From: Meiothermus cerbereus DSM 11376
GTDB lineage: Bacteria; Deinococcota; Deinococci; Deinococcales; Thermaceae
Assembly: GCF_000620065.1 (NCBI RefSeq)
Contig: NZ_JHVI01000015.1
Coordinates: 1 to 64,000, forward strand
Reading direction: 5' to 3'
Length of the DNA: 64,000 nt
Both the position numbers and the translations under genes were made by a program. Position 1 is the first letter of the stretch. Each line of letters opens with the position of its first letter. Shown here one piece after another: positions 1 through 64,000 of the stretch. The notes under the pieces were generated by a model that was not told where the DNA came from, made no database searches, and saw nothing but the letters and a program-made list of their open reading frames with translations.

Positions 1-286
1 CGCCTCGTCCCGCAGCCGCTGTACCCTGACCTGGATAAACCCCCAGCTACTGCGTACCTGGCTGGTGCGTTGTCCCACCCTCCTCCACCCCTTCGGTAGC
101 TCCAGGGGGGGAAGGCGCCTGGGTCTCTTCCACCAGGCCTTGCATCAGCGTCCTGAGGAGTTCCGGGTTATGTCGCAGCATGGCCCGTTCGATGTCCGCC
201 AGTCCACTCCCCGCTTCCAGGCTTAGTTCCAGGTCTTCCATGTACCGCTCAAAGGCTTGGCGTGCTTTCGTTTTCCAGTCTTTCAT
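1..286 (-). pseudogene. Transposase-like N-terminal fragment, frame-disrupted, cut by window edge
   Basis: A reading frame runs from an ATG at 286 down to a stop at 47 (79 codons). Its first half is helical and charged (motifs like FERYMEDLELSLEAG and NPELLRTLMQGLVEE), then it turns into low-complexity Pro/Gly/Thr sequence. A run of seven C residues (minus strand) lies at the point where this change occurs. In the frame one base ahead, the sequence stays open to the window edge and reads like transposase sequence (SQVRSSWGFIQVRVQRLRD). The simplest reading is one gene with an indel, or a programmed shift, at the C run, continuing beyond position 1. The transposase assignment (ISKra4/ISLre2-like architecture) is from pattern memory only and is uncertain. 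Confidence 0.42.
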
Positions 287-340
287 GCCTTATTCTGGCA
301 TACGGATTTTTAGAGATGCACCCTGGTCGCACAGCCAAGA

Positions 341-349
341 TGCTACAAT
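341..349 (+). promoter_or_regulatory. Extended -10 promoter element of the Uma2 gene
   Basis: TGCTACAAT is an extended -10 (TG, one base, TACAAT). Only six bases separate it from the ATG at 356, so the mRNA would be leaderless. No clear -35 is seen. Confidence 0.55.
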
Positions 350-355
350 TGCCTT

Positions 356-901
356 ATGGCTTCCAGGCCCCTGCCCACCAACCTCAGCCCGGAGGAATAC
401 CTTCGCTTCGAAGAGCATTCCCAGACCCGGCACGAGTATGTGGATGGCATCGTTTACGAGATGCCGGGCGAGTCGCTGGAGCATAACCAGATTGCGGGCA
501 ATATTTACGCTGAGTTAAGGAAACCGGCCAGGGCCTTAGGTTGCAAGCTGGCCATCGAGGGCGTCAAGCTCTGGCTGCCCCAGCTCAACCGCTACTACTA
601 CCCCGACGTGATGGTGCTGTGTGACCCCCGCGACACCGACAGCCACATCTTCCGGTATCCCTGCTTCATCGCCGAGGTTATCTCACCCCACACCGAGGCC
701 ACCGACCGCCGGGAAAAGCTACAAGCTTATAAAAGCATCGAGACCCTGCAAACCTACTGGATCGTAGACCCCAGCACGCGCAGCCTCGAGGTTTTCGAGC
801 GCCGCCAGGGCTGGCAGGGCCTGCGGCTGGAGGCGGGCAGCGCACGGGTGGGGTGCTTGAACCTCGAGGTAAGCCTCGAGGATCTCTTCAGCCTGGCCTG
901 A
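356..901 (+). CDS. Uma2-family putative endonuclease (DUF820)
   Basis: A 181-residue stand-alone Uma2/DUF820 protein, a PD-(D/E)XK-like nuclease fold abundant in cyanobacteria and Deinococcus-Thermus but with no firmly known role. The N-terminus has the family signature (SPEEYLRFEEHS..RHEYVDG), the centre has YYPDVMVLCD followed by CFIAEVISPHTEATDRREKL, and then YKSIETLQTYWIVDP. The PDV Asp, the Glu of AEV and the downstream Lys form the expected active-site set. Length is normal for the family. The ATG is favoured because a TACAAT -10 box lies six bases upstream. It stands alone; the following acyl-CoA dehydrogenase has its own start 38 bases after the stop. Confidence 0.85.
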   Translation: MASRPLPTNLSPEEYLRFEEHSQTRHEYVDGIVYEMPGESLEHNQIAGNIYAELRKPARALGCKLAIEGVKLWLPQLNRYYYPDVMVLCDPRDTDSHIFRYPCFIAEVISPHTEATDRREKLQAYKSIETLQTYWIVDPSTRSLEVFERRQGWQGLRLEAGSARVGCLNLEVSLEDLFSLA

Positions 902-939
902 GCGCGAAAGTCTGCCCTGGGCGGTAGACTATAGAGCAA

Positions 940-2133
940 ATGACCGCTCAAACCACAGACCTGGCTTTAGAAGTCCGGGCTTTCCTGCAAAGCGAGATCC
1001 TGCCCCTTGAGCCCATTTTCCTCAAACACGGCTTCAAGGCGGTGCTGCCCCAGCTGCAAGACGTGCGGCAGAAGGTAAAGGCTAAGGGCTGGTGGCTGCC
1101 CCCGTTGCACCCACCTCATGGCATGGGCCTGAGTCTGAGCGCCTTCGCCCGCTTGAGCGAGGAGCTGGGCCGCAGCCCGCTGGGGCACTATGCCTTCAAC
1201 ACCCAGGCCCCCGACATCGGCAATATGGAGGTGCTGCTCAAACATGGCACGCCGGCGCAAAAAGAGCGCTTTTTAGAGCCGCTGGTGCAGGGCGAGGTTC
1301 GCAGCTCCTTTGGCATGACCGAGCCCGAGTACCCTGGCTCCAACCCGGTCTGGATGAACACAAAAGCGGTGCTCGAGGGAGATGAGTGGGTCATCAACGG
1401 GCACAAGTGGTACACCACTGGCTTCGAGGGCTCGAGCTTCTGCATCGTAATGTGCATCACCGACCCCGACCAGCCCAACCCCTACGCCCGGGCCAGCCAG
1501 ATCATCGTGCCCACCGATACCCCCGGCTTTCAGCAGGTGCGCAAAATTTCGGTGATGGGCGAGGCGGGTGAGGACTGGATGAGCCACTCCGAGATTCGGC
1601 TTGAAAACGTGCGGGTACCCCAGGAGAACCTGCTGGGTGCGCGGGGCAAAGGATTTGCCATCGCCCAGGAACGGCTGGGGCCGGGGCGCATCCACCACGC
1701 TATGCGCTGGATTGGCATCGCCCAGCGCAGCCTCGAGCTGATGTGCGGGTATGCCGCCCGGCGCGAGCTTTCCCCCGGCAAACCCCTGGGTTCGCGCCAG
1801 GCCATCCAACATCTGATTGCCGAATCGAAAGCCGAGATTCACGCGGCCCGGCTAATGGTGCTGGACGCTGCCGAGAAGGTGGAGCAGCAGGGGGCCGAGG
1901 GGGCTAAAGTGGAAATTTCGCTCATCAAATTCTTTGTGGCGGGCGTTTTGCAAAGGGTGCTGGATCGGGCCATCCAGGTACACGGGGGCCTGGGGATGTC
2001 CGACGACCTGCCGCTCTCGTTTTTCTACCGCCACGAGCGGGCCGCTCGCATCTACGACGGGGCTGACGAGGTACACAAAAGCGTGGTGGCCAGGGCGCTG
2101 CTCAAGGAGTATGGCGTGGAGGTTTCGCTCTGA
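940..2133 (+). CDS. Acyl-CoA dehydrogenase, ACAD10/11 type
   Basis: Flavoprotein of 397 residues that would oxidise an acyl-CoA to the enoyl-CoA, passing electrons to ETF. The FAD/substrate region shows SSFGMTEPEYPGSNP and GHKWYTTGFEG; the C-terminal domain has QVHGGLGMSDDLP and IYDGADEVHKSVVA. At the position of the usual catalytic Glu (YEGT in MCAD-type enzymes) this protein has Asp (YDGADEVH), as in the ACAD10/11 branch, which reads ADGPDEVH. The next gene, an APH-type kinase, starts on the base after the stop. In animals ACAD10/11 carry both domains on one chain, so the pair is probably a two-gene version of that system, acting on 4-hydroxy acids. A TAGACT box at 925-930 lies nine bases before the ATG. 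Confidence 0.9.
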   Translation: MTAQTTDLALEVRAFLQSEILPLEPIFLKHGFKAVLPQLQDVRQKVKAKGWWLPPLHPPHGMGLSLSAFARLSEELGRSPLGHYAFNTQAPDIGNMEVLLKHGTPAQKERFLEPLVQGEVRSSFGMTEPEYPGSNPVWMNTKAVLEGDEWVINGHKWYTTGFEGSSFCIVMCITDPDQPNPYARASQIIVPTDTPGFQQVRKISVMGEAGEDWMSHSEIRLENVRVPQENLLGARGKGFAIAQERLGPGRIHHAMRWIGIAQRSLELMCGYAARRELSPGKPLGSRQAIQHLIAESKAEIHAARLMVLDAAEKVEQQGAEGAKVEISLIKFFVAGVLQRVLDRAIQVHGGLGMSDDLPLSFFYRHERAARIYDGADEVHKSVVARALLKEYGVEVSL

Positions 2134-3183
2134 ATGATGACCGATCAGCCCACCCAGATTCGGCCCGGTGAAGAACTAGACACCGCCCGGCTGCAAGCCT
2201 ATCTGTTGGAGCATCTTCCGGGTGCTAGGGGTAGCCTCGAGGTCTTGCAGTTTCCCAGCGGTTTTTCCAACCTGACCTACCTGCTCAGGCTAGGCGAGCA
2301 GGAACTGGTGTTGCGCCGCCCGCCCTTTGGGGCCAATATCAGGACCGCCCACGACATGGGGCGCGAGTACCGGATTCTCTTGGCTCTCAAGCCGGTATAC
2401 CCCAAGGTGCCCCAGCCCTTGCTGTACTGTGCCGACGAAAACGTACTGGGGGCTCCGTTTTATGTGATGGAGCGCCTGCACGGGGTGATTTTGCGCACCC
2501 AGCCCCCAGCGGGCCTGACCCCCGAGCGCATGCGGGGGGTTTGCCAGGCGGCCCTCGAGGCCCTGGTCGAGCTGCATAGCCTGGACTATCAGAAAGCGGG
2601 CCTGGGGGATCTGGGCAGACCCGAGGGCTACGTGGAGCGGCAGGTGCGGGGCTGGATAGAGCGTTACCAGAAGGCCCGCACCGACACCATCCCCGGCATG
2701 GAACGTGCGATGGAATGGCTGACCGCGCACATGCCCTCCGAATCGGGTACAGCCCTCATCCACAACGACTTCAAATACGACAACCTGCTGCTAGACCCCG
2801 CCGACCTCACCCGGGTGATTGCCGTGCTGGACTGGGAGATGGCCACCCTGGGCGACCCCCTGATGGATCTGGGCACTACCCTGGGCTACTGGGCGCAGGA
2901 GGACGATCCACCGGGCCTTAAACGCTTTGGCCTGACCCACCTGCCGGGCAACCTGAGCCGGGCCGAGCTGGTCGAGGCCTACGCCGCCCGCACAGGTCGC
3001 GACGTGTCCAACATGGTGTTTTACTATGTTTTTGGCCTGTTCAAGGTGGGCGTCATCATGCAGCAAATTTACGCCCGCTATCAAAAGGGGCTCACCCGCG
3101 ATGAACGCTTTGGTGTGCTCATACACCTGATTGGCGAAATCGGGCAGAAGATTCAAAAAGCCATAGGGACGGGAAAGCTCTGA
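2134..3183 (+). CDS. APH-family phosphotransferase (acyl-CoA dehydrogenase partner)
   Basis: A 349-residue aminoglycoside-phosphotransferase-fold kinase. Motifs in order are the glycine-rich N-lobe (FPSGFSNLTYLLRLG), LVLRRPP with the ATP Lys region, the Brenner catalytic loop ALIHNDFKYDNLLLD, and the Mg-binding LDWEMATLGDPLMDLG. The start abuts the stop of the acyl-CoA dehydrogenase (ATG-ATG at 2134/2137), so translational coupling is expected. By analogy with the N-terminal kinase domain of mammalian ACAD10/11, it probably phosphorylates the 4-hydroxyl of a 4-hydroxyacyl-CoA so that the dehydrogenase can eliminate it. It is not expected to be an antibiotic-resistance gene. The family is certain; the substrate is inferred. 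Confidence 0.87.
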   Translation: MMTDQPTQIRPGEELDTARLQAYLLEHLPGARGSLEVLQFPSGFSNLTYLLRLGEQELVLRRPPFGANIRTAHDMGREYRILLALKPVYPKVPQPLLYCADENVLGAPFYVMERLHGVILRTQPPAGLTPERMRGVCQAALEALVELHSLDYQKAGLGDLGRPEGYVERQVRGWIERYQKARTDTIPGMERAMEWLTAHMPSESGTALIHNDFKYDNLLLDPADLTRVIAVLDWEMATLGDPLMDLGTTLGYWAQEDDPPGLKRFGLTHLPGNLSRAELVEAYAARTGRDVSNMVFYYVFGLFKVGVIMQQIYARYQKGLTRDERFGVLIHLIGEIGQKIQKAIGTGKL

Positions 3184-3549
3184 GGGCAAAAAGCAGCGGC
3201 CTGATGGGGAATGCATGGGGGCTGGTTTATATCGGCTTCACAGGGATACTCTTCCAACTGGAGCACTCTTCACAAATATTGAGCTGTTCACAACTTGATT
3301 GCTTTGCCCTGCACAGCACAGAGGCAAAGTCTGCGAAGAGTGCGATATCCAATGAGGTGCATCTCTGTGAAGTCCAGCGCGCTCCCTGGTGAACATCCGC
3401 ACCAGTGGTCTGACCCAAAGGGGTTCGCTGGGGGTGAACAGTCCCTGTTCAGGTAGCTACTCACCCAAACTCGTTAGACCCAGCCGGTTCTGGCCTGACC
3501 CGGAGCGGTCTTCAGAGAAATAGCGAAAACCGCTCCAACCAGCGCAGAG
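3184..3549. other. Intergenic region with a weak dispersed repeat and a hairpin
   Basis: There is no credible gene between the convergent kinase and agmatinase genes. About 3345-3460 resembles 24225-24312 in short blocks (GCGCTCCCT, GGGTGA-CAGTC, CCCAAACTCG), suggesting an old repeat. An 8-bp-stem hairpin (GGAGCGGT/ACCGCTCC) spans 3502-3536; it lacks a T-run and is not a standard terminator. Confidence 0.4.
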
Positions 3550-4467
3550 CTATCCGGCCCAACAGGCCAGCACCTCGGCCAACAAACGCGCGCCTACCAG
3601 CGCCCCCAGTCCGCTGTTATCCAGATTAGGTGCGAGTTCGACAAAGTCGAAGCCAACGAGCTGGTTTTGCTCGAGCGTTCGTCGCACCACCTGCAAGGCT
3701 TCCCCGTAGGTCAGCCCCTCCACCTCTGGGCTGCTGGTAGCGGGCATGATGGAGGGGTTCAGAACGTCGGCATCGAAACTGATATAGACCTTCTTACCTT
3801 TGGGTAGTTGCTCGAGTACCCAGGGCAGGTTTTCCTGTACCCTTTGGCTGCCGATAAGGGTGTGCCCCCTGGATTTGGCAGCATAGTAGGCCTCAGGATT
3901 GGTTCGTAGGCCGCGCAACCCCACGACTGTGATGTGCTTAAGCCCCGGCACATCCTCTACTGCCCTGCGAAAAGGTGAGGAGTTGGCGTAGCGGGTGGCG
4001 TTGCGGGTATCAGAAAAGTCCAGGTGGGCGTCGAGCTGAACGATGTGGAGTTCATCCAGGTCGTCGTAGGCCCGCAGGATTGGGTAGGTAACGGAGTGGT
4101 CGCCCCCCACAAAAACAGGGAGTTTTACCCGCTGCCGGAGCGTGCGGGCAGCATCGCTAATACGCCGGAAGGACTCCTGGTACTCCAGCTGGGCGGGGTC
4201 TACATCGCCCGCGTCTACCAAGGTGACGCCCCGTAAGAGGTAGCTTTCGGTCTGTGGGTCGAAGTAGCCCTCTGGCCCTGGGGCATAACGGCCCGATGCC
4301 TCCCGCAGCGCACCAGGAGCGAAACGGGCTCCAGGGCGATAACCCACCGCAAAGTCGTAGGGAAGGCCCAGAAGCCCCACATCCGCCTGCCAGTTATCTG
4401 AAAGGGGCCGGTAGGGTGCCTTAAAGAAGGTGGCTGGGCCGGTAAAAGCAAGCTCTGTGTATCGCAT
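3550..4467 (-). CDS. speB: Agmatinase / aminopropylagmatine ureohydrolase (arginase family)
   Basis: Binuclear Mn ureohydrolase of 305 residues that releases urea from a guanidino substrate. All metal-binding motifs are present: GGDHSVT near residue 120, QLDAHLDFSD near 144, and SFDADVLNPSIMPATSSPE near 228, followed by a FVELAP motif near the end. In Thermus polyamine synthesis the known substrate of the SpeB homologue is N1-aminopropylagmatine rather than agmatine, yielding spermidine, so that is the likely role here. The N-terminal PYRPL and GLPYDFAVGYRPGARFAP segments are typical. An AAGGAA Shine-Dalgarno-like sequence lies about ten bases upstream of the ATG. It is a single-gene unit. 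Confidence 0.92.
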   Translation of the reverse strand: MRYTELAFTGPATFFKAPYRPLSDNWQADVGLLGLPYDFAVGYRPGARFAPGALREASGRYAPGPEGYFDPQTESYLLRGVTLVDAGDVDPAQLEYQESFRRISDAARTLRQRVKLPVFVGGDHSVTYPILRAYDDLDELHIVQLDAHLDFSDTRNATRYANSSPFRRAVEDVPGLKHITVVGLRGLRTNPEAYYAAKSRGHTLIGSQRVQENLPWVLEQLPKGKKVYISFDADVLNPSIMPATSSPEVEGLTYGEALQVVRRTLEQNQLVGFDFVELAPNLDNSGLGALVGARLLAEVLACWAG

Positions 4468-4694
4468 AAGCAGGGTTCCTTTTTACATTTTGCGGCACAA
4501 CCGTTGGGTTGCACCTTGCTCAATCCCAATCAGGAAGTTCCAGGCTTGTTTTTTGCCGCAGGGAAACTCGAAAACATGCCTCTAGGTTAGCCACATTGTG
4601 GCATCCCCCGGCAGACATATCCTTGTTTTGGTGCAGCGGCAAAATAGCGAAGACCGCGATAGAGCGGCTGAACCCCAAGCCATCGGAGAGCCCG

Positions 4695-6743
4695 CTAGTG
4701 AGTCTGGCGATTGCCCCGATAGACCAGCAGTACCCATAACAAAAGGTGGACGCTCAGGGCCATGCCGCTCAGGGCAATCCCCCAGCCACTGCCCAGACGC
4801 CACAGCCACAGGCCCCCGGCGAAAACCAGCAACACCATCAGGCCCCAACCCTGGCTGTAGGTGGGACTACCGGGGAAAAAAAGCTGAACCGCCCGCCGCC
4901 AGGCCAGGTTGTTGCCGGTGTCCTGGGGTTTGGGCAGGAAGAAGCAAAGCAGGTGGTACAGCGTCAGCAACAGGATGATGACGGCAACGCTCCAGGCCCA
5001 GAGTGAGCTGGGCCAGATGGGAAGGTCGCGCCAGGTGGCGATAAAGTCTGAAGTGAGGCTCTGCAAGCCGCTCAGAGCCACTGCCGCAGCGATGATCCGT
5101 GGTGTTGGAACGGCCTCGCGCACGACCCCGGCCTCGCGATAAACCTGGGTCCAGAAGTCGCCTCCCAGGCCCAGGGCTTCCCGCACGGCTGCAGAGGAAG
5201 GCGCCCGTTGATAGGCCTGTGCCAGGGCCTCGGGCGTGCCACGCCCCAGCAGCACGTAAGTCCAGGGGGTGGCTGCCTGGTAGAGCCGCGCTGCTTCAGC
5301 GGGGTTCTCCTTAGCCTGGGCATAGGCCAGCAGGCCTCGCAAGGGGGCGGTGTTGGCAAAACTGCGCAGGGTTTCCAGGGCTGCGCTCGAGCGCAAGGTG
5401 GCGCGCATGAGGCTGTCCTGAGCCAAAAGGGCCTCAGAGCGGGCCATAAAACCCCAGCCCAGGAGGGTTAATGCAGCCAGCAGAAACAATAACAGCAGTA
5501 AGGTGCGCTCACCGATAGTGGTATAGGCCAGCACGCTGTGCCGCAAGCGCAGCAGCGGGTGTCGCAGCCAGCCAGCCAGCCAGCCTCCACTGGGGCGCAC
5601 CCCCCGTAGCTGAGCCGGCAGGTACATGAGGGTCAGGTACAGCAACATCAGGCCATAAAGCCCCAGCAACACCCAGGTCGCGGAGGCCATGTTGGCCGAG
5701 GTGAAGGGGGGTTGCCAGCTTGCAACCTGGCGCAGGGCCTCGCGGTAACGCTGTTCCAGGTCTGGGCGGCCCTGGGCCTCGAGCCAGTCGACCTGTTCCC
5801 AAAGCACAGCTTTGGCGCCGGGCAACTGGGGTAGGTACTTCAGAAAAAAGTCCGACCAGAGCAGGCTTTGCTCGAGCCCCTGTTTTCGTGCAGCCCGTAC
5901 CTGCATCAGCCAGGGCTCGAGCCACTGCATAACCCCCTGCCCCCAGGCCAGCTCGGGACGATGGCCACGCTGTAGCAAATCCCGCCCAATGGCCTCGAGG
6001 TCGGTGGGTCGAATGCTTTTTGTGTCGAGGCTAAAGAAATACCAGTACGGGCGGTTGGTGGTAGGGCTCAGATCGAGCGCGCCTGCCCCGGCAGCGCTTA
6101 GCGTATCGAGATATTCACGAATCACCCCCAGGCTCTCCCAACGGCCCTCGTAGGGCTTTCCGGCAAAAGCCCCCAGGCCCAGCCGCCGGCCATCCTCCAA
6201 CAACACCGTTAGCTCGGCATCGGCTTCCAGCGCCCGAACCTCTGCAGGGGGGTAGTGCTGGGCCACCACCTTGCGCCCTTGAAGGTCTATTTCCAGCACC
6301 AGTGGGCCCCGGGCAATAAAAGCCCGCTGGCCCAGAACTTTTGGGCCAATCCACTCCCCCTTGAGCGGTAGCTTCCAGTCCCCCAGAACCAGCCCCTCGG
6401 GCGTCAGGGACGGGAGCGCTGTTTCTGGCCCAACCGGGGCAGCGGGCGCAGCTTGTCCAGTGCCAACTCGAGTCTGCGCTTGTATGGTGCGCTCGCCTAC
6501 CTGAACGCTGATTTTGTACACGCCCTCTGCTGGGGGTGTCCAGGTGGTGGCCAGGTTGCCGTTGAAGGTCTCGAGGTCTACTTCAGTGGTGGTTGATGCA
6601 GAGGCAATCTTGAGGGAGTAGCGGCCCGGAGGAAAGTCTGCCCCACGTATTTCCAGGGCCTGGCCAACCTGAGCTTCGGGGGGCACGGTCAGGCTCTGGG
6701 CCAGGGCCATGCCAAAAAGGAGAATGCCCGCCATCCAGCGCAT
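4695..6743 (-). CDS. Unrecognised secreted/multi-pass membrane protein
   Basis: About 682 residues; no family recognised. It starts with a signal peptide (MRWMAGILLFGMALAQ); an upstream GTG at 6761 would add six residues. Residues about 20-95 look like a beta-sandwich domain (GQALEIRGADFPPGRYSL ... WTPPAEGVYKISVQVGERTI). A region of about 270 residues follows with beta-rich stretches and a helical part (WPSSL-type and Trp-rich segments), then at least five hydrophobic segments: GLYGLMLLYLTLMYL, LLLLFLLAALTLLGWGF, AWSVAVIILLLTLYHLLCFFL, LMVLLVFAGGLWLW and ALSVHLLLWVLLVY. Between the second and third is an Ala-rich helical region resembling TPR-like repeats (AYAQAKENPAEAARLYQAA). It is monocistronic. 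Sensor or envelope scaffold are possibilities, but nothing in the sequence settles this. Confidence 0.75.
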   Translation of the reverse strand: MRWMAGILLFGMALAQSLTVPPEAQVGQALEIRGADFPPGRYSLKIASASTTTEVDLETFNGNLATTWTPPAEGVYKISVQVGERTIQAQTRVGTGQAAPAAPVGPETALPSLTPEGLVLGDWKLPLKGEWIGPKVLGQRAFIARGPLVLEIDLQGRKVVAQHYPPAEVRALEADAELTVLLEDGRRLGLGAFAGKPYEGRWESLGVIREYLDTLSAAGAGALDLSPTTNRPYWYFFSLDTKSIRPTDLEAIGRDLLQRGHRPELAWGQGVMQWLEPWLMQVRAARKQGLEQSLLWSDFFLKYLPQLPGAKAVLWEQVDWLEAQGRPDLEQRYREALRQVASWQPPFTSANMASATWVLLGLYGLMLLYLTLMYLPAQLRGVRPSGGWLAGWLRHPLLRLRHSVLAYTTIGERTLLLLLFLLAALTLLGWGFMARSEALLAQDSLMRATLRSSAALETLRSFANTAPLRGLLAYAQAKENPAEAARLYQAATPWTYVLLGRGTPEALAQAYQRAPSSAAVREALGLGGDFWTQVYREAGVVREAVPTPRIIAAAVALSGLQSLTSDFIATWRDLPIWPSSLWAWSVAVIILLLTLYHLLCFFLPKPQDTGNNLAWRRAVQLFFPGSPTYSQGWGLMVLLVFAGGLWLWRLGSGWGIALSGMALSVHLLLWVLLVYRGNRQTH

Positions 6744-6843
6744 AGCGCTATTGTATTCCACAGCCTAGTGAGACCGTAAACACAATTTTTGCCTGGGCAT
6801 CCTCTCCCCGCAGCGTTTCCAGCCGCCTGGTCGTGGCTTACAT

Positions 6844-6959
6844 TAACCCCACCTGAAGCTTTCTGTTTAGGGTAGGTCAAAACCGACCCGATGCATGGGC
6901 AGCTCTTGGCGTAGCTTCAGGTGGGGGCCCCAGCAAAAAGAACTCAAAGGCATTTCTTA
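6844..6959 (+). repeat. Dispersed repeat R2, copy a
   Basis: It shares the GC-rich core CTTCAGG-GGGGGCCCCAG followed by an A-rich tract and CATTTCTTA with copies at 22996-23252 and 54917-55045. Its left part (CTGTTTAG-G-AGGTC) matches 31122-31200. The MITE follows directly at its right end. Confidence 0.6.
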
Positions 6960-7084
6960 TACCAGATTCGGTTAGTTCGTCACCGAACGGTGACGAACTA
7001 ACCCGACCAAAGGGAGTGCTCTAGGATTCAAAAAGATAGCCTCTTAGCGCTTTTTGTTTGAAGATTATCTTTTTGAATCCGGTA
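6960..7084 (+). mobile_element. 125-bp MITE-like element, copy 1
   Basis: Ends are TACCAGATTC and GAATCCGGTA (inverted, one mismatch). TTA occurs on both sides (6957-6959 and 7085-7087), giving a 3-bp target duplication. Inside are two hairpins: 16-bp arms around AA (6970-7003) and 15-bp arms 7024-7038/7066-7080. There is no ORF. By eye it is identical to copy 3 (54792-54916, inverted) and differs from copy 2 at three positions. Confidence 0.9.
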
Positions 7085-7098
7085 TTACTGGTAAAAAG

Positions 7099-7161
7099 CT
7101 AGATGCAAGCGGGTGCTGTACTATACTGAAGTTCGGGTCTACCGCAGGTAGACTTCTGGAG
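7099..7161 (+). promoter_or_regulatory. greA promoter and ribosome-binding site
   Basis: TATACT at 7122-7127 is a good -10; the -35 region (about 7100-7105, TAGATG) is weak. GGAGG at 7157-7161 is spaced about ten bases from the ATG at 7172. This gene therefore uses a Shine-Dalgarno, unlike many neighbours. Confidence 0.5.
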
Positions 7162-7171
7162 GTTTTGTTCA

Positions 7172-7651
7172 ATGTTAGACAAAAAACCGGTATACCTTAC
7201 CGCCGAGGGTAAAGCGCGGCTCGAGCAGGAACTCGCCTATTTGAAAACCGAAAAAGTGCAGCAGATTGCCGATGAGATGGGCCGGGCCATCGCCGAGGGC
7301 GACTTGCGTGAAAATGCTGGCTACGATGAAGCGCGGCGGGCCATGTGGCAAAACAACACCCGCATTGCGGAGCTCGAGGATATCCTCAGCCGGGTGCAGA
7401 TTGTGGAATCGGGCAATGGCATCCCCAGCGAGGTACAGCTCGGCGTAACGGTGGAGCTCGAGACCCCTACGGGCCAGCGCATGAGCGTTACCATGGTCGG
7501 AAGCCACGAAGCCGACGTGTTCAGTGGCAAAATTTCCAACGAGTCCCCCTTGGGCCAGGCTTTGATGGGCAAGAAGGTCGGCGATGAGGTGCAGGTCAAG
7601 AGCCCCAAAGGTAGCCAGACCTACGTTGTGGTTGAGCTTGTGTACGCCTGA
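7172..7651 (+). CDS. greA: Transcription elongation factor GreA
   Basis: A 159-residue Gre factor that enters the RNA polymerase secondary channel and stimulates cleavage of backtracked RNA. The N-terminal coiled coil (about residues 1-75) carries the acidic tip motif EGDLRENAGYDEAR, with the Asp and Glu needed for Mg binding. This separates it from the Thermus anti-Gre factor Gfh1, whose tip reads like DDYDD. The C-terminal FKBP-like domain has VQLGVTVELETPTGQ and ends in GSQTYVVVELVYA. Length matches the family (about 157). One unusual residue is Gly where most GreA have NAEY (here NAGY). It precedes surE but is separated from it by 162 bp, including a palindrome. Confidence 0.95.
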   Translation: MLDKKPVYLTAEGKARLEQELAYLKTEKVQQIADEMGRAIAEGDLRENAGYDEARRAMWQNNTRIAELEDILSRVQIVESGNGIPSEVQLGVTVELETPTGQRMSVTMVGSHEADVFSGKISNESPLGQALMGKKVGDEVQVKSPKGSQTYVVVELVYA

Positions 7652-7698
7652 TCTCTAGCGGGGAGTCCACCTGCCTTCACAAAGATGTGGTTTCTTGG

Positions 7699-7722
7699 AT
7701 TTGACGACGTTCGTCGTCAAAT
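7699..7722. other. Perfect 11-bp-arm palindrome
   Basis: ATTTGACGACG and CGTCGTCAAAT flank a TT centre, between greA and surE. There is no T-run, so it is more likely a hairpin or protein-binding site than an intrinsic terminator. It resembles the MITE left hairpin in style but not in sequence. Confidence 0.5.
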
Positions 7723-7813
7723 CGGCATATGATCCTTCCCAAACCTCGGGCCCAAACCTCGGGGAAACGGGCGGGCTTTCCGCCTGGGCGCTTTGGCGTT
7801 AGGCTAGTCAGGT

Positions 7814-8605
7814 ATGCGAATTTTGGTGGCTAACGACGACGGTATCTTTTCTCCCGGAATCAAGGCTCTGGCCTTTGCTTTGCGCGAACTTGCCGAAGTA
7901 AACGTGGTGGCTCCCGATGTCGAACAGTCCGGCGTGGGCCACAGCATCACCTTTCGCCGCCCCCTGCGCTTTAAGCACACTGCCTCGGCGGGGTTTGGCG
8001 AGATTCCAGCCTACCGCGTAGACGGGACGCCAGCAGACTGTGTGGTGCTGGGCAGTCGCCTGCTGGGCTGGCCCAATTTGGTGGTCTCGGGCATCAACAT
8101 CGGGGTTAACATGGGCCTCGACCTGACCCACTCGGGTACTGTGGCGGCTGCTCTGGAAGGGGCCTCACTGGGCATTCCCTCGATTGCCTTCAGCCTTGAT
8201 GCCTCCGGCGAAGAGCTGCATTTTGAAGAGGCCGCCCAGTATGCTGTGCCGATTGCGCGCTGGGTGATGAAGCACGGCTTACCTGAGAAAACCCTGCTCA
8301 ATGTGAATTTCCCCAATCGAACACCGCGGGGTGTCAAGATAACCCGCCTTTCTACCCACCGCTACGAAGATTCCATTGTCGAACGGGAAGACCCCGAAGG
8401 CCGTCCTTACTACTGGGTTGCGGGCAAGCCCACCGCCGAACTGGAAGAAGGCACCGATTTCTGGGCGGTTCAACAGGGCTATATTTCCGTGACCCCCATT
8501 ACGCTCGACTATACCAACCATGCTTTTGCCAGCGAGCTTGAGCAAAAGTTCAGGGTGCGTAGCCCAAAAGCGGTCCATACCAAACGCAGCCGAAAACCAC
8601 TTTAG
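7814..8605 (+). CDS. surE: 5'-nucleotidase SurE
   Basis: Metal-dependent 5'/3'-nucleotidase of 263 residues, acting on nucleoside monophosphates, often linked to stationary-phase survival. The N-terminus MRILVANDDGIFSPGI carries the metal-binding Asp pair; QSGVGHSITFRRPL and VSGINIGVNMGLDLTHSGTVAAALEG are the other family signatures (metal Ser and Asn). Length is normal. The start fits a leaderless layout: TAGGCT at 7800-7805, eight bases, ATG. There is no downstream partner such as pcm; the next gene is a response regulator 120 bp away with its own promoter. Confidence 0.95.
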   Translation: MRILVANDDGIFSPGIKALAFALRELAEVNVVAPDVEQSGVGHSITFRRPLRFKHTASAGFGEIPAYRVDGTPADCVVLGSRLLGWPNLVVSGINIGVNMGLDLTHSGTVAAALEGASLGIPSIAFSLDASGEELHFEEAAQYAVPIARWVMKHGLPEKTLLNVNFPNRTPRGVKITRLSTHRYEDSIVEREDPEGRPYYWVAGKPTAELEEGTDFWAVQQGYISVTPITLDYTNHAFASELEQKFRVRSPKAVHTKRSRKPL

Positions 8606-8658
8606 AGAAGAGGGTGTGCGGGCTGCTGAAGAAATAGGCTGCTGGTCTCATAAAAACC

Positions 8659-8708
8659 TATAATGTGAGCCATTCCTTAGTAGATTAGCCATATTTCTCA
8701 TGAGAAAT
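8659..8708 (+). promoter_or_regulatory. Promoter and palindromic operator before the two-component system
   Basis: TATAAT at 8659-8664 is a consensus -10 with a weak -35. ATTTCTCATGAGAAAT at 8693-8708 is a perfect 16-bp palindrome about 30 bp downstream of it, a candidate operator, possibly for autoregulation. A second TACCCT box lies six bases before the ATG at 8726. Confidence 0.5.
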
Positions 8709-8725
8709 CCGACTACCCTACTGGT

Positions 8726-9409
8726 ATGGAAGGAATGGATCAACCCCTGATCCTGATCGTCGAAGACGAAAAGGACATCGCCCGCTTTATTGAGCTCGAG
8801 CTCCAGGCCGAAGGTTACCGCACCGAGGTGGCCTACGATGGCATCACGGGTCTATCGCGTTTTCGTGAGACCAACCCCAACCTGGTGGTCATGGACTTGA
8901 TGCTGCCGGTGATGGATGGCCTCGAGGTAGCCCGCCGGATCCGCAAGACCTCCAACGTGCCCATCGTCATCCTTACCGCCAAAGACCGGGTGGAGGACAA
9001 GGTAGAGGGGCTGGACGCTGGAGCCGATGACTACCTGGTCAAGCCCTTCAGCATCGAGGAGTTGCTGGCCCGTATCCGCGCCCACCTGCGCCGGGTAACC
9101 CCGGCCATTACCGGCGAAATTCGGGTCTCCGACCTGATCATCAACCTCGAGGGCCGCGAGGTCTACCGAGCGGGTCGGCGTATCGAGTTCTCTAACAAAG
9201 AGTTCGAGCTTTTAGAGTTACTGGCCAAGAGCCCCGGTAAGGTATTCAGCCGCTTTGAGATAGAAGAAAAGGTCTGGCCCGGCTACCAGGGTGGCTCCAA
9301 CGTGGTGGATGTTTACATCGGTTACTTGCGCAAGAAGCTCGAGGGAACCGGCGAGCGCCGCCTGATTCATACTGTACGGGGCGTAGGATACGTGCTGCGC
9401 GAGGACTAA
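8726..9409 (+). CDS. OmpR/PhoB-family response regulator
   Basis: A 227-residue two-domain regulator. The receiver domain (about 5-120) has the acidic pair in IVEDEKD, the phosphoacceptor Asp in [12 protein letters not shown] (about residue 57), the Thr of VILTAKD and the Lys of YLVKPF. The C-terminal winged helix (about 130-225) has [18 protein letters not shown] and ends [13 protein letters not shown] ... [14 protein letters not shown], the OmpR signature. The histidine kinase follows 18 bp downstream in the same direction, so they form a cognate pair. The stimulus and target genes cannot be read from the sequence. Confidence 0.93.
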
Positions 9410-9427
9410 ACTGCAACATACACACCC

Positions 9428-10846
9428 ATGACCCTCCGCACCCGCATCACCCTGCTTACGCTGGCCCTGCTGGCTTTTTCGTTGCTGTTGATTGGGGGGT
9501 CGGTGTACGGCAGCTTGCAGTTTACCCTATACGACAACCTGCGCCGGGAACTCATCGAAACCTCCCAGACGGCCCAGCGCCTCATCCGCGAACAGGGCAA
9601 CCTGGACGGCCTGCCGCTTACGGTTTATGGCCAGGCCCTATGGGTGCCGTTCCCCAATCCCACCCCCAGCGATATCCTGCAGGGGGCGGCCATTCCCATC
9701 GCAAAATCGCTGGCTATGGGTGACGCCACCCTGACCCTTTCGGAAAAGGGATTGCAGGAGGTATTGCGCTCGGGGGGGTTTTACACCCAGACCACCCTGA
9801 CCCGCCCGGATGGCACCCAGATTCCCCTGCGAATGCGGGCTGAGCGCCTTGAAACCGAAATCGCTGGAATTCCCCAGGGCCCTCAGCTAGTAATCCTGAT
9901 GGTGGGCAAGTCCACCGAGGGTATTGAGAGCACCCTGGCCGATTTTGCCCGTACCTACACCGCCACCGCCCTGCTGGTTCTAATTTTTGGCGGCTTATTA
10001 GCTTTTCGGTTGGTGCGACAGGCGCTCGAGCCCCTCGAATGGGTGGCTAAAAAAGCCGAACAGGTCAGCAACAAACCCGAAAAGCTACCAGAGCTCGAGG
10101 GCCACAACGAGGTAACCTCGTTGGTCAAATCGCTCAACCGCATGCTCGCGCGCCTCGAGAGCGCCTGGGAGACCCAAGGCCGCTTCCTAGCCGATGCTTC
10201 CCACGAGCTGCGAACCCCGGTAACGGCCATTTTGGGGCACGTCAACTACCTGCTGCGGCGGACGCAAATTACCGAACAGCAGCGGGAAAGCCTCGAGATC
10301 ATCAAGCGCGAGTCCGAGCGGATGCAAAAGCTGGTGGGGGATTTGCTCGATCTCTCCAACGGTGGTAGCTGGAAGGTCGAGCTGGGCTCGGTTCACCTGA
10401 AGACCGTTTTAAACGAGATCGAGGAGGAGTACGGCAAAAGCTTCGAGGGCCAAATTGAGGTGCAGGCTCCTGAGCACGTCTGGGTACTGGGTGACCCCGA
10501 ACGGCTGCATCAGGTCGTTGCCAACCTGGTTTCCAACGCTATTAAGGCCAACTCCACCCAGATCAGGCTAATTGTGCTCGACCTGGCTGAGCGGGTGGTG
10601 ATCCGGGTGGAGGACAACGGCGAGGGCATCAGCAAAGAACACCTCCCTCACCTGTTTGAGCGCTTTTACCGGGTGGATAAAGCCCGCGACCGCGAGCGCG
10701 GCGGCAGCGGATTGGGGCTGGCCATTGTGCGCTCGATTGTAGAGGCTCACGGGGGCAAGGTTTGGGCCGAAAGCGAACCGGGCAAAGGCTCAGTTTTTAG
10801 CATCTCCCTCAAAAAGGCCTCGGCCCCGCACCCCCAGCTGGCCTGA
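9428..10846 (+). CDS. HAMP-domain sensor histidine kinase
   Basis: Membrane sensor kinase of 472 residues. Two transmembrane helices (about 12-34 and 174-195) bracket a periplasmic domain of about 140 residues that resembles no family I recognise. A HAMP linker follows (LVRQALEPLEWVAKKAEQV). The HisKA domain has the phosphoacceptor His in DASHELRTPVTAILGH (near residue 259). The HATPase domain has the N box (NLVSNAIKANS), G1 (VEDNGEGI), F box (LFERFYRVDKARDR) and G2 (GGSGLGLAIV). It should phosphorylate the response regulator encoded immediately upstream. The gene converges with mutS2, with 21 bp between the stops. Confidence 0.93.
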   Translation: MTLRTRITLLTLALLAFSLLLIGGSVYGSLQFTLYDNLRRELIETSQTAQRLIREQGNLDGLPLTVYGQALWVPFPNPTPSDILQGAAIPIAKSLAMGDATLTLSEKGLQEVLRSGGFYTQTTLTRPDGTQIPLRMRAERLETEIAGIPQGPQLVILMVGKSTEGIESTLADFARTYTATALLVLIFGGLLAFRLVRQALEPLEWVAKKAEQVSNKPEKLPELEGHNEVTSLVKSLNRMLARLESAWETQGRFLADASHELRTPVTAILGHVNYLLRRTQITEQQRESLEIIKRESERMQKLVGDLLDLSNGGSWKVELGSVHLKTVLNEIEEEYGKSFEGQIEVQAPEHVWVLGDPERLHQVVANLVSNAIKANSTQIRLIVLDLAERVVIRVEDNGEGISKEHLPHLFERFYRVDKARDRERGGSGLGLAIVRSIVEAHGGKVWAESEPGKGSVFSISLKKASAPHPQLA

Positions 10847-10867
10847 TCAAGCCCCACAAAACGGTCA

Positions 10868-13120
10868 TTAGACTCGCAGATGTACCACAGTTACCCCATG
10901 CCCGCCCTCATGGGGGATTGCGTCGTGGAAGCGTTCGACCCGACGGTCGCGTTTGAGGGATTCGCGGAGCGCATTTCGTAAGGCCCCGGTGCCCTTGCCG
11001 TGCAGCAGACGGACAGGGGTGGTGGCGGTGGCCTTTGCTTCTGTGAGGAAATCGTCCACTGCCAGCAAGGCCTCCTCTACCGTAAGGCCCCGCAGGTTCA
11101 GTTCGTTGGGAATTTTGGCTTTATGCACCGTGCGACCTGCCGACGGCTCGGACCTGGGGGCGTGCTTGGGTTGAAGGCCTGCAACCGGCATGGTCAGCCG
11201 TACCGCCCCCATCTGTAAGACGGCTTCCTGTCCCCTAAGCTCCACTATGGTGGCCCGGCCACCGTATTCGGGTACCTCCACCACTGCGCCTACCTGCAAG
11301 CCAGGGCTGGCCGGGGTGGCTTTCTCCGGGCGCTGGTAGCGACTCCGAAGCTGAATGAGCTCTTGCAAGGCCTGGCCCTGTCCCTGGGTTTTGCTGCGCT
11401 CGCGGGCTTGACGGATGCGTTCCTGGGCTTCTTTTACCACCTGCTCGGCCTGGGCTTTGGCCTCCTCGAGCAGTTGTTCTTTGTGGTGTGCCAGTTCGGC
11501 TAGCTGCCGGGAAAGCTCTTGCTGCAGACGGGCGGCTTCCTGTTGCTGGGCCTGGGCGGCCTGGCGCTGGGTTCGCAGGCGTTCCCGCTCGGCCTCGAGC
11601 GAGGCCAGCAGGCGCTCCAGCCGCCCTCCTTCCGGCCCCAGGAGGGCTTCGGCCCGCTCGAGCTGTGCCTGCGGAAAGCCCAGCCGTCGGGCAATCGAGA
11701 GGGCGTAGCTGCGTCCCGGCGCACCTACCATCAGCTGGTAGGTGGGGCGTAGATGCTCCAGGTCAAAGCGCATTGAGGCGTTTTGCACCCCTGGGGTGTC
11801 CTGGGCAAAGGCCTTGAGGGGGGAAAGGTGGGTGGTGATCAGGCCGCGCACCCCTTTGGCCAAAAGCCCCTCCACAAAAGCCTGGGCCAGGGCCGCGCCT
11901 TCCTCGGGATCGGTGCCCGAGCCCAGCTCGTCAATCAGGGCCAGGCTGTGGGGGGTGGCTTTTTCCAGCACCTCTTTGAGCCTGAGGACGTGCGCGGCAA
12001 AGGTCGAGAGGCTTTCCTGGATGGACTGCTGGTCGCCAATGTCCACAAAAAGCCGATCCGGGAAGGCCAGTTCTGCACGCTCGGCGGCTACAAAAAGCCC
12101 GCACTGGGCCATCAGCACTGCCAGGCCTAAGGTCTTCAAGAGCGCGGTTTTGCCGCCCATGTTGGGGCCGGTGATGAGCAGGATTCTGTGCGTGGGGGTG
12201 AGCTCGAGGTCGTTGCTTACAGGATTCGCAATCAGGGGGTGGCGGGCTTTTACCAGCCGGTATAGCCCTTCCTGGTTCAGGCGGGGCCGCACCAGTTTCC
12301 AGTCCTCGGCCAGGTTGGCCGCAGCCCGGGCCACATCGAGTTCGGTAAGGGCGCGCAGGGTTTGGTCGAGCTCGAGGTCGTGGCCCAGGATGGCCGACAG
12401 TTCGAAGAGCACCCGGTTGACCTCGGCTTCTTCCTCGAGCCTCAGGCTGGCGAGCTGGTTGTTGAGGGGTACTACCGAGCTGGGCTCGATGTAAACCGTG
12501 AGCCCCGAGTCGGACTGGTCGAGCACGATGCCCGGCAGCTTGTTCTGGTGGCTGGCCTTGACCGGTATCACAAAGCGGTCGCGCCTGAGGGTAATGAAGC
12601 GCTCCTGGATGGCTTCTGGATGCCGATCCATGAGCGCGTACAGCCGATCTTGAATTTGCTCGCGCAAAGGGTTGACCCGCCGGCGAATCTCCCGCAGCCT
12701 TGGGGTGGCCTCGTCGCGCACGTTGCCGGCTTCGTCGAGGCACTCCCGGATGCGCCGCAAAAAGAAGGTGTGCTCGCCGATGCGGCCAGCCAGCGCACGC
12801 AGGTGCTCGCCAGTGTCTAGTAGCTCGTGCCGCAGGGCTACGGCGGCCTCGAGGCTGGCCGCTACCTCCCGCAGCTGGGGCCCTTCCAGCCGGAGCCCTT
12901 CCCGTGCCGCTGCCAGGGCCGGGCGCAGATCGGAGATGCCCCCCAGCCGATAAGGGTAAGCCAGGGCCTCGGCTACGGTGGCCTGCTGGGCCTGGGCTTC
13001 CTCGAGGGTGGCCTTGGGTAACAGGGCCCGCAGGGCCTCCTGCCCCATAAAGGTGGAGGCCCGCTCGGCCAGAGCCTGGCGAACCCGGTCAAAGTCCAGC
13101 GACTCGGTAACCTCGAGCAT
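10868..13120 (-). CDS. mutS2: MutS2 ATPase/endonuclease
   Basis: A 750-residue MutS2, linked to recombination control and, in other bacteria, ribosome-collision rescue. The N-terminal part holds the MutS core/clamp helices; the ABC-type ATPase has Walker A GPNMGGKTALLKTLG (about 316-328) and the region DELGSGTDPEEGAAL (Walker B and signature). A long Gln/Glu/Ala coiled coil (about 490-590) follows, then a C-terminal Smr nuclease domain (LNLRGLTVEEALLAVDDFL ... LLHGKGTGALRNALRE, about 673-750). An upstream frame extension to 13267 is open, but the ATG at 13120 gives the normal N-terminus MLEVTESLDFDRVRQAL. It lies 49 bp after the GH13 stop and may be read from that run. Confidence 0.94.
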   Translation of the reverse strand: MLEVTESLDFDRVRQALAERASTFMGQEALRALLPKATLEEAQAQQATVAEALAYPYRLGGISDLRPALAAAREGLRLEGPQLREVAASLEAAVALRHELLDTGEHLRALAGRIGEHTFFLRRIRECLDEAGNVRDEATPRLREIRRRVNPLREQIQDRLYALMDRHPEAIQERFITLRRDRFVIPVKASHQNKLPGIVLDQSDSGLTVYIEPSSVVPLNNQLASLRLEEEAEVNRVLFELSAILGHDLELDQTLRALTELDVARAAANLAEDWKLVRPRLNQEGLYRLVKARHPLIANPVSNDLELTPTHRILLITGPNMGGKTALLKTLGLAVLMAQCGLFVAAERAELAFPDRLFVDIGDQQSIQESLSTFAAHVLRLKEVLEKATPHSLALIDELGSGTDPEEGAALAQAFVEGLLAKGVRGLITTHLSPLKAFAQDTPGVQNASMRFDLEHLRPTYQLMVGAPGRSYALSIARRLGFPQAQLERAEALLGPEGGRLERLLASLEAERERLRTQRQAAQAQQQEAARLQQELSRQLAELAHHKEQLLEEAKAQAEQVVKEAQERIRQARERSKTQGQGQALQELIQLRSRYQRPEKATPASPGLQVGAVVEVPEYGGRATIVELRGQEAVLQMGAVRLTMPVAGLQPKHAPRSEPSAGRTVHKAKIPNELNLRGLTVEEALLAVDDFLTEAKATATTPVRLLHGKGTGALRNALRESLKRDRRVERFHDAIPHEGGHGVTVVHLRV

Positions 13121-13169
13121 ACCCAAAGCGTCAGTATAGCCTAGGGCGCAGGATGGGATACGACCTGGG

Positions 13170-14912
13170 TTACTTATGGCGCAGGCGGAATACCCCCAGT
13201 CCCTCCAGCCGGACAGGGCCCTCCAGACGCTCGCCGGTAAGCAGGTTTTCTGAATGGGGCAGCTCAATCCCGGTGGGCTCGAGGGCTGCGTAGACCCAGA
13301 CCTCTTCCCCCTGGTACAGGCGCTTGAAGGCCAGCAGTTTTTCCGAAACCTGCAAGGGCTGTAAGCCCCCGCGGCGCAGGGCGGGGACGCTTTTTTTCAG
13401 GCGGATAAGGGTTTTGCACCAGGCCAGCACCTCCTGGTTCCAGCGCGATGGATCCCAGGGAAAGGTACCCCGGCACATGGGGTCGCCATTCCAGTGGTGG
13501 TAGGGGTTGCTCTGGTCGAGCCCGATCTCGTCGCCGTAATAGAGGCCCGGCGCGCCGGGGAAGGTCAGCAGCAGGCCCAAAGCCAGCTTGAAGCGCGCCA
13601 CATCCCCCTTTAGCCGCCAGAGGGCCCGGGGAATATCGTGGCTGCTAATCAGGGTGTACATGCTTTGGCGCAGTTGGATCGGCAGGGCGCTGTAGTGGTC
13701 CCACAGGGTGTCCCAGAGCTCCTGGGTAGAGACTGCCACCTCCCAGCCATATACATTTTTGCCCGATAGCCACTCCAAAAGGGGGTTGGCAAACCCCGCG
13801 TAGTGCATCGAGCCATCCAGGGTGTGGGCCCTAAGGGTGGGCAGGGTGTCGAAGAACAGCTCACCAAACACAAAGGCCTGGGGGTTTTCCTCCATGCTGT
13901 TGTGTTTGATTAGACGCAGGATTTCCGCATTGCGGCGGTCGGTGCCGCCTTCGCCGATCTGGTGGGCCACATCCAGCCGCCAGCCATCGGCCCCCTTGCG
14001 AATCCAGTGCCGAACCGGGGCGTGGTAGCCATCAATCCAGCGCTCGAGGGTGAGGGGGTTGGCATAATCCAGTTTGGGCAGGGTCTTGACCCCAAAAAAG
14101 GCGGCATACGAGCCGTCGGCATAGAAGGTAAACTCTTTGGCCTCGGGCGCGGTGGGGTCTTGCAGGGCTTTTTGGAAGTCGGGGTGGGTGTTGCCGATGT
14201 GGTTGAACACCCCGTCCAGCACCAGCTTCATGCCCCGCTGGTGCAGGGCCTCGAGCAGCCTTTGGAAGGCCTCATTGCCGCCTAGGTGAGGGTCTACGTT
14301 GTGGTAGTCGTGGGCGTCGTAGCGGTGGTTGGAGCCCGAAGGGAGAATGGGGGTCAGATAAAGGGCCTCGATGCCCAGTTCCTCCAAGTAGTCGAGCTTC
14401 TCCAGGATGCCCTCGAGGTCGCCCCCATAGTGCTGGATGGGCCCCTCGCCCGGCCCGTAACCCACCGGTTCGTCCCATTCTTTGCGCACGATGGGCCGGC
14501 CCATGTATTCCCACTCGCCGCTCTGGGGGTCGTTGCCGGGGTTGCCGTTGCGAAAGCGGTCGGGAAAGATCTGGTAGAACACCGCCCCTACTGCCCAGTC
14601 AGGCACGGTGGGCTGGGCCAGCAGGTGAAAAAACTTGTCGTAGCGGGGCATGGCCCCGCGCAGTCCACCTGCCGTCAGGTAGGCCTTCTCCTCGCTCAGA
14701 AAAAAGCAGTAGCGCAGGGGTGAGGTATACAGTGGCAGCCGGATTTCCAGCCCCCCCGCCACCCTTTTCATCGGACGGCGCTCCACCTCGCCGTAGCGCT
14801 CGAGGATCAGGAAGCCGGCCCTAGCCGTTGTGCGCAGGCGTAGGGTGATCTCCTGCCCCAGCTCGGGCTTCAGAGGGTCTACACAGAAGGGTTCCCAGTC
14901 GTGGTAATGCAT
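13170..14912 (-). CDS. GH13 alpha-glucosidic hydrolase (neopullulanase/cyclomaltodextrinase type)
   Basis: A 580-residue GH13 enzyme without a signal peptide, so it acts on imported maltodextrins. An N-terminal beta-sandwich (about 1-120) precedes the barrel. Conserved regions are YDAHDYHNVDPHLGG, the DGVFNHIG region, GWRLDVAHQIG (nucleophile Asp near 310), FVFGELFFD (acid Glu near 348) and ISSHDIPRAL (third Asp near 421). The motif YQIFPDRFRNGNP near residue 135 is typical of neopullulanase/maltogenic-amylase relatives. It lies downstream of malFG and the HEPN/MNT pair (gap of 32 bp). TAGTCT at 14919-14924, six bases before the ATG, suggests it also has its own promoter. Exact specificity is not determinable. 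Confidence 0.9.
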   Translation of the reverse strand: MHYHDWEPFCVDPLKPELGQEITLRLRTTARAGFLILERYGEVERRPMKRVAGGLEIRLPLYTSPLRYCFFLSEEKAYLTAGGLRGAMPRYDKFFHLLAQPTVPDWAVGAVFYQIFPDRFRNGNPGNDPQSGEWEYMGRPIVRKEWDEPVGYGPGEGPIQHYGGDLEGILEKLDYLEELGIEALYLTPILPSGSNHRYDAHDYHNVDPHLGGNEAFQRLLEALHQRGMKLVLDGVFNHIGNTHPDFQKALQDPTAPEAKEFTFYADGSYAAFFGVKTLPKLDYANPLTLERWIDGYHAPVRHWIRKGADGWRLDVAHQIGEGGTDRRNAEILRLIKHNSMEENPQAFVFGELFFDTLPTLRAHTLDGSMHYAGFANPLLEWLSGKNVYGWEVAVSTQELWDTLWDHYSALPIQLRQSMYTLISSHDIPRALWRLKGDVARFKLALGLLLTFPGAPGLYYGDEIGLDQSNPYHHWNGDPMCRGTFPWDPSRWNQEVLAWCKTLIRLKKSVPALRRGGLQPLQVSEKLLAFKRLYQGEEVWVYAALEPTGIELPHSENLLTGERLEGPVRLEGLGVFRLRHK

Positions 14913-14944
14913 GGCTCAAGACTAGAGGCGGTGCGCCCAAAAAG

Positions 14945-15304
14945 CTAGGGTGGGGGTTGTAGCCAACGGGTTTCCTGGGCCAGGGTTTTCGCAAAGCGGG
15001 GTCGTTGGATGGGCAGAGAACGCCATTCTTCCAGGGTAAAAACCAGGGCTTCGGTGGGAACAGGCAGTTCCTCGAGTGGAAGCTCTAGCACCCGTGCCCA
15101 GGCGGGGGAAGCGGCTTCCTCCAGCACCAAAATTAGATCCAGGTCGCTGCCAGGGCCCGGCTCGTTGCGGGCATACGAGCCAAAATAGCCTACCGCGAGG
15201 AGTCCAGGTAGCTTTAGGCCATCGATCCACTGTACCAGGGCTTTTTCGACTTCATCCCGGCCTAGCCATCTGCGCACGGACGTATCCAAGGATCGCTTCA
15301 GCAT
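14945..15304 (-). CDS. mntA: MNT-type nucleotidyltransferase (MntA-like antitoxin)
   Basis: Minimal nucleotidyltransferase of about 119 residues. Its motif GYFGSYARNEPGPGSDLDLILV matches the GSxxR...SDxDL active site with both metal-binding Asp residues; the third acidic residue is not obvious (TEALVFT). Longer forms from in-frame starts up to 15421 are possible, but the ATG at 15304 gives the usual family N-terminus. The gene overlaps the end of the HEPN gene by 53 bp, the arrangement of HepT/MntA toxin-antitoxin modules. In those modules MntA inactivates HepT by adding AMP to a Tyr near its active site. The pair sits between malG and the GH13 gene. Confidence 0.85.
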   Translation of the reverse strand: MLKRSLDTSVRRWLGRDEVEKALVQWIDGLKLPGLLAVGYFGSYARNEPGPGSDLDLILVLEEAASPAWARVLELPLEELPVPTEALVFTLEEWRSLPIQRPRFAKTLAQETRWLQPPP

Positions 15305-15641
15305 ACGAGACTGCCTCCTGGCTTTGCAAAGGGCCATAGTGCTCTGCGGGTGCACCTTCTGGGAAAGCATCGGGATAGCGTGTTGGGATGTAGAGTGCGT
15401 CCAGGTAGCGGGCTTTTTCAATGAGCTCTGCCGGTGCTGATTGGGGCAGCTCGCGCAACAAACGGGCGGTGAGGTGCCCCCAGGCCTCCTGCCCTTGCCA
15501 CAGGTGGAGCGCCTTCAGGGCTTTTTCGGCGGCTTGATGAGCGGCAAAGCAGGCCCACTCGTGCCGTCCGGCCGCTTGGGCAACCTGGCTCATGTGCAGG
15601 TCTTGCTCGGCTTGTAAAAACCAGTCGGGCGCACGATTCAC
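15252..15641 (-). CDS. hepT: HEPN-domain protein (HepT-like toxin)
   Basis: A 129-residue HEPN four-helix protein. It has the family signatures WFLQAEQDLHMS, WACFAAHQAAEKALKAL and LYIPTRYPDAFPEG. The RxxxxH ribonuclease motif of the best-studied HepT toxins is not clearly present: after RYPDA there is no His at the usual spacing. It may therefore belong to another HEPN/MNT branch, and RNase activity is not assured. The RYPD Tyr fits the position modified by MntA-type antitoxins. The GTG start lies 14 bp after the malG stop and the 3' end overlaps the MNT gene, so the pair is inserted in the mal gene run. Confidence 0.83.
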   Translation of the reverse strand: MNRAPDWFLQAEQDLHMSQVAQAAGRHEWACFAAHQAAEKALKALHLWQGQEAWGHLTARLLRELPQSAPAELIEKARYLDALYIPTRYPDAFPEGAPAEHYGPLQSQEAVSYAEAILGYVRAQMARPG

Positions 15642-15655
15642 CCTCGTATTCTACG

Positions 15656-16984
15656 TCACTCTTTCACCGAGCCTGCGGTATACCCCGAGACAAAATAGCG
15701 CTGGAAGCCGTAGAAGGTCAGCAGAATGGGCAGCGAGCCCAGCACCGAGGCTGCGGCAAACAGCCCCCAGCGGGTGGAGAACTGCCCGGTGGTAAAGTTG
15801 CGCAGGCCCATCCCCACCGTCCAGGACTCCACACCGGTCAGGAACAGGTTGGCCACGATAAACTCCGAGTAGGTGCCAACGAACTGTAGCAGGAATATAA
15901 ACACAAACATGGGTGCCGAAAGCGGCATCAGGATTTTGGTAAAGACCTGCCACTTGCTGGCCCCGTCAATCAGGGCGGCCTCCTCCAGACTTTTGGAGAT
16001 GCTTTCTAGAAAACCCTTATACACCCAGGTGCCAAAGCTAATAATCCCCCCCGAATAGGCCAGCACCAGGCCAGTAAAGGTGTTCAGCAGGCCCAGGTTG
16101 GAGATCAGGATGTAGGTTGCGACCAGGCCCAAGAACCCCGGGAACATCTGGATGAAGATGAAGACCAGCAACAAGGGGTATCGCCCTGGGAAGTCGAAGC
16201 GGGCGAAAGCATAGCCGGCCGTGGCCGTAAGCAGCACCGCCAAAATGCCTGTAATACCAGATACAAACAGGGTATTGCGCACCCAAAGTACAAATTTAGC
16301 CTCGGTACCTTGGCCGGTAAACTGGTTGGGGGAGATGAAGACCACCAGTAGAAAACCCAGGATGGCAAAGGCCGTCAGGCTGCGTCCTTGCAGTCGGCCC
16401 CAGCGGCTGTCGCTGCTGTCATCGCCGATGATGCGCCTGTAAGCAGCCAGCACCAGTACCAGCAGCAAGCATAATGCCGCCACCAGCAGCATCAGTGCTT
16501 GATAGGGATAGATGATGATGCCATCGAAGAGCTGGATGTAGTTTTCCCAACTGAGCTGGGAGAAATCCGGTAGCACCCTGGCCCGAACCAGCAGGTTGTC
16601 GCTGGCCGGGGGCAGGATGCGGTACAGGGTGTTGCGGGGGTCGAAAGAGGCCGCCAGGATTTGCAGAACCGGGTAGTACGCAAAGATCAGCACCATGAAC
16701 ATAAACAGGTGCGTAAGGCCCTGCCCGACCAGGGGCCAAAAACTACGTTTGCGGTTGGTACGCCGGTTGACGATCAGGGTTGCTAGCCACGAATACAGCA
16801 CAATCAGGGCAATTGTCAGCAAAAGACCGCCCAGGGCATAAACCCAGCCGTTTTCAACGCGCACGAAGCCTGGGGGGGTATTGGGCTGGATGCGGGCCAA
16901 GAGGCTGGGGAAATACACAAACAGCACCCAGGCCACCATCAAACCCAGGGCGGCCCAGCCAGAAAACCGCAGAAAAGCGGTCAT
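15656..16984 (-). CDS. malG: Maltose/maltodextrin ABC transporter permease MalG, enlarged
   Basis: Inner-membrane permease of 442 residues, against about 280-300 for typical MalG. The C-terminal half is canonical, with the EAA loop EEAALIDGASKWQVFTKILMP that contacts the ATPase and an ending FQRYFVSGYTAGSVKE. The extra length comes from two added hydrophobic segments at the N-terminus (about 5-75) and an insertion (about 155-230) with further hydrophobic helices around a charged loop (RRIIGDDSSDSRWGR). The start overlaps the malF stop by one base (TAATG), so the two are coupled. No ATPase gene is adjacent. Confidence 0.92.
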   Translation of the reverse strand: MTAFLRFSGWAALGLMVAWVLFVYFPSLLARIQPNTPPGFVRVENGWVYALGGLLLTIALIVLYSWLATLIVNRRTNRKRSFWPLVGQGLTHLFMFMVLIFAYYPVLQILAASFDPRNTLYRILPPASDNLLVRARVLPDFSQLSWENYIQLFDGIIIYPYQALMLLVAALCLLLVLVLAAYRRIIGDDSSDSRWGRLQGRSLTAFAILGFLLVVFISPNQFTGQGTEAKFVLWVRNTLFVSGITGILAVLLTATAGYAFARFDFPGRYPLLLVFIFIQMFPGFLGLVATYILISNLGLLNTFTGLVLAYSGGIISFGTWVYKGFLESISKSLEEAALIDGASKWQVFTKILMPLSAPMFVFIFLLQFVGTYSEFIVANLFLTGVESWTVGMGLRNFTTGQFSTRWGLFAAASVLGSLPILLTFYGFQRYFVSGYTAGSVKE

Positions 16985-18336
16985 TAGCGCACCTCCTTCA
17001 AAGCGCCGGTGAAACGGAAGTTAATCAGGCTGATCGCTACCGTGAGCAAGAAGATCAGGATGGAGATGGCCCCGCCCAGACCATAGGCCTGCCCCCCATC
17101 GGCCTGGAAGGCGGTCTTGTAGGCCCAGGTGATCAGGATATCGGCGGCCTGGGCTGTGGAAGGCCGGCCTTCGACCCCAGGCTGGGGCCCCATCAGGTAG
17201 ATCAGGCCAAAGTTGTTGAAGTTGAAGGCAAAAGATCCCAGCAACAAGGGGATGAAAGGTTGACGCAGCAGCGGCAGGGTGATGCCGGTGAGGGTTTGCA
17301 GGCCGTTGGCTCCATCAATTTTGGCCGCTTCGTACACATCATCCGGGATGGTGGAGAGGGCACCAAGGGTAGCCGTCATCCAGTATGGAAAGCCCAGCCA
17401 CAGGCTGATCAGCAGGGCTGAGACCTTAAACCACTCCGGGTCAGTGAGCCAGGGAATAGGGTAGGCGCCCAGCAGCCCCAGCAAGCGGTTGATGGGGCCA
17501 AACTGCACGTTCAGCATGGCGGTAAAAATCTGCACGCTGATTACCACCGGGATAGCCCAGGAGATGATCAGGGCTGTGCGGTAAAAGCCCCTTAAAGCCA
17601 GGTTTTTGTTGTTGAGCATCAGGCCCAGGATCAGCCCGGGGATGGCCCCCACAAAAACTGCACCCGCCGCGAAAATGATGTTCCAGATAAGAACCGGAAT
17701 CAGAACGGTGCCGGCCCGGCTAAAGATTTCGGCAAAGTTGCGGAAGCCAATGAAGCGGAACTCGTTAATTTTGTAGACCAGTGCAGGAGTGAAGGGCGGG
17801 GGCGCAGTCAGGGTGATGACGCCCTCGGTGGCTTGCTCGGCCCTGACACGGGCGCGCTGGGTTCGGGTGGTGATCTCCAGGGCCTGGCCTGCACAGTTGG
17901 GTTGGTCGCAGCGCAGCAGGTCGTGGGCGTTGCCGTCTACAAATAGCTGCCGACCTTCCACGCGCACGATCTGGGTCTCGGTGGAGCGGTCGGGCTTGCC
18001 GTTTCGAATGCCGGTGTAATCGGTGAAGGCGTAGTAGACGGTCAGGACGATGGGAAATACGGTGAAGGCCAGCAAGAAGGTGATGGCCGGAAGAAGGTAG
18101 TACCAGTCGGTCAGGTAGGGAACCCGCCGCCCCAGCACAACCAGAATTGGAATGAGAACCAGTGTGGCGAAGATCAGGATCAGGTAGCCCGGATAGCCTT
18201 CTTCTACTGGCCTGGGAAAAGCTGCCTGCAAGGCCCAGAACATGAGGAGCCCAAAGAGCGTAGCAACGATTAGGGCCCCCCCCAACAACCCAATAGCGAT
18301 CAGAAAACCTCGAGCGCCTGGTGGAGAACGATACAT
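16984..18336 (-). CDS. malF: Maltose/maltodextrin ABC transporter permease MalF
   Basis: A 450-residue permease with about eight transmembrane segments. Two extra N-terminal helices are followed by the core, with a periplasmic loop of about 75 residues (from YAFTDYTGIRNG to NEFRFIGFRNFAE) comparable to the MalF P2 loop that docks MalE. The loop has a Cys pair (LLRCDQPNCAGQ), possibly a disulphide. The EAA motif is YEAAKIDGANGLQTLTGITLP. The ATG at 18336 is chosen over an upstream in-frame start at 18405 because GGAGGTCATT precedes it. It is the first gene of the run malF-malG-hepT-mntA-GH13. The substrate-binding protein is probably the one at 27040. Confidence 0.93.
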   Translation of the reverse strand: MYRSPPGARGFLIAIGLLGGALIVATLFGLLMFWALQAAFPRPVEEGYPGYLILIFATLVLIPILVVLGRRVPYLTDWYYLLPAITFLLAFTVFPIVLTVYYAFTDYTGIRNGKPDRSTETQIVRVEGRQLFVDGNAHDLLRCDQPNCAGQALEITTRTQRARVRAEQATEGVITLTAPPPFTPALVYKINEFRFIGFRNFAEIFSRAGTVLIPVLIWNIIFAAGAVFVGAIPGLILGLMLNNKNLALRGFYRTALIISWAIPVVISVQIFTAMLNVQFGPINRLLGLLGAYPIPWLTDPEWFKVSALLISLWLGFPYWMTATLGALSTIPDDVYEAAKIDGANGLQTLTGITLPLLRQPFIPLLLGSFAFNFNNFGLIYLMGPQPGVEGRPSTAQAADILITWAYKTAFQADGGQAYGLGGAISILIFLLTVAISLINFRFTGALKEVR

Positions 18337-18400
18337 AATGACCTCCGTCGTGGGCGTTGTTTGGGATTGGCCCAACCAACGAGCCTTTGCGAACGCCCCC

Positions 18401-18429
18401 AGCATATACTCGAAGGTCTCAATTTGTAA
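18401..18429 (-). promoter_or_regulatory. Candidate malFG promoter
   Basis: On the minus strand, TTACAA (18424-18429) and TATGCT (18401-18406) are 17 bp apart. A second -10-like TAAGAT (18479-18484) abuts the operator-like site at 18466-18479, so transcription may start further upstream. Confidence 0.5.
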
Positions 18430-18465
18430 GCCCCTCGAGGCTCAGGTATTGCCTGTGGGTCGATA

Positions 18466-18479
18466 TGGAAGCGCTTTTA
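18466..18479. promoter_or_regulatory. LacI/CRE-like operator upstream of malF
   Basis: TGGAAGCGCTTTTA closely matches the LacI-family/CRE consensus TGNAANCGNWNNCW, with one mismatch. Related sites stand before malE and malQ. Confidence 0.55.
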
Positions 18480-18559
18480 TCTTATGCCGATTTAGGCCTG
18501 TGCAGGTGCTTGAGTGAGGTCTTGACGCGGCTGGCCTGCAAGTTCACCATGGGTTCAAG

Positions 18560-20161
18560 GTGATCGAGACCGGACGACTTAGCGCCATCAACCCTGCCCG
18601 CGAGGCCCCTCAGTTCACGCCTGAACTGCTGCAGCAGCTGGCCCAGCGGGTTTCGCTGTTTGGTGAACGCGCCGCCCAAACGCTGTACTCACCCTTCGAT
18701 GGGGGGGTACTGGGGGTCATTCCGATTTGTATTTCCGAGGATGTCCAGCTAGCGGTTGAGCGGGCCAGATCTGCCCAATCTGCTTGGGCCAGGGTGGATA
18801 CCCGGGCCCGGGCCCGGATTGTGCTGCGCTTTCACGACCTGTTGTTGGAGCGGCAGGCCGAAATCCTCGACCTGACCCAGTACGAGACTGGCAAGGCCCG
18901 CCGCGATGCCCAAGAAGAACTGCTGGACTCGGCCATTGTGGCCCAGTTTTACGCCACGCGTAGCCCTGGCTGGCTGCGCCCCCGGCGCACGGGCGGCACC
19001 TTTGTGGGCCTGACCCAGACCTGGGAGTACCGCCACCCGGTAGGGGTGGTGGGGGTTATTTCACCCTGGAACTATCCGCTGGTGATGGCGGTGAGCGAGC
19101 CTATTCCGGCCTTGATGGCGGGCAACGCGGTGGTGCTCAAGCCCGATCCCCAGACCACCTTTACGGCCCTGTGGGTTCAGGCCCTGATGGAAGAGGCCGG
19201 ATTGCCACCTGGCCTGTTTCAGGTTGTGACCGGGGGGGCAGAGGTGGGGGAGGCCCTGGTGGCCACGGCAGACTTCATCGCCCTGACCGGCAGCACCCCC
19301 ACCGGGCGCAAAGTGGCCCGCCAAGCGGGTGAGCGCTTGATTGGGGTGAGCCTCGAGCTCGGGGGCAAAAACCCCATGCTGGTGCTGGAAGACGCCAACC
19401 TCGAGGCCGCCGTGGACGGCGCCATTCACGGCGCTTTTGCCAATGCCGGCCAGCTTTGCGTCTCCCTCGAGCGCATCTACGTGCACGAAAAGATATTTGA
19501 TGCCTTTGCCCGACGCTTTGTCGAAAAAACCTCGGCCCTGCGCCTGGGCGCTACCCTGGATCACCGTTCGCAGATGGGCTCCCTCACTGTCCAGCGGCAG
19601 TTCGACACCGTGCGGGCCCACGTGCAGGACGCGGTGGCCAAGGGGGCTCGAGTCCTCACCGGCGGAAGGCCCCGGCCCGACCTGGGGCCACTATTCTTCG
19701 AGCCCACCATCCTGACCGACGTAACGCCTGAGATGCGCGTCTACAGCGAGGAAACCTTCGGCCCGGTGGTCAGCCTCTACAAGTTTAGCGATGTGGAGCA
19801 GGTGCTTGCCCTCATCAACCAGAGCGAGTACGGCCTCAACGCCAGCGTCTGGACCAAAGACCTGGGCAAAGGCCGCGCGCTGGCCTCGCGCATCCAGGCC
19901 GGTACGGTCAACATCAACGAGAGCTACGCCGCTGCCTGGGCCTCGATGGACGCGACCATGGGGGGCTTCAAGGCCTCGGGCCTGGGGCGACGGCACGGCA
20001 AGGAGGGGCTTTACCGCTTTACCGAGGTGCAGACCATCGCCATCGAGCGCTTTGTTCCGGTTACCGGCCCGACCTGGCTACCCAGGGGCTGGTACGGACG
20101 CATCGTGACCGCTGCCCTCAAAGCCCTTAAATGGCTCAGCCGCTGGTGGTACCGGGTATAG
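18560..20161 (+). CDS. NAD(P)-dependent aldehyde dehydrogenase (succinate-semialdehyde type)
   Basis: A 533-residue ALDH-superfamily enzyme oxidising an aldehyde to the acid. Motifs are WNYPLVMAVSEPIPALMAGNAVVLKP (cofactor), FTGST-like ALTGSTPTGRKV, LELGGKNPMLVLEDA (general-base Glu near 266) and the catalytic Cys in GQLCVSLERIYV (near 299). The overall pattern is closest to succinate-semialdehyde dehydrogenases of actinobacterial GabD2 type; the substrate is inferred. The C-terminal tail of about 35 residues is basic and Trp-rich (LKALKWLSRWWYRV), possibly membrane-associated, which is unusual. The GTG at 18560 is the only plausible start. It is divergent from malF and ends two bases before the anti-sigma gene, which runs the other way. 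Confidence 0.9.
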   Translation: MIETGRLSAINPAREAPQFTPELLQQLAQRVSLFGERAAQTLYSPFDGGVLGVIPICISEDVQLAVERARSAQSAWARVDTRARARIVLRFHDLLLERQAEILDLTQYETGKARRDAQEELLDSAIVAQFYATRSPGWLRPRRTGGTFVGLTQTWEYRHPVGVVGVISPWNYPLVMAVSEPIPALMAGNAVVLKPDPQTTFTALWVQALMEEAGLPPGLFQVVTGGAEVGEALVATADFIALTGSTPTGRKVARQAGERLIGVSLELGGKNPMLVLEDANLEAAVDGAIHGAFANAGQLCVSLERIYVHEKIFDAFARRFVEKTSALRLGATLDHRSQMGSLTVQRQFDTVRAHVQDAVAKGARVLTGGRPRPDLGPLFFEPTILTDVTPEMRVYSEETFGPVVSLYKFSDVEQVLALINQSEYGLNASVWTKDLGKGRALASRIQAGTVNINESYAAAWASMDATMGGFKASGLGRRHGKEGLYRFTEVQTIAIERFVPVTGPTWLPRGWYGRIVTAALKALKWLSRWWYRV

Positions 20162-20162
20162 A

Positions 20163-20804
20163 TTAAGAGGTGGGCACACGGCCCAGCGGTTGGGTGGGTT
20201 GAGGGCTGCCGCCGGGTGGCTCGAGGCTAACCCCCATTAGGTCGAAGCCTTCATAGTTGGTCTCAAAAATCCGCCCCGAGAAGACCCCCAGCGAAACCGG
20301 TTTTTCCCCACTTTTGCGGCCCCAGGCCTGGTAAACCTTGCCGGGTGGCGGTGGCTCGCGCAGCACCATCAGACAGGGCCCCTCTTCTCGCCAGAGCATG
20401 GCGCCGAAGGCCTGGCCCTGGTCGTTTTTGATGAGCTGCCACTTTACCTCGGGGTCGCTTAGCCAGCGGGCCAGCCGGGCCTGCTCCTCGGCCAAAACCC
20501 GGTAACGGTGGTATTGCTCAACCCCCCAGCCACCCCAACCCAGCCCCACCAGCACCAGTGCTACCGCAATCCAGCGCAGGAAATCCCGCCTGGGAAAAGC
20601 CCTGCGCCGCACCTGGGCCCAGACCCGGCGAGGGGGTGTGACCGGCGGAAGACTTTCGGGCAGCTTGAACAGCACCGCCCGAAGCTCGGCAAGCTCTTTT
20701 TGCAGCTCGGGGGAGGTTTGCAGGGCCTGCTCGAGCCGGGTTTTCTCCTCGCCTTCCAGGAGACCCAGCGCGTAGTCGGGAAGTAGTTCGCGGAGGTCTT
20801 TCAT
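20163..20804 (-). CDS. RskA-family anti-sigma factor
   Basis: Membrane-anchored regulator of 213 residues. The cytosolic N-terminus (MKDLRELLPDYALGLLEGEEKTRLEQAL) is an anti-sigma domain without the HxxxCxxC zinc motif. One transmembrane helix (about 78-97, LRWIAVALVLVGLGWGGWGV) leads to an extracytoplasmic RskA domain with KVYQAWGRKSGEKPVSLGVF and the signature VSLEPPGGSPQPTQPLG. Its start overlaps the sigma-factor stop by four bases (ATGA), so the two proteins are made in fixed ratio. It should bind and silence the sigma factor until released, in known relatives by proteolysis. Confidence 0.9.
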   Translation of the reverse strand: MKDLRELLPDYALGLLEGEEKTRLEQALQTSPELQKELAELRAVLFKLPESLPPVTPPRRVWAQVRRRAFPRRDFLRWIAVALVLVGLGWGGWGVEQYHRYRVLAEEQARLARWLSDPEVKWQLIKNDQGQAFGAMLWREEGPCLMVLREPPPPGKVYQAWGRKSGEKPVSLGVFSGRIFETNYEGFDLMGVSLEPPGGSPQPTQPLGRVPTS

Positions 20805-21370
20805 GCTTCCTCCGAGACCGGAGTCCCCCCCAGGTACTCACGCAGCTTGAGCAGGGCCCGACGCAGCCGGGTTTTAACTGTGCCTAGGGGCATGTGGTGT
20901 CGTTCGGCCAACTCGCTGTGGCTATAGCCATCGTAAAAAGCTTCTTCCAACAACTTGCGGTCGGTGGGCTCGAGCCTACCCAGCGCCCGGCGTACCAGAA
21001 CACGGTCGGTGGGGTCGTCCTCCCGCCAGAGGCCCAGCTCCTGCTCGGGGTTGTGCAGGTCGTGTGCTTCTACTTTCTGCGGCCTGGCCTTGCGGTTGCG
21101 CAGGCGCGACAGGGCAAAATTACGCCCAATGGTGAACAAGAAAGCCACCACAGCCCCCCGCTCGGGCTGGTAGCGGGCGGCTTCCCGGTATAGCTGAACA
21201 AAGCTGTCTTGCAAGATCTCTTCGGCCTCCTCACGGCTCTGGAGCATCCGCAGGAGAAGGGCGTACAGCGAGGGGCTATAGCGGCGGTATAGCTCTTCCA
21301 GGGCACGCTCATCCCCCTGGGCGAGGCGCGACATCAGGTTAATGTCTGGCTCCACGCCTCTATTCAACAC
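20801..21370 (-). CDS. ECF-type RNA polymerase sigma factor
   Basis: A 189-residue group 4 sigma factor. Region 2 (about 15-90) has LEELYRRYSPSLYALLLRML, EEAEEILQDSFVQLYREA and FLFTIGRNFALSRLRNRK. A linker with AHDLHNPEQELG follows, then region 4 (about 125-180) with the helix-turn-helix YSHSELAERHHMPLGTVKTRLRRALLKLREYL. Such ECF factors paired with RskA-type anti-sigma proteins respond to envelope or oxidative stress. The GTG at 21370 gives the longest product; an ATG 12 codons later is also possible. An OsmC-type peroxide-defence gene lies just upstream, but no shared promoter motif was identified. Confidence 0.91.
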   Translation of the reverse strand: MLNRGVEPDINLMSRLAQGDERALEELYRRYSPSLYALLLRMLQSREEAEEILQDSFVQLYREAARYQPERGAVVAFLFTIGRNFALSRLRNRKARPQKVEAHDLHNPEQELGLWREDDPTDRVLVRRALGRLEPTDRKLLEEAFYDGYSHSELAERHHMPLGTVKTRLRRALLKLREYLGGTPVSEEA

Positions 21371-21457
21371 TACGTTTGGCTCTGGCGCTATAGATGTTCA
21401 AGTGAAACGGATACTCAAGCACCTCGGCGGGCTTTTCGGTTTTATTCGCCGCAAGGG

Positions 21458-21480
21458 TCGGCTGAGCTTGTCGAAGCCGA
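21458..21480. repeat. Imperfect palindrome with the common TGAGCTTGTCGAAG motif
   Basis: TCGGCT and AGCCGA flank GAGCTTGTCGA. This resembles a short intergenic repeat seen in many high-GC bacteria (CTTCGACAAGCTCA). It lies between the sigma factor and OsmC genes. Confidence 0.45.
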
Positions 21481-21515
21481 GCCTTTTGGGGGGACGGCTA
21501 TAACCCTGGGGAAGA

Positions 21516-21935
21516 TCATACCAGCTTTGCGTCCAGGGTAATCTCGGGCACCGCGGCCAGGGCCTTAGAGACGGGGCACTTGGCCTTGGCTTCCTGGGCT
21601 AGCTCCTGGAACCTTTCGGGGCTGATGCCGGGCACTTTGGCCGCCATGTGCAGCTCAATTTTAGTGATGGTAGGGCCATCCCCCAGATGTACCTTAGCCG
21701 TGGCGCTTAGCTCCTCGGGCGGGGTATTGTTGTTGGTCAGGAGTGCCGATAAAAACATGGCATAGCAGCCGGCATGGGCCGCCCCGATTAGTTCCTCGGG
21801 GTTGGTTTCGCTGCCGCTGGCAAAGCGCGAGGCCCAGGTGTAGGGCCCTTCGTATACCCCGCTTTCCAGTTTCAGATGCCCCCGACCTTCTTTGATTGTG
21901 CCTTTCCAAACCGCACTGGCTGAACGTACTGGCAT
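21516..21935 (-). CDS. osmC: OsmC-family peroxiredoxin
   Basis: A 139-residue thiol peroxidase of the OsmC/Ohr family, reducing organic hydroperoxides. Both redox Cys residues are present: AHAGCYAMFLSALL and AKAKCPVSKAL. The N-terminal ASAVWKGTIKEGRGHLKLESG and GSETNPEELIGAAH are typical of OsmC rather than Ohr. An upstream in-frame start at 21962 exists, but the ATG at 21935 is preceded by AAGGAG at normal spacing. It is divergent from the iPGM-like gene. Confidence 0.92.
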   Translation of the reverse strand: MPVRSASAVWKGTIKEGRGHLKLESGVYEGPYTWASRFASGSETNPEELIGAAHAGCYAMFLSALLTNNNTPPEELSATAKVHLGDGPTITKIELHMAAKVPGISPERFQELAQEAKAKCPVSKALAAVPEITLDAKLV

Positions 21936-22092
21936 ATGCTCACTCCTTTCGACACCTATCATGCAACCAGTAAGTCCGGTATGGCTGTGTCACAGGTCGC
22001 AAGTTGGGCTTCGGGCTTCTATAGCCGTCATGGATTTTCCGGCAGCGAGCATGGTGTTTGACCTTTCCTGGCCCCAGGCGCACAATGCCATC

Positions 22093-22911
22093 GTGCTGGC
22101 TTTCTTGTTTGTAGATGGCCTGGGGCTCTCCAGTGACCCCCGCACTTCCCTGAAGCGGGACCTGCCCACCCTGCGGGCTTTGAGCGGTGGGTTTAGCCAG
22201 GAGCCCTTTAGCCAACCCAGTCTAGCCTACCGGGTTCTGGATGCCCGGCTTGGGGTGGAGGGCCTGCCCCAGTCGGGCACCGGCCAGACCGCCCTGCTGA
22301 CCGGGGTTAATGCGGCCCAACTCCTGGGGCACCACCAGGGGCCGCACCCCCTGAGCAAGCTCCAAACCCTGCTAAGGCAGGAGAGCTTGCAGGTCTGGGC
22401 TGCCCAGCGGGGTTTTCGGGTTCTGCACGCTAACGGCTATCGTCAGGAATATCTGGAAAAAGCGCTAAATAGCCGCCGCAATTTGCTGTCGGCCTTTGGC
22501 TTTGCTGCCAGGGCAGCCGGTTTGGATCTGTTGTCCATAGACCACCCCCAGGCCATGCTGCCTGCTTTTTGGCCGGAACCCGAAGCTGCAGGGGAACGCT
22601 TTGCCCACATCGCCCAGCGGCACGACCTGACCCTTTTGGAAAACTGGGCGCTGGACTACTGGGGCCACCGCATGCCAGAAAAGTTGGACGAACGTCTGGT
22701 GGAACTCGACCGCTTCCTCCTGGGCTTCTTGAATGCAAACCCCACGGCCACACTCATCCTCACCGCCGACCACGGCAACGCCGAGGAGCCCTGGCATACC
22801 CAGCACACCCTCAATCCGGTGCCCCTGGTGGTCTATGGCCCGCTGGCGAACTCGGTTCCGGCCATGCACTCACTAACCGACCTGGCCCCCTGGATAAAAC
22901 AACAGCTATGA
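22093..22911 (+). CDS. iPGM/alkaline-phosphatase-superfamily metalloenzyme
   Basis: A protein of about 272 residues with the metal-binding pattern of cofactor-independent phosphoglycerate mutases and relatives: FLFVDGLGLSS (metal Asp), GLPQSGTGQTALLTGVNA (nucleophile Ser/Thr loop), LTADHGNAEE and THTLNPVPLVVYGP. It is about half the length of true iPGM and lacks the inserted transferase domain. It is therefore more likely a phosphatase or other phospho-transfer enzyme; the substrate is unknown. The GTG start is preferred because it gives the family N-terminus and has CACAAT six bases upstream; the frame is open further up (ATGs at 22030 and 22051). Confidence 0.78.
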   Translation: MLAFLFVDGLGLSSDPRTSLKRDLPTLRALSGGFSQEPFSQPSLAYRVLDARLGVEGLPQSGTGQTALLTGVNAAQLLGHHQGPHPLSKLQTLLRQESLQVWAAQRGFRVLHANGYRQEYLEKALNSRRNLLSAFGFAARAAGLDLLSIDHPQAMLPAFWPEPEAAGERFAHIAQRHDLTLLENWALDYWGHRMPEKLDERLVELDRFLLGFLNANPTATLILTADHGNAEEPWHTQHTLNPVPLVVYGPLANSVPAMHSLTDLAPWIKQQL

Positions 22912-22995
22912 GGGGAGGTCTGTCCTCTGGCAACACAGTCTTGGGGATTTGCCGATTACGAGAGCTGGGGTATGAAGCCACGGGACAAAGCCTAG

Positions 22996-23252
22996 GGGGT
23001 CATATGAACCCCGCCTGATACCAGATTCGGTTAGTTCGTCACCGAACGGTGACGAACTAACCCGACCGAAGGGAGTGCTCTAGGATTCAAAAAGATAGCC
23101 TCTTAGCGCTTTTTGTCTGAAGAATATCTTTTTGAATCCGGTATGAATCGTTCGGTTAGGGAGAGGTTAGGGCACCATCTTTTTTCAGGCTGTTGCTAGC
23201 CGCGCTTCAGGCGGGGGCCCCAGAAAAAGACCAAATCTAAGACATTTCTTAT
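22996..23252 (+). repeat. Dispersed repeat R2, copy b, interrupted by the MITE
   Basis: The parts 22996-23018 and 23144-23252 join to give a sequence matching 54917-55045 (inverted). The junction GCCTGA/ATCGTT is uninterrupted in that copy, so it shows the empty site. Its right end (CATTTCTTAT then CAAAAG) carries no MITE, unlike copies a and c. Confidence 0.8.
23019..23143 (+). mobile_element. 125-bp MITE-like element, copy 2
   Basis: It has the same ends and hairpins as copy 1, with three base differences. TGA flanks both sides (23016-23018 and 23144-23146); the pre-insertion site is readable from R2 copy c as GCCTGAATCG with a single TGA. Confidence 0.92.
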
Positions 23253-23289
23253 CAAAAGTTTACCTGGGTCAAAATCTAGGGTCAAAATG

Positions 23290-23318
23290 AAAACCGAGGT
23301 ACAGGCGACCTCGGTTTT
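23290..23318. terminator. Intrinsic terminator, bidirectional, after tRNA-Thr
   Basis: AAAACCGAGGT, a 7-base loop and ACCTCGGTTTTT. The stem is strong with T-runs on both strands. On the minus strand it ends the tRNA-Thr transcript. Confidence 0.85.
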
Positions 23319-23330
23319 TGCTTCCTGGAT

Positions 23331-23405
23331 TGGAGCCGGTGGTCGGATTTGAACCGACGACCGCTCGATTACGAATCGAGTGCTCTACCGCTGAGCTACA
23401 CCGGC
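23331..23405 (-). tRNA. tRNA-Thr (anticodon CGU)
   Basis: A complete cloverleaf can be folded. The acceptor stem is GCCGGTG/CACCGGC, the D-arm GCTCAGCGGTAGAGC, and the anticodon stem CTCGA/TCGAG around loop TTCGTAA (anticodon CGT). The T-arm GTCGG TTCAAAT CCGAC follows, then discriminator T and an encoded CCA. It has 75 nt including CCA. The anticodon reads ACG Thr codons, which are frequent in this GC-rich genome. Confidence 0.96.
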
Positions 23406-23415
23406 ACGCCTGGTT

Positions 23416-23444
23416 ATTTTAGCGGTAATGGGCCATGTGGTAAA
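23416..23444 (-). promoter_or_regulatory. tRNA-Thr promoter, overlapping the rph promoter region
   Basis: On the minus strand TTTACC (23439-23444), 17 bp, TAAAAT (23416-23421), ending 11 bp before the tRNA 5' end. On the plus strand TAAAGT (23441-23446) lies eight bases before the rph ATG, so the two divergent promoters overlap. Confidence 0.7.
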
Positions 23445-23454
23445 GTCTCGGGCG

Positions 23455-24171
23455 ATGAAACGCAAGGATGGCCGTACAGCCGAGGAACTCCGCCCGCTCA
23501 AATTGCGCATGGGCTACATACATTATGCCGAGGGTTCGGCGCTGGTAGAACTGGGGAATACCCGGGTGCTGGTGAATGTTTCGCTGACCGACGGCGTACC
23601 CCGGCATGTTTCGGGCCGTGAGGGCTGGCTGATGGCGGAGTACAACCTGCTGCCCCGTTCTACCAAAGAACGCAAGGATCGTGAGCGCCAGAAAATTTCC
23701 GGTCGTACGGCCGAGATCCAGCGCTTTCTGGGACGGGCTTTTCGTGCGGTCCTGGATTTGAGCCTGCTGCCAAACAAAACGGTGGTGGTGGACGCCGATG
23801 TGATTCAGGCCGATGGCGGAACCAGGGTGGCTTCGCTGCTTGGGGGCTATGCTGCACTACACATGGCCATGGATCGGCTGGTGAACCAGGGCAAACTGGA
23901 CGAATGGCCCCTGATCGAGTTTGCTGCGGTGAGCGTGGGCTGGATGAGCGACAATAGCCTGCTGCTCGACCTGACCCAGATAGAGGACGAGAACGCCTGG
24001 GCCGACCTGACCGTGGTGGCTACCCAGTCTGGCGATATCATCGAGCTGCACGGGGCAGGGGAGGGTCGCCCGGTACCCAAAGCCACCTACCAGGCCATGC
24101 TGGAGATGGGTCTGGCACATATTCCCGAGATGGTGCGGCGGGTACACGCCCAGCTTAAGAACCGCGCTTGA
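23455..24171 (+). CDS. rph: Ribonuclease PH
   Basis: A 238-residue phosphorolytic 3'-exoribonuclease that trims tRNA 3' ends, working as a hexamer. It has KRKDGRTAEELRPLKLRMGYI at the N-terminus, the RNA-binding GREGWLMAEYNLLPRSTKERKDRE loop, and the phosphate/metal region VDADVIQADGGTRVASLLGGYAAL and LLLDLTQIEDENAWADLTVVAT. The ATG at 23455 is preferred over an in-frame one nine codons upstream because it gives the family start and has a -10 box at leaderless spacing. The dITPase gene lies downstream; rph-rdgB neighbourhood is common in bacteria. Confidence 0.96.
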   Translation: MKRKDGRTAEELRPLKLRMGYIHYAEGSALVELGNTRVLVNVSLTDGVPRHVSGREGWLMAEYNLLPRSTKERKDRERQKISGRTAEIQRFLGRAFRAVLDLSLLPNKTVVVDADVIQADGGTRVASLLGGYAALHMAMDRLVNQGKLDEWPLIEFAAVSVGWMSDNSLLLDLTQIEDENAWADLTVVATQSGDIIELHGAGEGRPVPKATYQAMLEMGLAHIPEMVRRVHAQLKNRA

Positions 24172-24355
24172 GCTGGGCCGGTCTTGGGTAGCGCCGTCTG
24201 CACAGAGGTGCTTATCAAACCATTCAATGGGGCTCATTTAGGTGAAGCCAGGTGCGCTCCCTTTGGTTGAGGGTGAGCAGTCTCCTGAACGGTGATTGTT
24301 TCCCAAACTCGGCATAACCCATCCCAGGACGGGTTCTGCGGTTAAGATGTTATAG
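24172..24355. other. Spacer with blocks shared with the 3.4-kb region
   Basis: Short blocks (GCGCTCCCT, GGGTGAGCAGTC, CCCAAACTCG) recur in the same order as at 3345-3460. TAAGAT at 24343-24348 lies seven bases before the downstream ATG. Confidence 0.35.
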
Positions 24356-24967
24356 ATGCGCCTGTTGATTGCTACCTCCAACCCAGGAAAGTTCCGCGAG
24401 ATTAGGGAGGGGCTTGCGCCCTTGGGCTGGACGTTATTTTCCCTGCTCGACTACCCTTTCAAGATGCCACCCGAGGAGGGCTCCACCTTTGAAGACAATG
24501 CGGTGCTGAAGGCGGCTTTTGCGGCCAAGCACAGCGGTATGCCTACCCTGGCCGATGACTCGGGCCTCGAGGTCGCCGCTTTGGGAGGTGAGCCGGGGGT
24601 CTACTCGGCCCGCTACGGCAACAAAAAAACCGATACCGAGTGCAACGTGTATTTGCTCGAGCGCCTCAAAGGAATTCCCCCCAACGAGCGCAAAGCCAGG
24701 TTTGTGGCCGTGCTGGTGCTGGCCTACCCCGACGGCTACATGGAACTCTACCGGGGTGAGACCGAGGGGGAGATCCTCGAGGCCCCCAGGGGTGAGTGGG
24801 GCTTTGGCTACGACCCCCTGTTTTACCTGCCCGAGGTGGGCAAAACCTTTGCCGAGATGACCCTGGAGGAAAAAGCCATTCACTCCCACCGCGGCAAGGC
24901 CCTGCGCCAGCTGCTCGAGGCCCACAAGTCTGGCCCGCCCCGTAAGGAGCAGCCCCTAAGGGAGTAG
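24356..24967 (+). CDS. rdgB: dITP/XTP pyrophosphatase (HAM1/RdgB family)
   Basis: A 203-residue housekeeping enzyme that hydrolyses non-canonical purine triphosphates (dITP, XTP) to the monophosphate, keeping them out of DNA. It has the N-terminal substrate motif LLIATSNPGKFREIREGL, the metal-binding Glu in PEEGSTFEDNAVLKA, LADDSGLEVAALGGEPGVYSARY, and GFGYDPLFYLPEVGKTFAEMTLEEKAIHSHRGKAL near the end. All family signatures are intact; length is normal. The ATG has TAAGAT seven bases upstream. Confidence 0.96.
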   Translation: MRLLIATSNPGKFREIREGLAPLGWTLFSLLDYPFKMPPEEGSTFEDNAVLKAAFAAKHSGMPTLADDSGLEVAALGGEPGVYSARYGNKKTDTECNVYLLERLKGIPPNERKARFVAVLVLAYPDGYMELYRGETEGEILEAPRGEWGFGYDPLFYLPEVGKTFAEMTLEEKAIHSHRGKALRQLLEAHKSGPPRKEQPLRE

Positions 24968-25147
24968 TTGCCGGGAGTTGGGGCAGGCATTGCAAGCCCT
25001 TGGCCGCGTTGTCGAACCCGTGAATCCGACCCCACACCTGCTGCGTATAAGTGGGTGGAGGGTAAACATATGAAACGATGTAGACCAGGTTAGGGGCTTG
25101 TCGGCTTTTTCGCTGCTGCTGGTCGAGGGAGCGAGTATTATAAGGTT

Positions 25148-25528
25148 ATGCGCCAGTTGTTGCTGCTGCTGATGTTGGGAGCGCTGATGTCGTGCCAGCC
25201 CAGTTCATCAAGCTGTGTGGTGATTGAGGCTTTGGGCATCGATCGGGGCTTCAGGGTGCGGGGCACCAACAGCGCAGACGTAACCATCCGCCAGGGGGGC
25301 TGCATCGAGTTTGTAAACGTCGACCCAACTGGGACTGTACATCTAGCGCAGACCAAACCGAACTCTGGCCCACCTAAGGACTTCAGCACGCCAAACTTGC
25401 TGCCCGATCCAGCACAAAAGGAAAGAGTAGTGCTCAACCGTGCGGGTGAATACGAGTACATCTGCTCGTTGAACACCGGCAATGTGGTACACGCCAGAAC
25501 CATGTACGGCAAAATAACGGTTCGATAG
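25148..25528 (+). CDS. Cupredoxin-like lipoprotein
   Basis: A 126-residue exported protein. The signal ends in a lipobox (ALMSCQ), predicting a lipid-anchored protein. The rest is a plastocyanin-like beta barrel with candidate type-1 copper ligands: His in GTVHLAQ, Cys in YICSL, His in VVHARTM and Met in TMYG, close to the C-terminus (TMYGKITVR), as in blue-copper proteins. The spacing between Cys and second His (about ten residues, SLNTGNVV) is longer than usual, so copper binding is likely but not certain. Next comes a CxxCH/EF-hand secreted protein 25 bp downstream; the two may serve electron transfer together. TATTAT lies six bases before the ATG. Confidence 0.72.
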   Translation: MRQLLLLLMLGALMSCQPSSSSCVVIEALGIDRGFRVRGTNSADVTIRQGGCIEFVNVDPTGTVHLAQTKPNSGPPKDFSTPNLLPDPAQKERVVLNRAGEYEYICSLNTGNVVHARTMYGKITVR

Positions 25529-25553
25529 CAGTGCGGCCCCAAGGAGGGTTTAT

Positions 25554-25964
25554 ATGCGAAAAGTAGGCTTTATTGTGCTCATGCTGGCCCTGATTCTGAT
25601 GCCTTTTGTGCAGGCTCGAGGGCCTTACCGTTTGCAGGCCATTACCCAGTTCAACCTTGTTGCCGATAAAGGCGATGTGCGCACGATTACCTGCCAGTAC
25701 TGCCATGTCAGCCCCAACGGTGGGGCGCCCTGGAATGCTTTTGGCAACGAGGTGCGGGCGAACTTCAAGGGCAACATTGGCGAGGCCTTATACGAAACCC
25801 TGAAGGCCATGAAGGACTCCGACGGCGACGGCTACGCTGATGTGCTCGAGGTTTTTGCCGGAACCCTGCCGGGTGATGCCAACAGCAAACCCCTGGTTAC
25901 GCCGCAGTTCCTGATGCAGAGCCTGGAAAAAGCCGGCGGGCTGGAAATCTACAAACCCAAATAA
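25554..25964 (+). CDS. Secreted CxxCH protein with EF-hand-like motif
   Basis: A 136-residue protein with a signal peptide (MRKVGFIVLMLALILMPFVQA). A single CQYCH haem-binding motif near residue 45 is followed by SPNGGAPWNAFGNE, matching the CxxCHxxPxGG...NxFG style seen in some c-type cytochromes. Residues about 88-110 (MKDSDGDGYADVLEVFAGTLPGDANS) form a Ca-binding EF-hand/thrombospondin type-3-like loop. No distal haem ligand is obvious. It follows the cupredoxin-like gene with AAGGAGG upstream (about 25541-25547) and is followed by an intrinsic terminator, so the two form an operon. Confidence 0.7.
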   Translation: MRKVGFIVLMLALILMPFVQARGPYRLQAITQFNLVADKGDVRTITCQYCHVSPNGGAPWNAFGNEVRANFKGNIGEALYETLKAMKDSDGDGYADVLEVFAGTLPGDANSKPLVTPQFLMQSLEKAGGLEIYKPK

Positions 25965-25979
25965 CAAAAACATTGGTGT

Positions 25980-26010
25980 GGGCGAACCTTGTGTTCGCCC
26001 CGTTTTTTTT
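25980..26010 (+). terminator. Intrinsic terminator after the CxxCH protein
   Basis: GGGCGAA, a 7-base loop, TTCGCCC, then CG and eight T residues. Confidence 0.85.
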
Positions 26011-26023
26011 GCACCATGAGGGC

Positions 26024-26725
26024 ATGGCAAGCTTGCGAGGAAAAGTCGCTTTGGTTACCGGAGCTTCTTCCGGTATTGGCCTTGAGGTCGCCAGGCAACT
26101 GGTTGCCAGTGGCGTGGGGGTGGGACTTTTTGCCCGTAGCCAGTCTAAGCTGGCTCATATTGCAGGCGAGCTGGGCAACAGCCTGGCCTTGCCGGGCGAC
26201 GTGAGCCGCTACGAGGACCTCGAGCGGGCCGTACAGCAGCTCGAGGCCCGCTTTGGTGGCCTCGACTTCCTGATTAACAACGCTGGGGTGGGTATTTTCA
26301 AGCCTGTACACGAGCTGACCCCGGAAGAGTGGCAACAGGTTCTGCAAACCAACCTGACCGGCGCCTTTTATGCTACCAAAGCTGCCGTGCCGGCCATGCA
26401 GAAGCGCGGTGGGGGCTATATCATCAACATTGCTTCGCTCGCAGGTAAGAACGCCTTTGCCAATGGAGCTGCATATAATGCCAGTAAGTTTGGTCTGCTG
26501 GGTTTTTCTGAAGCCAGCATGCTCGACTTGCGCTACTACGGCATCCGGGTGAGCAGCATCCTGCCCGGCTCGGTAGACACCCCCTTTGCGGGCAACAGTA
26601 CTGGGGCCTCGTGGAAAATTCAGCCACAAGACGTTGCTCAGGCTGTGCTGTACTTATTGCAAAGCGACCCTCGAGTCATTCCCAGCCAGATTGACCTGCG
26701 CCCCAGCCAGCCACCCAAAAAGTGA
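26024..26725 (+). CDS. Short-chain dehydrogenase/reductase
   Basis: A classical SDR of 233 residues, an NAD(P)-dependent oxidoreductase of unknown substrate. The Rossmann motif is TGASSGIGLEVARQL; the cofactor loop has LFARSQSKL (an Arg there favours NADP). NNAGVGIF, the catalytic Ser in IASLAGKNAFANG and YNASK complete the active site. The C-terminal PGSVDTPFAG is standard. The frame is open to 25973, but the ATG at 26024 gives the family start, 14 bp after the preceding terminator; no clear Shine-Dalgarno is seen. Confidence 0.9.
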   Translation: MASLRGKVALVTGASSGIGLEVARQLVASGVGVGLFARSQSKLAHIAGELGNSLALPGDVSRYEDLERAVQQLEARFGGLDFLINNAGVGIFKPVHELTPEEWQQVLQTNLTGAFYATKAAVPAMQKRGGGYIINIASLAGKNAFANGAAYNASKFGLLGFSEASMLDLRYYGIRVSSILPGSVDTPFAGNSTGASWKIQPQDVAQAVLYLLQSDPRVIPSQIDLRPSQPPKK

Positions 26726-26885
26726 AGGGGCTGCAAAGGTAAAGCCAGGAGGAACAAAATTAAGTCAATGCTCGGACAAATGTCCCTGGCAGGCCCTGCC
26801 TACCCTCTGCGGTTGAACCGGCAAAACCCTCTCGAGCACGCATAACTTGAGGTGGGCTTTATTTTTTGCCTGGGTAGTCAGTCCC

Positions 26886-26918
26886 TTTACTTGCATTGCG
26901 GATGTAGTAAGATAACTT
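26886..26918 (+). promoter_or_regulatory. Candidate malE promoters
   Basis: TTGCAT (26891-26896), 16 bp, TAACTT (26913-26918); or TTTACT (26886-26891), 16 bp, TAAGAT (26908-26913). Both would give a leader of more than 100 nt. Confidence 0.45.
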
Positions 26919-26962
26919 AGACGCAGAAGGCAGATTTCCAAAAAGAGTCGTTGAGGACATCG

Positions 26963-26976
26963 TGGAAACGCTGCCA
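26963..26976. promoter_or_regulatory. LacI/CRE-like operator upstream of malE
   Basis: TGGAAACGCTGCCA matches the CRE consensus TGNAANCGNWNNCW at every specified position. It lies downstream of the predicted promoter. Confidence 0.55.
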
Positions 26977-26992
26977 TCAGCTGCCGTCGAAA

Positions 26993-27019
26993 TGGTCTAG
27001 ACCATGCTTTGCAGCATGG
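26993..27019. promoter_or_regulatory. Two adjoining palindromes in the malE leader
   Basis: TGGTCTAGACCA (26993-27004) is a perfect 12-bp palindrome; CCATGCT-TTGC-AGCATGG (27002-27019) is a 7-bp-arm hairpin overlapping it. Both lie just before the malE ribosome-binding site and could be a second operator or an mRNA hairpin. Confidence 0.45.
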
Positions 27020-27039
27020 CCTGGCACAAGGAGGAAGAC

Positions 27040-28242
27040 ATGAGGAAAGGTATCTTAATTGGGGCTATAGCGGCCCTGGGTTTGCTGGGCTCGGCTATGG
27101 CCCAGGGTAAAATCACGGTTTGGACCCACTACGGTGGCCCCGAACTGGCCTGGCTCAAGCAGACCGCGGCTAATTTTACCAAGACCAGCGGCACCCAGGT
27201 GGAGGTGGTGGAGGTACCCTTTGGTGATATTCAGAACAAATTCATCCTGGGGGCACCCCAGGGCCAGGCCGCCGATCTGGTGGTGAGCATTCCCCACGAC
27301 TGGGTGGGCGCCATGGCGGCTGCGGGCGTGCTCGAGCCCATGGGCAAGTATGCCACCAGCAGCTATATCCAAAGCCTGTCGGATGTGGCCGTTGATGCCC
27401 TGACCTACCGCAACCAGCTCTTTGCGCTGCCCATGTTTGCCGAGTCGGTAGCCCTCATCTACAACAAAAAGCTGGTCAAAGAGGCCCCCAAAACCTGGGA
27501 TGAATTCCTTAAAGTGGCCCAAGAGAACACCAAGGGCAACTCCTATGGCTTCCTGTACGACCTGGCCAACCCCTACTTCAACTATGGCTGGTTCACGGCT
27601 TATGGGGCTAGCGTGTTTGGTCGCACGGCCCAGGGGGTAGATGCCAGCCAGACCCGTCTGGGTGGTGAGGCAGGCGTTCGTGCGGTGAGCTTTATCAAAG
27701 ACCTGCGCTACCGTTACCGCCTGATTCCCGAAGGGGTCGACTACGGCGTGGCCGACAGTGCCTTTAAAGAAGGCGCACTGGCTATGATTCTCAACGGCCC
27801 TTGGGCCATTGGCGACTACAAAAAAGCCAACATTGACTTTGGCATTGCCCCCATGCCCAACCCGCCGGGTGGTGGGCAGTGGCGTCCGTTTGTGGGTGTG
27901 CAGGGCGTGGCGATGAACGCTTACTCGCGTAACAAAAACGCTGCCGCCAACTTTGCCAAGCTGCTGGTGAGCACCCAGAACCAGGTGGCCTTCAACAAGG
28001 CCGGTGGCCGTTTGCCGGTATCCAAGCAAGCGGTACAGCAGCTGCGCAACGACCCGGTGGTGGCCGGTTTCTCGGCGACCATCGCCCTGGGCTCGCCCAT
28101 GCCCAACATTCCCGAGATGGGTAAGGTGTGGGGCCCCTGGGGCAATGCCCTTTCGCAGGCTGTCCAAAAAGCCGATACCAACGTAGCGCAGATTGTTGCG
28201 GCCATGGTGGCCGAAATTAACCGGGCCTTGTCGGGACGATAA
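27040..28242 (+). CDS. malE: Maltose/maltodextrin-binding protein (MalE-like)
   Basis: Extracellular binding protein of 400 residues of the family-1 solute-binding group. It has a signal peptide (MRKGILIGAIAALGLLGSAMAQ), then KITVWTHYGGPELAWLKQTAANF, the LPMFAESVALIYNKKLV hinge region, GALAMILNGPWAIGDYKKA and NPPGGGQWRPFVGVQGVAMN, all typical of maltose-binding proteins. It should bind maltodextrins in the periplasm and deliver them to MalFG, encoded about 9 kb away on the other strand. The ATG at 27040 follows AAGGAGGAAG; an upstream in-frame ATG at 27004 is less likely. It is followed by a strong terminator and is monocistronic. Confidence 0.92.
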   Translation: MRKGILIGAIAALGLLGSAMAQGKITVWTHYGGPELAWLKQTAANFTKTSGTQVEVVEVPFGDIQNKFILGAPQGQAADLVVSIPHDWVGAMAAAGVLEPMGKYATSSYIQSLSDVAVDALTYRNQLFALPMFAESVALIYNKKLVKEAPKTWDEFLKVAQENTKGNSYGFLYDLANPYFNYGWFTAYGASVFGRTAQGVDASQTRLGGEAGVRAVSFIKDLRYRYRLIPEGVDYGVADSAFKEGALAMILNGPWAIGDYKKANIDFGIAPMPNPPGGGQWRPFVGVQGVAMNAYSRNKNAAANFAKLLVSTQNQVAFNKAGGRLPVSKQAVQQLRNDPVVAGFSATIALGSPMPNIPEMGKVWGPWGNALSQAVQKADTNVAQIVAAMVAEINRALSGR

Positions 28243-28256
28243 ACCTTCACCCTCAG

Positions 28257-28289
28257 AACCCCCTTCTCGGGAAGGGGGTTTTATTTTTT
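28257..28289 (+). terminator. Intrinsic terminator after malE
   Basis: AACCCCCTTC-TCGG-GAAGGGGGTT (10-bp perfect stem) followed by TTATTTTTT. Confidence 0.9.
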
Positions 28290-28378
28290 CAAGAAATGTG
28301 CATGCCAGCAACATAATCAATATCCAGATCGACTACGCTTTTTTTAGCTGCGCTTCGTGGCGCTTGGGGGAGACCTTA

Positions 28379-29413
28379 ATGCGGCGTATTTGGTTGTTCG
28401 TTGTGGTGGTAGCCACCTTTGGCTTGTTGGCTGCTGTGATCCAGGCCCAGCCGCTACAGGCCCCACGTACCCTAACCGCCGAGCTGCGCGCTGCCCTCGA
28501 GCAGGTCTATGTGCGGGCTCTCCCGGCGGCTGTGCGCATCGAGACTATTCCTGAGGGTACCGGCTCCGGTTTTTTTATTAGCGCCGATGGGCTGGTCATG
28601 ACCGCCTATCACGTGATTGAAGATACCCGTAGCTTTCGGGTGATTAACTCCAGAAACGAGTCGTTTCCTGCCGAAATTGTGGGCTATGATGAATTTCGTG
28701 ATATTGCCATTGTGCGCGCCAGGGTAGGGGGAGCGGTGTCGTTTTTGTCGCTCGAGACCTCTGCCAGCCCCCGTGTGGGGGAGCCTTTGCTGGCTATAGG
28801 TAACTCGAGAGGACAGTTCATCGCGCCCCGCTATGGGCTGGTTAATACTGTCGAGCGTGACATCTTTCCGTTTTTCAATTCCATTGCCATCTCCACTACC
28901 ATTCCGCTGGCCCCCGGCGACTCGGGCGGCCCGGTACTGAACCTGGCCGGGCGGGTGGTTGCGGTGGTGGTAGCTATCGGCCAGCCGGACGGGGTTTTTG
29001 AAAGCTACCTGTCCCCCCTGCAAGGGCTGGGCGAGGTGATTGCACAGCTACAGGCCGGACGTAAGCGCGACGTGCCCTACATTGGGGTGCAGCTTTTCCA
29101 GATAGACGACGAAACCGCGGCCACCTTACGCATTCCCAAGGAAGGGGTGCTGATCCGCAGCCTGCTGCGTGGCGGCGCTGCTGAGCAGGCGGGATTGCGT
29201 GGACTCTCAATCCGGCGTGAGAACGGCCAGGAAGTCTACGACTTCGACGTGATCCTCGAGGCCGATGGTCGCCCCTTTAACGACGTTACCCAGCTTCAGC
29301 GCTACATCCGCAGCAAAGAGGTGGGCGATAGCGTAACCCTGACTATACGGCGGGGCCAGCAGATCCTCAAAGTCGAGCTCAGGCTGACCCCCAACCCCAC
29401 GCGGCGCGGCTAG
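28379..29413 (+). CDS. Exported trypsin-like serine protease with PDZ domain (HtrA type)
   Basis: A 344-residue protein with an N-terminal signal or anchor helix (LFVVVVATFGLLAAVIQA). The trypsin-like domain has the full triad: His in VMTAYHVIED, Asp in DEFRDIAIVRA and Ser in APGDSGGPVLN. After about residue 220 a PDZ domain follows (YIGVQLFQIDDETAATL ... GVLIRSLLRGGAAEQAGL ... DVILEADGRPFNDVTQLQ). This is the HtrA/Deg layout, with one PDZ, for quality control of envelope proteins. The frame is open upstream to 28193, but the ATG at 28379 follows a GGGGGA stretch and begins with the signal sequence. It stands alone after the malE terminator. Confidence 0.9.
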   Translation: MRRIWLFVVVVATFGLLAAVIQAQPLQAPRTLTAELRAALEQVYVRALPAAVRIETIPEGTGSGFFISADGLVMTAYHVIEDTRSFRVINSRNESFPAEIVGYDEFRDIAIVRARVGGAVSFLSLETSASPRVGEPLLAIGNSRGQFIAPRYGLVNTVERDIFPFFNSIAISTTIPLAPGDSGGPVLNLAGRVVAVVVAIGQPDGVFESYLSPLQGLGEVIAQLQAGRKRDVPYIGVQLFQIDDETAATLRIPKEGVLIRSLLRGGAAEQAGLRGLSIRRENGQEVYDFDVILEADGRPFNDVTQLQRYIRSKEVGDSVTLTIRRGQQILKVELRLTPNPTRRG

Positions 29414-29565
29414 GCCAAGCCGGGTAGTTGGTAAAGCCTCGCCACCGAACATGTAAATTGTTTTGCATACGTTGAAAAGACTTATGTTCTTTGACACTTT
29501 GACCATTGCCTCAGTCTGTGCAGGGGGCTACCATTAGAGCTATCTAAACTCGAGGGGGAGGCCTA

Positions 29566-30906
29566 ATGGAACGCTCGTCTAAGGAAGTTATTCAAGAGAA
29601 CCGCGACTACACCTTGTTTTCGTGGTCGGTGCAAAGCAGCGCGAACCCCATCCACATGACGCGCTCAAAAGGCGTGTGGTTCTGGGATGGCGATGGCAAC
29701 AAATGGCTGGACTTTAGCAGCCAGCTCATCAACATCAACGTGGGCCACCAGCACCCCAAGGTGCTCGAGGCCATCAAGAAGCAGGTGGACGAACTGTGTT
29801 TTGCGGGCCCCAGTTTTGCTACCGAGCCAAGGGGGCAGCTGGGCAAAAAGCTGGCTGAAGTAACCGGGCTGGCCAAGTCGTTTTTTTGCCTGGGTGGAGC
29901 TGAGGCCAACGAAAACGCTATGAAGATAGCCCGTCTGTATACGGGCCGCGACAAAATCATTACCCGTTACCGCAGCTACCACGGGGCCACCATGGGCGCC
30001 ATGACCGCCTCGGGTGACCCCCGGCGCTGGCCGGTGGAGCCGGGCATTCCGGGTATTGTGCGGGTTTTTGACCCCTACTGCTACCGCTGCCCCTTTGGCA
30101 AAAGCCCGGATAGCTGCCAGCGGGAGTGTGTGAGCCACATCGAAGAGATCATCCAGCTAGAAGGCCCCCACACCATCGCGGCCATTATGGTCGAGGGCAT
30201 TACCGGCTCGAATGGGCTTTTGGTGCCGCCCGACGACTACTATCCCAAGCTGCGGGCGCTGTGCGACAAATACGGCATCTTGCTCATTACCGACGAGGTG
30301 ATGAGTGGGTTTGGCCGCACCGGAAAGTGGCTCTCCACCCAGCACTATGGCATCAAACCCGACATCGTGACCTGCGCCAAGGGCCTCACCAGCGGGTATA
30401 TGCCGCTGGGGGCGGTGATTGTTTCCCAGCCGATTGCCGACTTTTTTGAAGATCACATGCTGTGGGGAGGCCTGACCTACTCCGGCCACCCAGTCTCGTG
30501 TGCTGCCGCTGTGGCTAACCTCGCGGTTTACGAGGAAGAGCACCTGTTTGAAAACACCGAAGAGCAGGGCAAATACCTTGGTGAGCGCCTCGAGGCCATG
30601 CGCAGGAAATACGCTTGTGTGGGGGACGTTCGCTACATTGGCCTATTTAGCGTGATCGAGCTGGTGAAGGACAAAGCCAGCAAAGAGCCCCTGGCCCCCT
30701 TCAACGGCACTTCCCCCGAGATGCAAAAGCTGGCTAGCTACCTCAAGTCCAAGCACATCTATGCCTTTAGCCGCTTCAACATGCTCTGGGTCTGCCCGCC
30801 TTTGGTGATTAACCGCGAGGAACTCAAATACGGCCTGGACGTGATTGAAGAGGGCCTGGCCCTGGTAGACGAGGCGCTGGGTGTGATGGGTGCAGCGGCT
30901 GATTAG
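29566..30906 (+). CDS. Class III (omega) aminotransferase
   Basis: A 446-residue PLP enzyme of the aminotransferase class III family. The N-terminal region has KGVWFWDGDGNKWLDFSSQ; the PLP Lys lies in TCAKGLTSGYMPLGA (near 270), with TDEVMSGFGRTGKW just before. A Cys-rich segment, DPYCYRCPFGKSPDSCQREC (about 168-187), also occurs in beta-alanine/taurine:pyruvate-type transaminases, so an omega-amino acid is a likely amino donor. Specificity cannot be fixed from sequence. GGGGGAGG precedes the ATG. It is transcribed alone. Confidence 0.88.
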   Translation: MERSSKEVIQENRDYTLFSWSVQSSANPIHMTRSKGVWFWDGDGNKWLDFSSQLININVGHQHPKVLEAIKKQVDELCFAGPSFATEPRGQLGKKLAEVTGLAKSFFCLGGAEANENAMKIARLYTGRDKIITRYRSYHGATMGAMTASGDPRRWPVEPGIPGIVRVFDPYCYRCPFGKSPDSCQRECVSHIEEIIQLEGPHTIAAIMVEGITGSNGLLVPPDDYYPKLRALCDKYGILLITDEVMSGFGRTGKWLSTQHYGIKPDIVTCAKGLTSGYMPLGAVIVSQPIADFFEDHMLWGGLTYSGHPVSCAAAVANLAVYEEEHLFENTEEQGKYLGERLEAMRRKYACVGDVRYIGLFSVIELVKDKASKEPLAPFNGTSPEMQKLASYLKSKHIYAFSRFNMLWVCPPLVINREELKYGLDVIEEGLALVDEALGVMGAAAD

Positions 30907-31121
30907 CGAGGGGATAACCCTGCTATACAAAGCTGTGCTAAGCGGGTCTTTGCTGCCAGGGTGGGCGGAAAAATCAGGGCAAACGGCCACCTTGGCCTGC
31001 CCTGGCTGCGCTCGGCTGGGGCCAGGCAGCCTGTTTGCATAGCAGCCGCTGGTGGTATGCGCCCTGGCCGAAGCGCCCAGTTTCGCTCGGGCCAGGACTG
31101 GCGACATACTGGCTTGTCTGC

Positions 31122-31200
31122 TCATATGAACCCCATTCCTGTTTAGTGCAGGTCGGAACCGAATGGGTGCAGCCCCTGGCGGTGTTTCAGGAGAGGCCCA
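31122..31200 (+). repeat. Dispersed repeat R2, degenerate copy d
   Basis: It starts CATATGAACCCC like R2 copy b, then CTGTTTAG-GCAGGTC and TTTCAGG--AGGCCCA like copy a. It has no MITE. Confidence 0.45.
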
Positions 31201-31246
31201 AGCAATAGGTCTCAGCAATAGGAATGATTAATCGCGCGCTGGGCTA

Positions 31247-31284
31247 TAGAAGCGCTTCCATCATGTGCTCATCTGGGTTAGACT
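31247..31284 (+). promoter_or_regulatory. malQ operator and promoter
   Basis: TAGAAGCGCTTCCA (31247-31260) contains the perfect palindrome GAAGCGCTTC. It overlaps the expected -35 position of TAGACT (31279-31284), which is nine bases from the ATG. A bound LacI-family protein would block polymerase. Confidence 0.58.
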
Positions 31285-31293
31285 ACCCTTGCT

Positions 31294-32799
31294 ATGAAAA
31301 TCGAACGCGCATTTGGCCTTCTGCTTCACCCCACCAGCTTTCCGGGTCGTTGGGGGATTGGGGCTTTGGGCCGCGAAGCGGAGCGCTTCCTGGACTGGCT
31401 GGCCTCGAGCGGGGCCCGCTATTGGCAGGTTTTGCCTTTGGGCCCTACCAGCTACGGCGACTCGCCCTATCAGGCCTTTTCGGCTTTTGCTGGCAACCCT
31501 TACCTGATTGACCCAGAGATGCTGATTGAAAAAGGCTGGCTCGAGAAAAACGAAGAACCCCCGCCGTACCCAGCCGGAAGCGTCAACTACGGCTGGCTAT
31601 ACGAGACCCGCTGGCCCTTATTAAGGCGGGCTTTTGCTGGTTTCCAGGAACGCGCTACCGCCCAGGATAAAGCGCTTTTGCGGGCTTTTGTCGAGGAAGA
31701 GAAGACCTGGCTGGAAGACTACGCGCTTTTTATGGCCCTCAAGACCCGTTTTGGCGGCAAACCCTGGAACGAGTGGAGTCCCGAACTGCGCGACCGCAAA
31801 CCGGCGGCCCTGGTCAAAGCCCGTGAGGAGCTGGCCTACGAGGTAGCTCTGCATGAGTGGATTCAATGGCTGTTTTACACCGAATGGGGCCAGACCAAAG
31901 CCTACGCCGAGTCGAAGGGGATACAGATTATCGGCGATATGCCCATCTTCGTGGCCTTCGACTCCTCGGATGTATGGGCCAACCCCCAGTACTTCTACCT
32001 TGATGACAGTGGCAACCCCACGGTGGTGGCGGGTGTTCCACCAGACTATTTTTCTGAGACCGGCCAGCTCTGGGGCAATCCCCTTTACCGCTGGGACGTA
32101 ATGGAGCAGGAGAACTTCGCCTGGTGGGTGGCGCGCATCAAGCAGTCGCTTAAGCAGTGCCACCTGGTGCGCATCGACCACTTCCGCGGCTTTGAAGCCT
32201 ACTGGGAAATTCCTTTTGGTATGCCCAATGCGGTCAAGGGGCGCTGGGTCAAGGCCCCGGGCGAAAAACTGTTTGCCGCGGTACGGGCTGCGCTGGGCGA
32301 TGCGCCCATCATTGCCGAGGATCTGGGGGTTATCACACCCGAGGTAGAGGCCCTGCGCGACGGCTTTGGTTTTCCCGGCATGAAGATTCTTCAGTTTGCT
32401 TTTTCGGATGATGGAAATATCTTTTTGCCGCACAACTACCCGCCGGATGGCAATGTGGTGGTGTACAGCGGAACCCACGACAACGACACCAGCCTGGGGT
32501 GGTTCCGCACCGCTCCAGAGGCCGAGCGGGCTTTCATGCGTGATTACTTGGCCCGCTACCAGATCCGCTGCTTGTCGGAATACGAAGTGGCCGGGGCCCT
32601 GATTGAGCTGGCTTTCAAGAGCCCAGCCAGGCTGGCCATAATTCCCTTGCAAGATGTGCTGGGGTTGGGTACCGAGGCCCGGATGAACTTCCCCGGACGG
32701 CTGGGGGGCAACTGGTCGTGGCGCTATGCCGAAAGCGACCTCGAGCCCGGTCTGGCTGCTGGTCTGCGGGCCCTGGCCGAGGCCAACCAGCGCGCTTGA
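31294..32799 (+). CDS. malQ: 4-alpha-glucanotransferase (amylomaltase, GH77)
   Basis: A 501-residue amylomaltase that disproportionates maltodextrins and releases glucose; it also makes large cyclic glucans in Thermus. Residues match the T. aquaticus enzyme closely in position: nucleophile Asp in HLVRIDHFRGFEAYWEIP (about 294), acid Glu in IIAEDLGVITPEV (about 342) and the third Asp in YSGTHDNDTSLGW (about 394). The N-terminus (ERAFGLLLHPTSFPGRWGIG ... LGPTSYGDSPYQAFSAFAGNP) is canonical. It has no signal peptide. It processes dextrins imported through MalE/MalFG; the shared operator type supports co-regulation. Confidence 0.96.
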   Translation: MKIERAFGLLLHPTSFPGRWGIGALGREAERFLDWLASSGARYWQVLPLGPTSYGDSPYQAFSAFAGNPYLIDPEMLIEKGWLEKNEEPPPYPAGSVNYGWLYETRWPLLRRAFAGFQERATAQDKALLRAFVEEEKTWLEDYALFMALKTRFGGKPWNEWSPELRDRKPAALVKAREELAYEVALHEWIQWLFYTEWGQTKAYAESKGIQIIGDMPIFVAFDSSDVWANPQYFYLDDSGNPTVVAGVPPDYFSETGQLWGNPLYRWDVMEQENFAWWVARIKQSLKQCHLVRIDHFRGFEAYWEIPFGMPNAVKGRWVKAPGEKLFAAVRAALGDAPIIAEDLGVITPEVEALRDGFGFPGMKILQFAFSDDGNIFLPHNYPPDGNVVVYSGTHDNDTSLGWFRTAPEAERAFMRDYLARYQIRCLSEYEVAGALIELAFKSPARLAIIPLQDVLGLGTEARMNFPGRLGGNWSWRYAESDLEPGLAAGLRALAEANQRA

Positions 32800-32860
32800 G
32801 GTTTTGCAAGCACCCTTGACCACAAGCCTGCGGCTGGGTTTTGATACCCTAGGGGCAACG

Positions 32861-33256
32861 ATGAACATTGCCGGGGTACTCGAGACCTGTGTGTATGCGA
32901 CCGACCTCGAGGCGGCCAAAGGCTTCTACCAGGGATTACTGGGCCTGGAACTCTTTGCGGAGCAGCCTGCGCGACATTTGTTTTTCCGGGTAGGGCCGGG
33001 GGTTTTCCTGGTGTTCAACCCCCAGGCCACCCAGCAAGAGGCCGTCCTGCCACCGCATGGGGCCGAGGGTAGCGTGCACGTGTGCTTTCGGGTAGCAGCA
33101 GAGGAACTGCAAAGCTGGGCAGAGCGGCTCGAGGCGCACGGCTACCCCGTCACCTGGGCCGAGTGGAAGGCTGGCCGCAGCTTGTATGTTCGCGACCCCG
33201 CAGGCAACCTGGTTGAGTTTGCTCCGGCCGCAATTTGGGGTTTGGCCGAAGGTTGA
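32861..33256 (+). CDS. VOC-superfamily (glyoxalase-like) protein
   Basis: A 131-residue single vicinal-oxygen-chelate domain pair. It starts GVLETCVYATDLEAAKGFYQGLLGLEL and ends RSLYVRDPAGNLVEFAPA; candidate metal ligands are His in EGSVHVCFRV and Glu in NLVEF. The family includes glyoxalases, dioxygenases and resistance proteins, so the reaction is unknown. A TACCCT box is ten bases before the ATG at 32861; an upstream frame extension overlapping malQ is discarded. Confidence 0.85.
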   Translation: MNIAGVLETCVYATDLEAAKGFYQGLLGLELFAEQPARHLFFRVGPGVFLVFNPQATQQEAVLPPHGAEGSVHVCFRVAAEELQSWAERLEAHGYPVTWAEWKAGRSLYVRDPAGNLVEFAPAAIWGLAEG

Positions 33257-33279
33257 GTCAAAGACCGACCAGGATGCCC

Positions 33280-33840
33280 TCAAGCCCCAATGACCTGATG
33301 GGGGGTGGCGATCAGGTCTACTTTTCGCTCGGGCTGGCAAGGTAATTCATCGAAAATCATCAGGGTGTGGGCCAGGGTGACCCAGGGAGCGGCCACCTCG
33401 AGGTTTTTGTAAGGGAAGCCGTACCCTTTGCCTAGCCAGTTGTGCCGTTCGTCTACAGCCACACTGCCCACCAGAACCAGGTCTATGGTGGTCTGGCTCA
33501 GGTCAATGGGTTTGCCAAGCTGTGCCACCTCCCGTACCCGCTTGAGCTGGTGGGGTAAGAGGCCCTCGAGGCTCAGGTAGCGCCCTGTTTTGTCGGGGTG
33601 GGGCATAATGACGATTTTGCCGGACTTCAAAGCGGCCTCCCGTAACGGCTTGAGCACCTGGTCGGGGCCCGCCAGGATGACCGTGGCCATTTGCCACAGC
33701 TTCAGGCCCATCAAGCGCTCGGCAGCGCGGCTGGCGCCAATAAAATTGGGATGATGCCCGTGGGGTGGGGTGGGGTAGGTAGCCGCCCTGTGCTGGGCCA
33801 GGGCATTCCACACCAGTTCCCGTACTTCGCCTTGCGTCAC
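33280..33840 (-). CDS. 5-formyltetrahydrofolate cyclo-ligase family protein
   Basis: A protein of about 186 residues of the MTHFS/5-FTHF cyclo-ligase family, which makes 5,10-methenyl-THF from 5-formyl-THF with ATP. It has the family core: LPHQLKRVREVAQLGKPIDLSQ, IDLVLVGSVAVDERHNWLGKGYGFPYKNLE and the phosphate-binding GKGYGF. The N-terminal nucleotide-binding Arg/Lys region is less typical, so an assignment to the MTHFSD-like branch is possible. The GTG at 33840 is preferred: TACACT (33847-33852) lies six bases upstream, while the longer form starts before that box. It is followed 23 bases later by the convergent VOC gene. Confidence 0.82.
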   Translation of the reverse strand: MTQGEVRELVWNALAQHRAATYPTPPHGHHPNFIGASRAAERLMGLKLWQMATVILAGPDQVLKPLREAALKSGKIVIMPHPDKTGRYLSLEGLLPHQLKRVREVAQLGKPIDLSQTTIDLVLVGSVAVDERHNWLGKGYGFPYKNLEVAAPWVTLAHTLMIFDELPCQPERKVDLIATPHQVIGA

Positions 33841-33869
33841 AGCGGCAGTGTATCGCACCCGATAAACTT

Positions 33870-34910
33870 CTAACCCTGACCGGTCAAGAGCAGACGTAGA
33901 AAAGCGGCATCGGAGAAGGCGGTTCTACGCCCGGCCAAACTTTCTACAATTCCTTCGGCTTGCCGTACCACCACCAGCCTCAGCTTGCGGCTGATGTAGA
34001 GGCGCTGGTCGCCCGCACCCGCCGCGATAACCATGTCGTCGGGCAGGCCCGGGGTGCTGGCCAGCGCGTCAATGCCCTGCCCCACGCGCCCGATGGCCGC
34101 CCGCTGGGCCGGACTGATGGGGCGTCCCAGCCACCAGGTCAGGCCGTAGATGGGGTTGACCCTCGAGGGCTCAAAACACTTTTGCAGCAGCTCTTCGTCT
34201 ACCACGCGCTGGCCCTGCCACCGCCCGCCCTGGCGCACCAACTCGCCGAACTTGGCCCAGCTACGGGCGGTCAGGAAGGCTCCGGAGGGCAGGTGGGGGT
34301 TGCCGTCGGGCCCCCGACGCCAGAAGGTGTACTCGAGGCCAATCGGCTTGAAGATGCGCTGGCTCAGGTACTCCAGGGGGTCGCCTTTCAGTTTTCGCCG
34401 CATCAGCTCGCCAAAAACCTGAAAGGGGATGGGGCCATAGGAAAAGCGGGTACCCGGTGGGGCCTCGGCAGGGGTCTCGAGGGCGGCCCGGTAGGTGGGG
34501 GGGCGGGCTAGGTTACCACCGGGAATGCCGCTGGTGAGATGCAAGAGCTGGCTCAGATTAATTTGCGAACGCCAAGGGTCGCCCTGCCACTCGGTCAAGG
34601 TCTGGGCCAGGGGTTCTTCCAGCGAAAGCAGGCCGTCCTGTACGGCAGCAACGGCCATAACCCCGCAAAAGCTCTTGGTGCCGCTGGCCAGCTCGTGGCC
34701 ACGGGTGGGGCTGCCGCCATTGGGATAGTCCTCAAACACGGTCTGACCGTCTACCACCACCAAAAGCGCGATGCCCCGGTTCCGGGCAGAATAAGCTGCT
34801 GCAAGTTTGTGGAAAAGGGGGTTGTTGGGGTCGGGCAGGGTTTGGGCGAATCCCCTGGAACCTCCCAGCAGGACTGAGGCCAGACCCTTGAGCACGGCTC
34901 GGCGATGCAT
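33870..34910 (-). CDS. Exported beta-lactamase-fold serine hydrolase
   Basis: A 346-residue protein of the class C beta-lactamase/penicillin-binding fold family. The N-terminus MHRRAVLKGLASVLLGG resembles a Tat-type signal (paired Arg). The active-site SxxK is SGTKSF (near residue 78), the second motif SYGPIPFQ has Tyr but not the usual YxN, and AGAGDQRLYISRKL fits the third motif. Related proteins are esterases, transesterases or peptidases; beta-lactam hydrolysis should not be assumed. TAGGCT lies six bases before the ATG. It is separated by 29 bp from the upstream flavodoxin-fold gene on the same strand. Confidence 0.86.
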   Translation of the reverse strand: MHRRAVLKGLASVLLGGSRGFAQTLPDPNNPLFHKLAAAYSARNRGIALLVVVDGQTVFEDYPNGGSPTRGHELASGTKSFCGVMAVAAVQDGLLSLEEPLAQTLTEWQGDPWRSQINLSQLLHLTSGIPGGNLARPPTYRAALETPAEAPPGTRFSYGPIPFQVFGELMRRKLKGDPLEYLSQRIFKPIGLEYTFWRRGPDGNPHLPSGAFLTARSWAKFGELVRQGGRWQGQRVVDEELLQKCFEPSRVNPIYGLTWWLGRPISPAQRAAIGRVGQGIDALASTPGLPDDMVIAAGAGDQRLYISRKLRLVVVRQAEGIVESLAGRRTAFSDAAFLRLLLTGQG

Positions 34911-34939
34911 GGCAGAAGCCTACTAGCCAGGCCTTAAGT

Positions 34940-35536
34940 TTAGCTGAAGCAAAGGGGCGTCAGCTCGGGTAGTTTTTTCAAATGCTCCCGGAAGGCCTCG
35001 AGGGTGGCTTTACGCTCGGCCTCGCTCATCTCCCCTGGCCCGTAAGCGATAAAAGGGGGCAGAACTTCCATGCCGCAATAGGCAAAAACGCCGTAATGGA
35101 TGGGTTCCAGCACCCGCATCAGGTCGCGCTGGGGAGCCTGGCGAAAATAATCCTCGCGCGCGCCTACCGTCAGGCTGAGCATGGCTTTTTTGCCGCGCAA
35201 AAGACCGTTTTCGAAGCTATGCTCGTCGTCGTAGGCAAACCCGTAAGCAAAAACCCGCTCAATCCAGCCCTTCATGATGGCCGGCATCCCGTACCACCAG
35301 TCGGGAAACTGGAACAAGAGCAGGTCGGCCCGCCGAACCTTTTCGATCTCGGGCTGGATGTCTCGCAGGTCGCCCTGTAGCTCCTTTGCGCTGAGTACCG
35401 GATTAAACCGCATGGTGTAGAGGTCGGAAAGCAGAATGCTGTGCCCGGCCTGGCTCAAGGCCCGCACCGCCAAGTCGCGCATGGCGGCGTTGAAGGAGTT
35501 GGGGTTGGGGTGGGCATAAATAATCAGGACATTCAT
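34940..35536 (-). CDS. NAD(P)H dehydrogenase (quinone), flavodoxin-like fold
   Basis: A 198-residue member of the NQO1/KefF/MdaB family. It has the FMN/FAD phosphate region (YAHPNPNSFNAAMRDLA), FQFPDWWYGMPAIMKGWIERVF and FAYGFAYDDEHSFENGLLRGKKAMLSLTVGA. It should reduce quinones by two electrons and so avoid semiquinone radicals. The ATG has TAGGCT eight bases upstream. No potassium-efflux partner gene is present, so a KefF-type role is unlikely. Confidence 0.88.
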   Translation of the reverse strand: MNVLIIYAHPNPNSFNAAMRDLAVRALSQAGHSILLSDLYTMRFNPVLSAKELQGDLRDIQPEIEKVRRADLLLFQFPDWWYGMPAIMKGWIERVFAYGFAYDDEHSFENGLLRGKKAMLSLTVGAREDYFRQAPQRDLMRVLEPIHYGVFAYCGMEVLPPFIAYGPGEMSEAERKATLEAFREHLKKLPELTPLCFS

Positions 35537-35585
35537 CGGCTCAAAGCCTACGGTTAAAGGCCCCTAGGCTGCAACGGGACGATGG

Positions 35586-36707
35586 TCATCGGTATAGCTC
35601 TCGGGCAATCACCAGCTTCTGAATCTCGCTGGTGCCTTCGTAAATCTCGGTAATCTTGGCGTCGCGGTAGTAGCGTTCTACCCGGTACTCGCGGTGGTAA
35701 CCATAGCCCCCCAGCACCTGTACGGCCTCGCGGGTTACACTCACGGCCACGTCGGAGGCAAAAAGTTTGGCGGTGGAGGCCTCCAGCGTATATTTCTCAC
35801 CCCGGTCTTTTTTGGCGGCGGCTTCCAGCACCAGCGCCCTTGCAGCCGCTATGCGGGTGTGCATCTCGGCCAGTTTGAAGCTCACCCCCTGGAACTCCCG
35901 AATCTTCTGACCAAACTGGGTGCGCTCGTCGGCGTACTGTTTGGCAATTTCGAAAGCGGCCCGGGCCATACCCACCGCCTGGGCCGCAATGCCAATGCGC
36001 CCGGAGTCCAGGCCAGCCAGGGCCTGGGCCAGCCCGCGCCCCTCCTGGCCCAGGAGGTTTTCTTCCGGCACAAACACCCCCTCAAAGCGCACCTCACAGG
36101 TATGGGCGGCGTGCAGACCCATCTTCTCTTCGGGGAGGCCAAAGCTAAGGCCGGGGGCGTCTTTCTCCACAATAAAGCTGCTGATACCGGCCTCACCCCG
36201 GGCCATGACCACGTACACCTGGGCCTGCCCGCCCGAGGTGACCCAGCTCTTGAGGCCGTTCAGTTCCCAGCCCCCCGGCACTTTTTGGGCCGAGACCTTG
36301 AGCGAGGCCGGGTCGGAGCCGGCGTGGGGCTCGGTGAGGGAAAAAGCCCCAATCCACTCGCCTTTGGCCAGCGGCACCAGGTACTTCTTTTTTTGCGCCT
36401 CGCTGCCGAACCTGTTCAGCATGTACTGGGGCAAACCCGAGGTCACAGAAAGAATAACCGCCACGCTGGGGTCGGCAGCGGCGATTTCTTCCATTGCCAG
36501 GGCCCAGGTTACCGAGTCGAGCCCGGCCCCGCCCCAGGCCTCGGGGGTGGTCATGCCCAAAAGCCCGAGCTGGGCCAACTGCTTGAGCTGGGGCCAAGGG
36601 TATTGGCCTGTGCGGTCGTACTCGGGGGCCATCTCCCACAGTACCTCGCGCGAAACGGCCCGCACCATATCCAGCACCATTTTTTGATCTGCGGTCAGAA
36701 CGGCCAT
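35586..36707 (-). CDS. Acyl-CoA dehydrogenase (short/branched-chain type)
   Basis: A 373-residue FAD enzyme of beta-oxidation, feeding ETF. It has the canonical GAFSLTEPHAGSDPASL, the FAD region WVTSGGQAQVYVVMA, and the C-terminal VQVLGGYGYHREYRVERYYRDAKITEIYEGTSEIQ with the catalytic Glu intact in YEGT. This contrasts with the ACAD10/11-type gene at 940. Length is normal. TACGAT (36714-36719) lies six bases before the ATG. It is divergent from the YdcF-like gene. Confidence 0.93.
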   Translation of the reverse strand: MAVLTADQKMVLDMVRAVSREVLWEMAPEYDRTGQYPWPQLKQLAQLGLLGMTTPEAWGGAGLDSVTWALAMEEIAAADPSVAVILSVTSGLPQYMLNRFGSEAQKKKYLVPLAKGEWIGAFSLTEPHAGSDPASLKVSAQKVPGGWELNGLKSWVTSGGQAQVYVVMARGEAGISSFIVEKDAPGLSFGLPEEKMGLHAAHTCEVRFEGVFVPEENLLGQEGRGLAQALAGLDSGRIGIAAQAVGMARAAFEIAKQYADERTQFGQKIREFQGVSFKLAEMHTRIAAARALVLEAAAKKDRGEKYTLEASTAKLFASDVAVSVTREAVQVLGGYGYHREYRVERYYRDAKITEIYEGTSEIQKLVIARELYR

Positions 36708-36801
36708 GAATATATCGTATCACGCTCTTTGTGCATAAAAAGCGTCATAAAAGGTCGTCACCGAACCACCTTGGCAAAAGCCCACATCAGCGCCTGTTCG
36801 G

Positions 36802-36830
36802 CTGACGTAACAGCGGATGGGCCATAAGAT
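36802..36830 (+). promoter_or_regulatory. Leaderless-type promoter of the YdcF-like gene
   Basis: CTGACG (36802-36807), 17 bp, TAAGAT (36825-36830), then seven bases to ATG 36838. This decides the start against an upstream in-frame ATG at 36817, which lies inside the promoter. Confidence 0.65.
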
Positions 36831-36837
36831 GGTCGAT

Positions 36838-37623
36838 ATGCCGAGGTTGCCAGAACGACTGCTGATGGCTGCGGGTCTAAGTTTGTTGCTATTGCCGCTG
36901 GGGCTGGTTATCAACCCCGAGCTGGGCCTGGGGCCGCTGGTGGGGCTATGGCTAAGCGGAACGCTGCTGGGATGGTTGGGCCTGGGTTTCCGAATTTTGC
37001 TTTGGGGGAGTGGGCTTTGTGCGGTGTTGATTGCGGCGGTGGTGTTTACCCCGCTCACCAGGGTGTTGGCAGAGGGTCTGATCGTGAATGAAGCCCCGCA
37101 AAAAGCCGACCTGATTGTGGTCTTGGGGGGCGGGATGCACTGCGGGGTGGGGGAACTCGAGGCCTCCTCGTTGGCCCGGCTGGAGAAGGGCCTCGAGCTC
37201 TGGCGGGCCGGGTATGCCCCCCGCCTCACCCTCTCCGACACGGTGGGGGAGATTTTCGGGGATGCCCGCTGTCCCTCGCTGGGCCGGGTGGCGGCAGCGC
37301 GGGTCAGGGCGCTGTATGGGGAAGAAGGCCCGGAGGTTGTTTTCCTGCCCCAGATGCGCACCACCCGCACCGAGGCCCTGGCCGTCGACGGGTTGGTGCA
37401 AGAGCGGGGGTGGGGGCGGGTTTTGCTGGTCACCACCCCCACCCACAGCCGACGCGCGGTGGGCGCCTTTCGCAAACTGGGCGTGGAAGTGGTAAGCGTG
37501 GTCTCGAGTGAGCCCCGCTTCGATATGGCCCTGTTGTCCCCCGCCGACCGCCTGCAGGCCCTTACTCCGCTGGTGCGGGAATACCTGGGACTCCTCACCT
37601 ACCGACTGCGCGGCTGGCTCTAG
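36838..37623 (+). CDS. YdcF-like membrane protein (DUF218/ElyC)
   Basis: A 261-residue protein with two to three N-terminal hydrophobic segments (LLMAAGLSLLLLPLGLVI, LVGLWLSGTLLGWLGLG, LCAVLIAAVVFTPL) and a C-terminal DUF218 domain. That domain has DLIVVLGGGMHCGVGELEASSLARLEKGLEL, TRTEALAVDGLV and VLLVTTPTHSRRAVGAFRKLG. ElyC/SanA relatives affect cell-wall precursor (undecaprenyl-phosphate) metabolism, but the reaction is unknown. The stop overlaps the convergent korB stop by four bases (CTAG). Confidence 0.85.
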   Translation: MPRLPERLLMAAGLSLLLLPLGLVINPELGLGPLVGLWLSGTLLGWLGLGFRILLWGSGLCAVLIAAVVFTPLTRVLAEGLIVNEAPQKADLIVVLGGGMHCGVGELEASSLARLEKGLELWRAGYAPRLTLSDTVGEIFGDARCPSLGRVAAARVRALYGEEGPEVVFLPQMRTTRTEALAVDGLVQERGWGRVLLVTTPTHSRRAVGAFRKLGVEVVSVVSSEPRFDMALLSPADRLQALTPLVREYLGLLTYRLRGWL

Positions 37624-38663
37624 CGATAAGCCTGCAACAAATGCTCCAGGGCCGTCTGGCTGGGGCGCAATTGCTCAGGGGTAAGTTGGGCCAGCGGGGT
37701 GCTAAGCCCCTCTACTTCGGCCAGGCTGGGGCGGTCGGGGTTGTAGTAGATCAGGCCGGTGATGAACTCCCCGGTTTCCTGGGCCCGTTGCAGGCGCTCG
37801 AGGGCCGCCATTTTGTTGGTGGGGTCGTAGTCGTTGTCCAGGTTGCGCAGGCTGATCAGGGAACCGTCGTGCAACCGCACCGTGCGGAACTCGCCGGGCT
37901 CTAGGGGCTCGATGGAGATTTCCTCGGCGTAGGGGATAAAGCCCAGCTCGTGCAGGGGCTGTTCGTGCTTGGTGCCGTAGCCATAGCTTTTGGGGCTGTC
38001 ATCTTCGTTGTTGAAGGCCACACAAGGGCTGATGATGTCCAAGAGGGCCGTACCCCGGTGGGAGAGGGCGGCTTTGAGCAGCTCGCGCACCTGCTTGGCG
38101 TCACCCGCAAAGCTACGGGCCACAAAGCCGCACCCCGCGATGATGGCCTCCATGCACAGGTCTATGGGCGGGAACTCGTTATGACCGGCGTATTTGAGCG
38201 TCAGGCCCTCTTCGGCGGTGGCCGAGAACTGGCCCTTGGTCAGGCCGTAGACCCCGTTGTTTTCCACCACATAGACCATCCGCAGGTTGCGGCGCATCAA
38301 GTGCTTGAACTGGCCCATCCCGATGCTGCCGGTGTCGCCGTCGCCCGAGACCCCAATGGCCTTGAGGGTATGGTTGGCCAGCAGGGCTCCGGTAGCCACG
38401 CTGGGCATCCGCCCGTGCAGGGCGTTGAAGCCGTGGGACATGCCCAGAAAATAGGCTGGCGATTTCGACGAACAGCCGATGCCCGAAAGCTTGATAATCT
38501 CGTGGGGCCTGAGGTTTAGCTCGAAGCCGACCTGCACCACCTGGCTGGCGATGCTGTTGTGCCCACAGCCTTTACACAGGGTGCTGGGTGTGCCGTCGTA
38601 GTCTTTTTTGCTCAGGCCCACCGCGTTGAGCTTGATGGGAGGAACTGGATTGGGGTTTTCCAT
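37620..38663 (-). CDS. korB: 2-oxoacid:ferredoxin oxidoreductase, beta subunit
   Basis: A 347-residue TPP/[4Fe-4S] subunit. TPP binding is shown by VSGDGDTGSIGMGQ and VVENNGVYGLTKGQ; cluster Cys residues are in TLCKGCGHNSI, SGIGCSSKSP and LDIISPCVAFN. With the alpha subunit it would oxidatively decarboxylate a 2-oxoacid (2-oxoglutarate is the likeliest) to the acyl-CoA, reducing ferredoxin. The ATG at 38663 gives the family start and has AAAGGATG upstream; the longer upstream frame overlapping the alpha gene is discarded. It lies 28 bp after the alpha-subunit stop. Confidence 0.93.
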   Translation of the reverse strand: MENPNPVPPIKLNAVGLSKKDYDGTPSTLCKGCGHNSIASQVVQVGFELNLRPHEIIKLSGIGCSSKSPAYFLGMSHGFNALHGRMPSVATGALLANHTLKAIGVSGDGDTGSIGMGQFKHLMRRNLRMVYVVENNGVYGLTKGQFSATAEEGLTLKYAGHNEFPPIDLCMEAIIAGCGFVARSFAGDAKQVRELLKAALSHRGTALLDIISPCVAFNNEDDSPKSYGYGTKHEQPLHELGFIPYAEEISIEPLEPGEFRTVRLHDGSLISLRNLDNDYDPTNKMAALERLQRAQETGEFITGLIYYNPDRPSLAEVEGLSTPLAQLTPEQLRPSQTALEHLLQAYR

Positions 38664-38691
38664 AACATCCTTTTGCCGTTGATGGCGGTAA

Positions 38692-40515
38692 CTATCTGAG
38701 GGCTTCTTCTTGTAGCAAGCGCTCCTGTACCCAGCGGGCCGTGAGGGGTAGCCCGTCCAGGTGTGCAATCGAGTGGATACGGCCCGCGAATGTGGGCATC
38801 TCGGTTTGCAGGATGCCGTGCACCTGACCGTCACGGTTGAGCTCAATTACGTAGACCCGCTCGTGGGCCGCTACAAAATCGCGCACCTGCTGGTTGATGG
38901 GCAGGGCCCGCAGGCGCAAAAAGCTGGTGGGAAGCTGCCGGGCCAGCCGGTCGCGGGCTTCCTCGATAGCGTAGCGGGTGGTTCCGTAGGCGATGATGCC
39001 CACCTTGGCGGAAGGGTGGTGGTCTATGGCGGGGGCAGGCACCAGGTCGCGGGCGGTCTCGAACTTGCGGGCCAGGCGGGCCATGTTGCGCTCCCAGTCG
39101 TCGGCGCGTTCGCTGTACTGGGCTTGCTCATTGTGGCCGCTGCCGCGGGTGAAATAGGCGGCCAAGGGGTGGGGGGTGCCGGGCAGGGTGCGGTAGGGGA
39201 TGCCGTCGCCGTCTACGTCTTTATAGCGGGCAAAGCCACCCAGGGCCTCGAGCTCTTCCGCACTGAGCACCTTGCCGCGCTGTAGGGGCCGGTCGGGGTA
39301 TTCAAAGGGCTGGCCCATCCAGTTGTTCATGCCCAGATCCAAGTCTGAGAGCACAAACACCGGGGTCTGGAGCTGTTCGGCTAGATCCAGCGACTTCCAG
39401 CCAAACTCGAAGCACTCTTCAATCGAGGAAGGAAACAAGATGGGATGCTTGGTGTCGCCGTGGCCCAGGGTGTAGGCAAAGGAGACATCGCCCTGGCTGG
39501 TACGGGTGGGCAGCCCGGTACTGGGGCCGACCCGCTGGATGTCCCAGATCACCGCTGGAATCTCGGTAAAGTAGCCATAGCTGACAAACTCGGCCATCAG
39601 GCTGATGCCGGGGCCGCTGGTAGCGGTAAGGGCCCGTGCGCCGGCCCAGCCCGCCCCCATAATCATGCCAGCAGCGGCCAGCTCATCCTCGGCCTGAATG
39701 ACGGCATAGGTGGGTTTGCCGTCCTGATCCTTGCGGAGTTTGGGCAAGAACTCGCGCAGGGCATCCATAAAGCTGGTCGAAGGGGTGATGGGATACCAGG
39801 CCCCCACACTCACCCCCCCAAATACCGCTCCCAGCGCACCGGCCTCATTGCCGGTCATGATGATGAGCCCTTCGGTTTTGTTCATGGGCTCGAGCCAGAA
39901 GGGGTCTTGCTTGTGCAGATTCTCGGTGGCCCAGGCGAAGGCCCGGCGCACCACCTGCATGTTGCTCTCCACCAGCTTCTGCCGGTAGTCGAACTGAGCC
40001 CCCAGGGCTTCCTCAACCACTTCCAGGGGCACCCCCAGCATCCAGGCCACCACCCCCACATAGGCCATGTTGGCCATGTAGGGCTTACGCTTAACCGGAA
40101 CGTCAATCCCAGCGATCAGCTCGCTGACCGGAACCGGGTAATACACCACGTCGTCGCGCCTGGGCAGGTTCTTCAGATCGGCGTTGTAGATACATACCCC
40201 GCCGCTGGGTAGCTCCTGCAGGTCTTCGTGGGCGGTAGCGGGGTTGAAAGCCACCAGAATTTCTGAGGGCTTGCGGGCGATGTAGCCCTCGTGGCTCACC
40301 CGGATGTGATACCAGGTGGGAAGCCCCTGGATGTTGGAGGGAAAAATGTTCTTGCCGTGAACCGGTATGCCCAGCTTAAAAAAAGACCGCAAAAGGGTTA
40401 GATTCGCGGTCTGACTTCCGGTTCCGTTGGCGGTGGCAACAACCAGGGAAAAGTCGTTGATGATGGGCGTGTGGGGTGTCAGGCCCGCCTCTTGTTGTCG
40501 TTCTAGAACACTCAT
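38692..40515 (-). CDS. korA: 2-oxoacid:ferredoxin oxidoreductase, alpha (gamma-alpha fusion) subunit
   Basis: A 607-residue fused subunit. Residues about 1-190 are the gamma domain (VVATANGTGSQTANLTLLRSF ... VHGKNIFPSNIQGLP); the alpha domain follows with the conserved AWYPITPSTSFMDAL (near 238), EDELAAAGMIMGAGWAGARALTAT and STGLPTRTSQGDV. The YPITPST motif is the hallmark of 2-oxoacid:ferredoxin oxidoreductases. No ferredoxin-like delta subunit is fused or adjacent. The ATG at 40515 is chosen because GGAGGTATC precedes it; frame extension to 40566 lacks support. First gene of a korA-korB operon. Confidence 0.93.
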   Translation of the reverse strand: MSVLERQQEAGLTPHTPIINDFSLVVATANGTGSQTANLTLLRSFFKLGIPVHGKNIFPSNIQGLPTWYHIRVSHEGYIARKPSEILVAFNPATAHEDLQELPSGGVCIYNADLKNLPRRDDVVYYPVPVSELIAGIDVPVKRKPYMANMAYVGVVAWMLGVPLEVVEEALGAQFDYRQKLVESNMQVVRRAFAWATENLHKQDPFWLEPMNKTEGLIIMTGNEAGALGAVFGGVSVGAWYPITPSTSFMDALREFLPKLRKDQDGKPTYAVIQAEDELAAAGMIMGAGWAGARALTATSGPGISLMAEFVSYGYFTEIPAVIWDIQRVGPSTGLPTRTSQGDVSFAYTLGHGDTKHPILFPSSIEECFEFGWKSLDLAEQLQTPVFVLSDLDLGMNNWMGQPFEYPDRPLQRGKVLSAEELEALGGFARYKDVDGDGIPYRTLPGTPHPLAAYFTRGSGHNEQAQYSERADDWERNMARLARKFETARDLVPAPAIDHHPSAKVGIIAYGTTRYAIEEARDRLARQLPTSFLRLRALPINQQVRDFVAAHERVYVIELNRDGQVHGILQTEMPTFAGRIHSIAHLDGLPLTARWVQERLLQEEALR

Positions 40516-40925
40516 GATACCTCCTAGTGCTATGTAACCCATCAGGCCAGCACTTGGTGTGCCCATATCCTATCGGAAACGGGTGAGGTGTTGGAGTGAC
40601 TTTATGCCCTATTTCATGCGAAAAATAGCACAAGAGGGGCTTGCCTTCGGTATGCCAGGGTGCAGCGATTCCTGCTATTCCAAAATGTCCTGGGTTCGTT
40701 CTGTTTGCCGGGCTCCACCTGAGCACCGCGAGAAGCTGCTCCTATTGCAGTCTTCACAGAACTTGCCTCCCATCCGCGGCTCAATATGTGAGGAGCGCTC
40801 TAAGGTGGGTAGGAATGGCCGGCCACAACCTGAACCTGGCCTGCAACTCGAGCGCCCCCATGCAAGAAAGTAAAACCGTACCCAGGCCCCCGGCTGCTTG
40901 CAATGCACGCTCGACGTTGTGGGTG
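40516..40925. other. Intergenic region upstream of korA
   Basis: Region of 410 bp with no convincing gene. A -10-like TAGGAT on the minus strand lies around 40570, before the korA leader. The rest (40620-40920) shows no repeat, terminator or ORF of quality. Confidence 0.4.
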
Positions 40926-41228
40926 CTAGGTGTACTTATCCCCCCGCACCACTTCCACGTTTTCCACAAAAGCAATAACGGCGTAATTGGCAAAGTAAAC
41001 CTCGGCCAAGTGGCTGAGGATTTTTTCGGCAACCGTGGGGCTCACGATGGTTTCCAGGCGGATATTGCTGCCCTCCCATTCGCTGGCCCGCACCCCTCGG
41101 CTGCCCTCGCCCCGTGCAGAGGTAATGGTGTAGCCTTTGGCCCCCAGCTTTTTGATATCCCGGATCAGCTTTTCTTCCAGGAACCCCTCTGCAATGATGG
41201 TGACCAGCTTGAGTGAGACCAGGGCCAT
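40926..41228 (-). CDS. sbtB: PII-like protein, SbtB type
   Basis: A 100-residue PII-superfamily trimer subunit. Its central LGAKGYTITSARGEGSRGVRASEWEGSN closely parallels cyanobacterial SbtB (GAKGYT...GxGSRxVRxS), the loop that binds adenyl nucleotides. It lacks the C-terminal Cys loop (CGPxGC) of some SbtB proteins. It starts on the last base of the transporter stop codon (TAATG), so it is co-translated with the SbtA-type permease. By analogy it should bind that permease and gate bicarbonate uptake according to cAMP/AMP/ADP/ATP state. It is the last gene of the pair. Confidence 0.88.
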   Translation of the reverse strand: MALVSLKLVTIIAEGFLEEKLIRDIKKLGAKGYTITSARGEGSRGVRASEWEGSNIRLETIVSPTVAEKILSHLAEVYFANYAVIAFVENVEVVRGDKYT

Positions 41229-42217
41229 TAGCTACCTCCGTGCAGCCAGCGTGAAAGGGCGTAGTAGATGGGGATCCCCAGGGTCAGGTTGAAGGGGAAG
41301 GTGATGCCCAGCGAGGCAGTGAGGTAGTAGCTGGGATTGGCCTGCGGCAAGGCGATGCGCACAGCGGCAGGGGCAGCAATGTATGAAGCGCTGGCAGCCA
41401 TGGTGCCCAACACCATCGCGCCCCCCACCGACATACCGGCCAGGCTACCCAGCCATACCCCCAGGCTACCCTGGACAATCGGCATGGCAATCCCAAAACC
41501 AATCAAAAAGCCCCCTACCGTTCGCAGGTCGCGCAGGCGTTTGGCCGCTACCATTCCGAGCTCGAGCAAGAACAACACCAGTACGCCCCGAAAAGGATCC
41601 ACGAATACCGGGGCCACCTGCTTGAGGCCATCGGGCCCGCTCAAAAAGCCTATCAGTGAGCCCCCTACCAGCAACAAGATGCTCTTACCAGCTAGAATTT
41701 CCTGCACGGCTTCGCTTAGCGAACCTCCACCCAGGCTTCGACGGGCAATCAGCAAAGCTATTATGATAGCCGGGACTTCCAGAATGGCTACCAGGGTTGG
41801 CAAGAAGCCTTCTACTGGCTGCTGCGCGGCTTGCATGTAGGTGATGGCGGCAATAAAAGTTACAGCAGATACCGAGCCATAATGGGCCGCGATAGCAGCT
41901 GCGTTTACCGCATCGAAACGCCCCAACCGCCGTAAGGCCGCATAGGAGAGCAACGGGGTAAGCACGCTTAGGAGCAGGGTGGCGAGTGCTGGCTTCCACA
42001 CTTCGGAGAATGGTGTGGTTGCCAGGGCGGTGCCCCCCTTTAGACCAATGGCCAGCAGCAAATAAATCGAGAGGGTGGTATATAGTGCTTCGGGGATTCT
42101 TAGGTCAGACTTGACCAGTGTGGCCACGATGCCCAGGGCAAAGGCCAGCACGGCAGGGGAGAGCAGGTTGATGCGAAGCAGCTCCAGCGTATCCACGCTA
42201 TACGATTCTAAGGCCAT
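41228..42217 (-). CDS. sbtA: SbtA-type sodium-dependent bicarbonate transporter
   Basis: A permease of about 329 residues with about ten transmembrane segments of the SbtA (DUF897) family. Signatures are LRINLLSPAVLAFALGIVAT at the N-terminus, LLAIGLKGGTALA, AIAAHYGSVSAVTFIAA and MVLGTMAASASYIAAPAAVR near the C-terminus (the duplicated half). It is inferred to take up HCO3- with Na+. The following gene encodes its PII-like partner. The ATG at 42217 is preferred over a TTG at 42262, but no strong Shine-Dalgarno is visible. In a heterotroph, bicarbonate would feed carboxylases. Confidence 0.88.
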   Translation of the reverse strand: MALESYSVDTLELLRINLLSPAVLAFALGIVATLVKSDLRIPEALYTTLSIYLLLAIGLKGGTALATTPFSEVWKPALATLLLSVLTPLLSYAALRRLGRFDAVNAAAIAAHYGSVSAVTFIAAITYMQAAQQPVEGFLPTLVAILEVPAIIIALLIARRSLGGGSLSEAVQEILAGKSILLLVGGSLIGFLSGPDGLKQVAPVFVDPFRGVLVLFLLELGMVAAKRLRDLRTVGGFLIGFGIAMPIVQGSLGVWLGSLAGMSVGGAMVLGTMAASASYIAAPAAVRIALPQANPSYYLTASLGITFPFNLTLGIPIYYALSRWLHGGS

Positions 42218-42395
42218 TGGTGGCAATTCAACGACTGCCACAAAAATCAGCCCGCCTTGCAACCTGATGCGGCAGGGTTGGCTCGAGCAAAAGCAGGTTT
42301 GGTCGGCCCTCCGCCATGCGGCGGCCAGCCGGTTTTAGCGCGCAATCTGCCCAGGACAACAAAAGCCGCTGTGCCAGGTATTTGTGGGCGCCGTG

Positions 42396-42803
42396 CTAGA
42401 TCAGTCCAAAGGCTTTTTGAACCTCATCCGGAACCGCTTTTGGGCGCCCGCGCAGGGGGTCAATCCAGACCCAGTCGGTCTCGCACTCCACCAGCAAGAC
42501 GCCAGCGCGAAAAATCCGGTTGTGGCGGGTGGCGCGAAAACTGCGGAAAGCCACGATTTCTGTGCTGACCTCGAGCGCATCCCCCAGTAGGGCCGAGCGG
42601 TGGTAGGTGATGGTATGCCGATGCACCACCGGAATCACCCCTAGCTGCCTGAGGCGCGCCAGGCTCATCCCTACGCTTTCGGCATGGGCGGTAACGCAGT
42701 CTTCGATGTAGCGCAAGTAGACCGCATTGTTGACGTGGCCCAGGCTATCTATGTCGTTCTGGTGCACCACAATAACATGACTAAAGCGCCTTCTGGACTC
42801 CAC
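42396..42803 (-). CDS. Acyl-CoA thioesterase (4HBT hotdog fold)
   Basis: A 135-residue hotdog-fold thioesterase. The active-site region NDIDSLGHVNNAVYLRYIEDC carries the catalytic Asp and the HVNN motif of the 4-hydroxybenzoyl-CoA thioesterase/YbgC branch, and the C-terminal half has RATRHNRIFRAGVLLVECETDWVWIDP. It hydrolyses an acyl-CoA to the free acid; substrate not determinable. The GTG start has TAGACT (42810-42815) six bases upstream. Confidence 0.9.
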   Translation of the reverse strand: MESRRRFSHVIVVHQNDIDSLGHVNNAVYLRYIEDCVTAHAESVGMSLARLRQLGVIPVVHRHTITYHRSALLGDALEVSTEIVAFRSFRATRHNRIFRAGVLLVECETDWVWIDPLRGRPKAVPDEVQKAFGLI

Positions 42804-42893
42804 CCGGATAGTCTACCCGCTGGGTGCCTGGAATGCCTGGATGCCGGGTTTGATCAGGTCTTGATCACTATAGAAACCCCTTGGCTTCCTGGT

Positions 42894-44339
42894 TTACTGC
42901 CCTTGCCCAAGGGAATACCCCGGCTTGCCGTCAAAGTTGTAAAGGTGTTCGGTTTTGATAAAATCCATGCCCGCGGCAGCAATTTTGCCCAGCAGCTCCA
43001 CAATATCGTGGTGGTTGGGGGTTCCGTTCTGGGCCATGAAGCGCCCGCGCCAGTGGTCGGTGCGGAAGGTCTCGGGGAAGCCGCCGGGCCATACCTTTAC
43101 GCCCCGGTTGGTGATCAGGGCGAGCTTGAGTTTTTCGGTGGAAAGGGGCTGAAGCAGCTTGGCTAGCTCTTCGGGCTTGGTGCCGCGCCAGTTGAAAAAC
43201 ACGTCAATGCCCACCAGCTCTTTATGGGCGGGTTTGGGATTGCGAACCATCAGCGGCACCATGGGCTCCTTGCTGGCCTCGCCAAATTTGGCCGGGCGTA
43301 GGCGCTCGGGCAGCTGCCCCAGGCGTTCGATCACAGCCTGGGCAAACTCGGCAGTGCCCACCTTTTTCTCGCTGACCCGCTCGTCGTAGATATCGGCGGT
43401 GTGGATACCGTCTTCCAGGGTTTTGAGCCAGGCGTTCTTGATGCGGGCGGCAGCCTCGGGCTGCCCAATGTGAACCAGCATCAGGATGGCCCCCTGCAAT
43501 AGCCCGGAGGGATTGGCGATCCCCTTACCCGCAATATCGGGTGCGCTGCCGTGCACGGCCTCGAACATGGCGCAGTCGTCGCCCACATTGGCCGAACCGG
43601 CCAGCCCCACCGAACCTGCAACCTCGGCGGCGATGTCCGACAGAATGTCGCCGTACAGGTTGGGGGCTAGAATCACGTCGAAGCGCTCGGGCATCTCGGC
43701 CAGACGGGCCGCACCGATGTCCACGATCATGTGCTCTTTGTGCAGCTCAGGGTATTCGGCTCCAATTTCGTCAAACATCTTGTGAAAGAGGCCGTCGGTA
43801 ATCTTCATGATGTTGTCTTTGGAGATGCAGGTCACCTTTTTGCGCCCGTTGCGCCGGGCAAACTCGTAGGCGTAGCGCACAATACGCTCGGTGCCGGGCT
43901 TGGAGATCAGCTTGAGGGCCATGGTAACTTCGTCGGTTTGCTGATACTCGATGCCCGCATAGAGGTCTTCCTCGTTTTCGCGCACGATTACCAGGTCAAT
44001 AGATTTGTGCTTGGTGGTGACGAAAGGCTCGTAGCTTTGCACGGGCCGTACATTGGCGTAAAGCCCCAGGGTTTTGCGTACCGTCACATTGAGGCTCTTG
44101 TAGCCCCCGCCCTGGGGGGTGGTGATGGGGGCTTTGAGAAACACCTTGGTACGCCGCAGGCTTTCCCAGGCGCTCTCCTCGATGCCGCTGGTGTGCCCAC
44201 GTAGATAGACGCTTTCACCGATCTCGATAACCTCGGGCTCGAGCTGTGCGCCGCCCGCCTCGAGGATTTGCAGCACCGCCCGCATGATCTCAGGGCCGAT
44301 ACCATCGCCAAAAGCAACCGTGATGGGTGTTTTGCTCAT
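42894..44339 (-). CDS. icd: Isocitrate dehydrogenase (NADP), Thermus type
   Basis: A 481-residue TCA-cycle enzyme converting isocitrate to 2-oxoglutarate. It has FGDGIGPEIM, the substrate loop TTPQGGGYKSLNVTVRKTLGLYANVRPVQ, VIVRENEEDLYAGIE, DIAAEVAGSVGLAGSANVGDD and HGSAPDIAGKGIANPSG. The C-terminal extension of about 140 residues (DGIHTADIYDERVSEKKVGTAE onward) is typical of the Thermus enzyme. The ATG at 44339 follows AAGGAGA; an upstream in-frame start at 44375 is less likely. The product is the likely substrate of the KorAB enzyme encoded nearby. Confidence 0.95.
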   Translation of the reverse strand: MSKTPITVAFGDGIGPEIMRAVLQILEAGGAQLEPEVIEIGESVYLRGHTSGIEESAWESLRRTKVFLKAPITTPQGGGYKSLNVTVRKTLGLYANVRPVQSYEPFVTTKHKSIDLVIVRENEEDLYAGIEYQQTDEVTMALKLISKPGTERIVRYAYEFARRNGRKKVTCISKDNIMKITDGLFHKMFDEIGAEYPELHKEHMIVDIGAARLAEMPERFDVILAPNLYGDILSDIAAEVAGSVGLAGSANVGDDCAMFEAVHGSAPDIAGKGIANPSGLLQGAILMLVHIGQPEAAARIKNAWLKTLEDGIHTADIYDERVSEKKVGTAEFAQAVIERLGQLPERLRPAKFGEASKEPMVPLMVRNPKPAHKELVGIDVFFNWRGTKPEELAKLLQPLSTEKLKLALITNRGVKVWPGGFPETFRTDHWRGRFMAQNGTPNHHDIVELLGKIAAAGMDFIKTEHLYNFDGKPGYSLGQGQ

Positions 44340-44548
44340 CTCTTCTCCTTGCGCTCCTTGGCGCTCAAGCGTCAATCTAGGTCAACCCAACTCAAGAGAA
44401 AGCACATTGCGACATGGTTCGTTTCTGCTAAAATGCCTTTTACCCTGGGGAATAACAGCTTAAAAAAGAGCAAAGGCCAGGAATCCGGGTGTTGGTTTTT
44501 GTTACCGGGTTTATGCCTGAGGGTAGGAGCGCAGTAAACTACTCCCCG

Positions 44549-45055
44549 ATGAACCTTCCTTCCTATCCCCTGGTTGGCATCATCATGGGCTCCAAGTCGG
44601 ACTGGGAGACCATGCAGCACGCCGCGCAAACGCTGGAGCAGCTCCAGGTGCCCCACGAAGTGCGGGTGGTTTCGGCCCACCGCACCCCCGACCTGCTCTT
44701 TGCGTATGCCGAAGAGGCTGAAGCACGGGGCCTCGAGGTCATCATTGCCGGGGCTGGGGGGGCGGCCCACCTGCCGGGTATGACCGCCGCCAAAACCAGC
44801 CTGCCGGTGCTGGGGGTTCCGGTCGAGTCCAAAAGCCTGCGGGGGCTGGACTCGCTTTTGTCCATTGTGCAGATGCCTGCCGGGGTACCGGTAGGCACCC
44901 TGGCGATTGGTCGGGCTGGGGCCATCAATGCCGCACTGCTGGCGGTGAGCATTCTGGGCAATAAATACCCCCAGTGCAAGACCGCCCTGAAGCGATACCG
45001 CAGCGCCCAGACCGAGGCTGTGTTGGCCGAGCCCGACCCTCGCCCCAGAGGGTAA
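44549..45055 (+). CDS. purE: N5-CAIR mutase PurE
   Basis: A 168-residue class I PurE of purine biosynthesis, converting N5-CAIR to CAIR. It has [35 protein letters not shown] and the [28 protein letters not shown] core, with the catalytic His in AHR. TAAACT (44535-44540) lies eight bases before the ATG. Its partner purK is not adjacent: a 3.4-kb c-di-GMP gene lies between them, and both pur genes have their own leaderless-type promoter. Confidence 0.96.
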
Positions 45056-45113
45056 AGTCCCCGAAAGGCAACAATGGGCACATTTTTTTGCTCCATGTCC
45101 TAAACTAAGTGTG

Positions 45114-48100
45114 GTGAGCATGAACAGGCGGGCCTTGCGGTGGGCATTGCCAGTAACGCTGCTGCTGGCTGGAATTGTGCTGGTGTGGGCCGCTTTACTC
45201 TCGTGGAGTCTGGCCCTGGTAGCCTTGCTGCTATGGGGCTTGCTGGGCTGGGTGTACTGGGGGCGGGTTTTAGGAGAAGACAAACGCCCGGATGAGCCGC
45301 AAACCTCCGCAGAGTTGGAGCAGGCCGAACAAGAGCGCTTGCGTAGTGAAAAAGTGTTGCGCCAGATTGCCGAGACCGTGCAGGACGTGGTACTGCTGAC
45401 CGATGCCGATGTGCGGATTCAATATGCAACGCCTTCGGTTTACCCGGTGGCCGGCTGGAGACCCGAAGAGGTGCTGGGGCAGTCGGTGTACAGTCTGCTG
45501 GACCCTGAGCAGCGGGGCATCTTTGAACGGATGATCCGCGAGGCAGGCCCCGAAAACCATCTGGCTCGAGCGGCCTTTGCTTACCAGCACCCCGACGGCC
45601 AGCAGCGGGTTCTGGAGGCTTCCATCAACTTCCTCTTCTCGCCGGAGGGCGCTTTCCAGGGGGCGGTGGTGGGGATCCGGGACGTGACCGAGCGCTATCA
45701 GGCCGAGCAGGCGGTGCGGGAAAGCGAGCAGCGCCTACGCGAGCTGACCAACTCCATGCGCGACGTGGTGATGATGCTGGATGCAAAAGGCTTCATCGAG
45801 TACGTTACACCCTCGATTCAAGCTGTGCTGGGCTACAATCCCCGCGAATTGTTGGGCCGAAGCGCCTTCGATTTTTTTGAACCAGAAGACCATGGCTGGG
45901 TGTTGGAAGCGGTACGCGCAGCCCGGGAAGGTCGGCGGCCTTTGCGACTGGAATACCAGCACCGTCACCGCGATGGCTCCAGGGTCTGGCTCGAGACCCA
46001 GCTCGACTATATTTACGACCTCGAAGGCAACCCCATCCGGATGCTGCTGGGGGCGCGGCAGATTCAAGACCGCCGCGAGGCCGAAGAACAGTTGCGTAAA
46101 AGCGAGCAGATGTTGCGTCAGGTGACCGATGCTATTCAGGACATCGTTCTGCTAACCGACGAAAACGCCATCGTGCGCTACATTACCCCATCGGTGCAAA
46201 AGGTGGTGGGCGTTGCTCCAGAAACCATGCTGGGTCGTTCGGCCTACGAGCTGCTGGATTCCGAGCAGTCCAGGCGTTTTCAGGAGCTTTCAGCTGCCGC
46301 AAGCCCGGAAAACCCCTCTGCACAGACGAGTTTTATCTACCTCAGACCCGATGGGCGCGAGCTGTATATGGAAGCCTCAATCAACTTCCTGTTCGATGCC
46401 CAGGGCCGTGACCGGGGCGCTGTAACGGGCATCCGCGACCTGACCGAGCGCTATCAGGCCGAGCAGGCGGTTCGCCAGAGCGAGCAGATGCTGCGGCAGA
46501 TTACCGACGCCATGCAGGACGTGGTGGCCCTGACCGACCCCCAGGGCTATTTGCGCTATGTGACGCCCTCGGTGCAGCGTTTGCTGGGCTATGCTCCAGA
46601 AGAGATGTTGGGCCGCTTGGCCTTCGATTACCTGGCCCCAGAAGACCGCGAAAAAGCCATGCGCCTAGCCGAACAAAGCCTGCAGGGAAGCGGCTCGTAC
46701 CAGCTCGAGGGGCGCTACCGTCACGCGGACGGGCATTACATCTGGATTGACACCCTGGTCAACTTTATCTTCGATGGACAGGGAAACCCTACTGGCAGTG
46801 TGGTGAGTGGGCGCGACATTTCCGAACGACGGAGGGCCGAGGAAGCCCTGCGGGAGCGCGAGTATCGCCTGCGTCAGATTACCAACTCCATCCGGGATGT
46901 GGTGCTGCTGCTCGACCCCTGGGCCAAGGTGCAGTACGTAACCCCCTCGGTGAAGCAGGTACTGGGCTATCGCCCGGAGGAGCTGGTGGGCAGGCGCGCT
47001 TCCATTTTGCTCGATAAGGCCCAGTGGCCTGCCGTTCGGCGGCAAGGCTTGCAGGCCATCCGGGCTAAGCAGGTCTATACCACCGAGTGTGAATGCAGGC
47101 ACAGGGATGGGCATGTGGTGTGGATTGAAGGCCTGGTCAATTTTGTCTGGGATGAAGCGGGTGCCCTGCAGGGCATTGTGGTGGGGATGCGCGACATCAG
47201 CGAACGCAAGCAGCAACAAGCCTACGTGGAGTATATGGCCTACCACGACGAGCTCACCAAGCTGCCCAACCGCCGGGCATTAAGACGAACCGCCGAGGAG
47301 CTGCTGTCGCGAGCCAGCCAGCGGGAAATACCGGTAAGCCTGTTGTACCTCGACCTGGACAACTTCAAGGCCGTCAACGACACCCTGGGGCACGATGTGG
47401 GCGACGAACTGCTGGTGGAGGTATCGCAGTTGTTGAGCAAACAGCTGCGCTCCGAGGACATGCTGGCCCGTTTGGGCGGTGATGAGTTTGCCTGCATTTT
47501 GTTCAACACTGATGCAGAGCAGGCCCGGCAGGTGGCGTTTCGCATGTCCAGGGCCATTCGTAGCACCCTGAGCTCGAGCAACCCTGCCCATAAGTTGCCC
47601 AGCCTTGGGGTTAGCGTAGGCATTGCCAGCTTTCCCAGGGATGGCCGAACCTTTGTCGAGCTGCTGAAGGTAGCCGATATTGCCATGTACCAGGCCAAGG
47701 ACTCGGGCAGCCGGGTGGTTATTTACGATGCCGCCAAAAGCCCATATACCGAAGAGCGGCTTCAGTTTGAAGCGGCCATGCGCAAAGCCATCCAGGAGCA
47801 ACAGTTTCAACTGCTGTACCAGCCCATCTGGCATCTAAGGGAGCATCGTATCGAGGAAGCCGAGGCGCTTTTGTGCTGGCCTTATCAGGGTAAAATCCTG
47901 CGGGCCTCGGAGTTTGTGCCCCTGGCAGAAGAGGTGCATCTGGTCGAACAGATGGACCTCCTGGCCCTGCAAAAAGGCTTATTGCAGCTCAAAAGCTGGT
48001 GTCGGGAGGGGTCTTTGTACCGCCTCTCCATCAACCTCTCGACCCAGTCGCTGGTGCAGCCCGAGGTGGTGCGGGAGCTTCTGGAGCAATTGAGCAAAGC

Positions 48101-48563
48101 AGAGGCCGACCCCCGATGGCTCACCCTCGAGGTAACCGAGAGTGGCCTCTTGCGCGAGCCAGAGCAAGCCCGCAAGGCTATAAGCAGCTTCAAAGATCTT
48201 GGAGTCCAGATCGCCATAGACGACTTTGGCAGTGGCTATGCCTCGCTGGGCTATTTGCGCCAACTGCCGCTGGATCGCCTCAAGATTGACCGGAGCTTCA
48301 TTAGCTACTTGGGTACGAGCGTGCGCGATGAGAAGCTCATTCGTGCGGCCATTGATTTGGCCCATAACCTCGAGGCCGAGGTGGTGGCCGAGGGGGTCGA
48401 GACCCAAGAGCAGCTCGAGTGGCTGCGCGAAAATGGCTGCGATCTGGTGCAGGGTTATCTGGTGGGCCAGCCGGTTCTCATTGCAGACTGGCCGCCACCC
48501 CTACCCATCGAGCGCCTTTTCCTTTCTGTGAGGAAATCAGAAAACCAGAACCAGCCCAGATGA
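45114..48563 (+). CDS. Membrane-anchored 5xPAS-GGDEF-EAL cyclic-di-GMP protein
   Basis: About 1149 residues. Two hydrophobic stretches near the N-terminus (about 10-50) anchor it. Five PAS domains start near residues 80, 206, 331, 458 and 584, each with a (Q/R)D(V/I)V(L/M/A)LxD...YxTPSV motif. The diguanylate cyclase domain (about 710-865) has an intact GGDEF (LARLGGDEFACILF) and an intact I-site RxxD (RSED) five residues before it. The EAL domain (about 885-1130) keeps EALLCW, LEVTESGLL, IDDFGSGYASL, LKIDRSF, AEGVET and QGYLVG, so phosphodiesterase residues are also present. It may make or degrade c-di-GMP. TAAACT (45101-45106) precedes GTG 45114; GTG 45111 and ATG 45120 are alternatives. 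Confidence 0.94.
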   Translation: MSMNRRALRWALPVTLLLAGIVLVWAALLSWSLALVALLLWGLLGWVYWGRVLGEDKRPDEPQTSAELEQAEQERLRSEKVLRQIAETVQDVVLLTDADVRIQYATPSVYPVAGWRPEEVLGQSVYSLLDPEQRGIFERMIREAGPENHLARAAFAYQHPDGQQRVLEASINFLFSPEGAFQGAVVGIRDVTERYQAEQAVRESEQRLRELTNSMRDVVMMLDAKGFIEYVTPSIQAVLGYNPRELLGRSAFDFFEPEDHGWVLEAVRAAREGRRPLRLEYQHRHRDGSRVWLETQLDYIYDLEGNPIRMLLGARQIQDRREAEEQLRKSEQMLRQVTDAIQDIVLLTDENAIVRYITPSVQKVVGVAPETMLGRSAYELLDSEQSRRFQELSAAASPENPSAQTSFIYLRPDGRELYMEASINFLFDAQGRDRGAVTGIRDLTERYQAEQAVRQSEQMLRQITDAMQDVVALTDPQGYLRYVTPSVQRLLGYAPEEMLGRLAFDYLAPEDREKAMRLAEQSLQGSGSYQLEGRYRHADGHYIWIDTLVNFIFDGQGNPTGSVVSGRDISERRRAEEALREREYRLRQITNSIRDVVLLLDPWAKVQYVTPSVKQVLGYRPEELVGRRASILLDKAQWPAVRRQGLQAIRAKQVYTTECECRHRDGHVVWIEGLVNFVWDEAGALQGIVVGMRDISERKQQQAYVEYMAYHDELTKLPNRRALRRTAEELLSRASQREIPVSLLYLDLDNFKAVNDTLGHDVGDELLVEVSQLLSKQLRSEDMLARLGGDEFACILFNTDAEQARQVAFRMSRAIRSTLSSSNPAHKLPSLGVSVGIASFPRDGRTFVELLKVADIAMYQAKDSGSRVVIYDAAKSPYTEERLQFEAAMRKAIQEQQFQLLYQPIWHLREHRIEEAEALLCWPYQGKILRASEFVPLAEEVHLVEQMDLLALQKGLLQLKSWCREGSLYRLSINLSTQSLVQPEVVRELLEQLSKAEADPRWLTLEVTESGLLREPEQARKAISSFKDLGVQIAIDDFGSGYASLGYLRQLPLDRLKIDRSFISYLGTSVRDEKLIRAAIDLAHNLEAEVVAEGVETQEQLEWLRENGCDLVQGYLVGQPVLIADWPPPLPIERLFLSVRKSENQNQPR

Positions 48564-48793
48564 GGTGAGGTGTCCTCAACTTGGTTCTTCGGGTGGGGGT
48601 CATTTGAGCGGGCGGGATCCCCTTTAGCGTCCACAGCCAGCCGGGTGTAGAGCGGGCACTGAGTGTCTCCATACAAGATGCTGTTCCGAAAGATCGCTTT
48701 AGGAATTGCGCCAGGGACGCATAGACTCATTCCGCGGGTTTTGCCAATCTACCCTGGCGCAACTTGGACGGTGTGGGGAGGGGCCTCGACGGG
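48564..48793. other. Spacer between the c-di-GMP gene and purK
   Basis: About 230 bp with no gene, repeat or terminator that I can support. Confidence 0.4.
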
Positions 48794-48822
48794 TTGGCCC
48801 GTTGCCCAGGCTCGAGTAGGCT
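48794..48822 (+). promoter_or_regulatory. purK promoter
   Basis: TTGGCC (48794-48799), 17 bp, TAGGCT (48817-48822), then six bases to GTG 48829. Confidence 0.6.
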
Positions 48823-48828
48823 ATGGGG

Positions 48829-49923
48829 GTGCAGATAGGCGTTTTGGGAGGTGGACAACTGGGGCGTATGCTGGCTTTGGCGGGGTATCCGCTGGGGCTG
48901 CGCTTCAGGTTTTTTGACCCGCTGGCCGAGGCCCCGGCAGGCCAGCTAGCCGAGCTGGTGGTGGGCGACTACGCCGACGAGGGCGCGCTGGCCCGTTTTG
49001 CCGATGGGCTCTCGCTTTTGACCTACGAGTTCGAGAACGTGCCGGTTTCGGCTGTAGCCTGGCTGGCCCAGCGCCTGCCCGTTTATCCCCCGCCTGTGGC
49101 CCTGGAGGTGGCCCAGGATCGGGTGGCCGAGAAGACCTTTTTTCAGGGGCTGGGCATCCCCACCCCCTTGTTTTACCCGGTGCTGACCTATAGCGACCTG
49201 CAAGACGGCCTCGAGCGCACCGGCTGGCCGGCCTTGCTCAAAACCCGGCGACTGGGCTACGACGGCAAGGGGCAGAAGCTTCTGCGTTCGCCTGCCGACC
49301 TCGAGGCAGCCTGGGCCCGGCTGGGGGGACAGCCCCTGATCCTGGAGGCCTTTGTGCCCTTCGAGCGCGAGCTGTCCATCCTGGCGGTGCGGAGCCTGGG
49401 CGGCCAGGTGGCCTTTTATCCGCTGGTGGAGAACCACCACGCCGGGGGCATTCTTCGTAAAAGCCGGGCCCCGGCTATGCCGGCCCGCCTGCAGCACGAG
49501 GCCGAGCGTATCGCCACGCGGGTTCTGGAGAAGCTCGACTACGTAGGGGTCTTGGCTATTGAGTTATTCGAAGTGGAGGGCACCCTCTGGGCCAACGAGA
49601 TGGCCCCGCGGGTGCACAACTCCGGCCACTGGACCATCGAAGGGGCCGAGACCAGCCAGTTCGAAAACCACCTGCGGGCCGTGCTGGGCCTGCCTCTAGG
49701 CTCCACTGCCCCCCGCGGCCAGGCGGCCATGCTCAACCTGATCGGCCTGAGGCCCGACTTTGCCCGGGTGCTGGAAATTCCTGGGGCCCACCTGCACTGG
49801 TACGGCAAGGAGGTGCGCCCCGGGCGCAAGGTGGGGCACGTGACCCTCCGGGCCGATACACCTCAGGAGCTGGAGGCCCGCCTGGTTCGGCTCGAGGCCC
49901 TCCTGGCCGAAGTCACAGGTTGA
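48829..49923 (+). CDS. purK: N5-CAIR synthetase PurK
   Basis: A 364-residue ATP-grasp enzyme that carboxylates AIR to N5-CAIR with bicarbonate and ATP. The N-terminus QIGVLGGGQLGRMLALAG is the canonical substrate-binding loop; KTRRLGYDGKGQKLL is the ATP-binding loop; ELSILAVRSLGGQVAFYPLVEN and NEMAPRVHNSGHWT are further signatures. The GTG at 48829 is preferred because a TTGGCC-17-TAGGCT promoter ends six bases upstream; ATG 48823 would add two residues. Its stop overlaps the convergent metH stop by 11 bp. Bicarbonate use links it in principle to the nearby transporter. Confidence 0.95.
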   Translation: MQIGVLGGGQLGRMLALAGYPLGLRFRFFDPLAEAPAGQLAELVVGDYADEGALARFADGLSLLTYEFENVPVSAVAWLAQRLPVYPPPVALEVAQDRVAEKTFFQGLGIPTPLFYPVLTYSDLQDGLERTGWPALLKTRRLGYDGKGQKLLRSPADLEAAWARLGGQPLILEAFVPFERELSILAVRSLGGQVAFYPLVENHHAGGILRKSRAPAMPARLQHEAERIATRVLEKLDYVGVLAIELFEVEGTLWANEMAPRVHNSGHWTIEGAETSQFENHLRAVLGLPLGSTAPRGQAAMLNLIGLRPDFARVLEIPGAHLHWYGKEVRPGRKVGHVTLRADTPQELEARLVRLEALLAEVTG

Positions 49924-52900
49924 AGTACTTGGCTGCAGGATGGTGCACTATGATGGCGCTGGTGGACTGCTCGGGGTGGAGCTGGTACTCCTCGCTCAGC
50001 TCCACGCCAATTTCCTGCCACTGGAGCAGTTCCTGCAAATACTTCTGGTCTTCCAGGCGGGGGCAGGCCGGGTAGCCAAAGCTGTAGCGGCTGCCCTGGT
50101 AGCCCTGGCGGAAGAGTTCTTCTAGGCTGGTGGCGTCGTCCTGGGCGATATCGAGCTGCTGGCGGATGCGCTTATGCCAGTACTCGGCCAGGGCCTCGGC
50201 CATCTCCACCGAGAAGCCGTGCAGGTACAGGTAGTCCTGATAAGCATCGGACTGGAACAGCGCTTGGGCTACCTGCGAGACCTTGCGTCCCATGGTGACC
50301 ACCTGGGCGGCCAGCACATCGCGCGCGCCATTTTCCCAGGCCGCCGGAGGGAACCAGTCTCGCTCGGCCCCGATGGGTTCGGCATAGCGGGGACGGAAGA
50401 AGTCGGCAATGCACAGGTGGCGTGAGCTAGCCCCCATCTGGCGGGGGAAGTTGAAGCGGAACAGCTCGGCCCCCGAGTCGGGGTCAAAGACGATCAGATC
50501 GTTTTTATCGGAGGCCACCGGCCAGTAGCCATAGACCACCGCGGGCTCGAGCCAGCCTTCGGCCAGGGCCTGGAGCACCATGTCTTCGAACATCGGCTCG
50601 GCCAGGCGCTCGAGGTAGGCCTCGTACTCGGGCTGGCTCATATCGCCCTTGCGGAAACCCCACTGCCCCCGGAAGAGGGCGTTTTTGTTGACGTAGCGGG
50701 AGATGACCCCAATCTCTAGCTCACTCGAGTCAACCACCCTTCGGCCCCAGAAGGGGGGGCGGGGGATGCGGGGGGCGGGCGGGGTGTTGGAAGGGATGTA
50801 CTCGGAACCGGCCATCAGTTTCTCCTGCAGAATTTCGTAGGCAGTTTTGTACTTGTGGCCGCTCATCTCGCGGCTGGTCAGTTGGGGTGGGGCATTTCCG
50901 GTCAGCTCTTCCATCAGCTGCAGCCCGTCAAAGGCATCGGAAGCATAATAAACCGGGCCGGTGGTGTAGACCTGGCGCAGGTCGTTTTCCACGTAGTGCC
51001 GGTTGAGGGCGGCTCCGCCCAGTACCACCGGCAGGCTGACCCCTCGAGCCGCCATGTACTCGAGGTTCTCCTTCATCACCACGGTGCTCTTGACCAAAAG
51101 CCCGCTCATCCCCACCGCGTCGGGCTTATGCTCCTCCACCGCGGCCAGGATCTCCTCGATGGGCTTCTTGATGCCCAGGTTGACCACCTTATAGCCGTTG
51201 TTGGAGAGGATGATGTCCACCAGGTTCTTGCCGATGTCGTGCACATCGCCCTTGACCGTGGCGATGACCATAGTCCCTTTGTGCACGCCCTCGAGCTTCT
51301 CCATGCGCGGCTCGAGGTAGCGCACCGCGGCCTTCATGGTCTCGGCGGCTTGCAGCACGAAGGGCAGCTGCATCTTGCCCGTGCCGAACAGGTCGCCCAC
51401 CACCTTCATGCCTTCGAGCAGGATCTGGTTGATGATCTCCACCGGGCTGTACTTTTCCAGGGCCTGTTCCAAGTCGGCCTCGAGGCCCACCTTGCGCCCC
51501 TCGATGATGCGTTTTTTCAGGCGCTCCTCCAAGGAAAGCCCGGCCAGGGGGTCGTGGGCCAGGGTTTTGTCGACCTTGTTTTTGGCGAAGTAATCCACAA
51601 AGGCAAAAAGCGGGTCGTGGATCACCTCGCCGCCCGGCCCGAACTGCCGCCGGTCGTAAATCAGATCCAGGGCCAGCCGGTACGGCTCGGGCGGAATCTG
51701 GTTGATGGGCAGAATTTTGCCGGCGTTCAGAATGGCCGCGGTCAGGCCGGCCTGGATGCACTCATCCAAAAAGACCGAATTAAGCACCACCCGGGCCTGC
51801 GGCGCGAGCCCAAACGATACGTTGGAAACGCCCAGGATGAAGCCCACCTCGGGCAGCAGTTCACGCACCTTGCGGATGCCCTCGATGGTCCACCGGGCCA
51901 GCTTGCGGGTGTCCTCGTCGCCCTGGGTGATGGGAAAGGTGAGCAGATCGAACAAAATGGACTCGCCTGGGATGCCGTGCACCCGTGTGAGCCGCTCGTA
52001 CATGCGCAGGGCAATCTCCACCTTGCGCTCCACGGTTTTGGCCATGCCGGCTTCTTTGTCCTCGTCAATGGTCAGGGCCACCAGGGCTGCGCCGTGCTGC
52101 TTGGCCAGGGCCGCCACCCGGTCGAACTTCTCCAGGCCGTCTTCCAGGTTCACCGAGTTCAAAATGGCCCGCCCGCCCAGGTGCTTGAGGGCTTCCTCCA
52201 TCACCTCTACCTGGGTGGTGTCAATCATGATGGGGATGGGCACGCTGGTGGCAAAGCGTTTCAGCACCTCGCGCATATCGCGCACCTCGTCGCGCCCGGT
52301 CCAGGCCACCGAGACATCCAGCACGTGGGCCCCTTCGTCCACCTGTTCGCTGGCCAGTTGGTTCATGCCGTCGAAGTCGCCGGCGAACAACAGCTCGCGG
52401 AACTTCTTGCTGCCGGTGGCGTTGGTGCGCTCACCCACAATCAGGAGGCCGGTCTCCTGCCGCAGCGGCACGCTCTGGTAGAGGCTGGCCACCTGGCCCA
52501 AAGGCGAGGGCTTGGGGTTCTGCTGGCTACCCCGAAGCACCTGGCTGTGCCCCCGCAACCCCTCCACCAGCGCCCGGATATGTGCAGGCCCGGTGCCGCA
52601 GCAGCCGCCCACCGCGTTCAGGCCGTACTCCCGCACAAACTTGAGCTGCCAGCGGGCCAGCTCGGCAGGGGTGAGGTCAAAAACCGCCCGGCCCCCCTCG
52701 TTGCGGGGAAGGCCGGCGTTGGGCAGGCAGGAGACCCAGCGGGTGCTGTTCTGGCAGAAGTAGCGGATGTGGGTGTCCATCAGGTCGGGCCCCACCGCAC
52801 AGTTGATGCCCACCACATCCACCGGCAGGCTTTCCAGCACCGTCAGGGCGGCCCCATCATCGCTGCCTACCAGCAGGGCGCCGGTGGCCTCGAAGGTGAC

Positions 52901-53557
52901 CTGCACCTGCAGCGGCACCTCCCGTCCCAGGTCGCGCATGGCCTGGCGGCAGGCCAGCACTGCGCAGCGAATCTGCAAAACGTCCTGGCAGGTTTCGATC
53001 AGGAGTAGATCCACCCCACCGCGAACCAGGCCCCGGGCCGCCGTGCGGTACGATTCGAACATCTCCTTCCAGCCAATCTGCCCCAGCGAGATGAGCTTGG
53101 TGCCCGGCCCCAGCGCGCCGGCTACAAATCGCGTTGTTTCGTCCTTCCCGTTGTCTACAACCTGACGGGCGATCCGGGCCGCCTCGTAGGCCAGGTCTTC
53201 GGCCTCGGCCTCCAGGCCATACTCCATCAGCACATGGGGCAAGCAGCCGAAGGTGTTGGTCTCGATGACATCGGCGCCGGCCTCGAGGTAGCTCTGGTGG
53301 ATGGCGGCAATCACATCGGGGCGGGTGCGGTTCAGGATTTCCGGGCAGCCGCTGTACTGGGCTCCGCCAAAGTCGGCGTCGCTCAGGTTGTACTTGAAGA
53401 TTTCCGTCCCCATGGCCCCGTCGTAGACCAGCACACGCTCGGAGAGGGCCTTCAGGTAGGGGAAGGCCTGGGAGCGGGCCTGTAGCGCATAGCCCTGGGC
53501 GGTAAGGGGCTCGAGGCCCTGTTCGGCAAAAAAGTCACGCGGAGCGTTCACACTCAC
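49913..53557 (-). CDS. metH: Cobalamin-dependent methionine synthase
   Basis: Full-length MetH of about 1214 residues, transferring methyl from 5-methyl-THF to homocysteine via cobalamin. The Hcy domain has RVLVYDGAMGTEI, LLIETCQD and the Zn Cys pair in VGGCCGTGP (about 313). The pterin domain has LIVGERTNATGSKKF and HVLDVSVAWTGRDE. The cobalamin domain has the Co-ligand His in GDVHDIGKNLV (near 770) and MSGLLVKSTVVMKENLE, and the reactivation domain follows (EYQLHPEQSTSAIIVHHPAAKYF at the end). The GTG at 53557 has TACAAT seven bases upstream (53565-53570); an upstream frame to 53680 would cross into the promoter. No cobalamin riboswitch is visible. It runs divergently from queG. Confidence 0.95.
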   Translation of the reverse strand: MSVNAPRDFFAEQGLEPLTAQGYALQARSQAFPYLKALSERVLVYDGAMGTEIFKYNLSDADFGGAQYSGCPEILNRTRPDVIAAIHQSYLEAGADVIETNTFGCLPHVLMEYGLEAEAEDLAYEAARIARQVVDNGKDETTRFVAGALGPGTKLISLGQIGWKEMFESYRTAARGLVRGGVDLLLIETCQDVLQIRCAVLACRQAMRDLGREVPLQVQVTFEATGALLVGSDDGAALTVLESLPVDVVGINCAVGPDLMDTHIRYFCQNSTRWVSCLPNAGLPRNEGGRAVFDLTPAELARWQLKFVREYGLNAVGGCCGTGPAHIRALVEGLRGHSQVLRGSQQNPKPSPLGQVASLYQSVPLRQETGLLIVGERTNATGSKKFRELLFAGDFDGMNQLASEQVDEGAHVLDVSVAWTGRDEVRDMREVLKRFATSVPIPIMIDTTQVEVMEEALKHLGGRAILNSVNLEDGLEKFDRVAALAKQHGAALVALTIDEDKEAGMAKTVERKVEIALRMYERLTRVHGIPGESILFDLLTFPITQGDEDTRKLARWTIEGIRKVRELLPEVGFILGVSNVSFGLAPQARVVLNSVFLDECIQAGLTAAILNAGKILPINQIPPEPYRLALDLIYDRRQFGPGGEVIHDPLFAFVDYFAKNKVDKTLAHDPLAGLSLEERLKKRIIEGRKVGLEADLEQALEKYSPVEIINQILLEGMKVVGDLFGTGKMQLPFVLQAAETMKAAVRYLEPRMEKLEGVHKGTMVIATVKGDVHDIGKNLVDIILSNNGYKVVNLGIKKPIEEILAAVEEHKPDAVGMSGLLVKSTVVMKENLEYMAARGVSLPVVLGGAALNRHYVENDLRQVYTTGPVYYASDAFDGLQLMEELTGNAPPQLTSREMSGHKYKTAYEILQEKLMAGSEYIPSNTPPAPRIPRPPFWGRRVVDSSELEIGVISRYVNKNALFRGQWGFRKGDMSQPEYEAYLERLAEPMFEDMVLQALAEGWLEPAVVYGYWPVASDKNDLIVFDPDSGAELFRFNFPRQMGASSRHLCIADFFRPRYAEPIGAERDWFPPAAWENGARDVLAAQVVTMGRKVSQVAQALFQSDAYQDYLYLHGFSVEMAEALAEYWHKRIRQQLDIAQDDATSLEELFRQGYQGSRYSFGYPACPRLEDQKYLQELLQWQEIGVELSEEYQLHPEQSTSAIIVHHPAAKYFNL

Positions 53558-53687
53558 AAAGGCTATTGTAGAGCACGGTATACCAAATGTATGCGTAGCG
53601 GGCTGCACAAGCCCTCCGGGCGGCTTATGCCAGACGGACAGGCCAGTATGGCTTGTATTTATCGGGCCCACTGCGCACAATCGGGGT

Positions 53688-54788
53688 GTGCAGGTGGCCG
53701 AAACCCTCGAGCAGGCAGCGCAAGAGCAGGGCTTTCTGACGGCGTGGGCTGGCCTGGATTTGCCGCAGGAAACCCAGCAACGCTACCGCGACTGGGTAGC
53801 CGAGGGCAGGCAGGCCCAGATGGCTTACCTGGCGCAAAACCTGGAGATCCGGCTCAACCCGCCGCAGCGCTTCGCCTGGGCCAGAAGCGTGCTGGTGCTG
53901 GCGGCCCCCCATGCCTACCCCCCGCCCCCAAAGCCTACTGGTGGCCTTCGCCTGGGCCGGGTGGCCCGCTACGCCTGGGTGCGGGATTACCACCTCTTGA
54001 TAGCGCCCCATTTACAGGCCCTCGAGCGCCTGGCCCAAAGCCTGGGCCTAGAGGCTAAGGGCTATGTGGATACCGGTCCCCTGTCCGAGCGTTCCTATGC
54101 CGCCCTGGGGGGTCTGGGCTGGATTGGCCGCAACGCCATGCTGATGCGGATGGGGGAGGGCACCTACCTCACGCTGGCGGTTCTGCTCACCTCTCTTCCC
54201 CCAACCCGCCTAGAAGCGCCTTACCCGAACCGCTGCGGAACCTGTACCCGCTGTGTGGTGGGGTGCCCCACCGGGGCCTTGCTGGGCGATGGAACCATGG
54301 ATTCCCGCTTGTGTATCAGCTACTGGACCATCGAACACCGAGGCCTGATTCCTGCTGAACTATGGGCGGGCATGGGGGACTGGTTGTTTGGCTGCGATGT
54401 CTGCCAGGAGGTGTGCCCCTGGAACCGCAAGGCCAGGTCTTTCTGGCAGGACTTTATCCCCGAACCCGAGCTGGCCTACCCCAACCTGGAAGATTATTTT
54501 TACCTTTCCTCCAAGGCCTTCGAACGCAAATATGCCGGAACCGTCTTCCTGCGACCGGGTCGTACCCGTATGGCCCGCAATGCGCTGGTGGTGCTGGCCA
54601 ACCTGGGCAACCCGGACTACCTGCCCCTGGTGCGCCACGCCGCCCAGGACGTGAATCCGGTGGTGCGGGCCACCGCCGCCCAAGCCCTGGCCCGACTGGG
54701 CGACCTGGAAGCCCTGTGGCCCCTGCGCCAAGACCCCGAGCCGCAGGTGGCCGAGGTGGCGCTGGGGTTGCTGGAAGGGCGGGTATAG
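53688..54788 (+). CDS. queG: Epoxyqueuosine reductase QueG
   Basis: A 366-residue cobalamin/Fe-S enzyme making the last step of queuosine tRNA modification. N-terminal cobalamin-binding part with TGPLSERSYAALGGLGWIGRN; two [4Fe-4S] motifs, CGTCTRCVVGCPTGAL (about 183-198) and CDVCQEVCPWN (about 235); the C-terminus has a HEAT-like repeat (VRATAAQALARLGDLEAL). The GTG start at 53688 has CACAAT six bases upstream. It and MetH are both cobalamin-dependent and divergently placed. The MITE copy 3 begins four bases after its stop. Confidence 0.93.
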   Translation: MQVAETLEQAAQEQGFLTAWAGLDLPQETQQRYRDWVAEGRQAQMAYLAQNLEIRLNPPQRFAWARSVLVLAAPHAYPPPPKPTGGLRLGRVARYAWVRDYHLLIAPHLQALERLAQSLGLEAKGYVDTGPLSERSYAALGGLGWIGRNAMLMRMGEGTYLTLAVLLTSLPPTRLEAPYPNRCGTCTRCVVGCPTGALLGDGTMDSRLCISYWTIEHRGLIPAELWAGMGDWLFGCDVCQEVCPWNRKARSFWQDFIPEPELAYPNLEDYFYLSSKAFERKYAGTVFLRPGRTRMARNALVVLANLGNPDYLPLVRHAAQDVNPVVRATAAQALARLGDLEALWPLRQDPEPQVAEVALGLLEGRV

Positions 54789-54791
54789 TAA

Positions 54792-54916
54792 TACCGGATT
54801 CAAAAAGATAATCTTCAAACAAAAAGCGCTAAGAGGCTATCTTTTTGAATCCTAGAGCACTCCCTTTGGTCGGGTTAGTTCGTCACCGTTCGGTGACGAA
54901 CTAACCGAATCTGGTA
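54792..54916 (-). mobile_element. 125-bp MITE-like element, copy 3
   Basis: Inverted relative to copies 1 and 2; identical to copy 1 by eye. The ends are TACCGGATTC and GAATCTGGTA. TAA flanks both sides (54789-54791 and 54917-54919). The left duplication begins on the base after the queG stop. Confidence 0.92.
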
Positions 54917-55045
54917 TAAGAAATGTCTTTGATTTGTTCTTTTTCTGGGGCCCCCGCCTGAAGCGCGGGTAGCAAAAACCTGAAAAAACGATGATGCTCC
55001 AACAATCCCTAACGGAACGATTCAGGCGGGGTTCATATAAACCCC
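54917..55045 (-). repeat. Dispersed repeat R2, copy c
   Basis: It matches copy b (22996-23252 without its MITE) end to end, inverted. It carries the uninterrupted junction GCCTGAATCGTT that shows the MITE-free state. MITE copy 3 sits at its CATTTCTTA end, as in copy a. Confidence 0.8.
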
Positions 55046-55055
55046 ATCCTCAGCC

Positions 55056-55765
55056 TCACTGGGGAAACCGCCCCTGCCGCACCACCTCCGCCAACACCTC
55101 CGGCAGCTCCCAGGCCGCCAGGTCGAAGGTAACCTGACCGTAGTCGTAGGGCAGCTTCAAAAAGCGGTGGAGCACATCGCCGTGGACATCATCTTCCAGA
55201 ATGAGCACGTCGGCCCCTGGCTCGCCCCCCAGGCTCAAGCCCACCGAGCCGGGGTCGAAAACCACCCCTTTATGTACAGCCCGACGAAAGGGGATGTGCT
55301 TACCGGCCACCACCGCGTAACGCGAGCGAATGGACTCGAGCATCTTCAGAATTTCCTGGGGGTGGGCTTCGTTCAGGTCAATTTTGTGCTCGGGGTCTTC
55401 GGGCGAGCCGTGGAAGGCCATCAGGCGCCCCCCTGGGGTCTCGTAGCGGTGACGCGAGCGAAGGTTGCGTAGAAATTGCATCTCGCGAGTGCCAGCTGTT
55501 CCCGGGTCCAGATGATGGTGGTCTCGGCGATGCCTTCCCGCGGTGGGGAGGGCAGGGCATAGGCTACCCGAAGGTCGGCGGCTCCTGGGACACAGGGAAT
55601 GCCCTCACGGTCGAGCTTGCGAATAACCTGTCGGGGATGGGGACCATAGCCGACCAGATCTCCCACAGCCAGCACCTGCTCAACCCCCTCCTTGCGCAGG
55701 GCCTCGAGGGCCACCTCGAGCGCAGGCAGGTTGGCATGTATTTCGGCGATAATTCCCAGTCGCAT
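55056..55765 (-). pseudogene. Metallophosphoesterase pseudogene (frameshifted, motifs lost)
   Basis: The 5' half (from ATG 55765, MRLGIIAEIHANLPALEVAL) and the 3' half (down to 55056) are in different frames. The switch is near 55490: WTREQLAL continues as TREMQFLRNLRSRHRYETPGG only after a one-base shift. One extra G in the GCTGGCAC stretch would restore QLGTREMQFL. Beyond the shift, metal-binding motifs are altered: the usual DxH is ExH (AEIHANL), GNHD is GAAD (VPGAADLRVAY), and GHTH is degraded (VVAGKHIPF); AFHGSPED and DPGSVG remain. This points to an inactive relic rather than a simple read error. It adjoins the MITE/R2 block. Confidence 0.8.
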
Positions 55766-55855
55766 GTTGCCATCATTTTGCCATGTTCGGGCGCTGGTGC
55801 TGGGCCACTCGCCGTAATCTCGTTTACTCAAGGCCCTGCCGCGTATGATTGGGTG

Positions 55856-57250
55856 GTGCAGACCTGGTTTCCGCTGCTTTTAGGTGCGGCCCTAGCGCTT
55901 ACTCAACCCCCCAGCCCGCTGGGCTTTCTGGCCCCATTGCCTCTGGTCTGGCTTTTGACCAGGGGGGGCTTCCGCTTTGGAATGCTGGCCGGAATGGGCT
56001 TCTGGGCGATGCACCTGGTCTGGCTACCCCTTAGCTTTGTGGTGCTTTTTGAAACGCCCTGGGGGGCGGTGCCCTACCTGCCGCTGGTCTTGATCAAGGC
56101 GGCCATCTGGGGGGTCGTGTTTGGCCTGACCCGGGGCAGGCCGCTGGCCAGGGCTGGGTTGTGGGTGGTGCAGGAATACCTCACCTCCCTGGGCGAAATT
56201 GCCTTTCCCTGGGGTTTTGTGGGCTATGCTCTGGTGGATGCCCCTGGGCGGCTGCTGGCCAGCCTGGGCGGGGTTTACCTGCTTTCGCTGGTGGTGATGG
56301 GGGTGGCGCTCTGTGTGTATGCGGCCTGGCAGCGCTTGCGGAAAGACCCGGTGGTTTTTTCACTTCCGGCTTTGGGCCTGTTTGGACTGGGCCTGTTTTG
56401 GCTGGGGCTGTGGGTTATGCCGCTTCCTTCTGCACAGGGAAGCCAGAAAGCCCTTTTGGTGCAGGGCAACATCAACCCTTTGCGGAAGCTCGAGGGTGCC
56501 TCGGCCGAAGAAACCTACCTGCAACTTACCCGCCAGGGATTGCAGGCCCACCCCGATACAACCGTGGTGGTCTGGCCCGAAACCGCAGTTTCTGGCTTCT
56601 CGCCCGAACTAGTGGCCTTGCTCGGGAGCCGGGAGCTTATTAGCGGCCTCGAGACCGGCCTGACCAATCGTGCGGTGCGGGTGTATGGGGGCCAGATTAC
56701 CCATTACTACGACAAAAACCGGCTGGTTCCCTTCGGCGAAAACTTTCCCTGGGCCGAGGTCTTGCGCCCCGTATACCGCTTCTTTTTCCGCGCCTTTGGC
56801 TTCAACGGCGACCTGGTTAGCCGCACCCCCGGCACGGGGTACACCCCCCTGGGCCGGTACGGCGCGTTTATTTGCTATGAGTCGGTCTTCCCGGCGGTAG
56901 CCCGCAGGCTTGTTCTAAACGGCGCCGAGGTGTTGCAACTCGGCTCCAACGATGCCTGGTATGGCCCCAGCTTTGGGGGCTTGCAACACTTTCAGATGGG
57001 CCGTCTGCGGGCGGTGGAAACCGGGCGCTGGCTGCTGCGCGCTGGCAACGATGGCGTAACGGCCATCATCGACCCCTACGGACGGGTTACGGCCCGCATA
57101 CCGCAGCGGCAAGCCACCTACTTGGTGGGGGCTTTTGGCCTGCTGCAGTACCAGACCCCCTACGTGCGCTTTGGAGACTGGGCAGTGGCTTTGGCCGGGT
57201 TTTTGGGTGTGATTGGCTTGCGCAACCGCGCAAAAGGCACTATAGTTTAG
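55856..57250 (+). CDS. lnt: Apolipoprotein N-acyltransferase
   Basis: A 464-residue inner-membrane enzyme that adds the third acyl chain to lipoproteins. The N-terminal half (about 1-180) is a multi-helix membrane domain (PLLLGAALALTQPPSPLGFLAPL ...). The nitrilase-like domain carries the Glu-Lys-Cys triad: VVVWPETAVSGF, YYDKNRLVPFGENFPWAE and GAFICYESVFPAVARRL. The GTG at 55856 has TATGAT (55844-55849) six bases upstream; the frame runs open far upstream through the phosphoesterase relic but that part is not protein-like. The tRNA-Leu gene follows 35 bp downstream. Confidence 0.92.
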   Translation: MQTWFPLLLGAALALTQPPSPLGFLAPLPLVWLLTRGGFRFGMLAGMGFWAMHLVWLPLSFVVLFETPWGAVPYLPLVLIKAAIWGVVFGLTRGRPLARAGLWVVQEYLTSLGEIAFPWGFVGYALVDAPGRLLASLGGVYLLSLVVMGVALCVYAAWQRLRKDPVVFSLPALGLFGLGLFWLGLWVMPLPSAQGSQKALLVQGNINPLRKLEGASAEETYLQLTRQGLQAHPDTTVVVWPETAVSGFSPELVALLGSRELISGLETGLTNRAVRVYGGQITHYYDKNRLVPFGENFPWAEVLRPVYRFFFRAFGFNGDLVSRTPGTGYTPLGRYGAFICYESVFPAVARRLVLNGAEVLQLGSNDAWYGPSFGGLQHFQMGRLRAVETGRWLLRAGNDGVTAIIDPYGRVTARIPQRQATYLVGAFGLLQYQTPYVRFGDWAVALAGFLGVIGLRNRAKGTIV

Positions 57251-57285
57251 TCTTGCTGGCAGGTATGCCAGAAATGTGCGGGCGT

Positions 57286-57371
57286 GCCGGGATGGCGGAA
57301 TTGGTAGACGCACCCGACTCAAAATCGGACGGTTAACAGCCGTGTGGGTTCGAGTCCCATTCCCGGCACCA
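57286..57371 (+). tRNA. tRNA-Leu (anticodon CAA)
   Basis: Class II tRNA, 86 nt with encoded CCA. Acceptor stem GCCGGGA/TCCCGGC with discriminator A; D-arm GGCGGAATTGGTAGACGC; anticodon stem CCGA/TCGG around loop CTCAAAA (anticodon CAA); a long variable arm (GGTTAACAGCC); T-arm GTGGG TTCGAGT CCCAT. It reads UUG codons. It is directly followed by secG. Confidence 0.95.
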
Positions 57372-57400
57372 ACCAATCCCAAGCGCAGTGGAGGCCTTAC

Positions 57401-57628
57401 GTGGAGTTCTTGCAAAACGTCCTAATTTTCTTCTACATCGCCGTGGCCGGGTTCCTGGTCTATCTGGTGCTTTCCCAGGAACCCAAACAGGGCGCAGGCG
57501 ATATGTTTGGTGGTTCGACCGATCTTTTCAGCACCCGTGGGGTTACCGGTGGCCTGTACCGTATTACCGTAGTGCTGGGCATACTCTTTGTGGTGCTGGC
57601 CTTCTCGTTCCGCTTCTTCCCTCGATAA
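57401..57628 (+). CDS. secG: Preprotein translocase subunit SecG
   Basis: A 75-residue SecG: two transmembrane helices (about 8-26, IFFYIAVAGFLVYLVLSQ; about 53-70, ITVVLGILFVVLAFSF) joined by the conserved Gly-rich loop EPKQGAGDMFGGSTDLFSTRG. It supports SecYE/SecA protein export. The GTG at 57401 follows GTGGAGG; it lies 29 bp after tRNA-Leu and is probably co-transcribed with it. A longer frame beginning inside the tRNA is discarded. Confidence 0.93.
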   Translation: MEFLQNVLIFFYIAVAGFLVYLVLSQEPKQGAGDMFGGSTDLFSTRGVTGGLYRITVVLGILFVVLAFSFRFFPR

Positions 57629-57947
57629 ACGCCGCTTGGTGAAGGCCTTGCTTTGAGCCTCGAGGCCTCTGTACCGGGCGCTCGCAGGCCTGGCGTTTCC
57701 CAAAACCGTTGTGCTGGTCACGCGAAACCGTGCTTGATAAGGCGCTAAAACCCGCCTTTCCCTGCGGTTTTGTGTGCTTGCCGGCCCGGCAATAAAGTTG
57801 CTTTGCCAGTGGAATGTCGCAGCTTAATCTGCGGAAGCCTGCCCGCCCAAAGCTGGCAACCCCTAAATCCCAAGCCCGCTGCCCAGGGCCGATTATATTG
57901 TTCTGGACGCTATTTGACTCACATCAAAAGCGCTGCGACTAAGCCTT

Positions 57948-57965
57948 ATCCACCGTTCGGTGGAT
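57948..57965. other. Palindrome sharing its core with the MITE hairpin
   Basis: ATCCACCG-TT-CGGTGGAT. Its 12-base core CACCGTTCGGTG is the centre of the MITE left hairpin (read on the opposite strand). Confidence 0.55.
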
Positions 57966-57996
57966 GTAATTTCGACTGCATTTACACCTCCAGGCC

Positions 57997-58025
57997 TTGA
58001 CAGCCGCTTGATGGCTTTATAGCTT
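57997..58025 (+). promoter_or_regulatory. Promoter of the oligopeptide transporter operon
   Basis: Perfect -35 TTGACA (57997-58002), 17 bp, TAGCTT (58020-58025). The leader to ATG 58110 is about 75 nt. Confidence 0.75.
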
Positions 58026-58109
58026 TGTACCAAGTCCATCTGGCTCTGATGCTTTTTTTACAAAAGAGCGAGGGTGGTGAACTGTCCAAACTATAGTAGG
58101 AGGCTAAGA

Positions 58110-59843
58110 ATGAAGAAACTGTTGGTCTTAGGAATGCTTGCCCTGGCTGGACTGGCTATGGCCCAGCCCAAGGTGTTCAAGGGCACTGAGCCAGGCCGTG
58201 CCGGTGGTGCGTATCGGGTTACCTCCATCTCCGACCCCCGCACCTGGAACCCCTTTGTGGCCCGCGAAACCTCGTCCACCGACATCATCGCGCTATTTTT
58301 GCCTTATCTGACCACCTACGACCCCTATACCCAGGCCCCCGAAGGACGTCTGGCGAAGTCGTGGGAGGTGCGCAACAACGGCTTGACCGTTATTTTCAAG
58401 CTGCGCGAAGGGGCTAAATGGTCGGATGGACAGGCCATTGATGCCGACGACGTAATTTTCAGCGCCACCGTCCATGCTGACCAGCGGGTTAACTCCAACT
58501 CCCGCAGCAGCTTCATCCTGGATGGTCAGCCCATCAAGTGGACTAAAGTAGACCAGTTCACCGTGCGGGCCGACTTTCCCAAGCCCTACGCACCGGCCCT
58601 GATCCAGGGCTGGTATATCGTGCCCGAGCACATTTTTGGCCCTGCCTATCGCGCTGGAGTGCAGCAACTCCAGGCCCTGTGGAACCTGGACACCCCCCCG
58701 GCCCAGGTGGTTTCGGGTGGTCCCTTCAAGCTGGATAGCTATGTCAAGGGCGAGCGGGTGGTTCTGGTGCGCAACCCCAACTACTGGGGCGTGGATGAGC
58801 GCAACAACCCGGTGGCCTACCTCGAGCGCTACACCGTGCAGATCGTGCCCGACCTGAACGCCCAGCTCGCGCGGTTCCTGGCCGGGGAGGCCGATACCTT
58901 CTCGGCGGCCAACGCCGACCAGGTGGCCCAGGTGCTGGAGCGCATCCGGGCCAACCGTCTGCGGGCCGAGATCTTCCCCAACGTGGACGTAACCCTGGGC
59001 ACCAACTTCATCGTGTTCAACTGGAACCACAAGGATCCCTTCAAAGAAAACCTCTTCCGTCAGGTCAAGTTCCGCCGGGCCATGGCCCACCTGATGGACA
59101 AGAAGTCCATGATTGAGGTGGCCCTGGGCGGCCTGGGCCAGCCCCAGTGGAGCCCCATCTCCATCCCCAACAAGGCCTTCTTCACCGACGATGTGGCCAA
59201 GTTTGAGTTCAACCCGCAGCGGGCCCTACAGCTCCTGGCCGAGCTGGGCTTCCGCAGCAAGAACCGCGATGGCTGGCTGGTGAATGCCGAGGGCAAGGTG
59301 CTGGAGTTCAACCTGGTAACCAACCAGGGCAACAACGTGCGCGAGCGCATCGCCCAGATCTTCCGCGACGAAGCCCGTAAGGTGGGTGTGAAGGTGGAGT
59401 ACCGCCCCATCGACTTCAACGAGCTGGTGCGTCAGCTCACCAGCCCCGCCGCCGATGGCACCCGTGAGTTCGATGCCATCCTGATCGGCCTGACCGGCGG
59501 TATTGAGCCTGCCTTCAGCCGCAACGTTTGGGAGCTCAACGGCTCTCTGCACGCCTGGAACCAGGGCGTGGGAGGCAAGAACCCGGCCAAAGTGGAAGCC
59601 TTCGAGGTGCTCATCGACACCCTGATGAAGCGCGGGGCTACCACCCTCGACCAGGCCCAGCGCCGTCAGATCTACGTGCAGTTCCAGAAGGTGGTGGCCG
59701 AGAACCTCCCGCTCATCTACACGGTGGCTCCGGCCTACAACCCGGCCCGGCTGACCCGCCTGGGTGGTATGTTCCCCAAAGAACAGATCAACTCCATCGT
59801 TGGTCAGTTCCCCTACATCGAGACCGTTTTTGCCAAGGAGTAA
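58110..59843 (+). CDS. Peptide/oligopeptide ABC transporter substrate-binding protein
   Basis: A 577-residue family-5 solute-binding protein. Signal peptide MKKLLVLGMLALAGLAMAQ; then GGAYRVTSISDPRTWNPFVARETSST, the family signature LAKSWEVRNNGLTVIFKLREGAKWSDGQAIDADDVIFS (in parts), SGGPFKLDSYVKGERVVLVRNPNYWG, and the ending TRLGGMFPKEQINSIVGQFPY. It captures peptides (or nickel/sugars in relatives) for the permeases encoded next. The ATG follows TAGGAGG. A strong 12-bp hairpin separates it from the permease genes, which usually allows the binding protein to be made in excess. Confidence 0.93.
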   Translation: MKKLLVLGMLALAGLAMAQPKVFKGTEPGRAGGAYRVTSISDPRTWNPFVARETSSTDIIALFLPYLTTYDPYTQAPEGRLAKSWEVRNNGLTVIFKLREGAKWSDGQAIDADDVIFSATVHADQRVNSNSRSSFILDGQPIKWTKVDQFTVRADFPKPYAPALIQGWYIVPEHIFGPAYRAGVQQLQALWNLDTPPAQVVSGGPFKLDSYVKGERVVLVRNPNYWGVDERNNPVAYLERYTVQIVPDLNAQLARFLAGEADTFSAANADQVAQVLERIRANRLRAEIFPNVDVTLGTNFIVFNWNHKDPFKENLFRQVKFRRAMAHLMDKKSMIEVALGGLGQPQWSPISIPNKAFFTDDVAKFEFNPQRALQLLAELGFRSKNRDGWLVNAEGKVLEFNLVTNQGNNVRERIAQIFRDEARKVGVKVEYRPIDFNELVRQLTSPAADGTREFDAILIGLTGGIEPAFSRNVWELNGSLHAWNQGVGGKNPAKVEAFEVLIDTLMKRGATTLDQAQRRQIYVQFQKVVAENLPLIYTVAPAYNPARLTRLGGMFPKEQINSIVGQFPYIETVFAKE

Positions 59844-59854
59844 ACGCCTTCTGG

Positions 59855-59882
59855 GGCAAGGGGTGGCCCTCCACCCCTTGCC
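59855..59882 (+). terminator. Strong hairpin between binding-protein and permease genes
   Basis: GGCAAGGGGTGG-CCCT-CCACCCCTTGCC, a 12-bp perfect stem with a 4-base loop, 11 bp after the stop codon. It is not followed by a T-run. It probably acts as a partial terminator or a 3' stabilising structure. Confidence 0.7.
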
Positions 59883-59898
59883 TTCATGCTGAGGTTCT

Positions 59899-61095
59899 AT
59901 GTTCGCTTACGTTGTACGAAGGCTACTCCAGCTCGTCCCCACCTTCTTTGGGGCGACCTTGCTGGCTTTTCTGGTGATTCAGCTTGCGCCAGGGGATTTT
60001 GTAACCCGGCTCGAGCTCGACCCCACCCAGGATCGCGAGTCCATTGCCAACCTGCGCCAGCAACTGGGCCTGGACCAGCCCCTGCCGGTGCAGTACGCCA
60101 AGTGGCTCTCGGGCATCCTGCAGGGTTACCTGGGCCTCTCGCTCTCCTATAAAACCGACGTGTGGAACGTGATCGGCCAGCGCATCCTGAACTCCATGGT
60201 TCTGGTGGTGCTGGCTACCTTGATGATCTACTTGATTGCCATTCCCATTGGGGTGTACTCGGCCATCCGCAAGTACACCTGGCCCGACCGCACCTTCACG
60301 GTGCTGGCCTTTTTAGGTCTGGCTATCCCGAACTTCTTCTTTGGTCTAATCATGCTGTTTTTGGCGGTCTGGCTCAACGACTTGACCAACATGCGCATCC
60401 TACCCATCGGCGGCATGACCACCGAGTTTATCCACCTGGGTAACTTGACCCGCGCCGCAGGGCTGCTCTTCCCGGTGGCGTTACTGGGAACTCTGGTGTA
60501 CGCAGGCCTCTTTTGGTGGAAGAGCAACCACGGCCAGCCCGTAAGCTTTGGTGTCTGGGTGGGGCTGGTGATGTTTGGCGTGAGCACATTGCTCATGCTT
60601 TTCCCTTTGTTGCAAGGCCCTGGTCTACCCGAGCGGCTGCCCTACACCGAATCGCCCCTCTGGGCCAGGATTACCAACGTCTTGTGGCACGCCTTCCCGG
60701 TGGTCATCGTGGTGGGCACTTCGGGCCTGGCCGGCTTAATGCGGGTCATGCGGGGCCAGATGCTGGATGTGCTCTCGCAGGACTACATTCGCACGGCGCG
60801 CGCAAAGGGCCTGAATGAGCGGGTGGTGATCTACAAGCACGCCCTGCGCAATGCGGTGATTCCCTTTATCGCTGGAATCGGAGGGTTGCTGCCGGCTCTG
60901 ATTGGGGGTGCTGGGCTGGTGGAGGTTACCATGGCCTGGCCGGGCATTACGCCCGCTCTGCTGGAGGCTATCTCGGCCATCGACATCTACGTGATTATGG
61001 GCCTGATCACCATCACCACGGTGCTGCTGATGATCGGTAATGTGGTTTCGGATCTACTGCTGGCCTGGGTAGACCCGCGCATCCGCTACAGCTAG
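59899..61095 (+). CDS. Oligopeptide ABC transporter permease (DppB-like), enlarged
   Basis: A 398-residue permease; typical DppB/OppB is 306-340. The N-terminus FAYVVRRLLQLVPTFFGATLLAFLVIQLAPGD and the C-terminal EAA-type loop (DYIRTARAKGLNERVVIYKHALRNAVIPF) are canonical. Between them, about residues 165-265, an insertion adds a Leu/Trp-rich segment with two hydrophobic helices (AAGLLFPVALLGTLVYAGLFW and WVGLVMFGVSTLLMLFPLL). The ATG at 59899 is the first plausible start. Transcribed with the binding protein and the second permease (10-bp gap). Confidence 0.92.
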   Translation: MFAYVVRRLLQLVPTFFGATLLAFLVIQLAPGDFVTRLELDPTQDRESIANLRQQLGLDQPLPVQYAKWLSGILQGYLGLSLSYKTDVWNVIGQRILNSMVLVVLATLMIYLIAIPIGVYSAIRKYTWPDRTFTVLAFLGLAIPNFFFGLIMLFLAVWLNDLTNMRILPIGGMTTEFIHLGNLTRAAGLLFPVALLGTLVYAGLFWWKSNHGQPVSFGVWVGLVMFGVSTLLMLFPLLQGPGLPERLPYTESPLWARITNVLWHAFPVVIVVGTSGLAGLMRVMRGQMLDVLSQDYIRTARAKGLNERVVIYKHALRNAVIPFIAGIGGLLPALIGGAGLVEVTMAWPGITPALLEAISAIDIYVIMGLITITTVLLMIGNVVSDLLLAWVDPRIRYS

Positions 61096-61105
61096 GGGGT
61101 ATGAC

Positions 61106-62677
61106 ATGCTACGAAGAGCGCAAATGACGTCCACCCCCCCGGCCAACCGAAGCTTTTTCCAGCAGGCCTGGATTCGCTTCAAGCGGCATCCGCTGGCCCG
61201 CTTGGGCGCCGCAGTTCTGCTGGTGTTTTATCTGGGGGCCTTATTCGCCGACTTCCTGGCTCCTTATCCGGAAGAGAAAAGCTTCCGCGATTTCTCCTTT
61301 GCCTCGCCCACCCAGATTTTCTGGCGCGACGAAAACGGGCGCCTGACCCGCCCCTATGTGTGCGCCTCCGAGCGACGCAGGAACCTCGAGACCTTCAAAG
61401 TCGAGGTCATTACTGATTGCGAGAAAGGCCGCTATCCCATCTACTTTTTTGTACAGGGCGAGCACTACCGCTTCCTGGGGCTGATCCCTGCCGACCTGCG
61501 CTTGATGGGTGGACCGTGGCTGCTGGAGGATAAGGCCAAGCTCTTTTTGTGGGGAACCGACGACTTTGGCCGCGACATCTGGGGCCGTATCTGGTTCGGG
61601 GGGCGCATCAGCCTGACCATCGGTATTTTTGCGGTGGCTTTGGCCCTGGTAATAGGCATCTTCATGGGCAGTATCTCTGGTTTCTACGCGGGCCGGCCGG
61701 TCACCTTCAGCATCGGGGTTTTGAACCCACGCTTCTGGGCCTTTGTGCGTAGCAGCCGATGGTCGGATCACCTGCTGGCCTTTCTGGGCTTGGCCCTGGT
61801 GGCGGCCTTGTTGTGGGGCATGTTTCAGGGGTACGAGCGCTACATCCGACCTGACCTACAGCGGGTGAGCACCCTGGCCCTGGGGGGGCTGGGCCTGGTG
61901 CTGGGCCTGGTGGTGCTGGGCCTGCTGTTATACAGCCTGGTCTGGCGCAGCCATCTGGTGCGGGCTTTGCTCTGGCTTTCGGCCTGGATTGGCATTGCCT
62001 GGCTGCTCTGGATCACGGTATGGGGCTTTTTGCAAAGCAGCCGCGGCCTCGAGGCCATTGTGGCGGGCCTGATTGGCGCAGCGTTGCTGGGGGCCATCGG
62101 CTACATTCTGCTGTGGCCGCGCATTGAGCTCGACCTCGACACCATCATCATGCGTACGGTTGAGGTGCTGGCGGCCATCCCCGACCTCTTTTTGCTGATT
62201 ATTCTCTCGGTGCTGATACCTATGGAAGTGCCACCCGCGGTGCGTTTCGTACTGGTGGTAACGATTCTTTCCTTTGTGAACTGGGGCGGTCTGGCCCGTA
62301 TTATTCGCAGCCAGGTGCTGCAACTGCGCGAGATGGAGTTTGCCCAGGCCGCGCAGGCTTTGGGGGCCGGCGATGCCCGCATCATCATTCGCCATGTGCT
62401 GCCGGGAACCTATACCTACCTGATTGTCGCCGTCACGCTGGCTATTCCCGGGTTCATCCTGGGCGAGTCGGGCCTTTCCTTCCTGGGCCTGGGCATCCAG
62501 GAGCCCGCTACCTCCTGGGGGTTGATGCTCTCCAAGGCCCAGGCTACTGGCATTACGGCATTTACCGAGCGTCCCTGGCTCCTGATCCCGGGGGTGTTTA
62601 TTCTGCTGGCAGTTTTGGCCTATAACTTCATGGGTGACGGCTTGCGCGATGCCCTCGACCCGCGCACTAAAGTGTAG
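61106..62677 (+). CDS. Oligopeptide ABC transporter permease (DppC-like), greatly enlarged
   Basis: A 523-residue permease, about 1.7 times a normal DppC. After the first helix (LARLGAAVLLVFYLGALFADFLAPYPE) comes a soluble insertion of about 90 residues (about 55-145) with two Cys (VCASERRR ... TDCEKGRYPIY). The core then begins (FLWGTDDFGRDIWGR). At SGFYAGR (about 190) it is interrupted by a second insertion of about 150 residues with four or five hydrophobic helices, resuming with LDTIIMRTVEVLAAIPDLFLL (about 344). The EAA loop EMEFAQAAQALGAGDARIIIRHVLPG and the ending LRDALDPRTK are intact. ATG 61106 or 61124. Confidence 0.92.
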   Translation: MLRRAQMTSTPPANRSFFQQAWIRFKRHPLARLGAAVLLVFYLGALFADFLAPYPEEKSFRDFSFASPTQIFWRDENGRLTRPYVCASERRRNLETFKVEVITDCEKGRYPIYFFVQGEHYRFLGLIPADLRLMGGPWLLEDKAKLFLWGTDDFGRDIWGRIWFGGRISLTIGIFAVALALVIGIFMGSISGFYAGRPVTFSIGVLNPRFWAFVRSSRWSDHLLAFLGLALVAALLWGMFQGYERYIRPDLQRVSTLALGGLGLVLGLVVLGLLLYSLVWRSHLVRALLWLSAWIGIAWLLWITVWGFLQSSRGLEAIVAGLIGAALLGAIGYILLWPRIELDLDTIIMRTVEVLAAIPDLFLLIILSVLIPMEVPPAVRFVLVVTILSFVNWGGLARIIRSQVLQLREMEFAQAAQALGAGDARIIIRHVLPGTYTYLIVAVTLAIPGFILGESGLSFLGLGIQEPATSWGLMLSKAQATGITAFTERPWLLIPGVFILLAVLAYNFMGDGLRDALDPRTKV

Positions 62678-62692
62678 CCTGGGGGCCAGGCT
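62676..62692 (+). terminator. Hairpin after the second permease gene
   Basis: AGCCTGG-GGG-CCAGGCT overlaps the stop codon of the permease; there is no T-run, so termination is doubtful. A TATAAT at 62793-62798 before the ATPase gene suggests extra transcription starts there. Confidence 0.4.
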
Positions 62693-62792
62693 GGGTTTGC
62701 TGCACCCTTGAAGCGAAACCACCAAAAGCGTAGTGCCCCAGGTGGGCACATCGAGAAGCAGGGTACTCGGGTGGGCCAGACCCAGTTGGCGA

Positions 62793-62798
62793 TATAAT
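62793..62798 (+). promoter_or_regulatory. Consensus -10 before the ATPase genes
   Basis: TATAAT, 35 bp before ATG 62834; no -35 at standard spacing. It may allow separate expression of the two ATPases. Confidence 0.4.
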
Positions 62799-62833
62799 GT
62801 CGCAATCTGCTGTTGCAGTGCTTAGGAGTAGGA

Positions 62834-63862
62834 ATGGACGAGAAACGGCTGGTGGATGTAAAAGATCTCAAGGTTCACTTCTTTACCGACGATGGCGTGG
62901 TCAAAGCCGTCGATGGGGTGTCGTTCCACATTGACAAAGGCGAAACCCTGGCGGTGGTAGGGGAGTCGGGCTCGGGCAAGTCGGTTACGAGCCTGGCTAT
63001 GATGCGCCTGATTCCAAACCCGCCGGGCAAAATCGTGGCAGGGCAGATGCTGTTTCGGGGCAAGGATGGCAAGGTGCGCGACCTGGCTAAAGAAGACGAA
63101 GCCACCATGCGCAAGATTCGTGGCAACGACATCGCCATGATTTTCCAGGAGCCCATGACCAGCCTCAACCCGGTCTACACCGTGGGTGATCAGATTGCCG
63201 AAGCGATTGTGCTGCACCAGGGTAAAAGTAAGAAGGAAGCCCTCGAGCAAGCCGCTGAGATGCTCGACCTGGTGGGCATACCCGAGCCCAAAAAGCGTCT
63301 GGCCAACTACCCCCATCAGATGTCGGGGGGTATGCGTCAGCGGGTGATGATTGCTATGGCGCTGTCCTGCAACCCCTCGCTGCTAATTGCCGACGAGCCC
63401 ACCACGGCCCTAGATGTGACCATCCAGGCGCAAATTCTGGAACTCATGAACAAGCTTCGTGAAGAGATTGGCATGAGCATTTTGTTCATCACCCACAACC
63501 TGGGCGTGGTGGCCGAGATGGCCGACCGGGTGGTGGTGATGTACGCAGGGCGGGCGGTTGAAGAGGCCGATGTGGTGCCCACCTTCAAAAAGCCCCTGCA
63601 CCCCTACACCATGGGGCTTTTGAACTCCGTGCCCCGGCTCGACCTGGCTGCTACGCACCAGCAACGCCTGGAAGCTATTCCGGGCAACGTACCCAACCCG
63701 CTTAATCTGCCCCCGGGCTGCGCCTTCCACCCCCGCTGTAAATTCTTCAAGCCGGGGTTGTGTGATCAGGACATCCCGGCCTTGCAAGATGCCGGTAATG
63801 GCCATATGGTGCGCTGTGTACGCTGGGCCGAAATTCAAAAAGGAGAGGCGGTGGAAGCATGA
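62834..63862 (+). CDS. Oligopeptide ABC transporter ATPase (DppD-like)
   Basis: A 342-residue ABC ATPase. Walker [20 protein letters not shown]-loop in [13 protein letters not shown], signature [15 protein letters not shown], Walker [18 protein letters not shown] and the switch His in FITHNLGVV are all intact. The C-terminal tail has the Cys cluster typical of oligopeptide ATPases ([20 protein letters not shown]), which in relatives can hold an Fe-S cluster. The ATG at 62834 follows TTAGGAGTAGG. The second ATPase overlaps its stop (ATGA). Confidence 0.94.
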
Positions 63863-64000
63863 GTGCATCTGTTGCCGAAACCACGACCGCCAACCTGGTA
63901 GAGGTTACCAACCTCAAAAAGTGGTTCCCCATCCGTGGGGGAATCCTCTCTCGAGTTGTCGCCAACGTAAAAGCAGTTAACGATGTCAGCTTTTTTGTCA
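63859..64000 (+). CDS. Second oligopeptide ABC ATPase (DppF-like), partial
   Basis: It begins with an ATG overlapping the stop of the preceding ATPase (ATGA at 63859-63862). The 47 readable codons ([19 protein letters not shown] then [11 protein letters not shown]) match the N-terminus of DppF/OppF, in which a pair of ATPases serve the same two permeases. It runs off the window, so Walker motifs are not seen. Confidence 0.85.

What the first reader, a model, noticed from the sequence alone, without database searches (positions are those of the whole stretch)
6960..7084. A 125-bp MITE in three near-identical copies with TNA target duplications
Seen: copies at 6960-7084, 23019-23143 and 54792-54916 (inverted), each exactly 125 bp. 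Copies 1 and 3 look identical; copy 2 has three differences. Ends are TACCRGATTC inverted repeats. Flanks are direct 3-bp duplications, TTA, TGA and TAA respectively, so consensus TNA. Two hairpins fill the interior and there is no ORF. Near-identity implies recent movement. Inference: mobilised in trans by a transposase encoded elsewhere; a TNA duplication is known for some IS5-group elements, but the source is not in this window.
Basis: partly seen in the sequence, partly recalled or inferred. Interest (0 to 1): 0.72.

Follow-up and report, generated by a model that had tools for sequence, protein, structure and literature searches.

The report
Meiothermus mini-transposon moved by IS630 enzyme
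The 125-base sequence is a gene-less jumping element present in about 90 copies in this Meiothermus genome; it was probably moved by an IS630-type enzyme that duplicates three bases (TNA) at the landing site, where that enzyme family is normally said to duplicate two (TA).

Summary
The three 125-bp copies, their TACCRGATTC ends and their TTA/TGA/TAA duplications are all there. The whole genome (Meiothermus, 3.03 Mb) holds about 90 copies: 52 of 125 bp, 28 of 156 bp (31-bp internal insert), and a few variants. Of 82 testable copies, 75 carry identical 3-bp flanks, always TNA; shuffling gives 23. One insertion splits a gene that is intact in two relatives at 97% identity with a single TCA, so the 3-bp duplication is proven. 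The family occurs in 19 of 61 genomes searched, in three genera of one family. The likely source is an IS630-family group with TACC ends, DD30-31E spacing and a 3-bp duplication. That is unusual, because IS630/Tc1/mariner elements classically duplicate TA. One such IS in a CRISPR array proves it: removing the IS and one TGA restores the 37-base repeat exactly. No IS carries exactly TACCRGATTC, so trans-mobilisation by this group is inferred. The element's hairpins are kept across species by paired changes (9 pairs, 0/500 shuffles). Verdict: a genuine MITE; the interesting part is its IS630 partner.

The parts
6960..7084 (+). MITE copy 1, 125 bp; between a minus-strand ORF (start at 6761) and the greA-like ORF (start at 7172)
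6957..6959 (.). target duplication TTA, left of copy 1
7085..7087 (.). target duplication TTA, right of copy 1
6960..6969 (+). left terminal inverted repeat TACCAGATTC
7075..7084 (-). right terminal inverted repeat TACCGGATTC
6970..7003 (.). hairpin 1, near-perfect 34-bp palindrome GGTTAGTTCGTCACCGAACGGTGACGAACTAACC; 8 of 15 pairs covary between species
7024..7080 (.). hairpin 2, arms GGATTCAAAAAGATA / TATCTTTTTGAATCC with a hypervariable loop
7012..7016 (.). position of the 31-bp indel that distinguishes the 125-bp from the 156-bp class (insert not present in the window copies)
23019..23143 (+). MITE copy 2, 125 bp, three substitutions from copy 1; TSD TGA at 23016-23018 and 23144-23146; inserted at the edge of an R2 repeat
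54792..54916 (-). MITE copy 3, 125 bp, identical to copy 1; TSD TAA at 54789-54791 and 54917-54919; directly after the stop codon of a queG-like ORF (53688-54788)

Best explanation
[quoted passage not shown] A DDE transposase acting in trans cuts at the TACC ends and inserts the element into W-S-TNA-S-W-like targets with a 3-bp stagger, so that TNA is duplicated (the 3-bp duplication is shown). The transposase is most likely that of an IS630-family group found in the same and related genomes. This group has TACC ends, DD30-31E catalytic spacing, in the own-genome type two overlapping ORFs joined at an A8 run, and the same 3-bp TNA duplication (shown for the IS group; its action on the MITE is inferred). 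Copies are later homogenised by recombination between copies: haplotypes are shared by the 125- and 156-bp classes (shown by four-gamete patterns; mechanism inferred). The two hairpins are maintained by paired changes between species (shown); their purpose is unknown, perhaps folding of the single-stranded DNA or of the transcript (inferred).
For: MITE: about 90 copies, 75 of 82 with identical TNA flanks. Empty site with a single TCA in two relatives at 97% over 400 bp. Three insertions in relatives are absent from the own genome. Most copies checked in other species also have TNA duplications. IS630 link: the own-genome IS (C7:104813-105940) scores as IS630 family (NF033545, 114 bits; PF13358) with TACC ends and TGA/TGA flanks; nearly all IS-chromosome junctions in the genome read TNA, the exception being CAA. 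M. hypogaeus has TTA/TTA, and paralogous empty copies with a single TTA match at 100% across the junction. An IS of the sister type in relative G022 sits in a CRISPR array: removal of the IS and one TGA restores the 37-bp repeat exactly among 32 intact repeats. An Acidobacteria MAG copy has TAA/TAA. MITE ends resemble the ends of the own IS beyond TACC at the same offsets, 10 of 18 positions in three of the four comparisons, p = 0.004-0.04 each. In G022 a DD37E IS630 element duplicates only TA, and the DD34E/DD37E elements show no TACC ends.
Against: No transposase-bearing element with exactly TACCRGATTC ends was found among 189 of the 190 such ends of the genome or in the relatives examined. 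The extra end similarity is modest and was found after the fact. The MITE has no internal homology to the IS, so it is not a simple internal deletion of it. The M. taiwanensis and Nostoc IS copies have TAA/TTA rather than identical flanks, and the G013 copy has TTC/TTC. No transposition assay exists.
Confidence: 0.74

Rival explanations
1. The MITE is mobilised by an IS5-family (IS1031-like) or other DDE transposase that is now lost or not assembled.
For: TNA duplications are known for IS1031-type IS5 elements (own knowledge); 21 PF01609 matches lie in the genome, several at contig ends where the IS is incomplete.
Against: None of the PF01609/PF13359 loci has TACC-type ends; PF13359 is absent from the own genome. 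IS630 elements with the same terminal tetranucleotide and the same duplication are present in several copies.
Confidence: 0.14
2. It is an IS630-type element with the classical TA duplication, and the outer TNA triplets are only target preference (target TNATATNA).
For: IS630/Tc1/mariner elements are said to duplicate TA (PMC8533490), and a TA does sit at each end.
Against: The empty site has a single TCA and no TATNA. The CRISPR repeat interrupted by the related IS is restored only if TGA is the duplication. The N base is the same on both sides in 75 of 82 copies against 23 by chance.
Confidence: 0.02
3. It is not mobile now: a structured repeat (REP/ERIC/BOX-like), kept for a cellular role such as an RNA or terminator function and spread by recombination.
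For: Hairpins are conserved by compensatory changes across species and genera; one insertion is shared at an orthologous site with another species and is more conserved than its flanks; copies recombine.
Against: Precise 3-bp target duplications, clean empty sites and identical copies at unrelated sites show insertion by a transposase. Perfect palindromes can also be corrected symmetrically by template switching without selection.
Confidence: 0.08

Closest known systems
IS630 family (IS630-Tc1-mariner group)
   Same: DDE_3 domain, N-terminal HTH domains, about 1.0-1.2 kb, ORFs overlapping at an A-run in the own-genome type, AT-rich target; NF033545 match
   Different: 3-bp TNA duplication instead of TA; TACC ends; DD30-31E instead of DD34E/DD37E
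Correia elements / NEMIS of Neisseria
   Same: about 100-200-bp MITE in over 100 copies (PMC10969869), length classes from an internal indel (own knowledge), hairpin-forming
   Different: Different ends and target duplication (TA in Correia, own knowledge); other phylum; promoter or IHF functions were not tested here
Nezha MITE of cyanobacteria
   Same: Small bacterial MITE; cyanobacteria also carry distant relatives of the IS (a Nostoc IS here has related ends)
IS1031 / IS5 family
   Same: 3-bp TNA duplication (own knowledge)
   Different: Different transposase family; no such element with TACC ends was found in this genome

Membership tests
MITE (non-autonomous DNA transposon) | short, no coding capacity, terminal inverted repeats | tested here: met
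   125/156 bp, TACCRGATTC ends, no ORF
MITE (non-autonomous DNA transposon) | fixed-length target duplication and empty sites | tested here: met
   75/82 TNA; empty site with one TCA
MITE (non-autonomous DNA transposon) | ends shared with an autonomous element that supplies the transposase | tested here: inconclusive
   TACC and part of positions 14-22 shared with IS630 copies, but no IS has exactly TACCRGATTC
IS5 family / IS1031 group as source | an IS5-type element with matching ends in this genome | tested here: not met
   PF13359 absent; no PF01609 locus with TACC-type ends; copies broken at contig ends could not be read in full
IS630 family (the putative partner IS) | transposase of IS630 type with DDE_3 domain | tested here: met
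   NF033545 114 bits on the C-terminal part, PF13358 E 5e-18, HTH domains
IS630 family (the putative partner IS) | TA dinucleotide target duplication | tested here: not met
   3-bp TNA shown in a CRISPR repeat, in M. hypogaeus and in the own genome; DD37E IS630 in the same relative does show TA
IS630 family (the putative partner IS) | DD34E-like catalytic spacing | tested here: not met
   31 residues between D and E in the own, M. hypogaeus, M. taiwanensis, Nostoc, Acidobacteria and G022 elements, 30 in G013
REP / RAYT (IS200-type) repeats | no target duplication | tested here: not met
   3-bp duplications present
Known RNA family (Rfam 15) | covariance model match | tested here: not met
   only two tRNAs in the window

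The most novel reading that the evidence does not exclude
The TACC-ended, DD30-31E IS630 elements form a distinct branch of the IS630-Tc1-mariner group that cuts its target with a 3-bp stagger (TNA). It occurs in at least three phyla, and in Meiothermaceae it drives a MITE family whose interior hairpins are kept by selection on structure.
Probability: 0.4. Interest if true: 0.62.

Novelty: new variant of a known kind. Interest (0 to 1): 0.5.

Why it matters
The IS630-Tc1-mariner group is textbook TA-specific; PMC8533490 states that the whole group duplicates TA. A bacterial branch with short catalytic spacing and a 3-bp TNA duplication, proven inside a CRISPR repeat, would be a natural system for asking how stagger length and target choice are set. 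The MITE adds an abundant, structured family with about 90 copies in one thermophile genome, useful for strain typing and for testing trans-mobilisation. I found no earlier description in the open-access literature searched.

Tried and rejected
IS5-type sources: PF13359 and PF01609 searches with end scans, negative. Phage collection: no match; plasmids: two Meiothermus/Allomeiothermus plasmids. A simple internal-deletion origin from the own IS was rejected because there is no internal homology. A composite transposon of the two MITEs at C52:31362-32203 was rejected, since each has its own duplication. TA-only duplication was rejected. Most joined-flank queries gave diverged intergenic alignments that do not decide the exact junction. 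The second joined-flank query was truncated when entered, so it tested only part of the sites. L175 and L193 proved to be the same M. taiwanensis insertion, so they count once. Literature searches for Meiothermus MITEs, IS630 with 3-bp duplications and DD31E gave nothing relevant.

Full report
WHAT IS THERE. The three copies are exactly as described: 6960-7084 (+), 23019-23143 (+) and 54792-54916 (-), each 125 bp, with TACCRGATTC inverted ends and flanks TTA, TGA and TAA. Copies 1 and 3 are identical and copy 2 has three substitutions. The genome is a Meiothermus: plasmid hits are Meiothermus and Allomeiothermus, and one relative of the same genus shares M. hypogaeus flanks at 100%.

GENOME-WIDE. 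The 20-bp left end occurs at 92 places with up to 3 mismatches, a few of them weak. I fetched 2.17 of 3.03 Mb, which held 189 of the 190 occurrences of the 10-bp end. There are 84 bounded elements: 52 of 125 bp, 28 of 156 bp, one each of 150, 126, 73 and 44 bp. The 156-bp class carries a 31-bp insert between hairpin 1 and hairpin 2. Of 82 copies with both flanks, 75 have identical 3-mers and all are TNA; the seven others look like single substitutions of TNA. Re-pairing flanks gives 23.4 on average and never more than 37 in 2000 shuffles. The wider target is W-S-TNA-S-W.

EMPTY SITES. The copy at C41:2126-2250 interrupts an ORF of about 490 codons resembling apolipoprotein N-acyltransferase (by eye). 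Joining the flanks with one TCA gives an open frame, and relatives G002 and G015 have exactly this arrangement, 97% identical over 400 bp with one TCA. In the other direction, insertions in G016, G006 and G012 are absent from the own genome, though the flanks are diverged. One insertion (C52:111299) is shared at the orthologous site with G010, with the element 94% identical although the flanks are 74-84% identical.

DISTRIBUTION. 19 of the 61 genomes searched (own genome included) have the element, all in one taxonomic family, in three genera; the 15 genomes of genus g5 of that family (probably Thermus) have none. TNA duplications recur in the other species. In G013 several copies travel inside another multicopy repeat.

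WHAT MOVES IT. IS5-type transposases (PF13359, PF01609) do not have such ends in the loci tested. A scan for TNA-TACC...GGTA-TNA units found an IS630-type element at C7:104813-105940 with TGA/TGA flanks. Its two ORFs overlap at an A8 run, and both match IS630 models. Further copies are broken at contig ends; the IS-chromosome junctions in this genome read TNA with one exception, CAA. One IS copy abuts a MITE with TAA between them. The same type with 3-bp duplications occurs in M. hypogaeus (TTA/TTA) and an Acidobacteria MAG (TAA/TAA); M. taiwanensis and Nostoc copies have TAA/TTA. A sister type in G022/G023 has TCA/TCA and TGA/TGA.

PROOF OF THE 3-BP DUPLICATION FOR THE IS. In G022 the IS (L235 1389-2465) sits in a CRISPR array. 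Thirty-two intact copies of GTTGCAGTGGGCTTAAATGCTCACTGAGGATTGAAAC surround it; deleting the IS and one TGA restores a 33rd exact copy. In M. hypogaeus, other copies of the interrupted repeat match the joined flanks at 100% across a single TTA. In G022 itself a DD37E IS630 shows the classical TA. The TACC/TNA group has 30-31 residues between the second D and the E, while other IS630 elements in these genomes have 34 or 37. PMC8533490 states that the whole group duplicates TA, so this is a departure.

HOW STRONG IS THE LINK. Shared: TACC, the TNA duplication, and 10 of 18 further positions in three of the four comparisons with the own IS ends (p 0.004-0.04 each). Not shared: the exact TACCRGATTC, and the interior. 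Hence trans-mobilisation is likely but inferred; a closer unseen IS630 relative may be the true partner.

INTERIOR. Across 15 sequences from several species, 99.4% of hairpin cells pair; nine pairs have changes on both sides (19 cells), against 2.5 pairs (3.0 cells) in shuffles, 0 of 500 reaching the observed values; slid structures fail. Hairpin 1 carries eight of these pairs, the loop of hairpin 2 is hypervariable and the linker is nearly invariant. Selection on structure is one reading; symmetric correction of palindromes by template switching is another. Within the genome, SNP haplotypes recur in both length classes and all four combinations of pairs of markers occur, so copies recombine; the AA/TT loop marker may also flip as a hairpin inversion.

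VERDICT. A genuine, recently active MITE family, not described in the literature I could search, with an IS630-type partner that is itself an unusual variant.

Noticed in passing
window 6901-6949, 23133-23241, 54927-55040: A second repeat family (R2, about 110-130 bp, GGGGCCCCCGCCTGAAGCGCGGG...TTCAGGCGGGGTTCATAT, 71 BLAST hits in 2.17 Mb). All three window MITEs abut it, and 15 of 84 MITEs lie within 150 bp of one.
   Followed up: partly
L235 1-3414 (G022:C5): CRISPR array with 32 intact repeats interrupted by an IS630-type element whose removal restores the repeat exactly.
   Followed up: yes
L228, L231, L233 (G022): DD37E IS630 elements with the classical TA duplication coexist with the DD31E/TNA type in one genome.
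   Followed up: partly
L177 1355-2460 (G013): A DD30E IS630 element with TTC/TTC flanks inserted inside a longer MITE copy.
   Followed up: no
L287-L290, L032 (G013): The MITE hitch-hikes inside another multicopy repeat, giving identical flanks in five copies.
   Followed up: no
L031 1501-1626 versus G000:C52:111299-111423: Orthologous insertion shared by two species, the element more conserved (94%) than its flanks (74-84%).
   Followed up: partly
G000:C52, C27, C13, C9, C53 copies: Six MITEs are followed by TNA-TACC on the right and none is preceded by GGTA-TNA on the left; one of the six is the IS630 end itself.
   Followed up: partly
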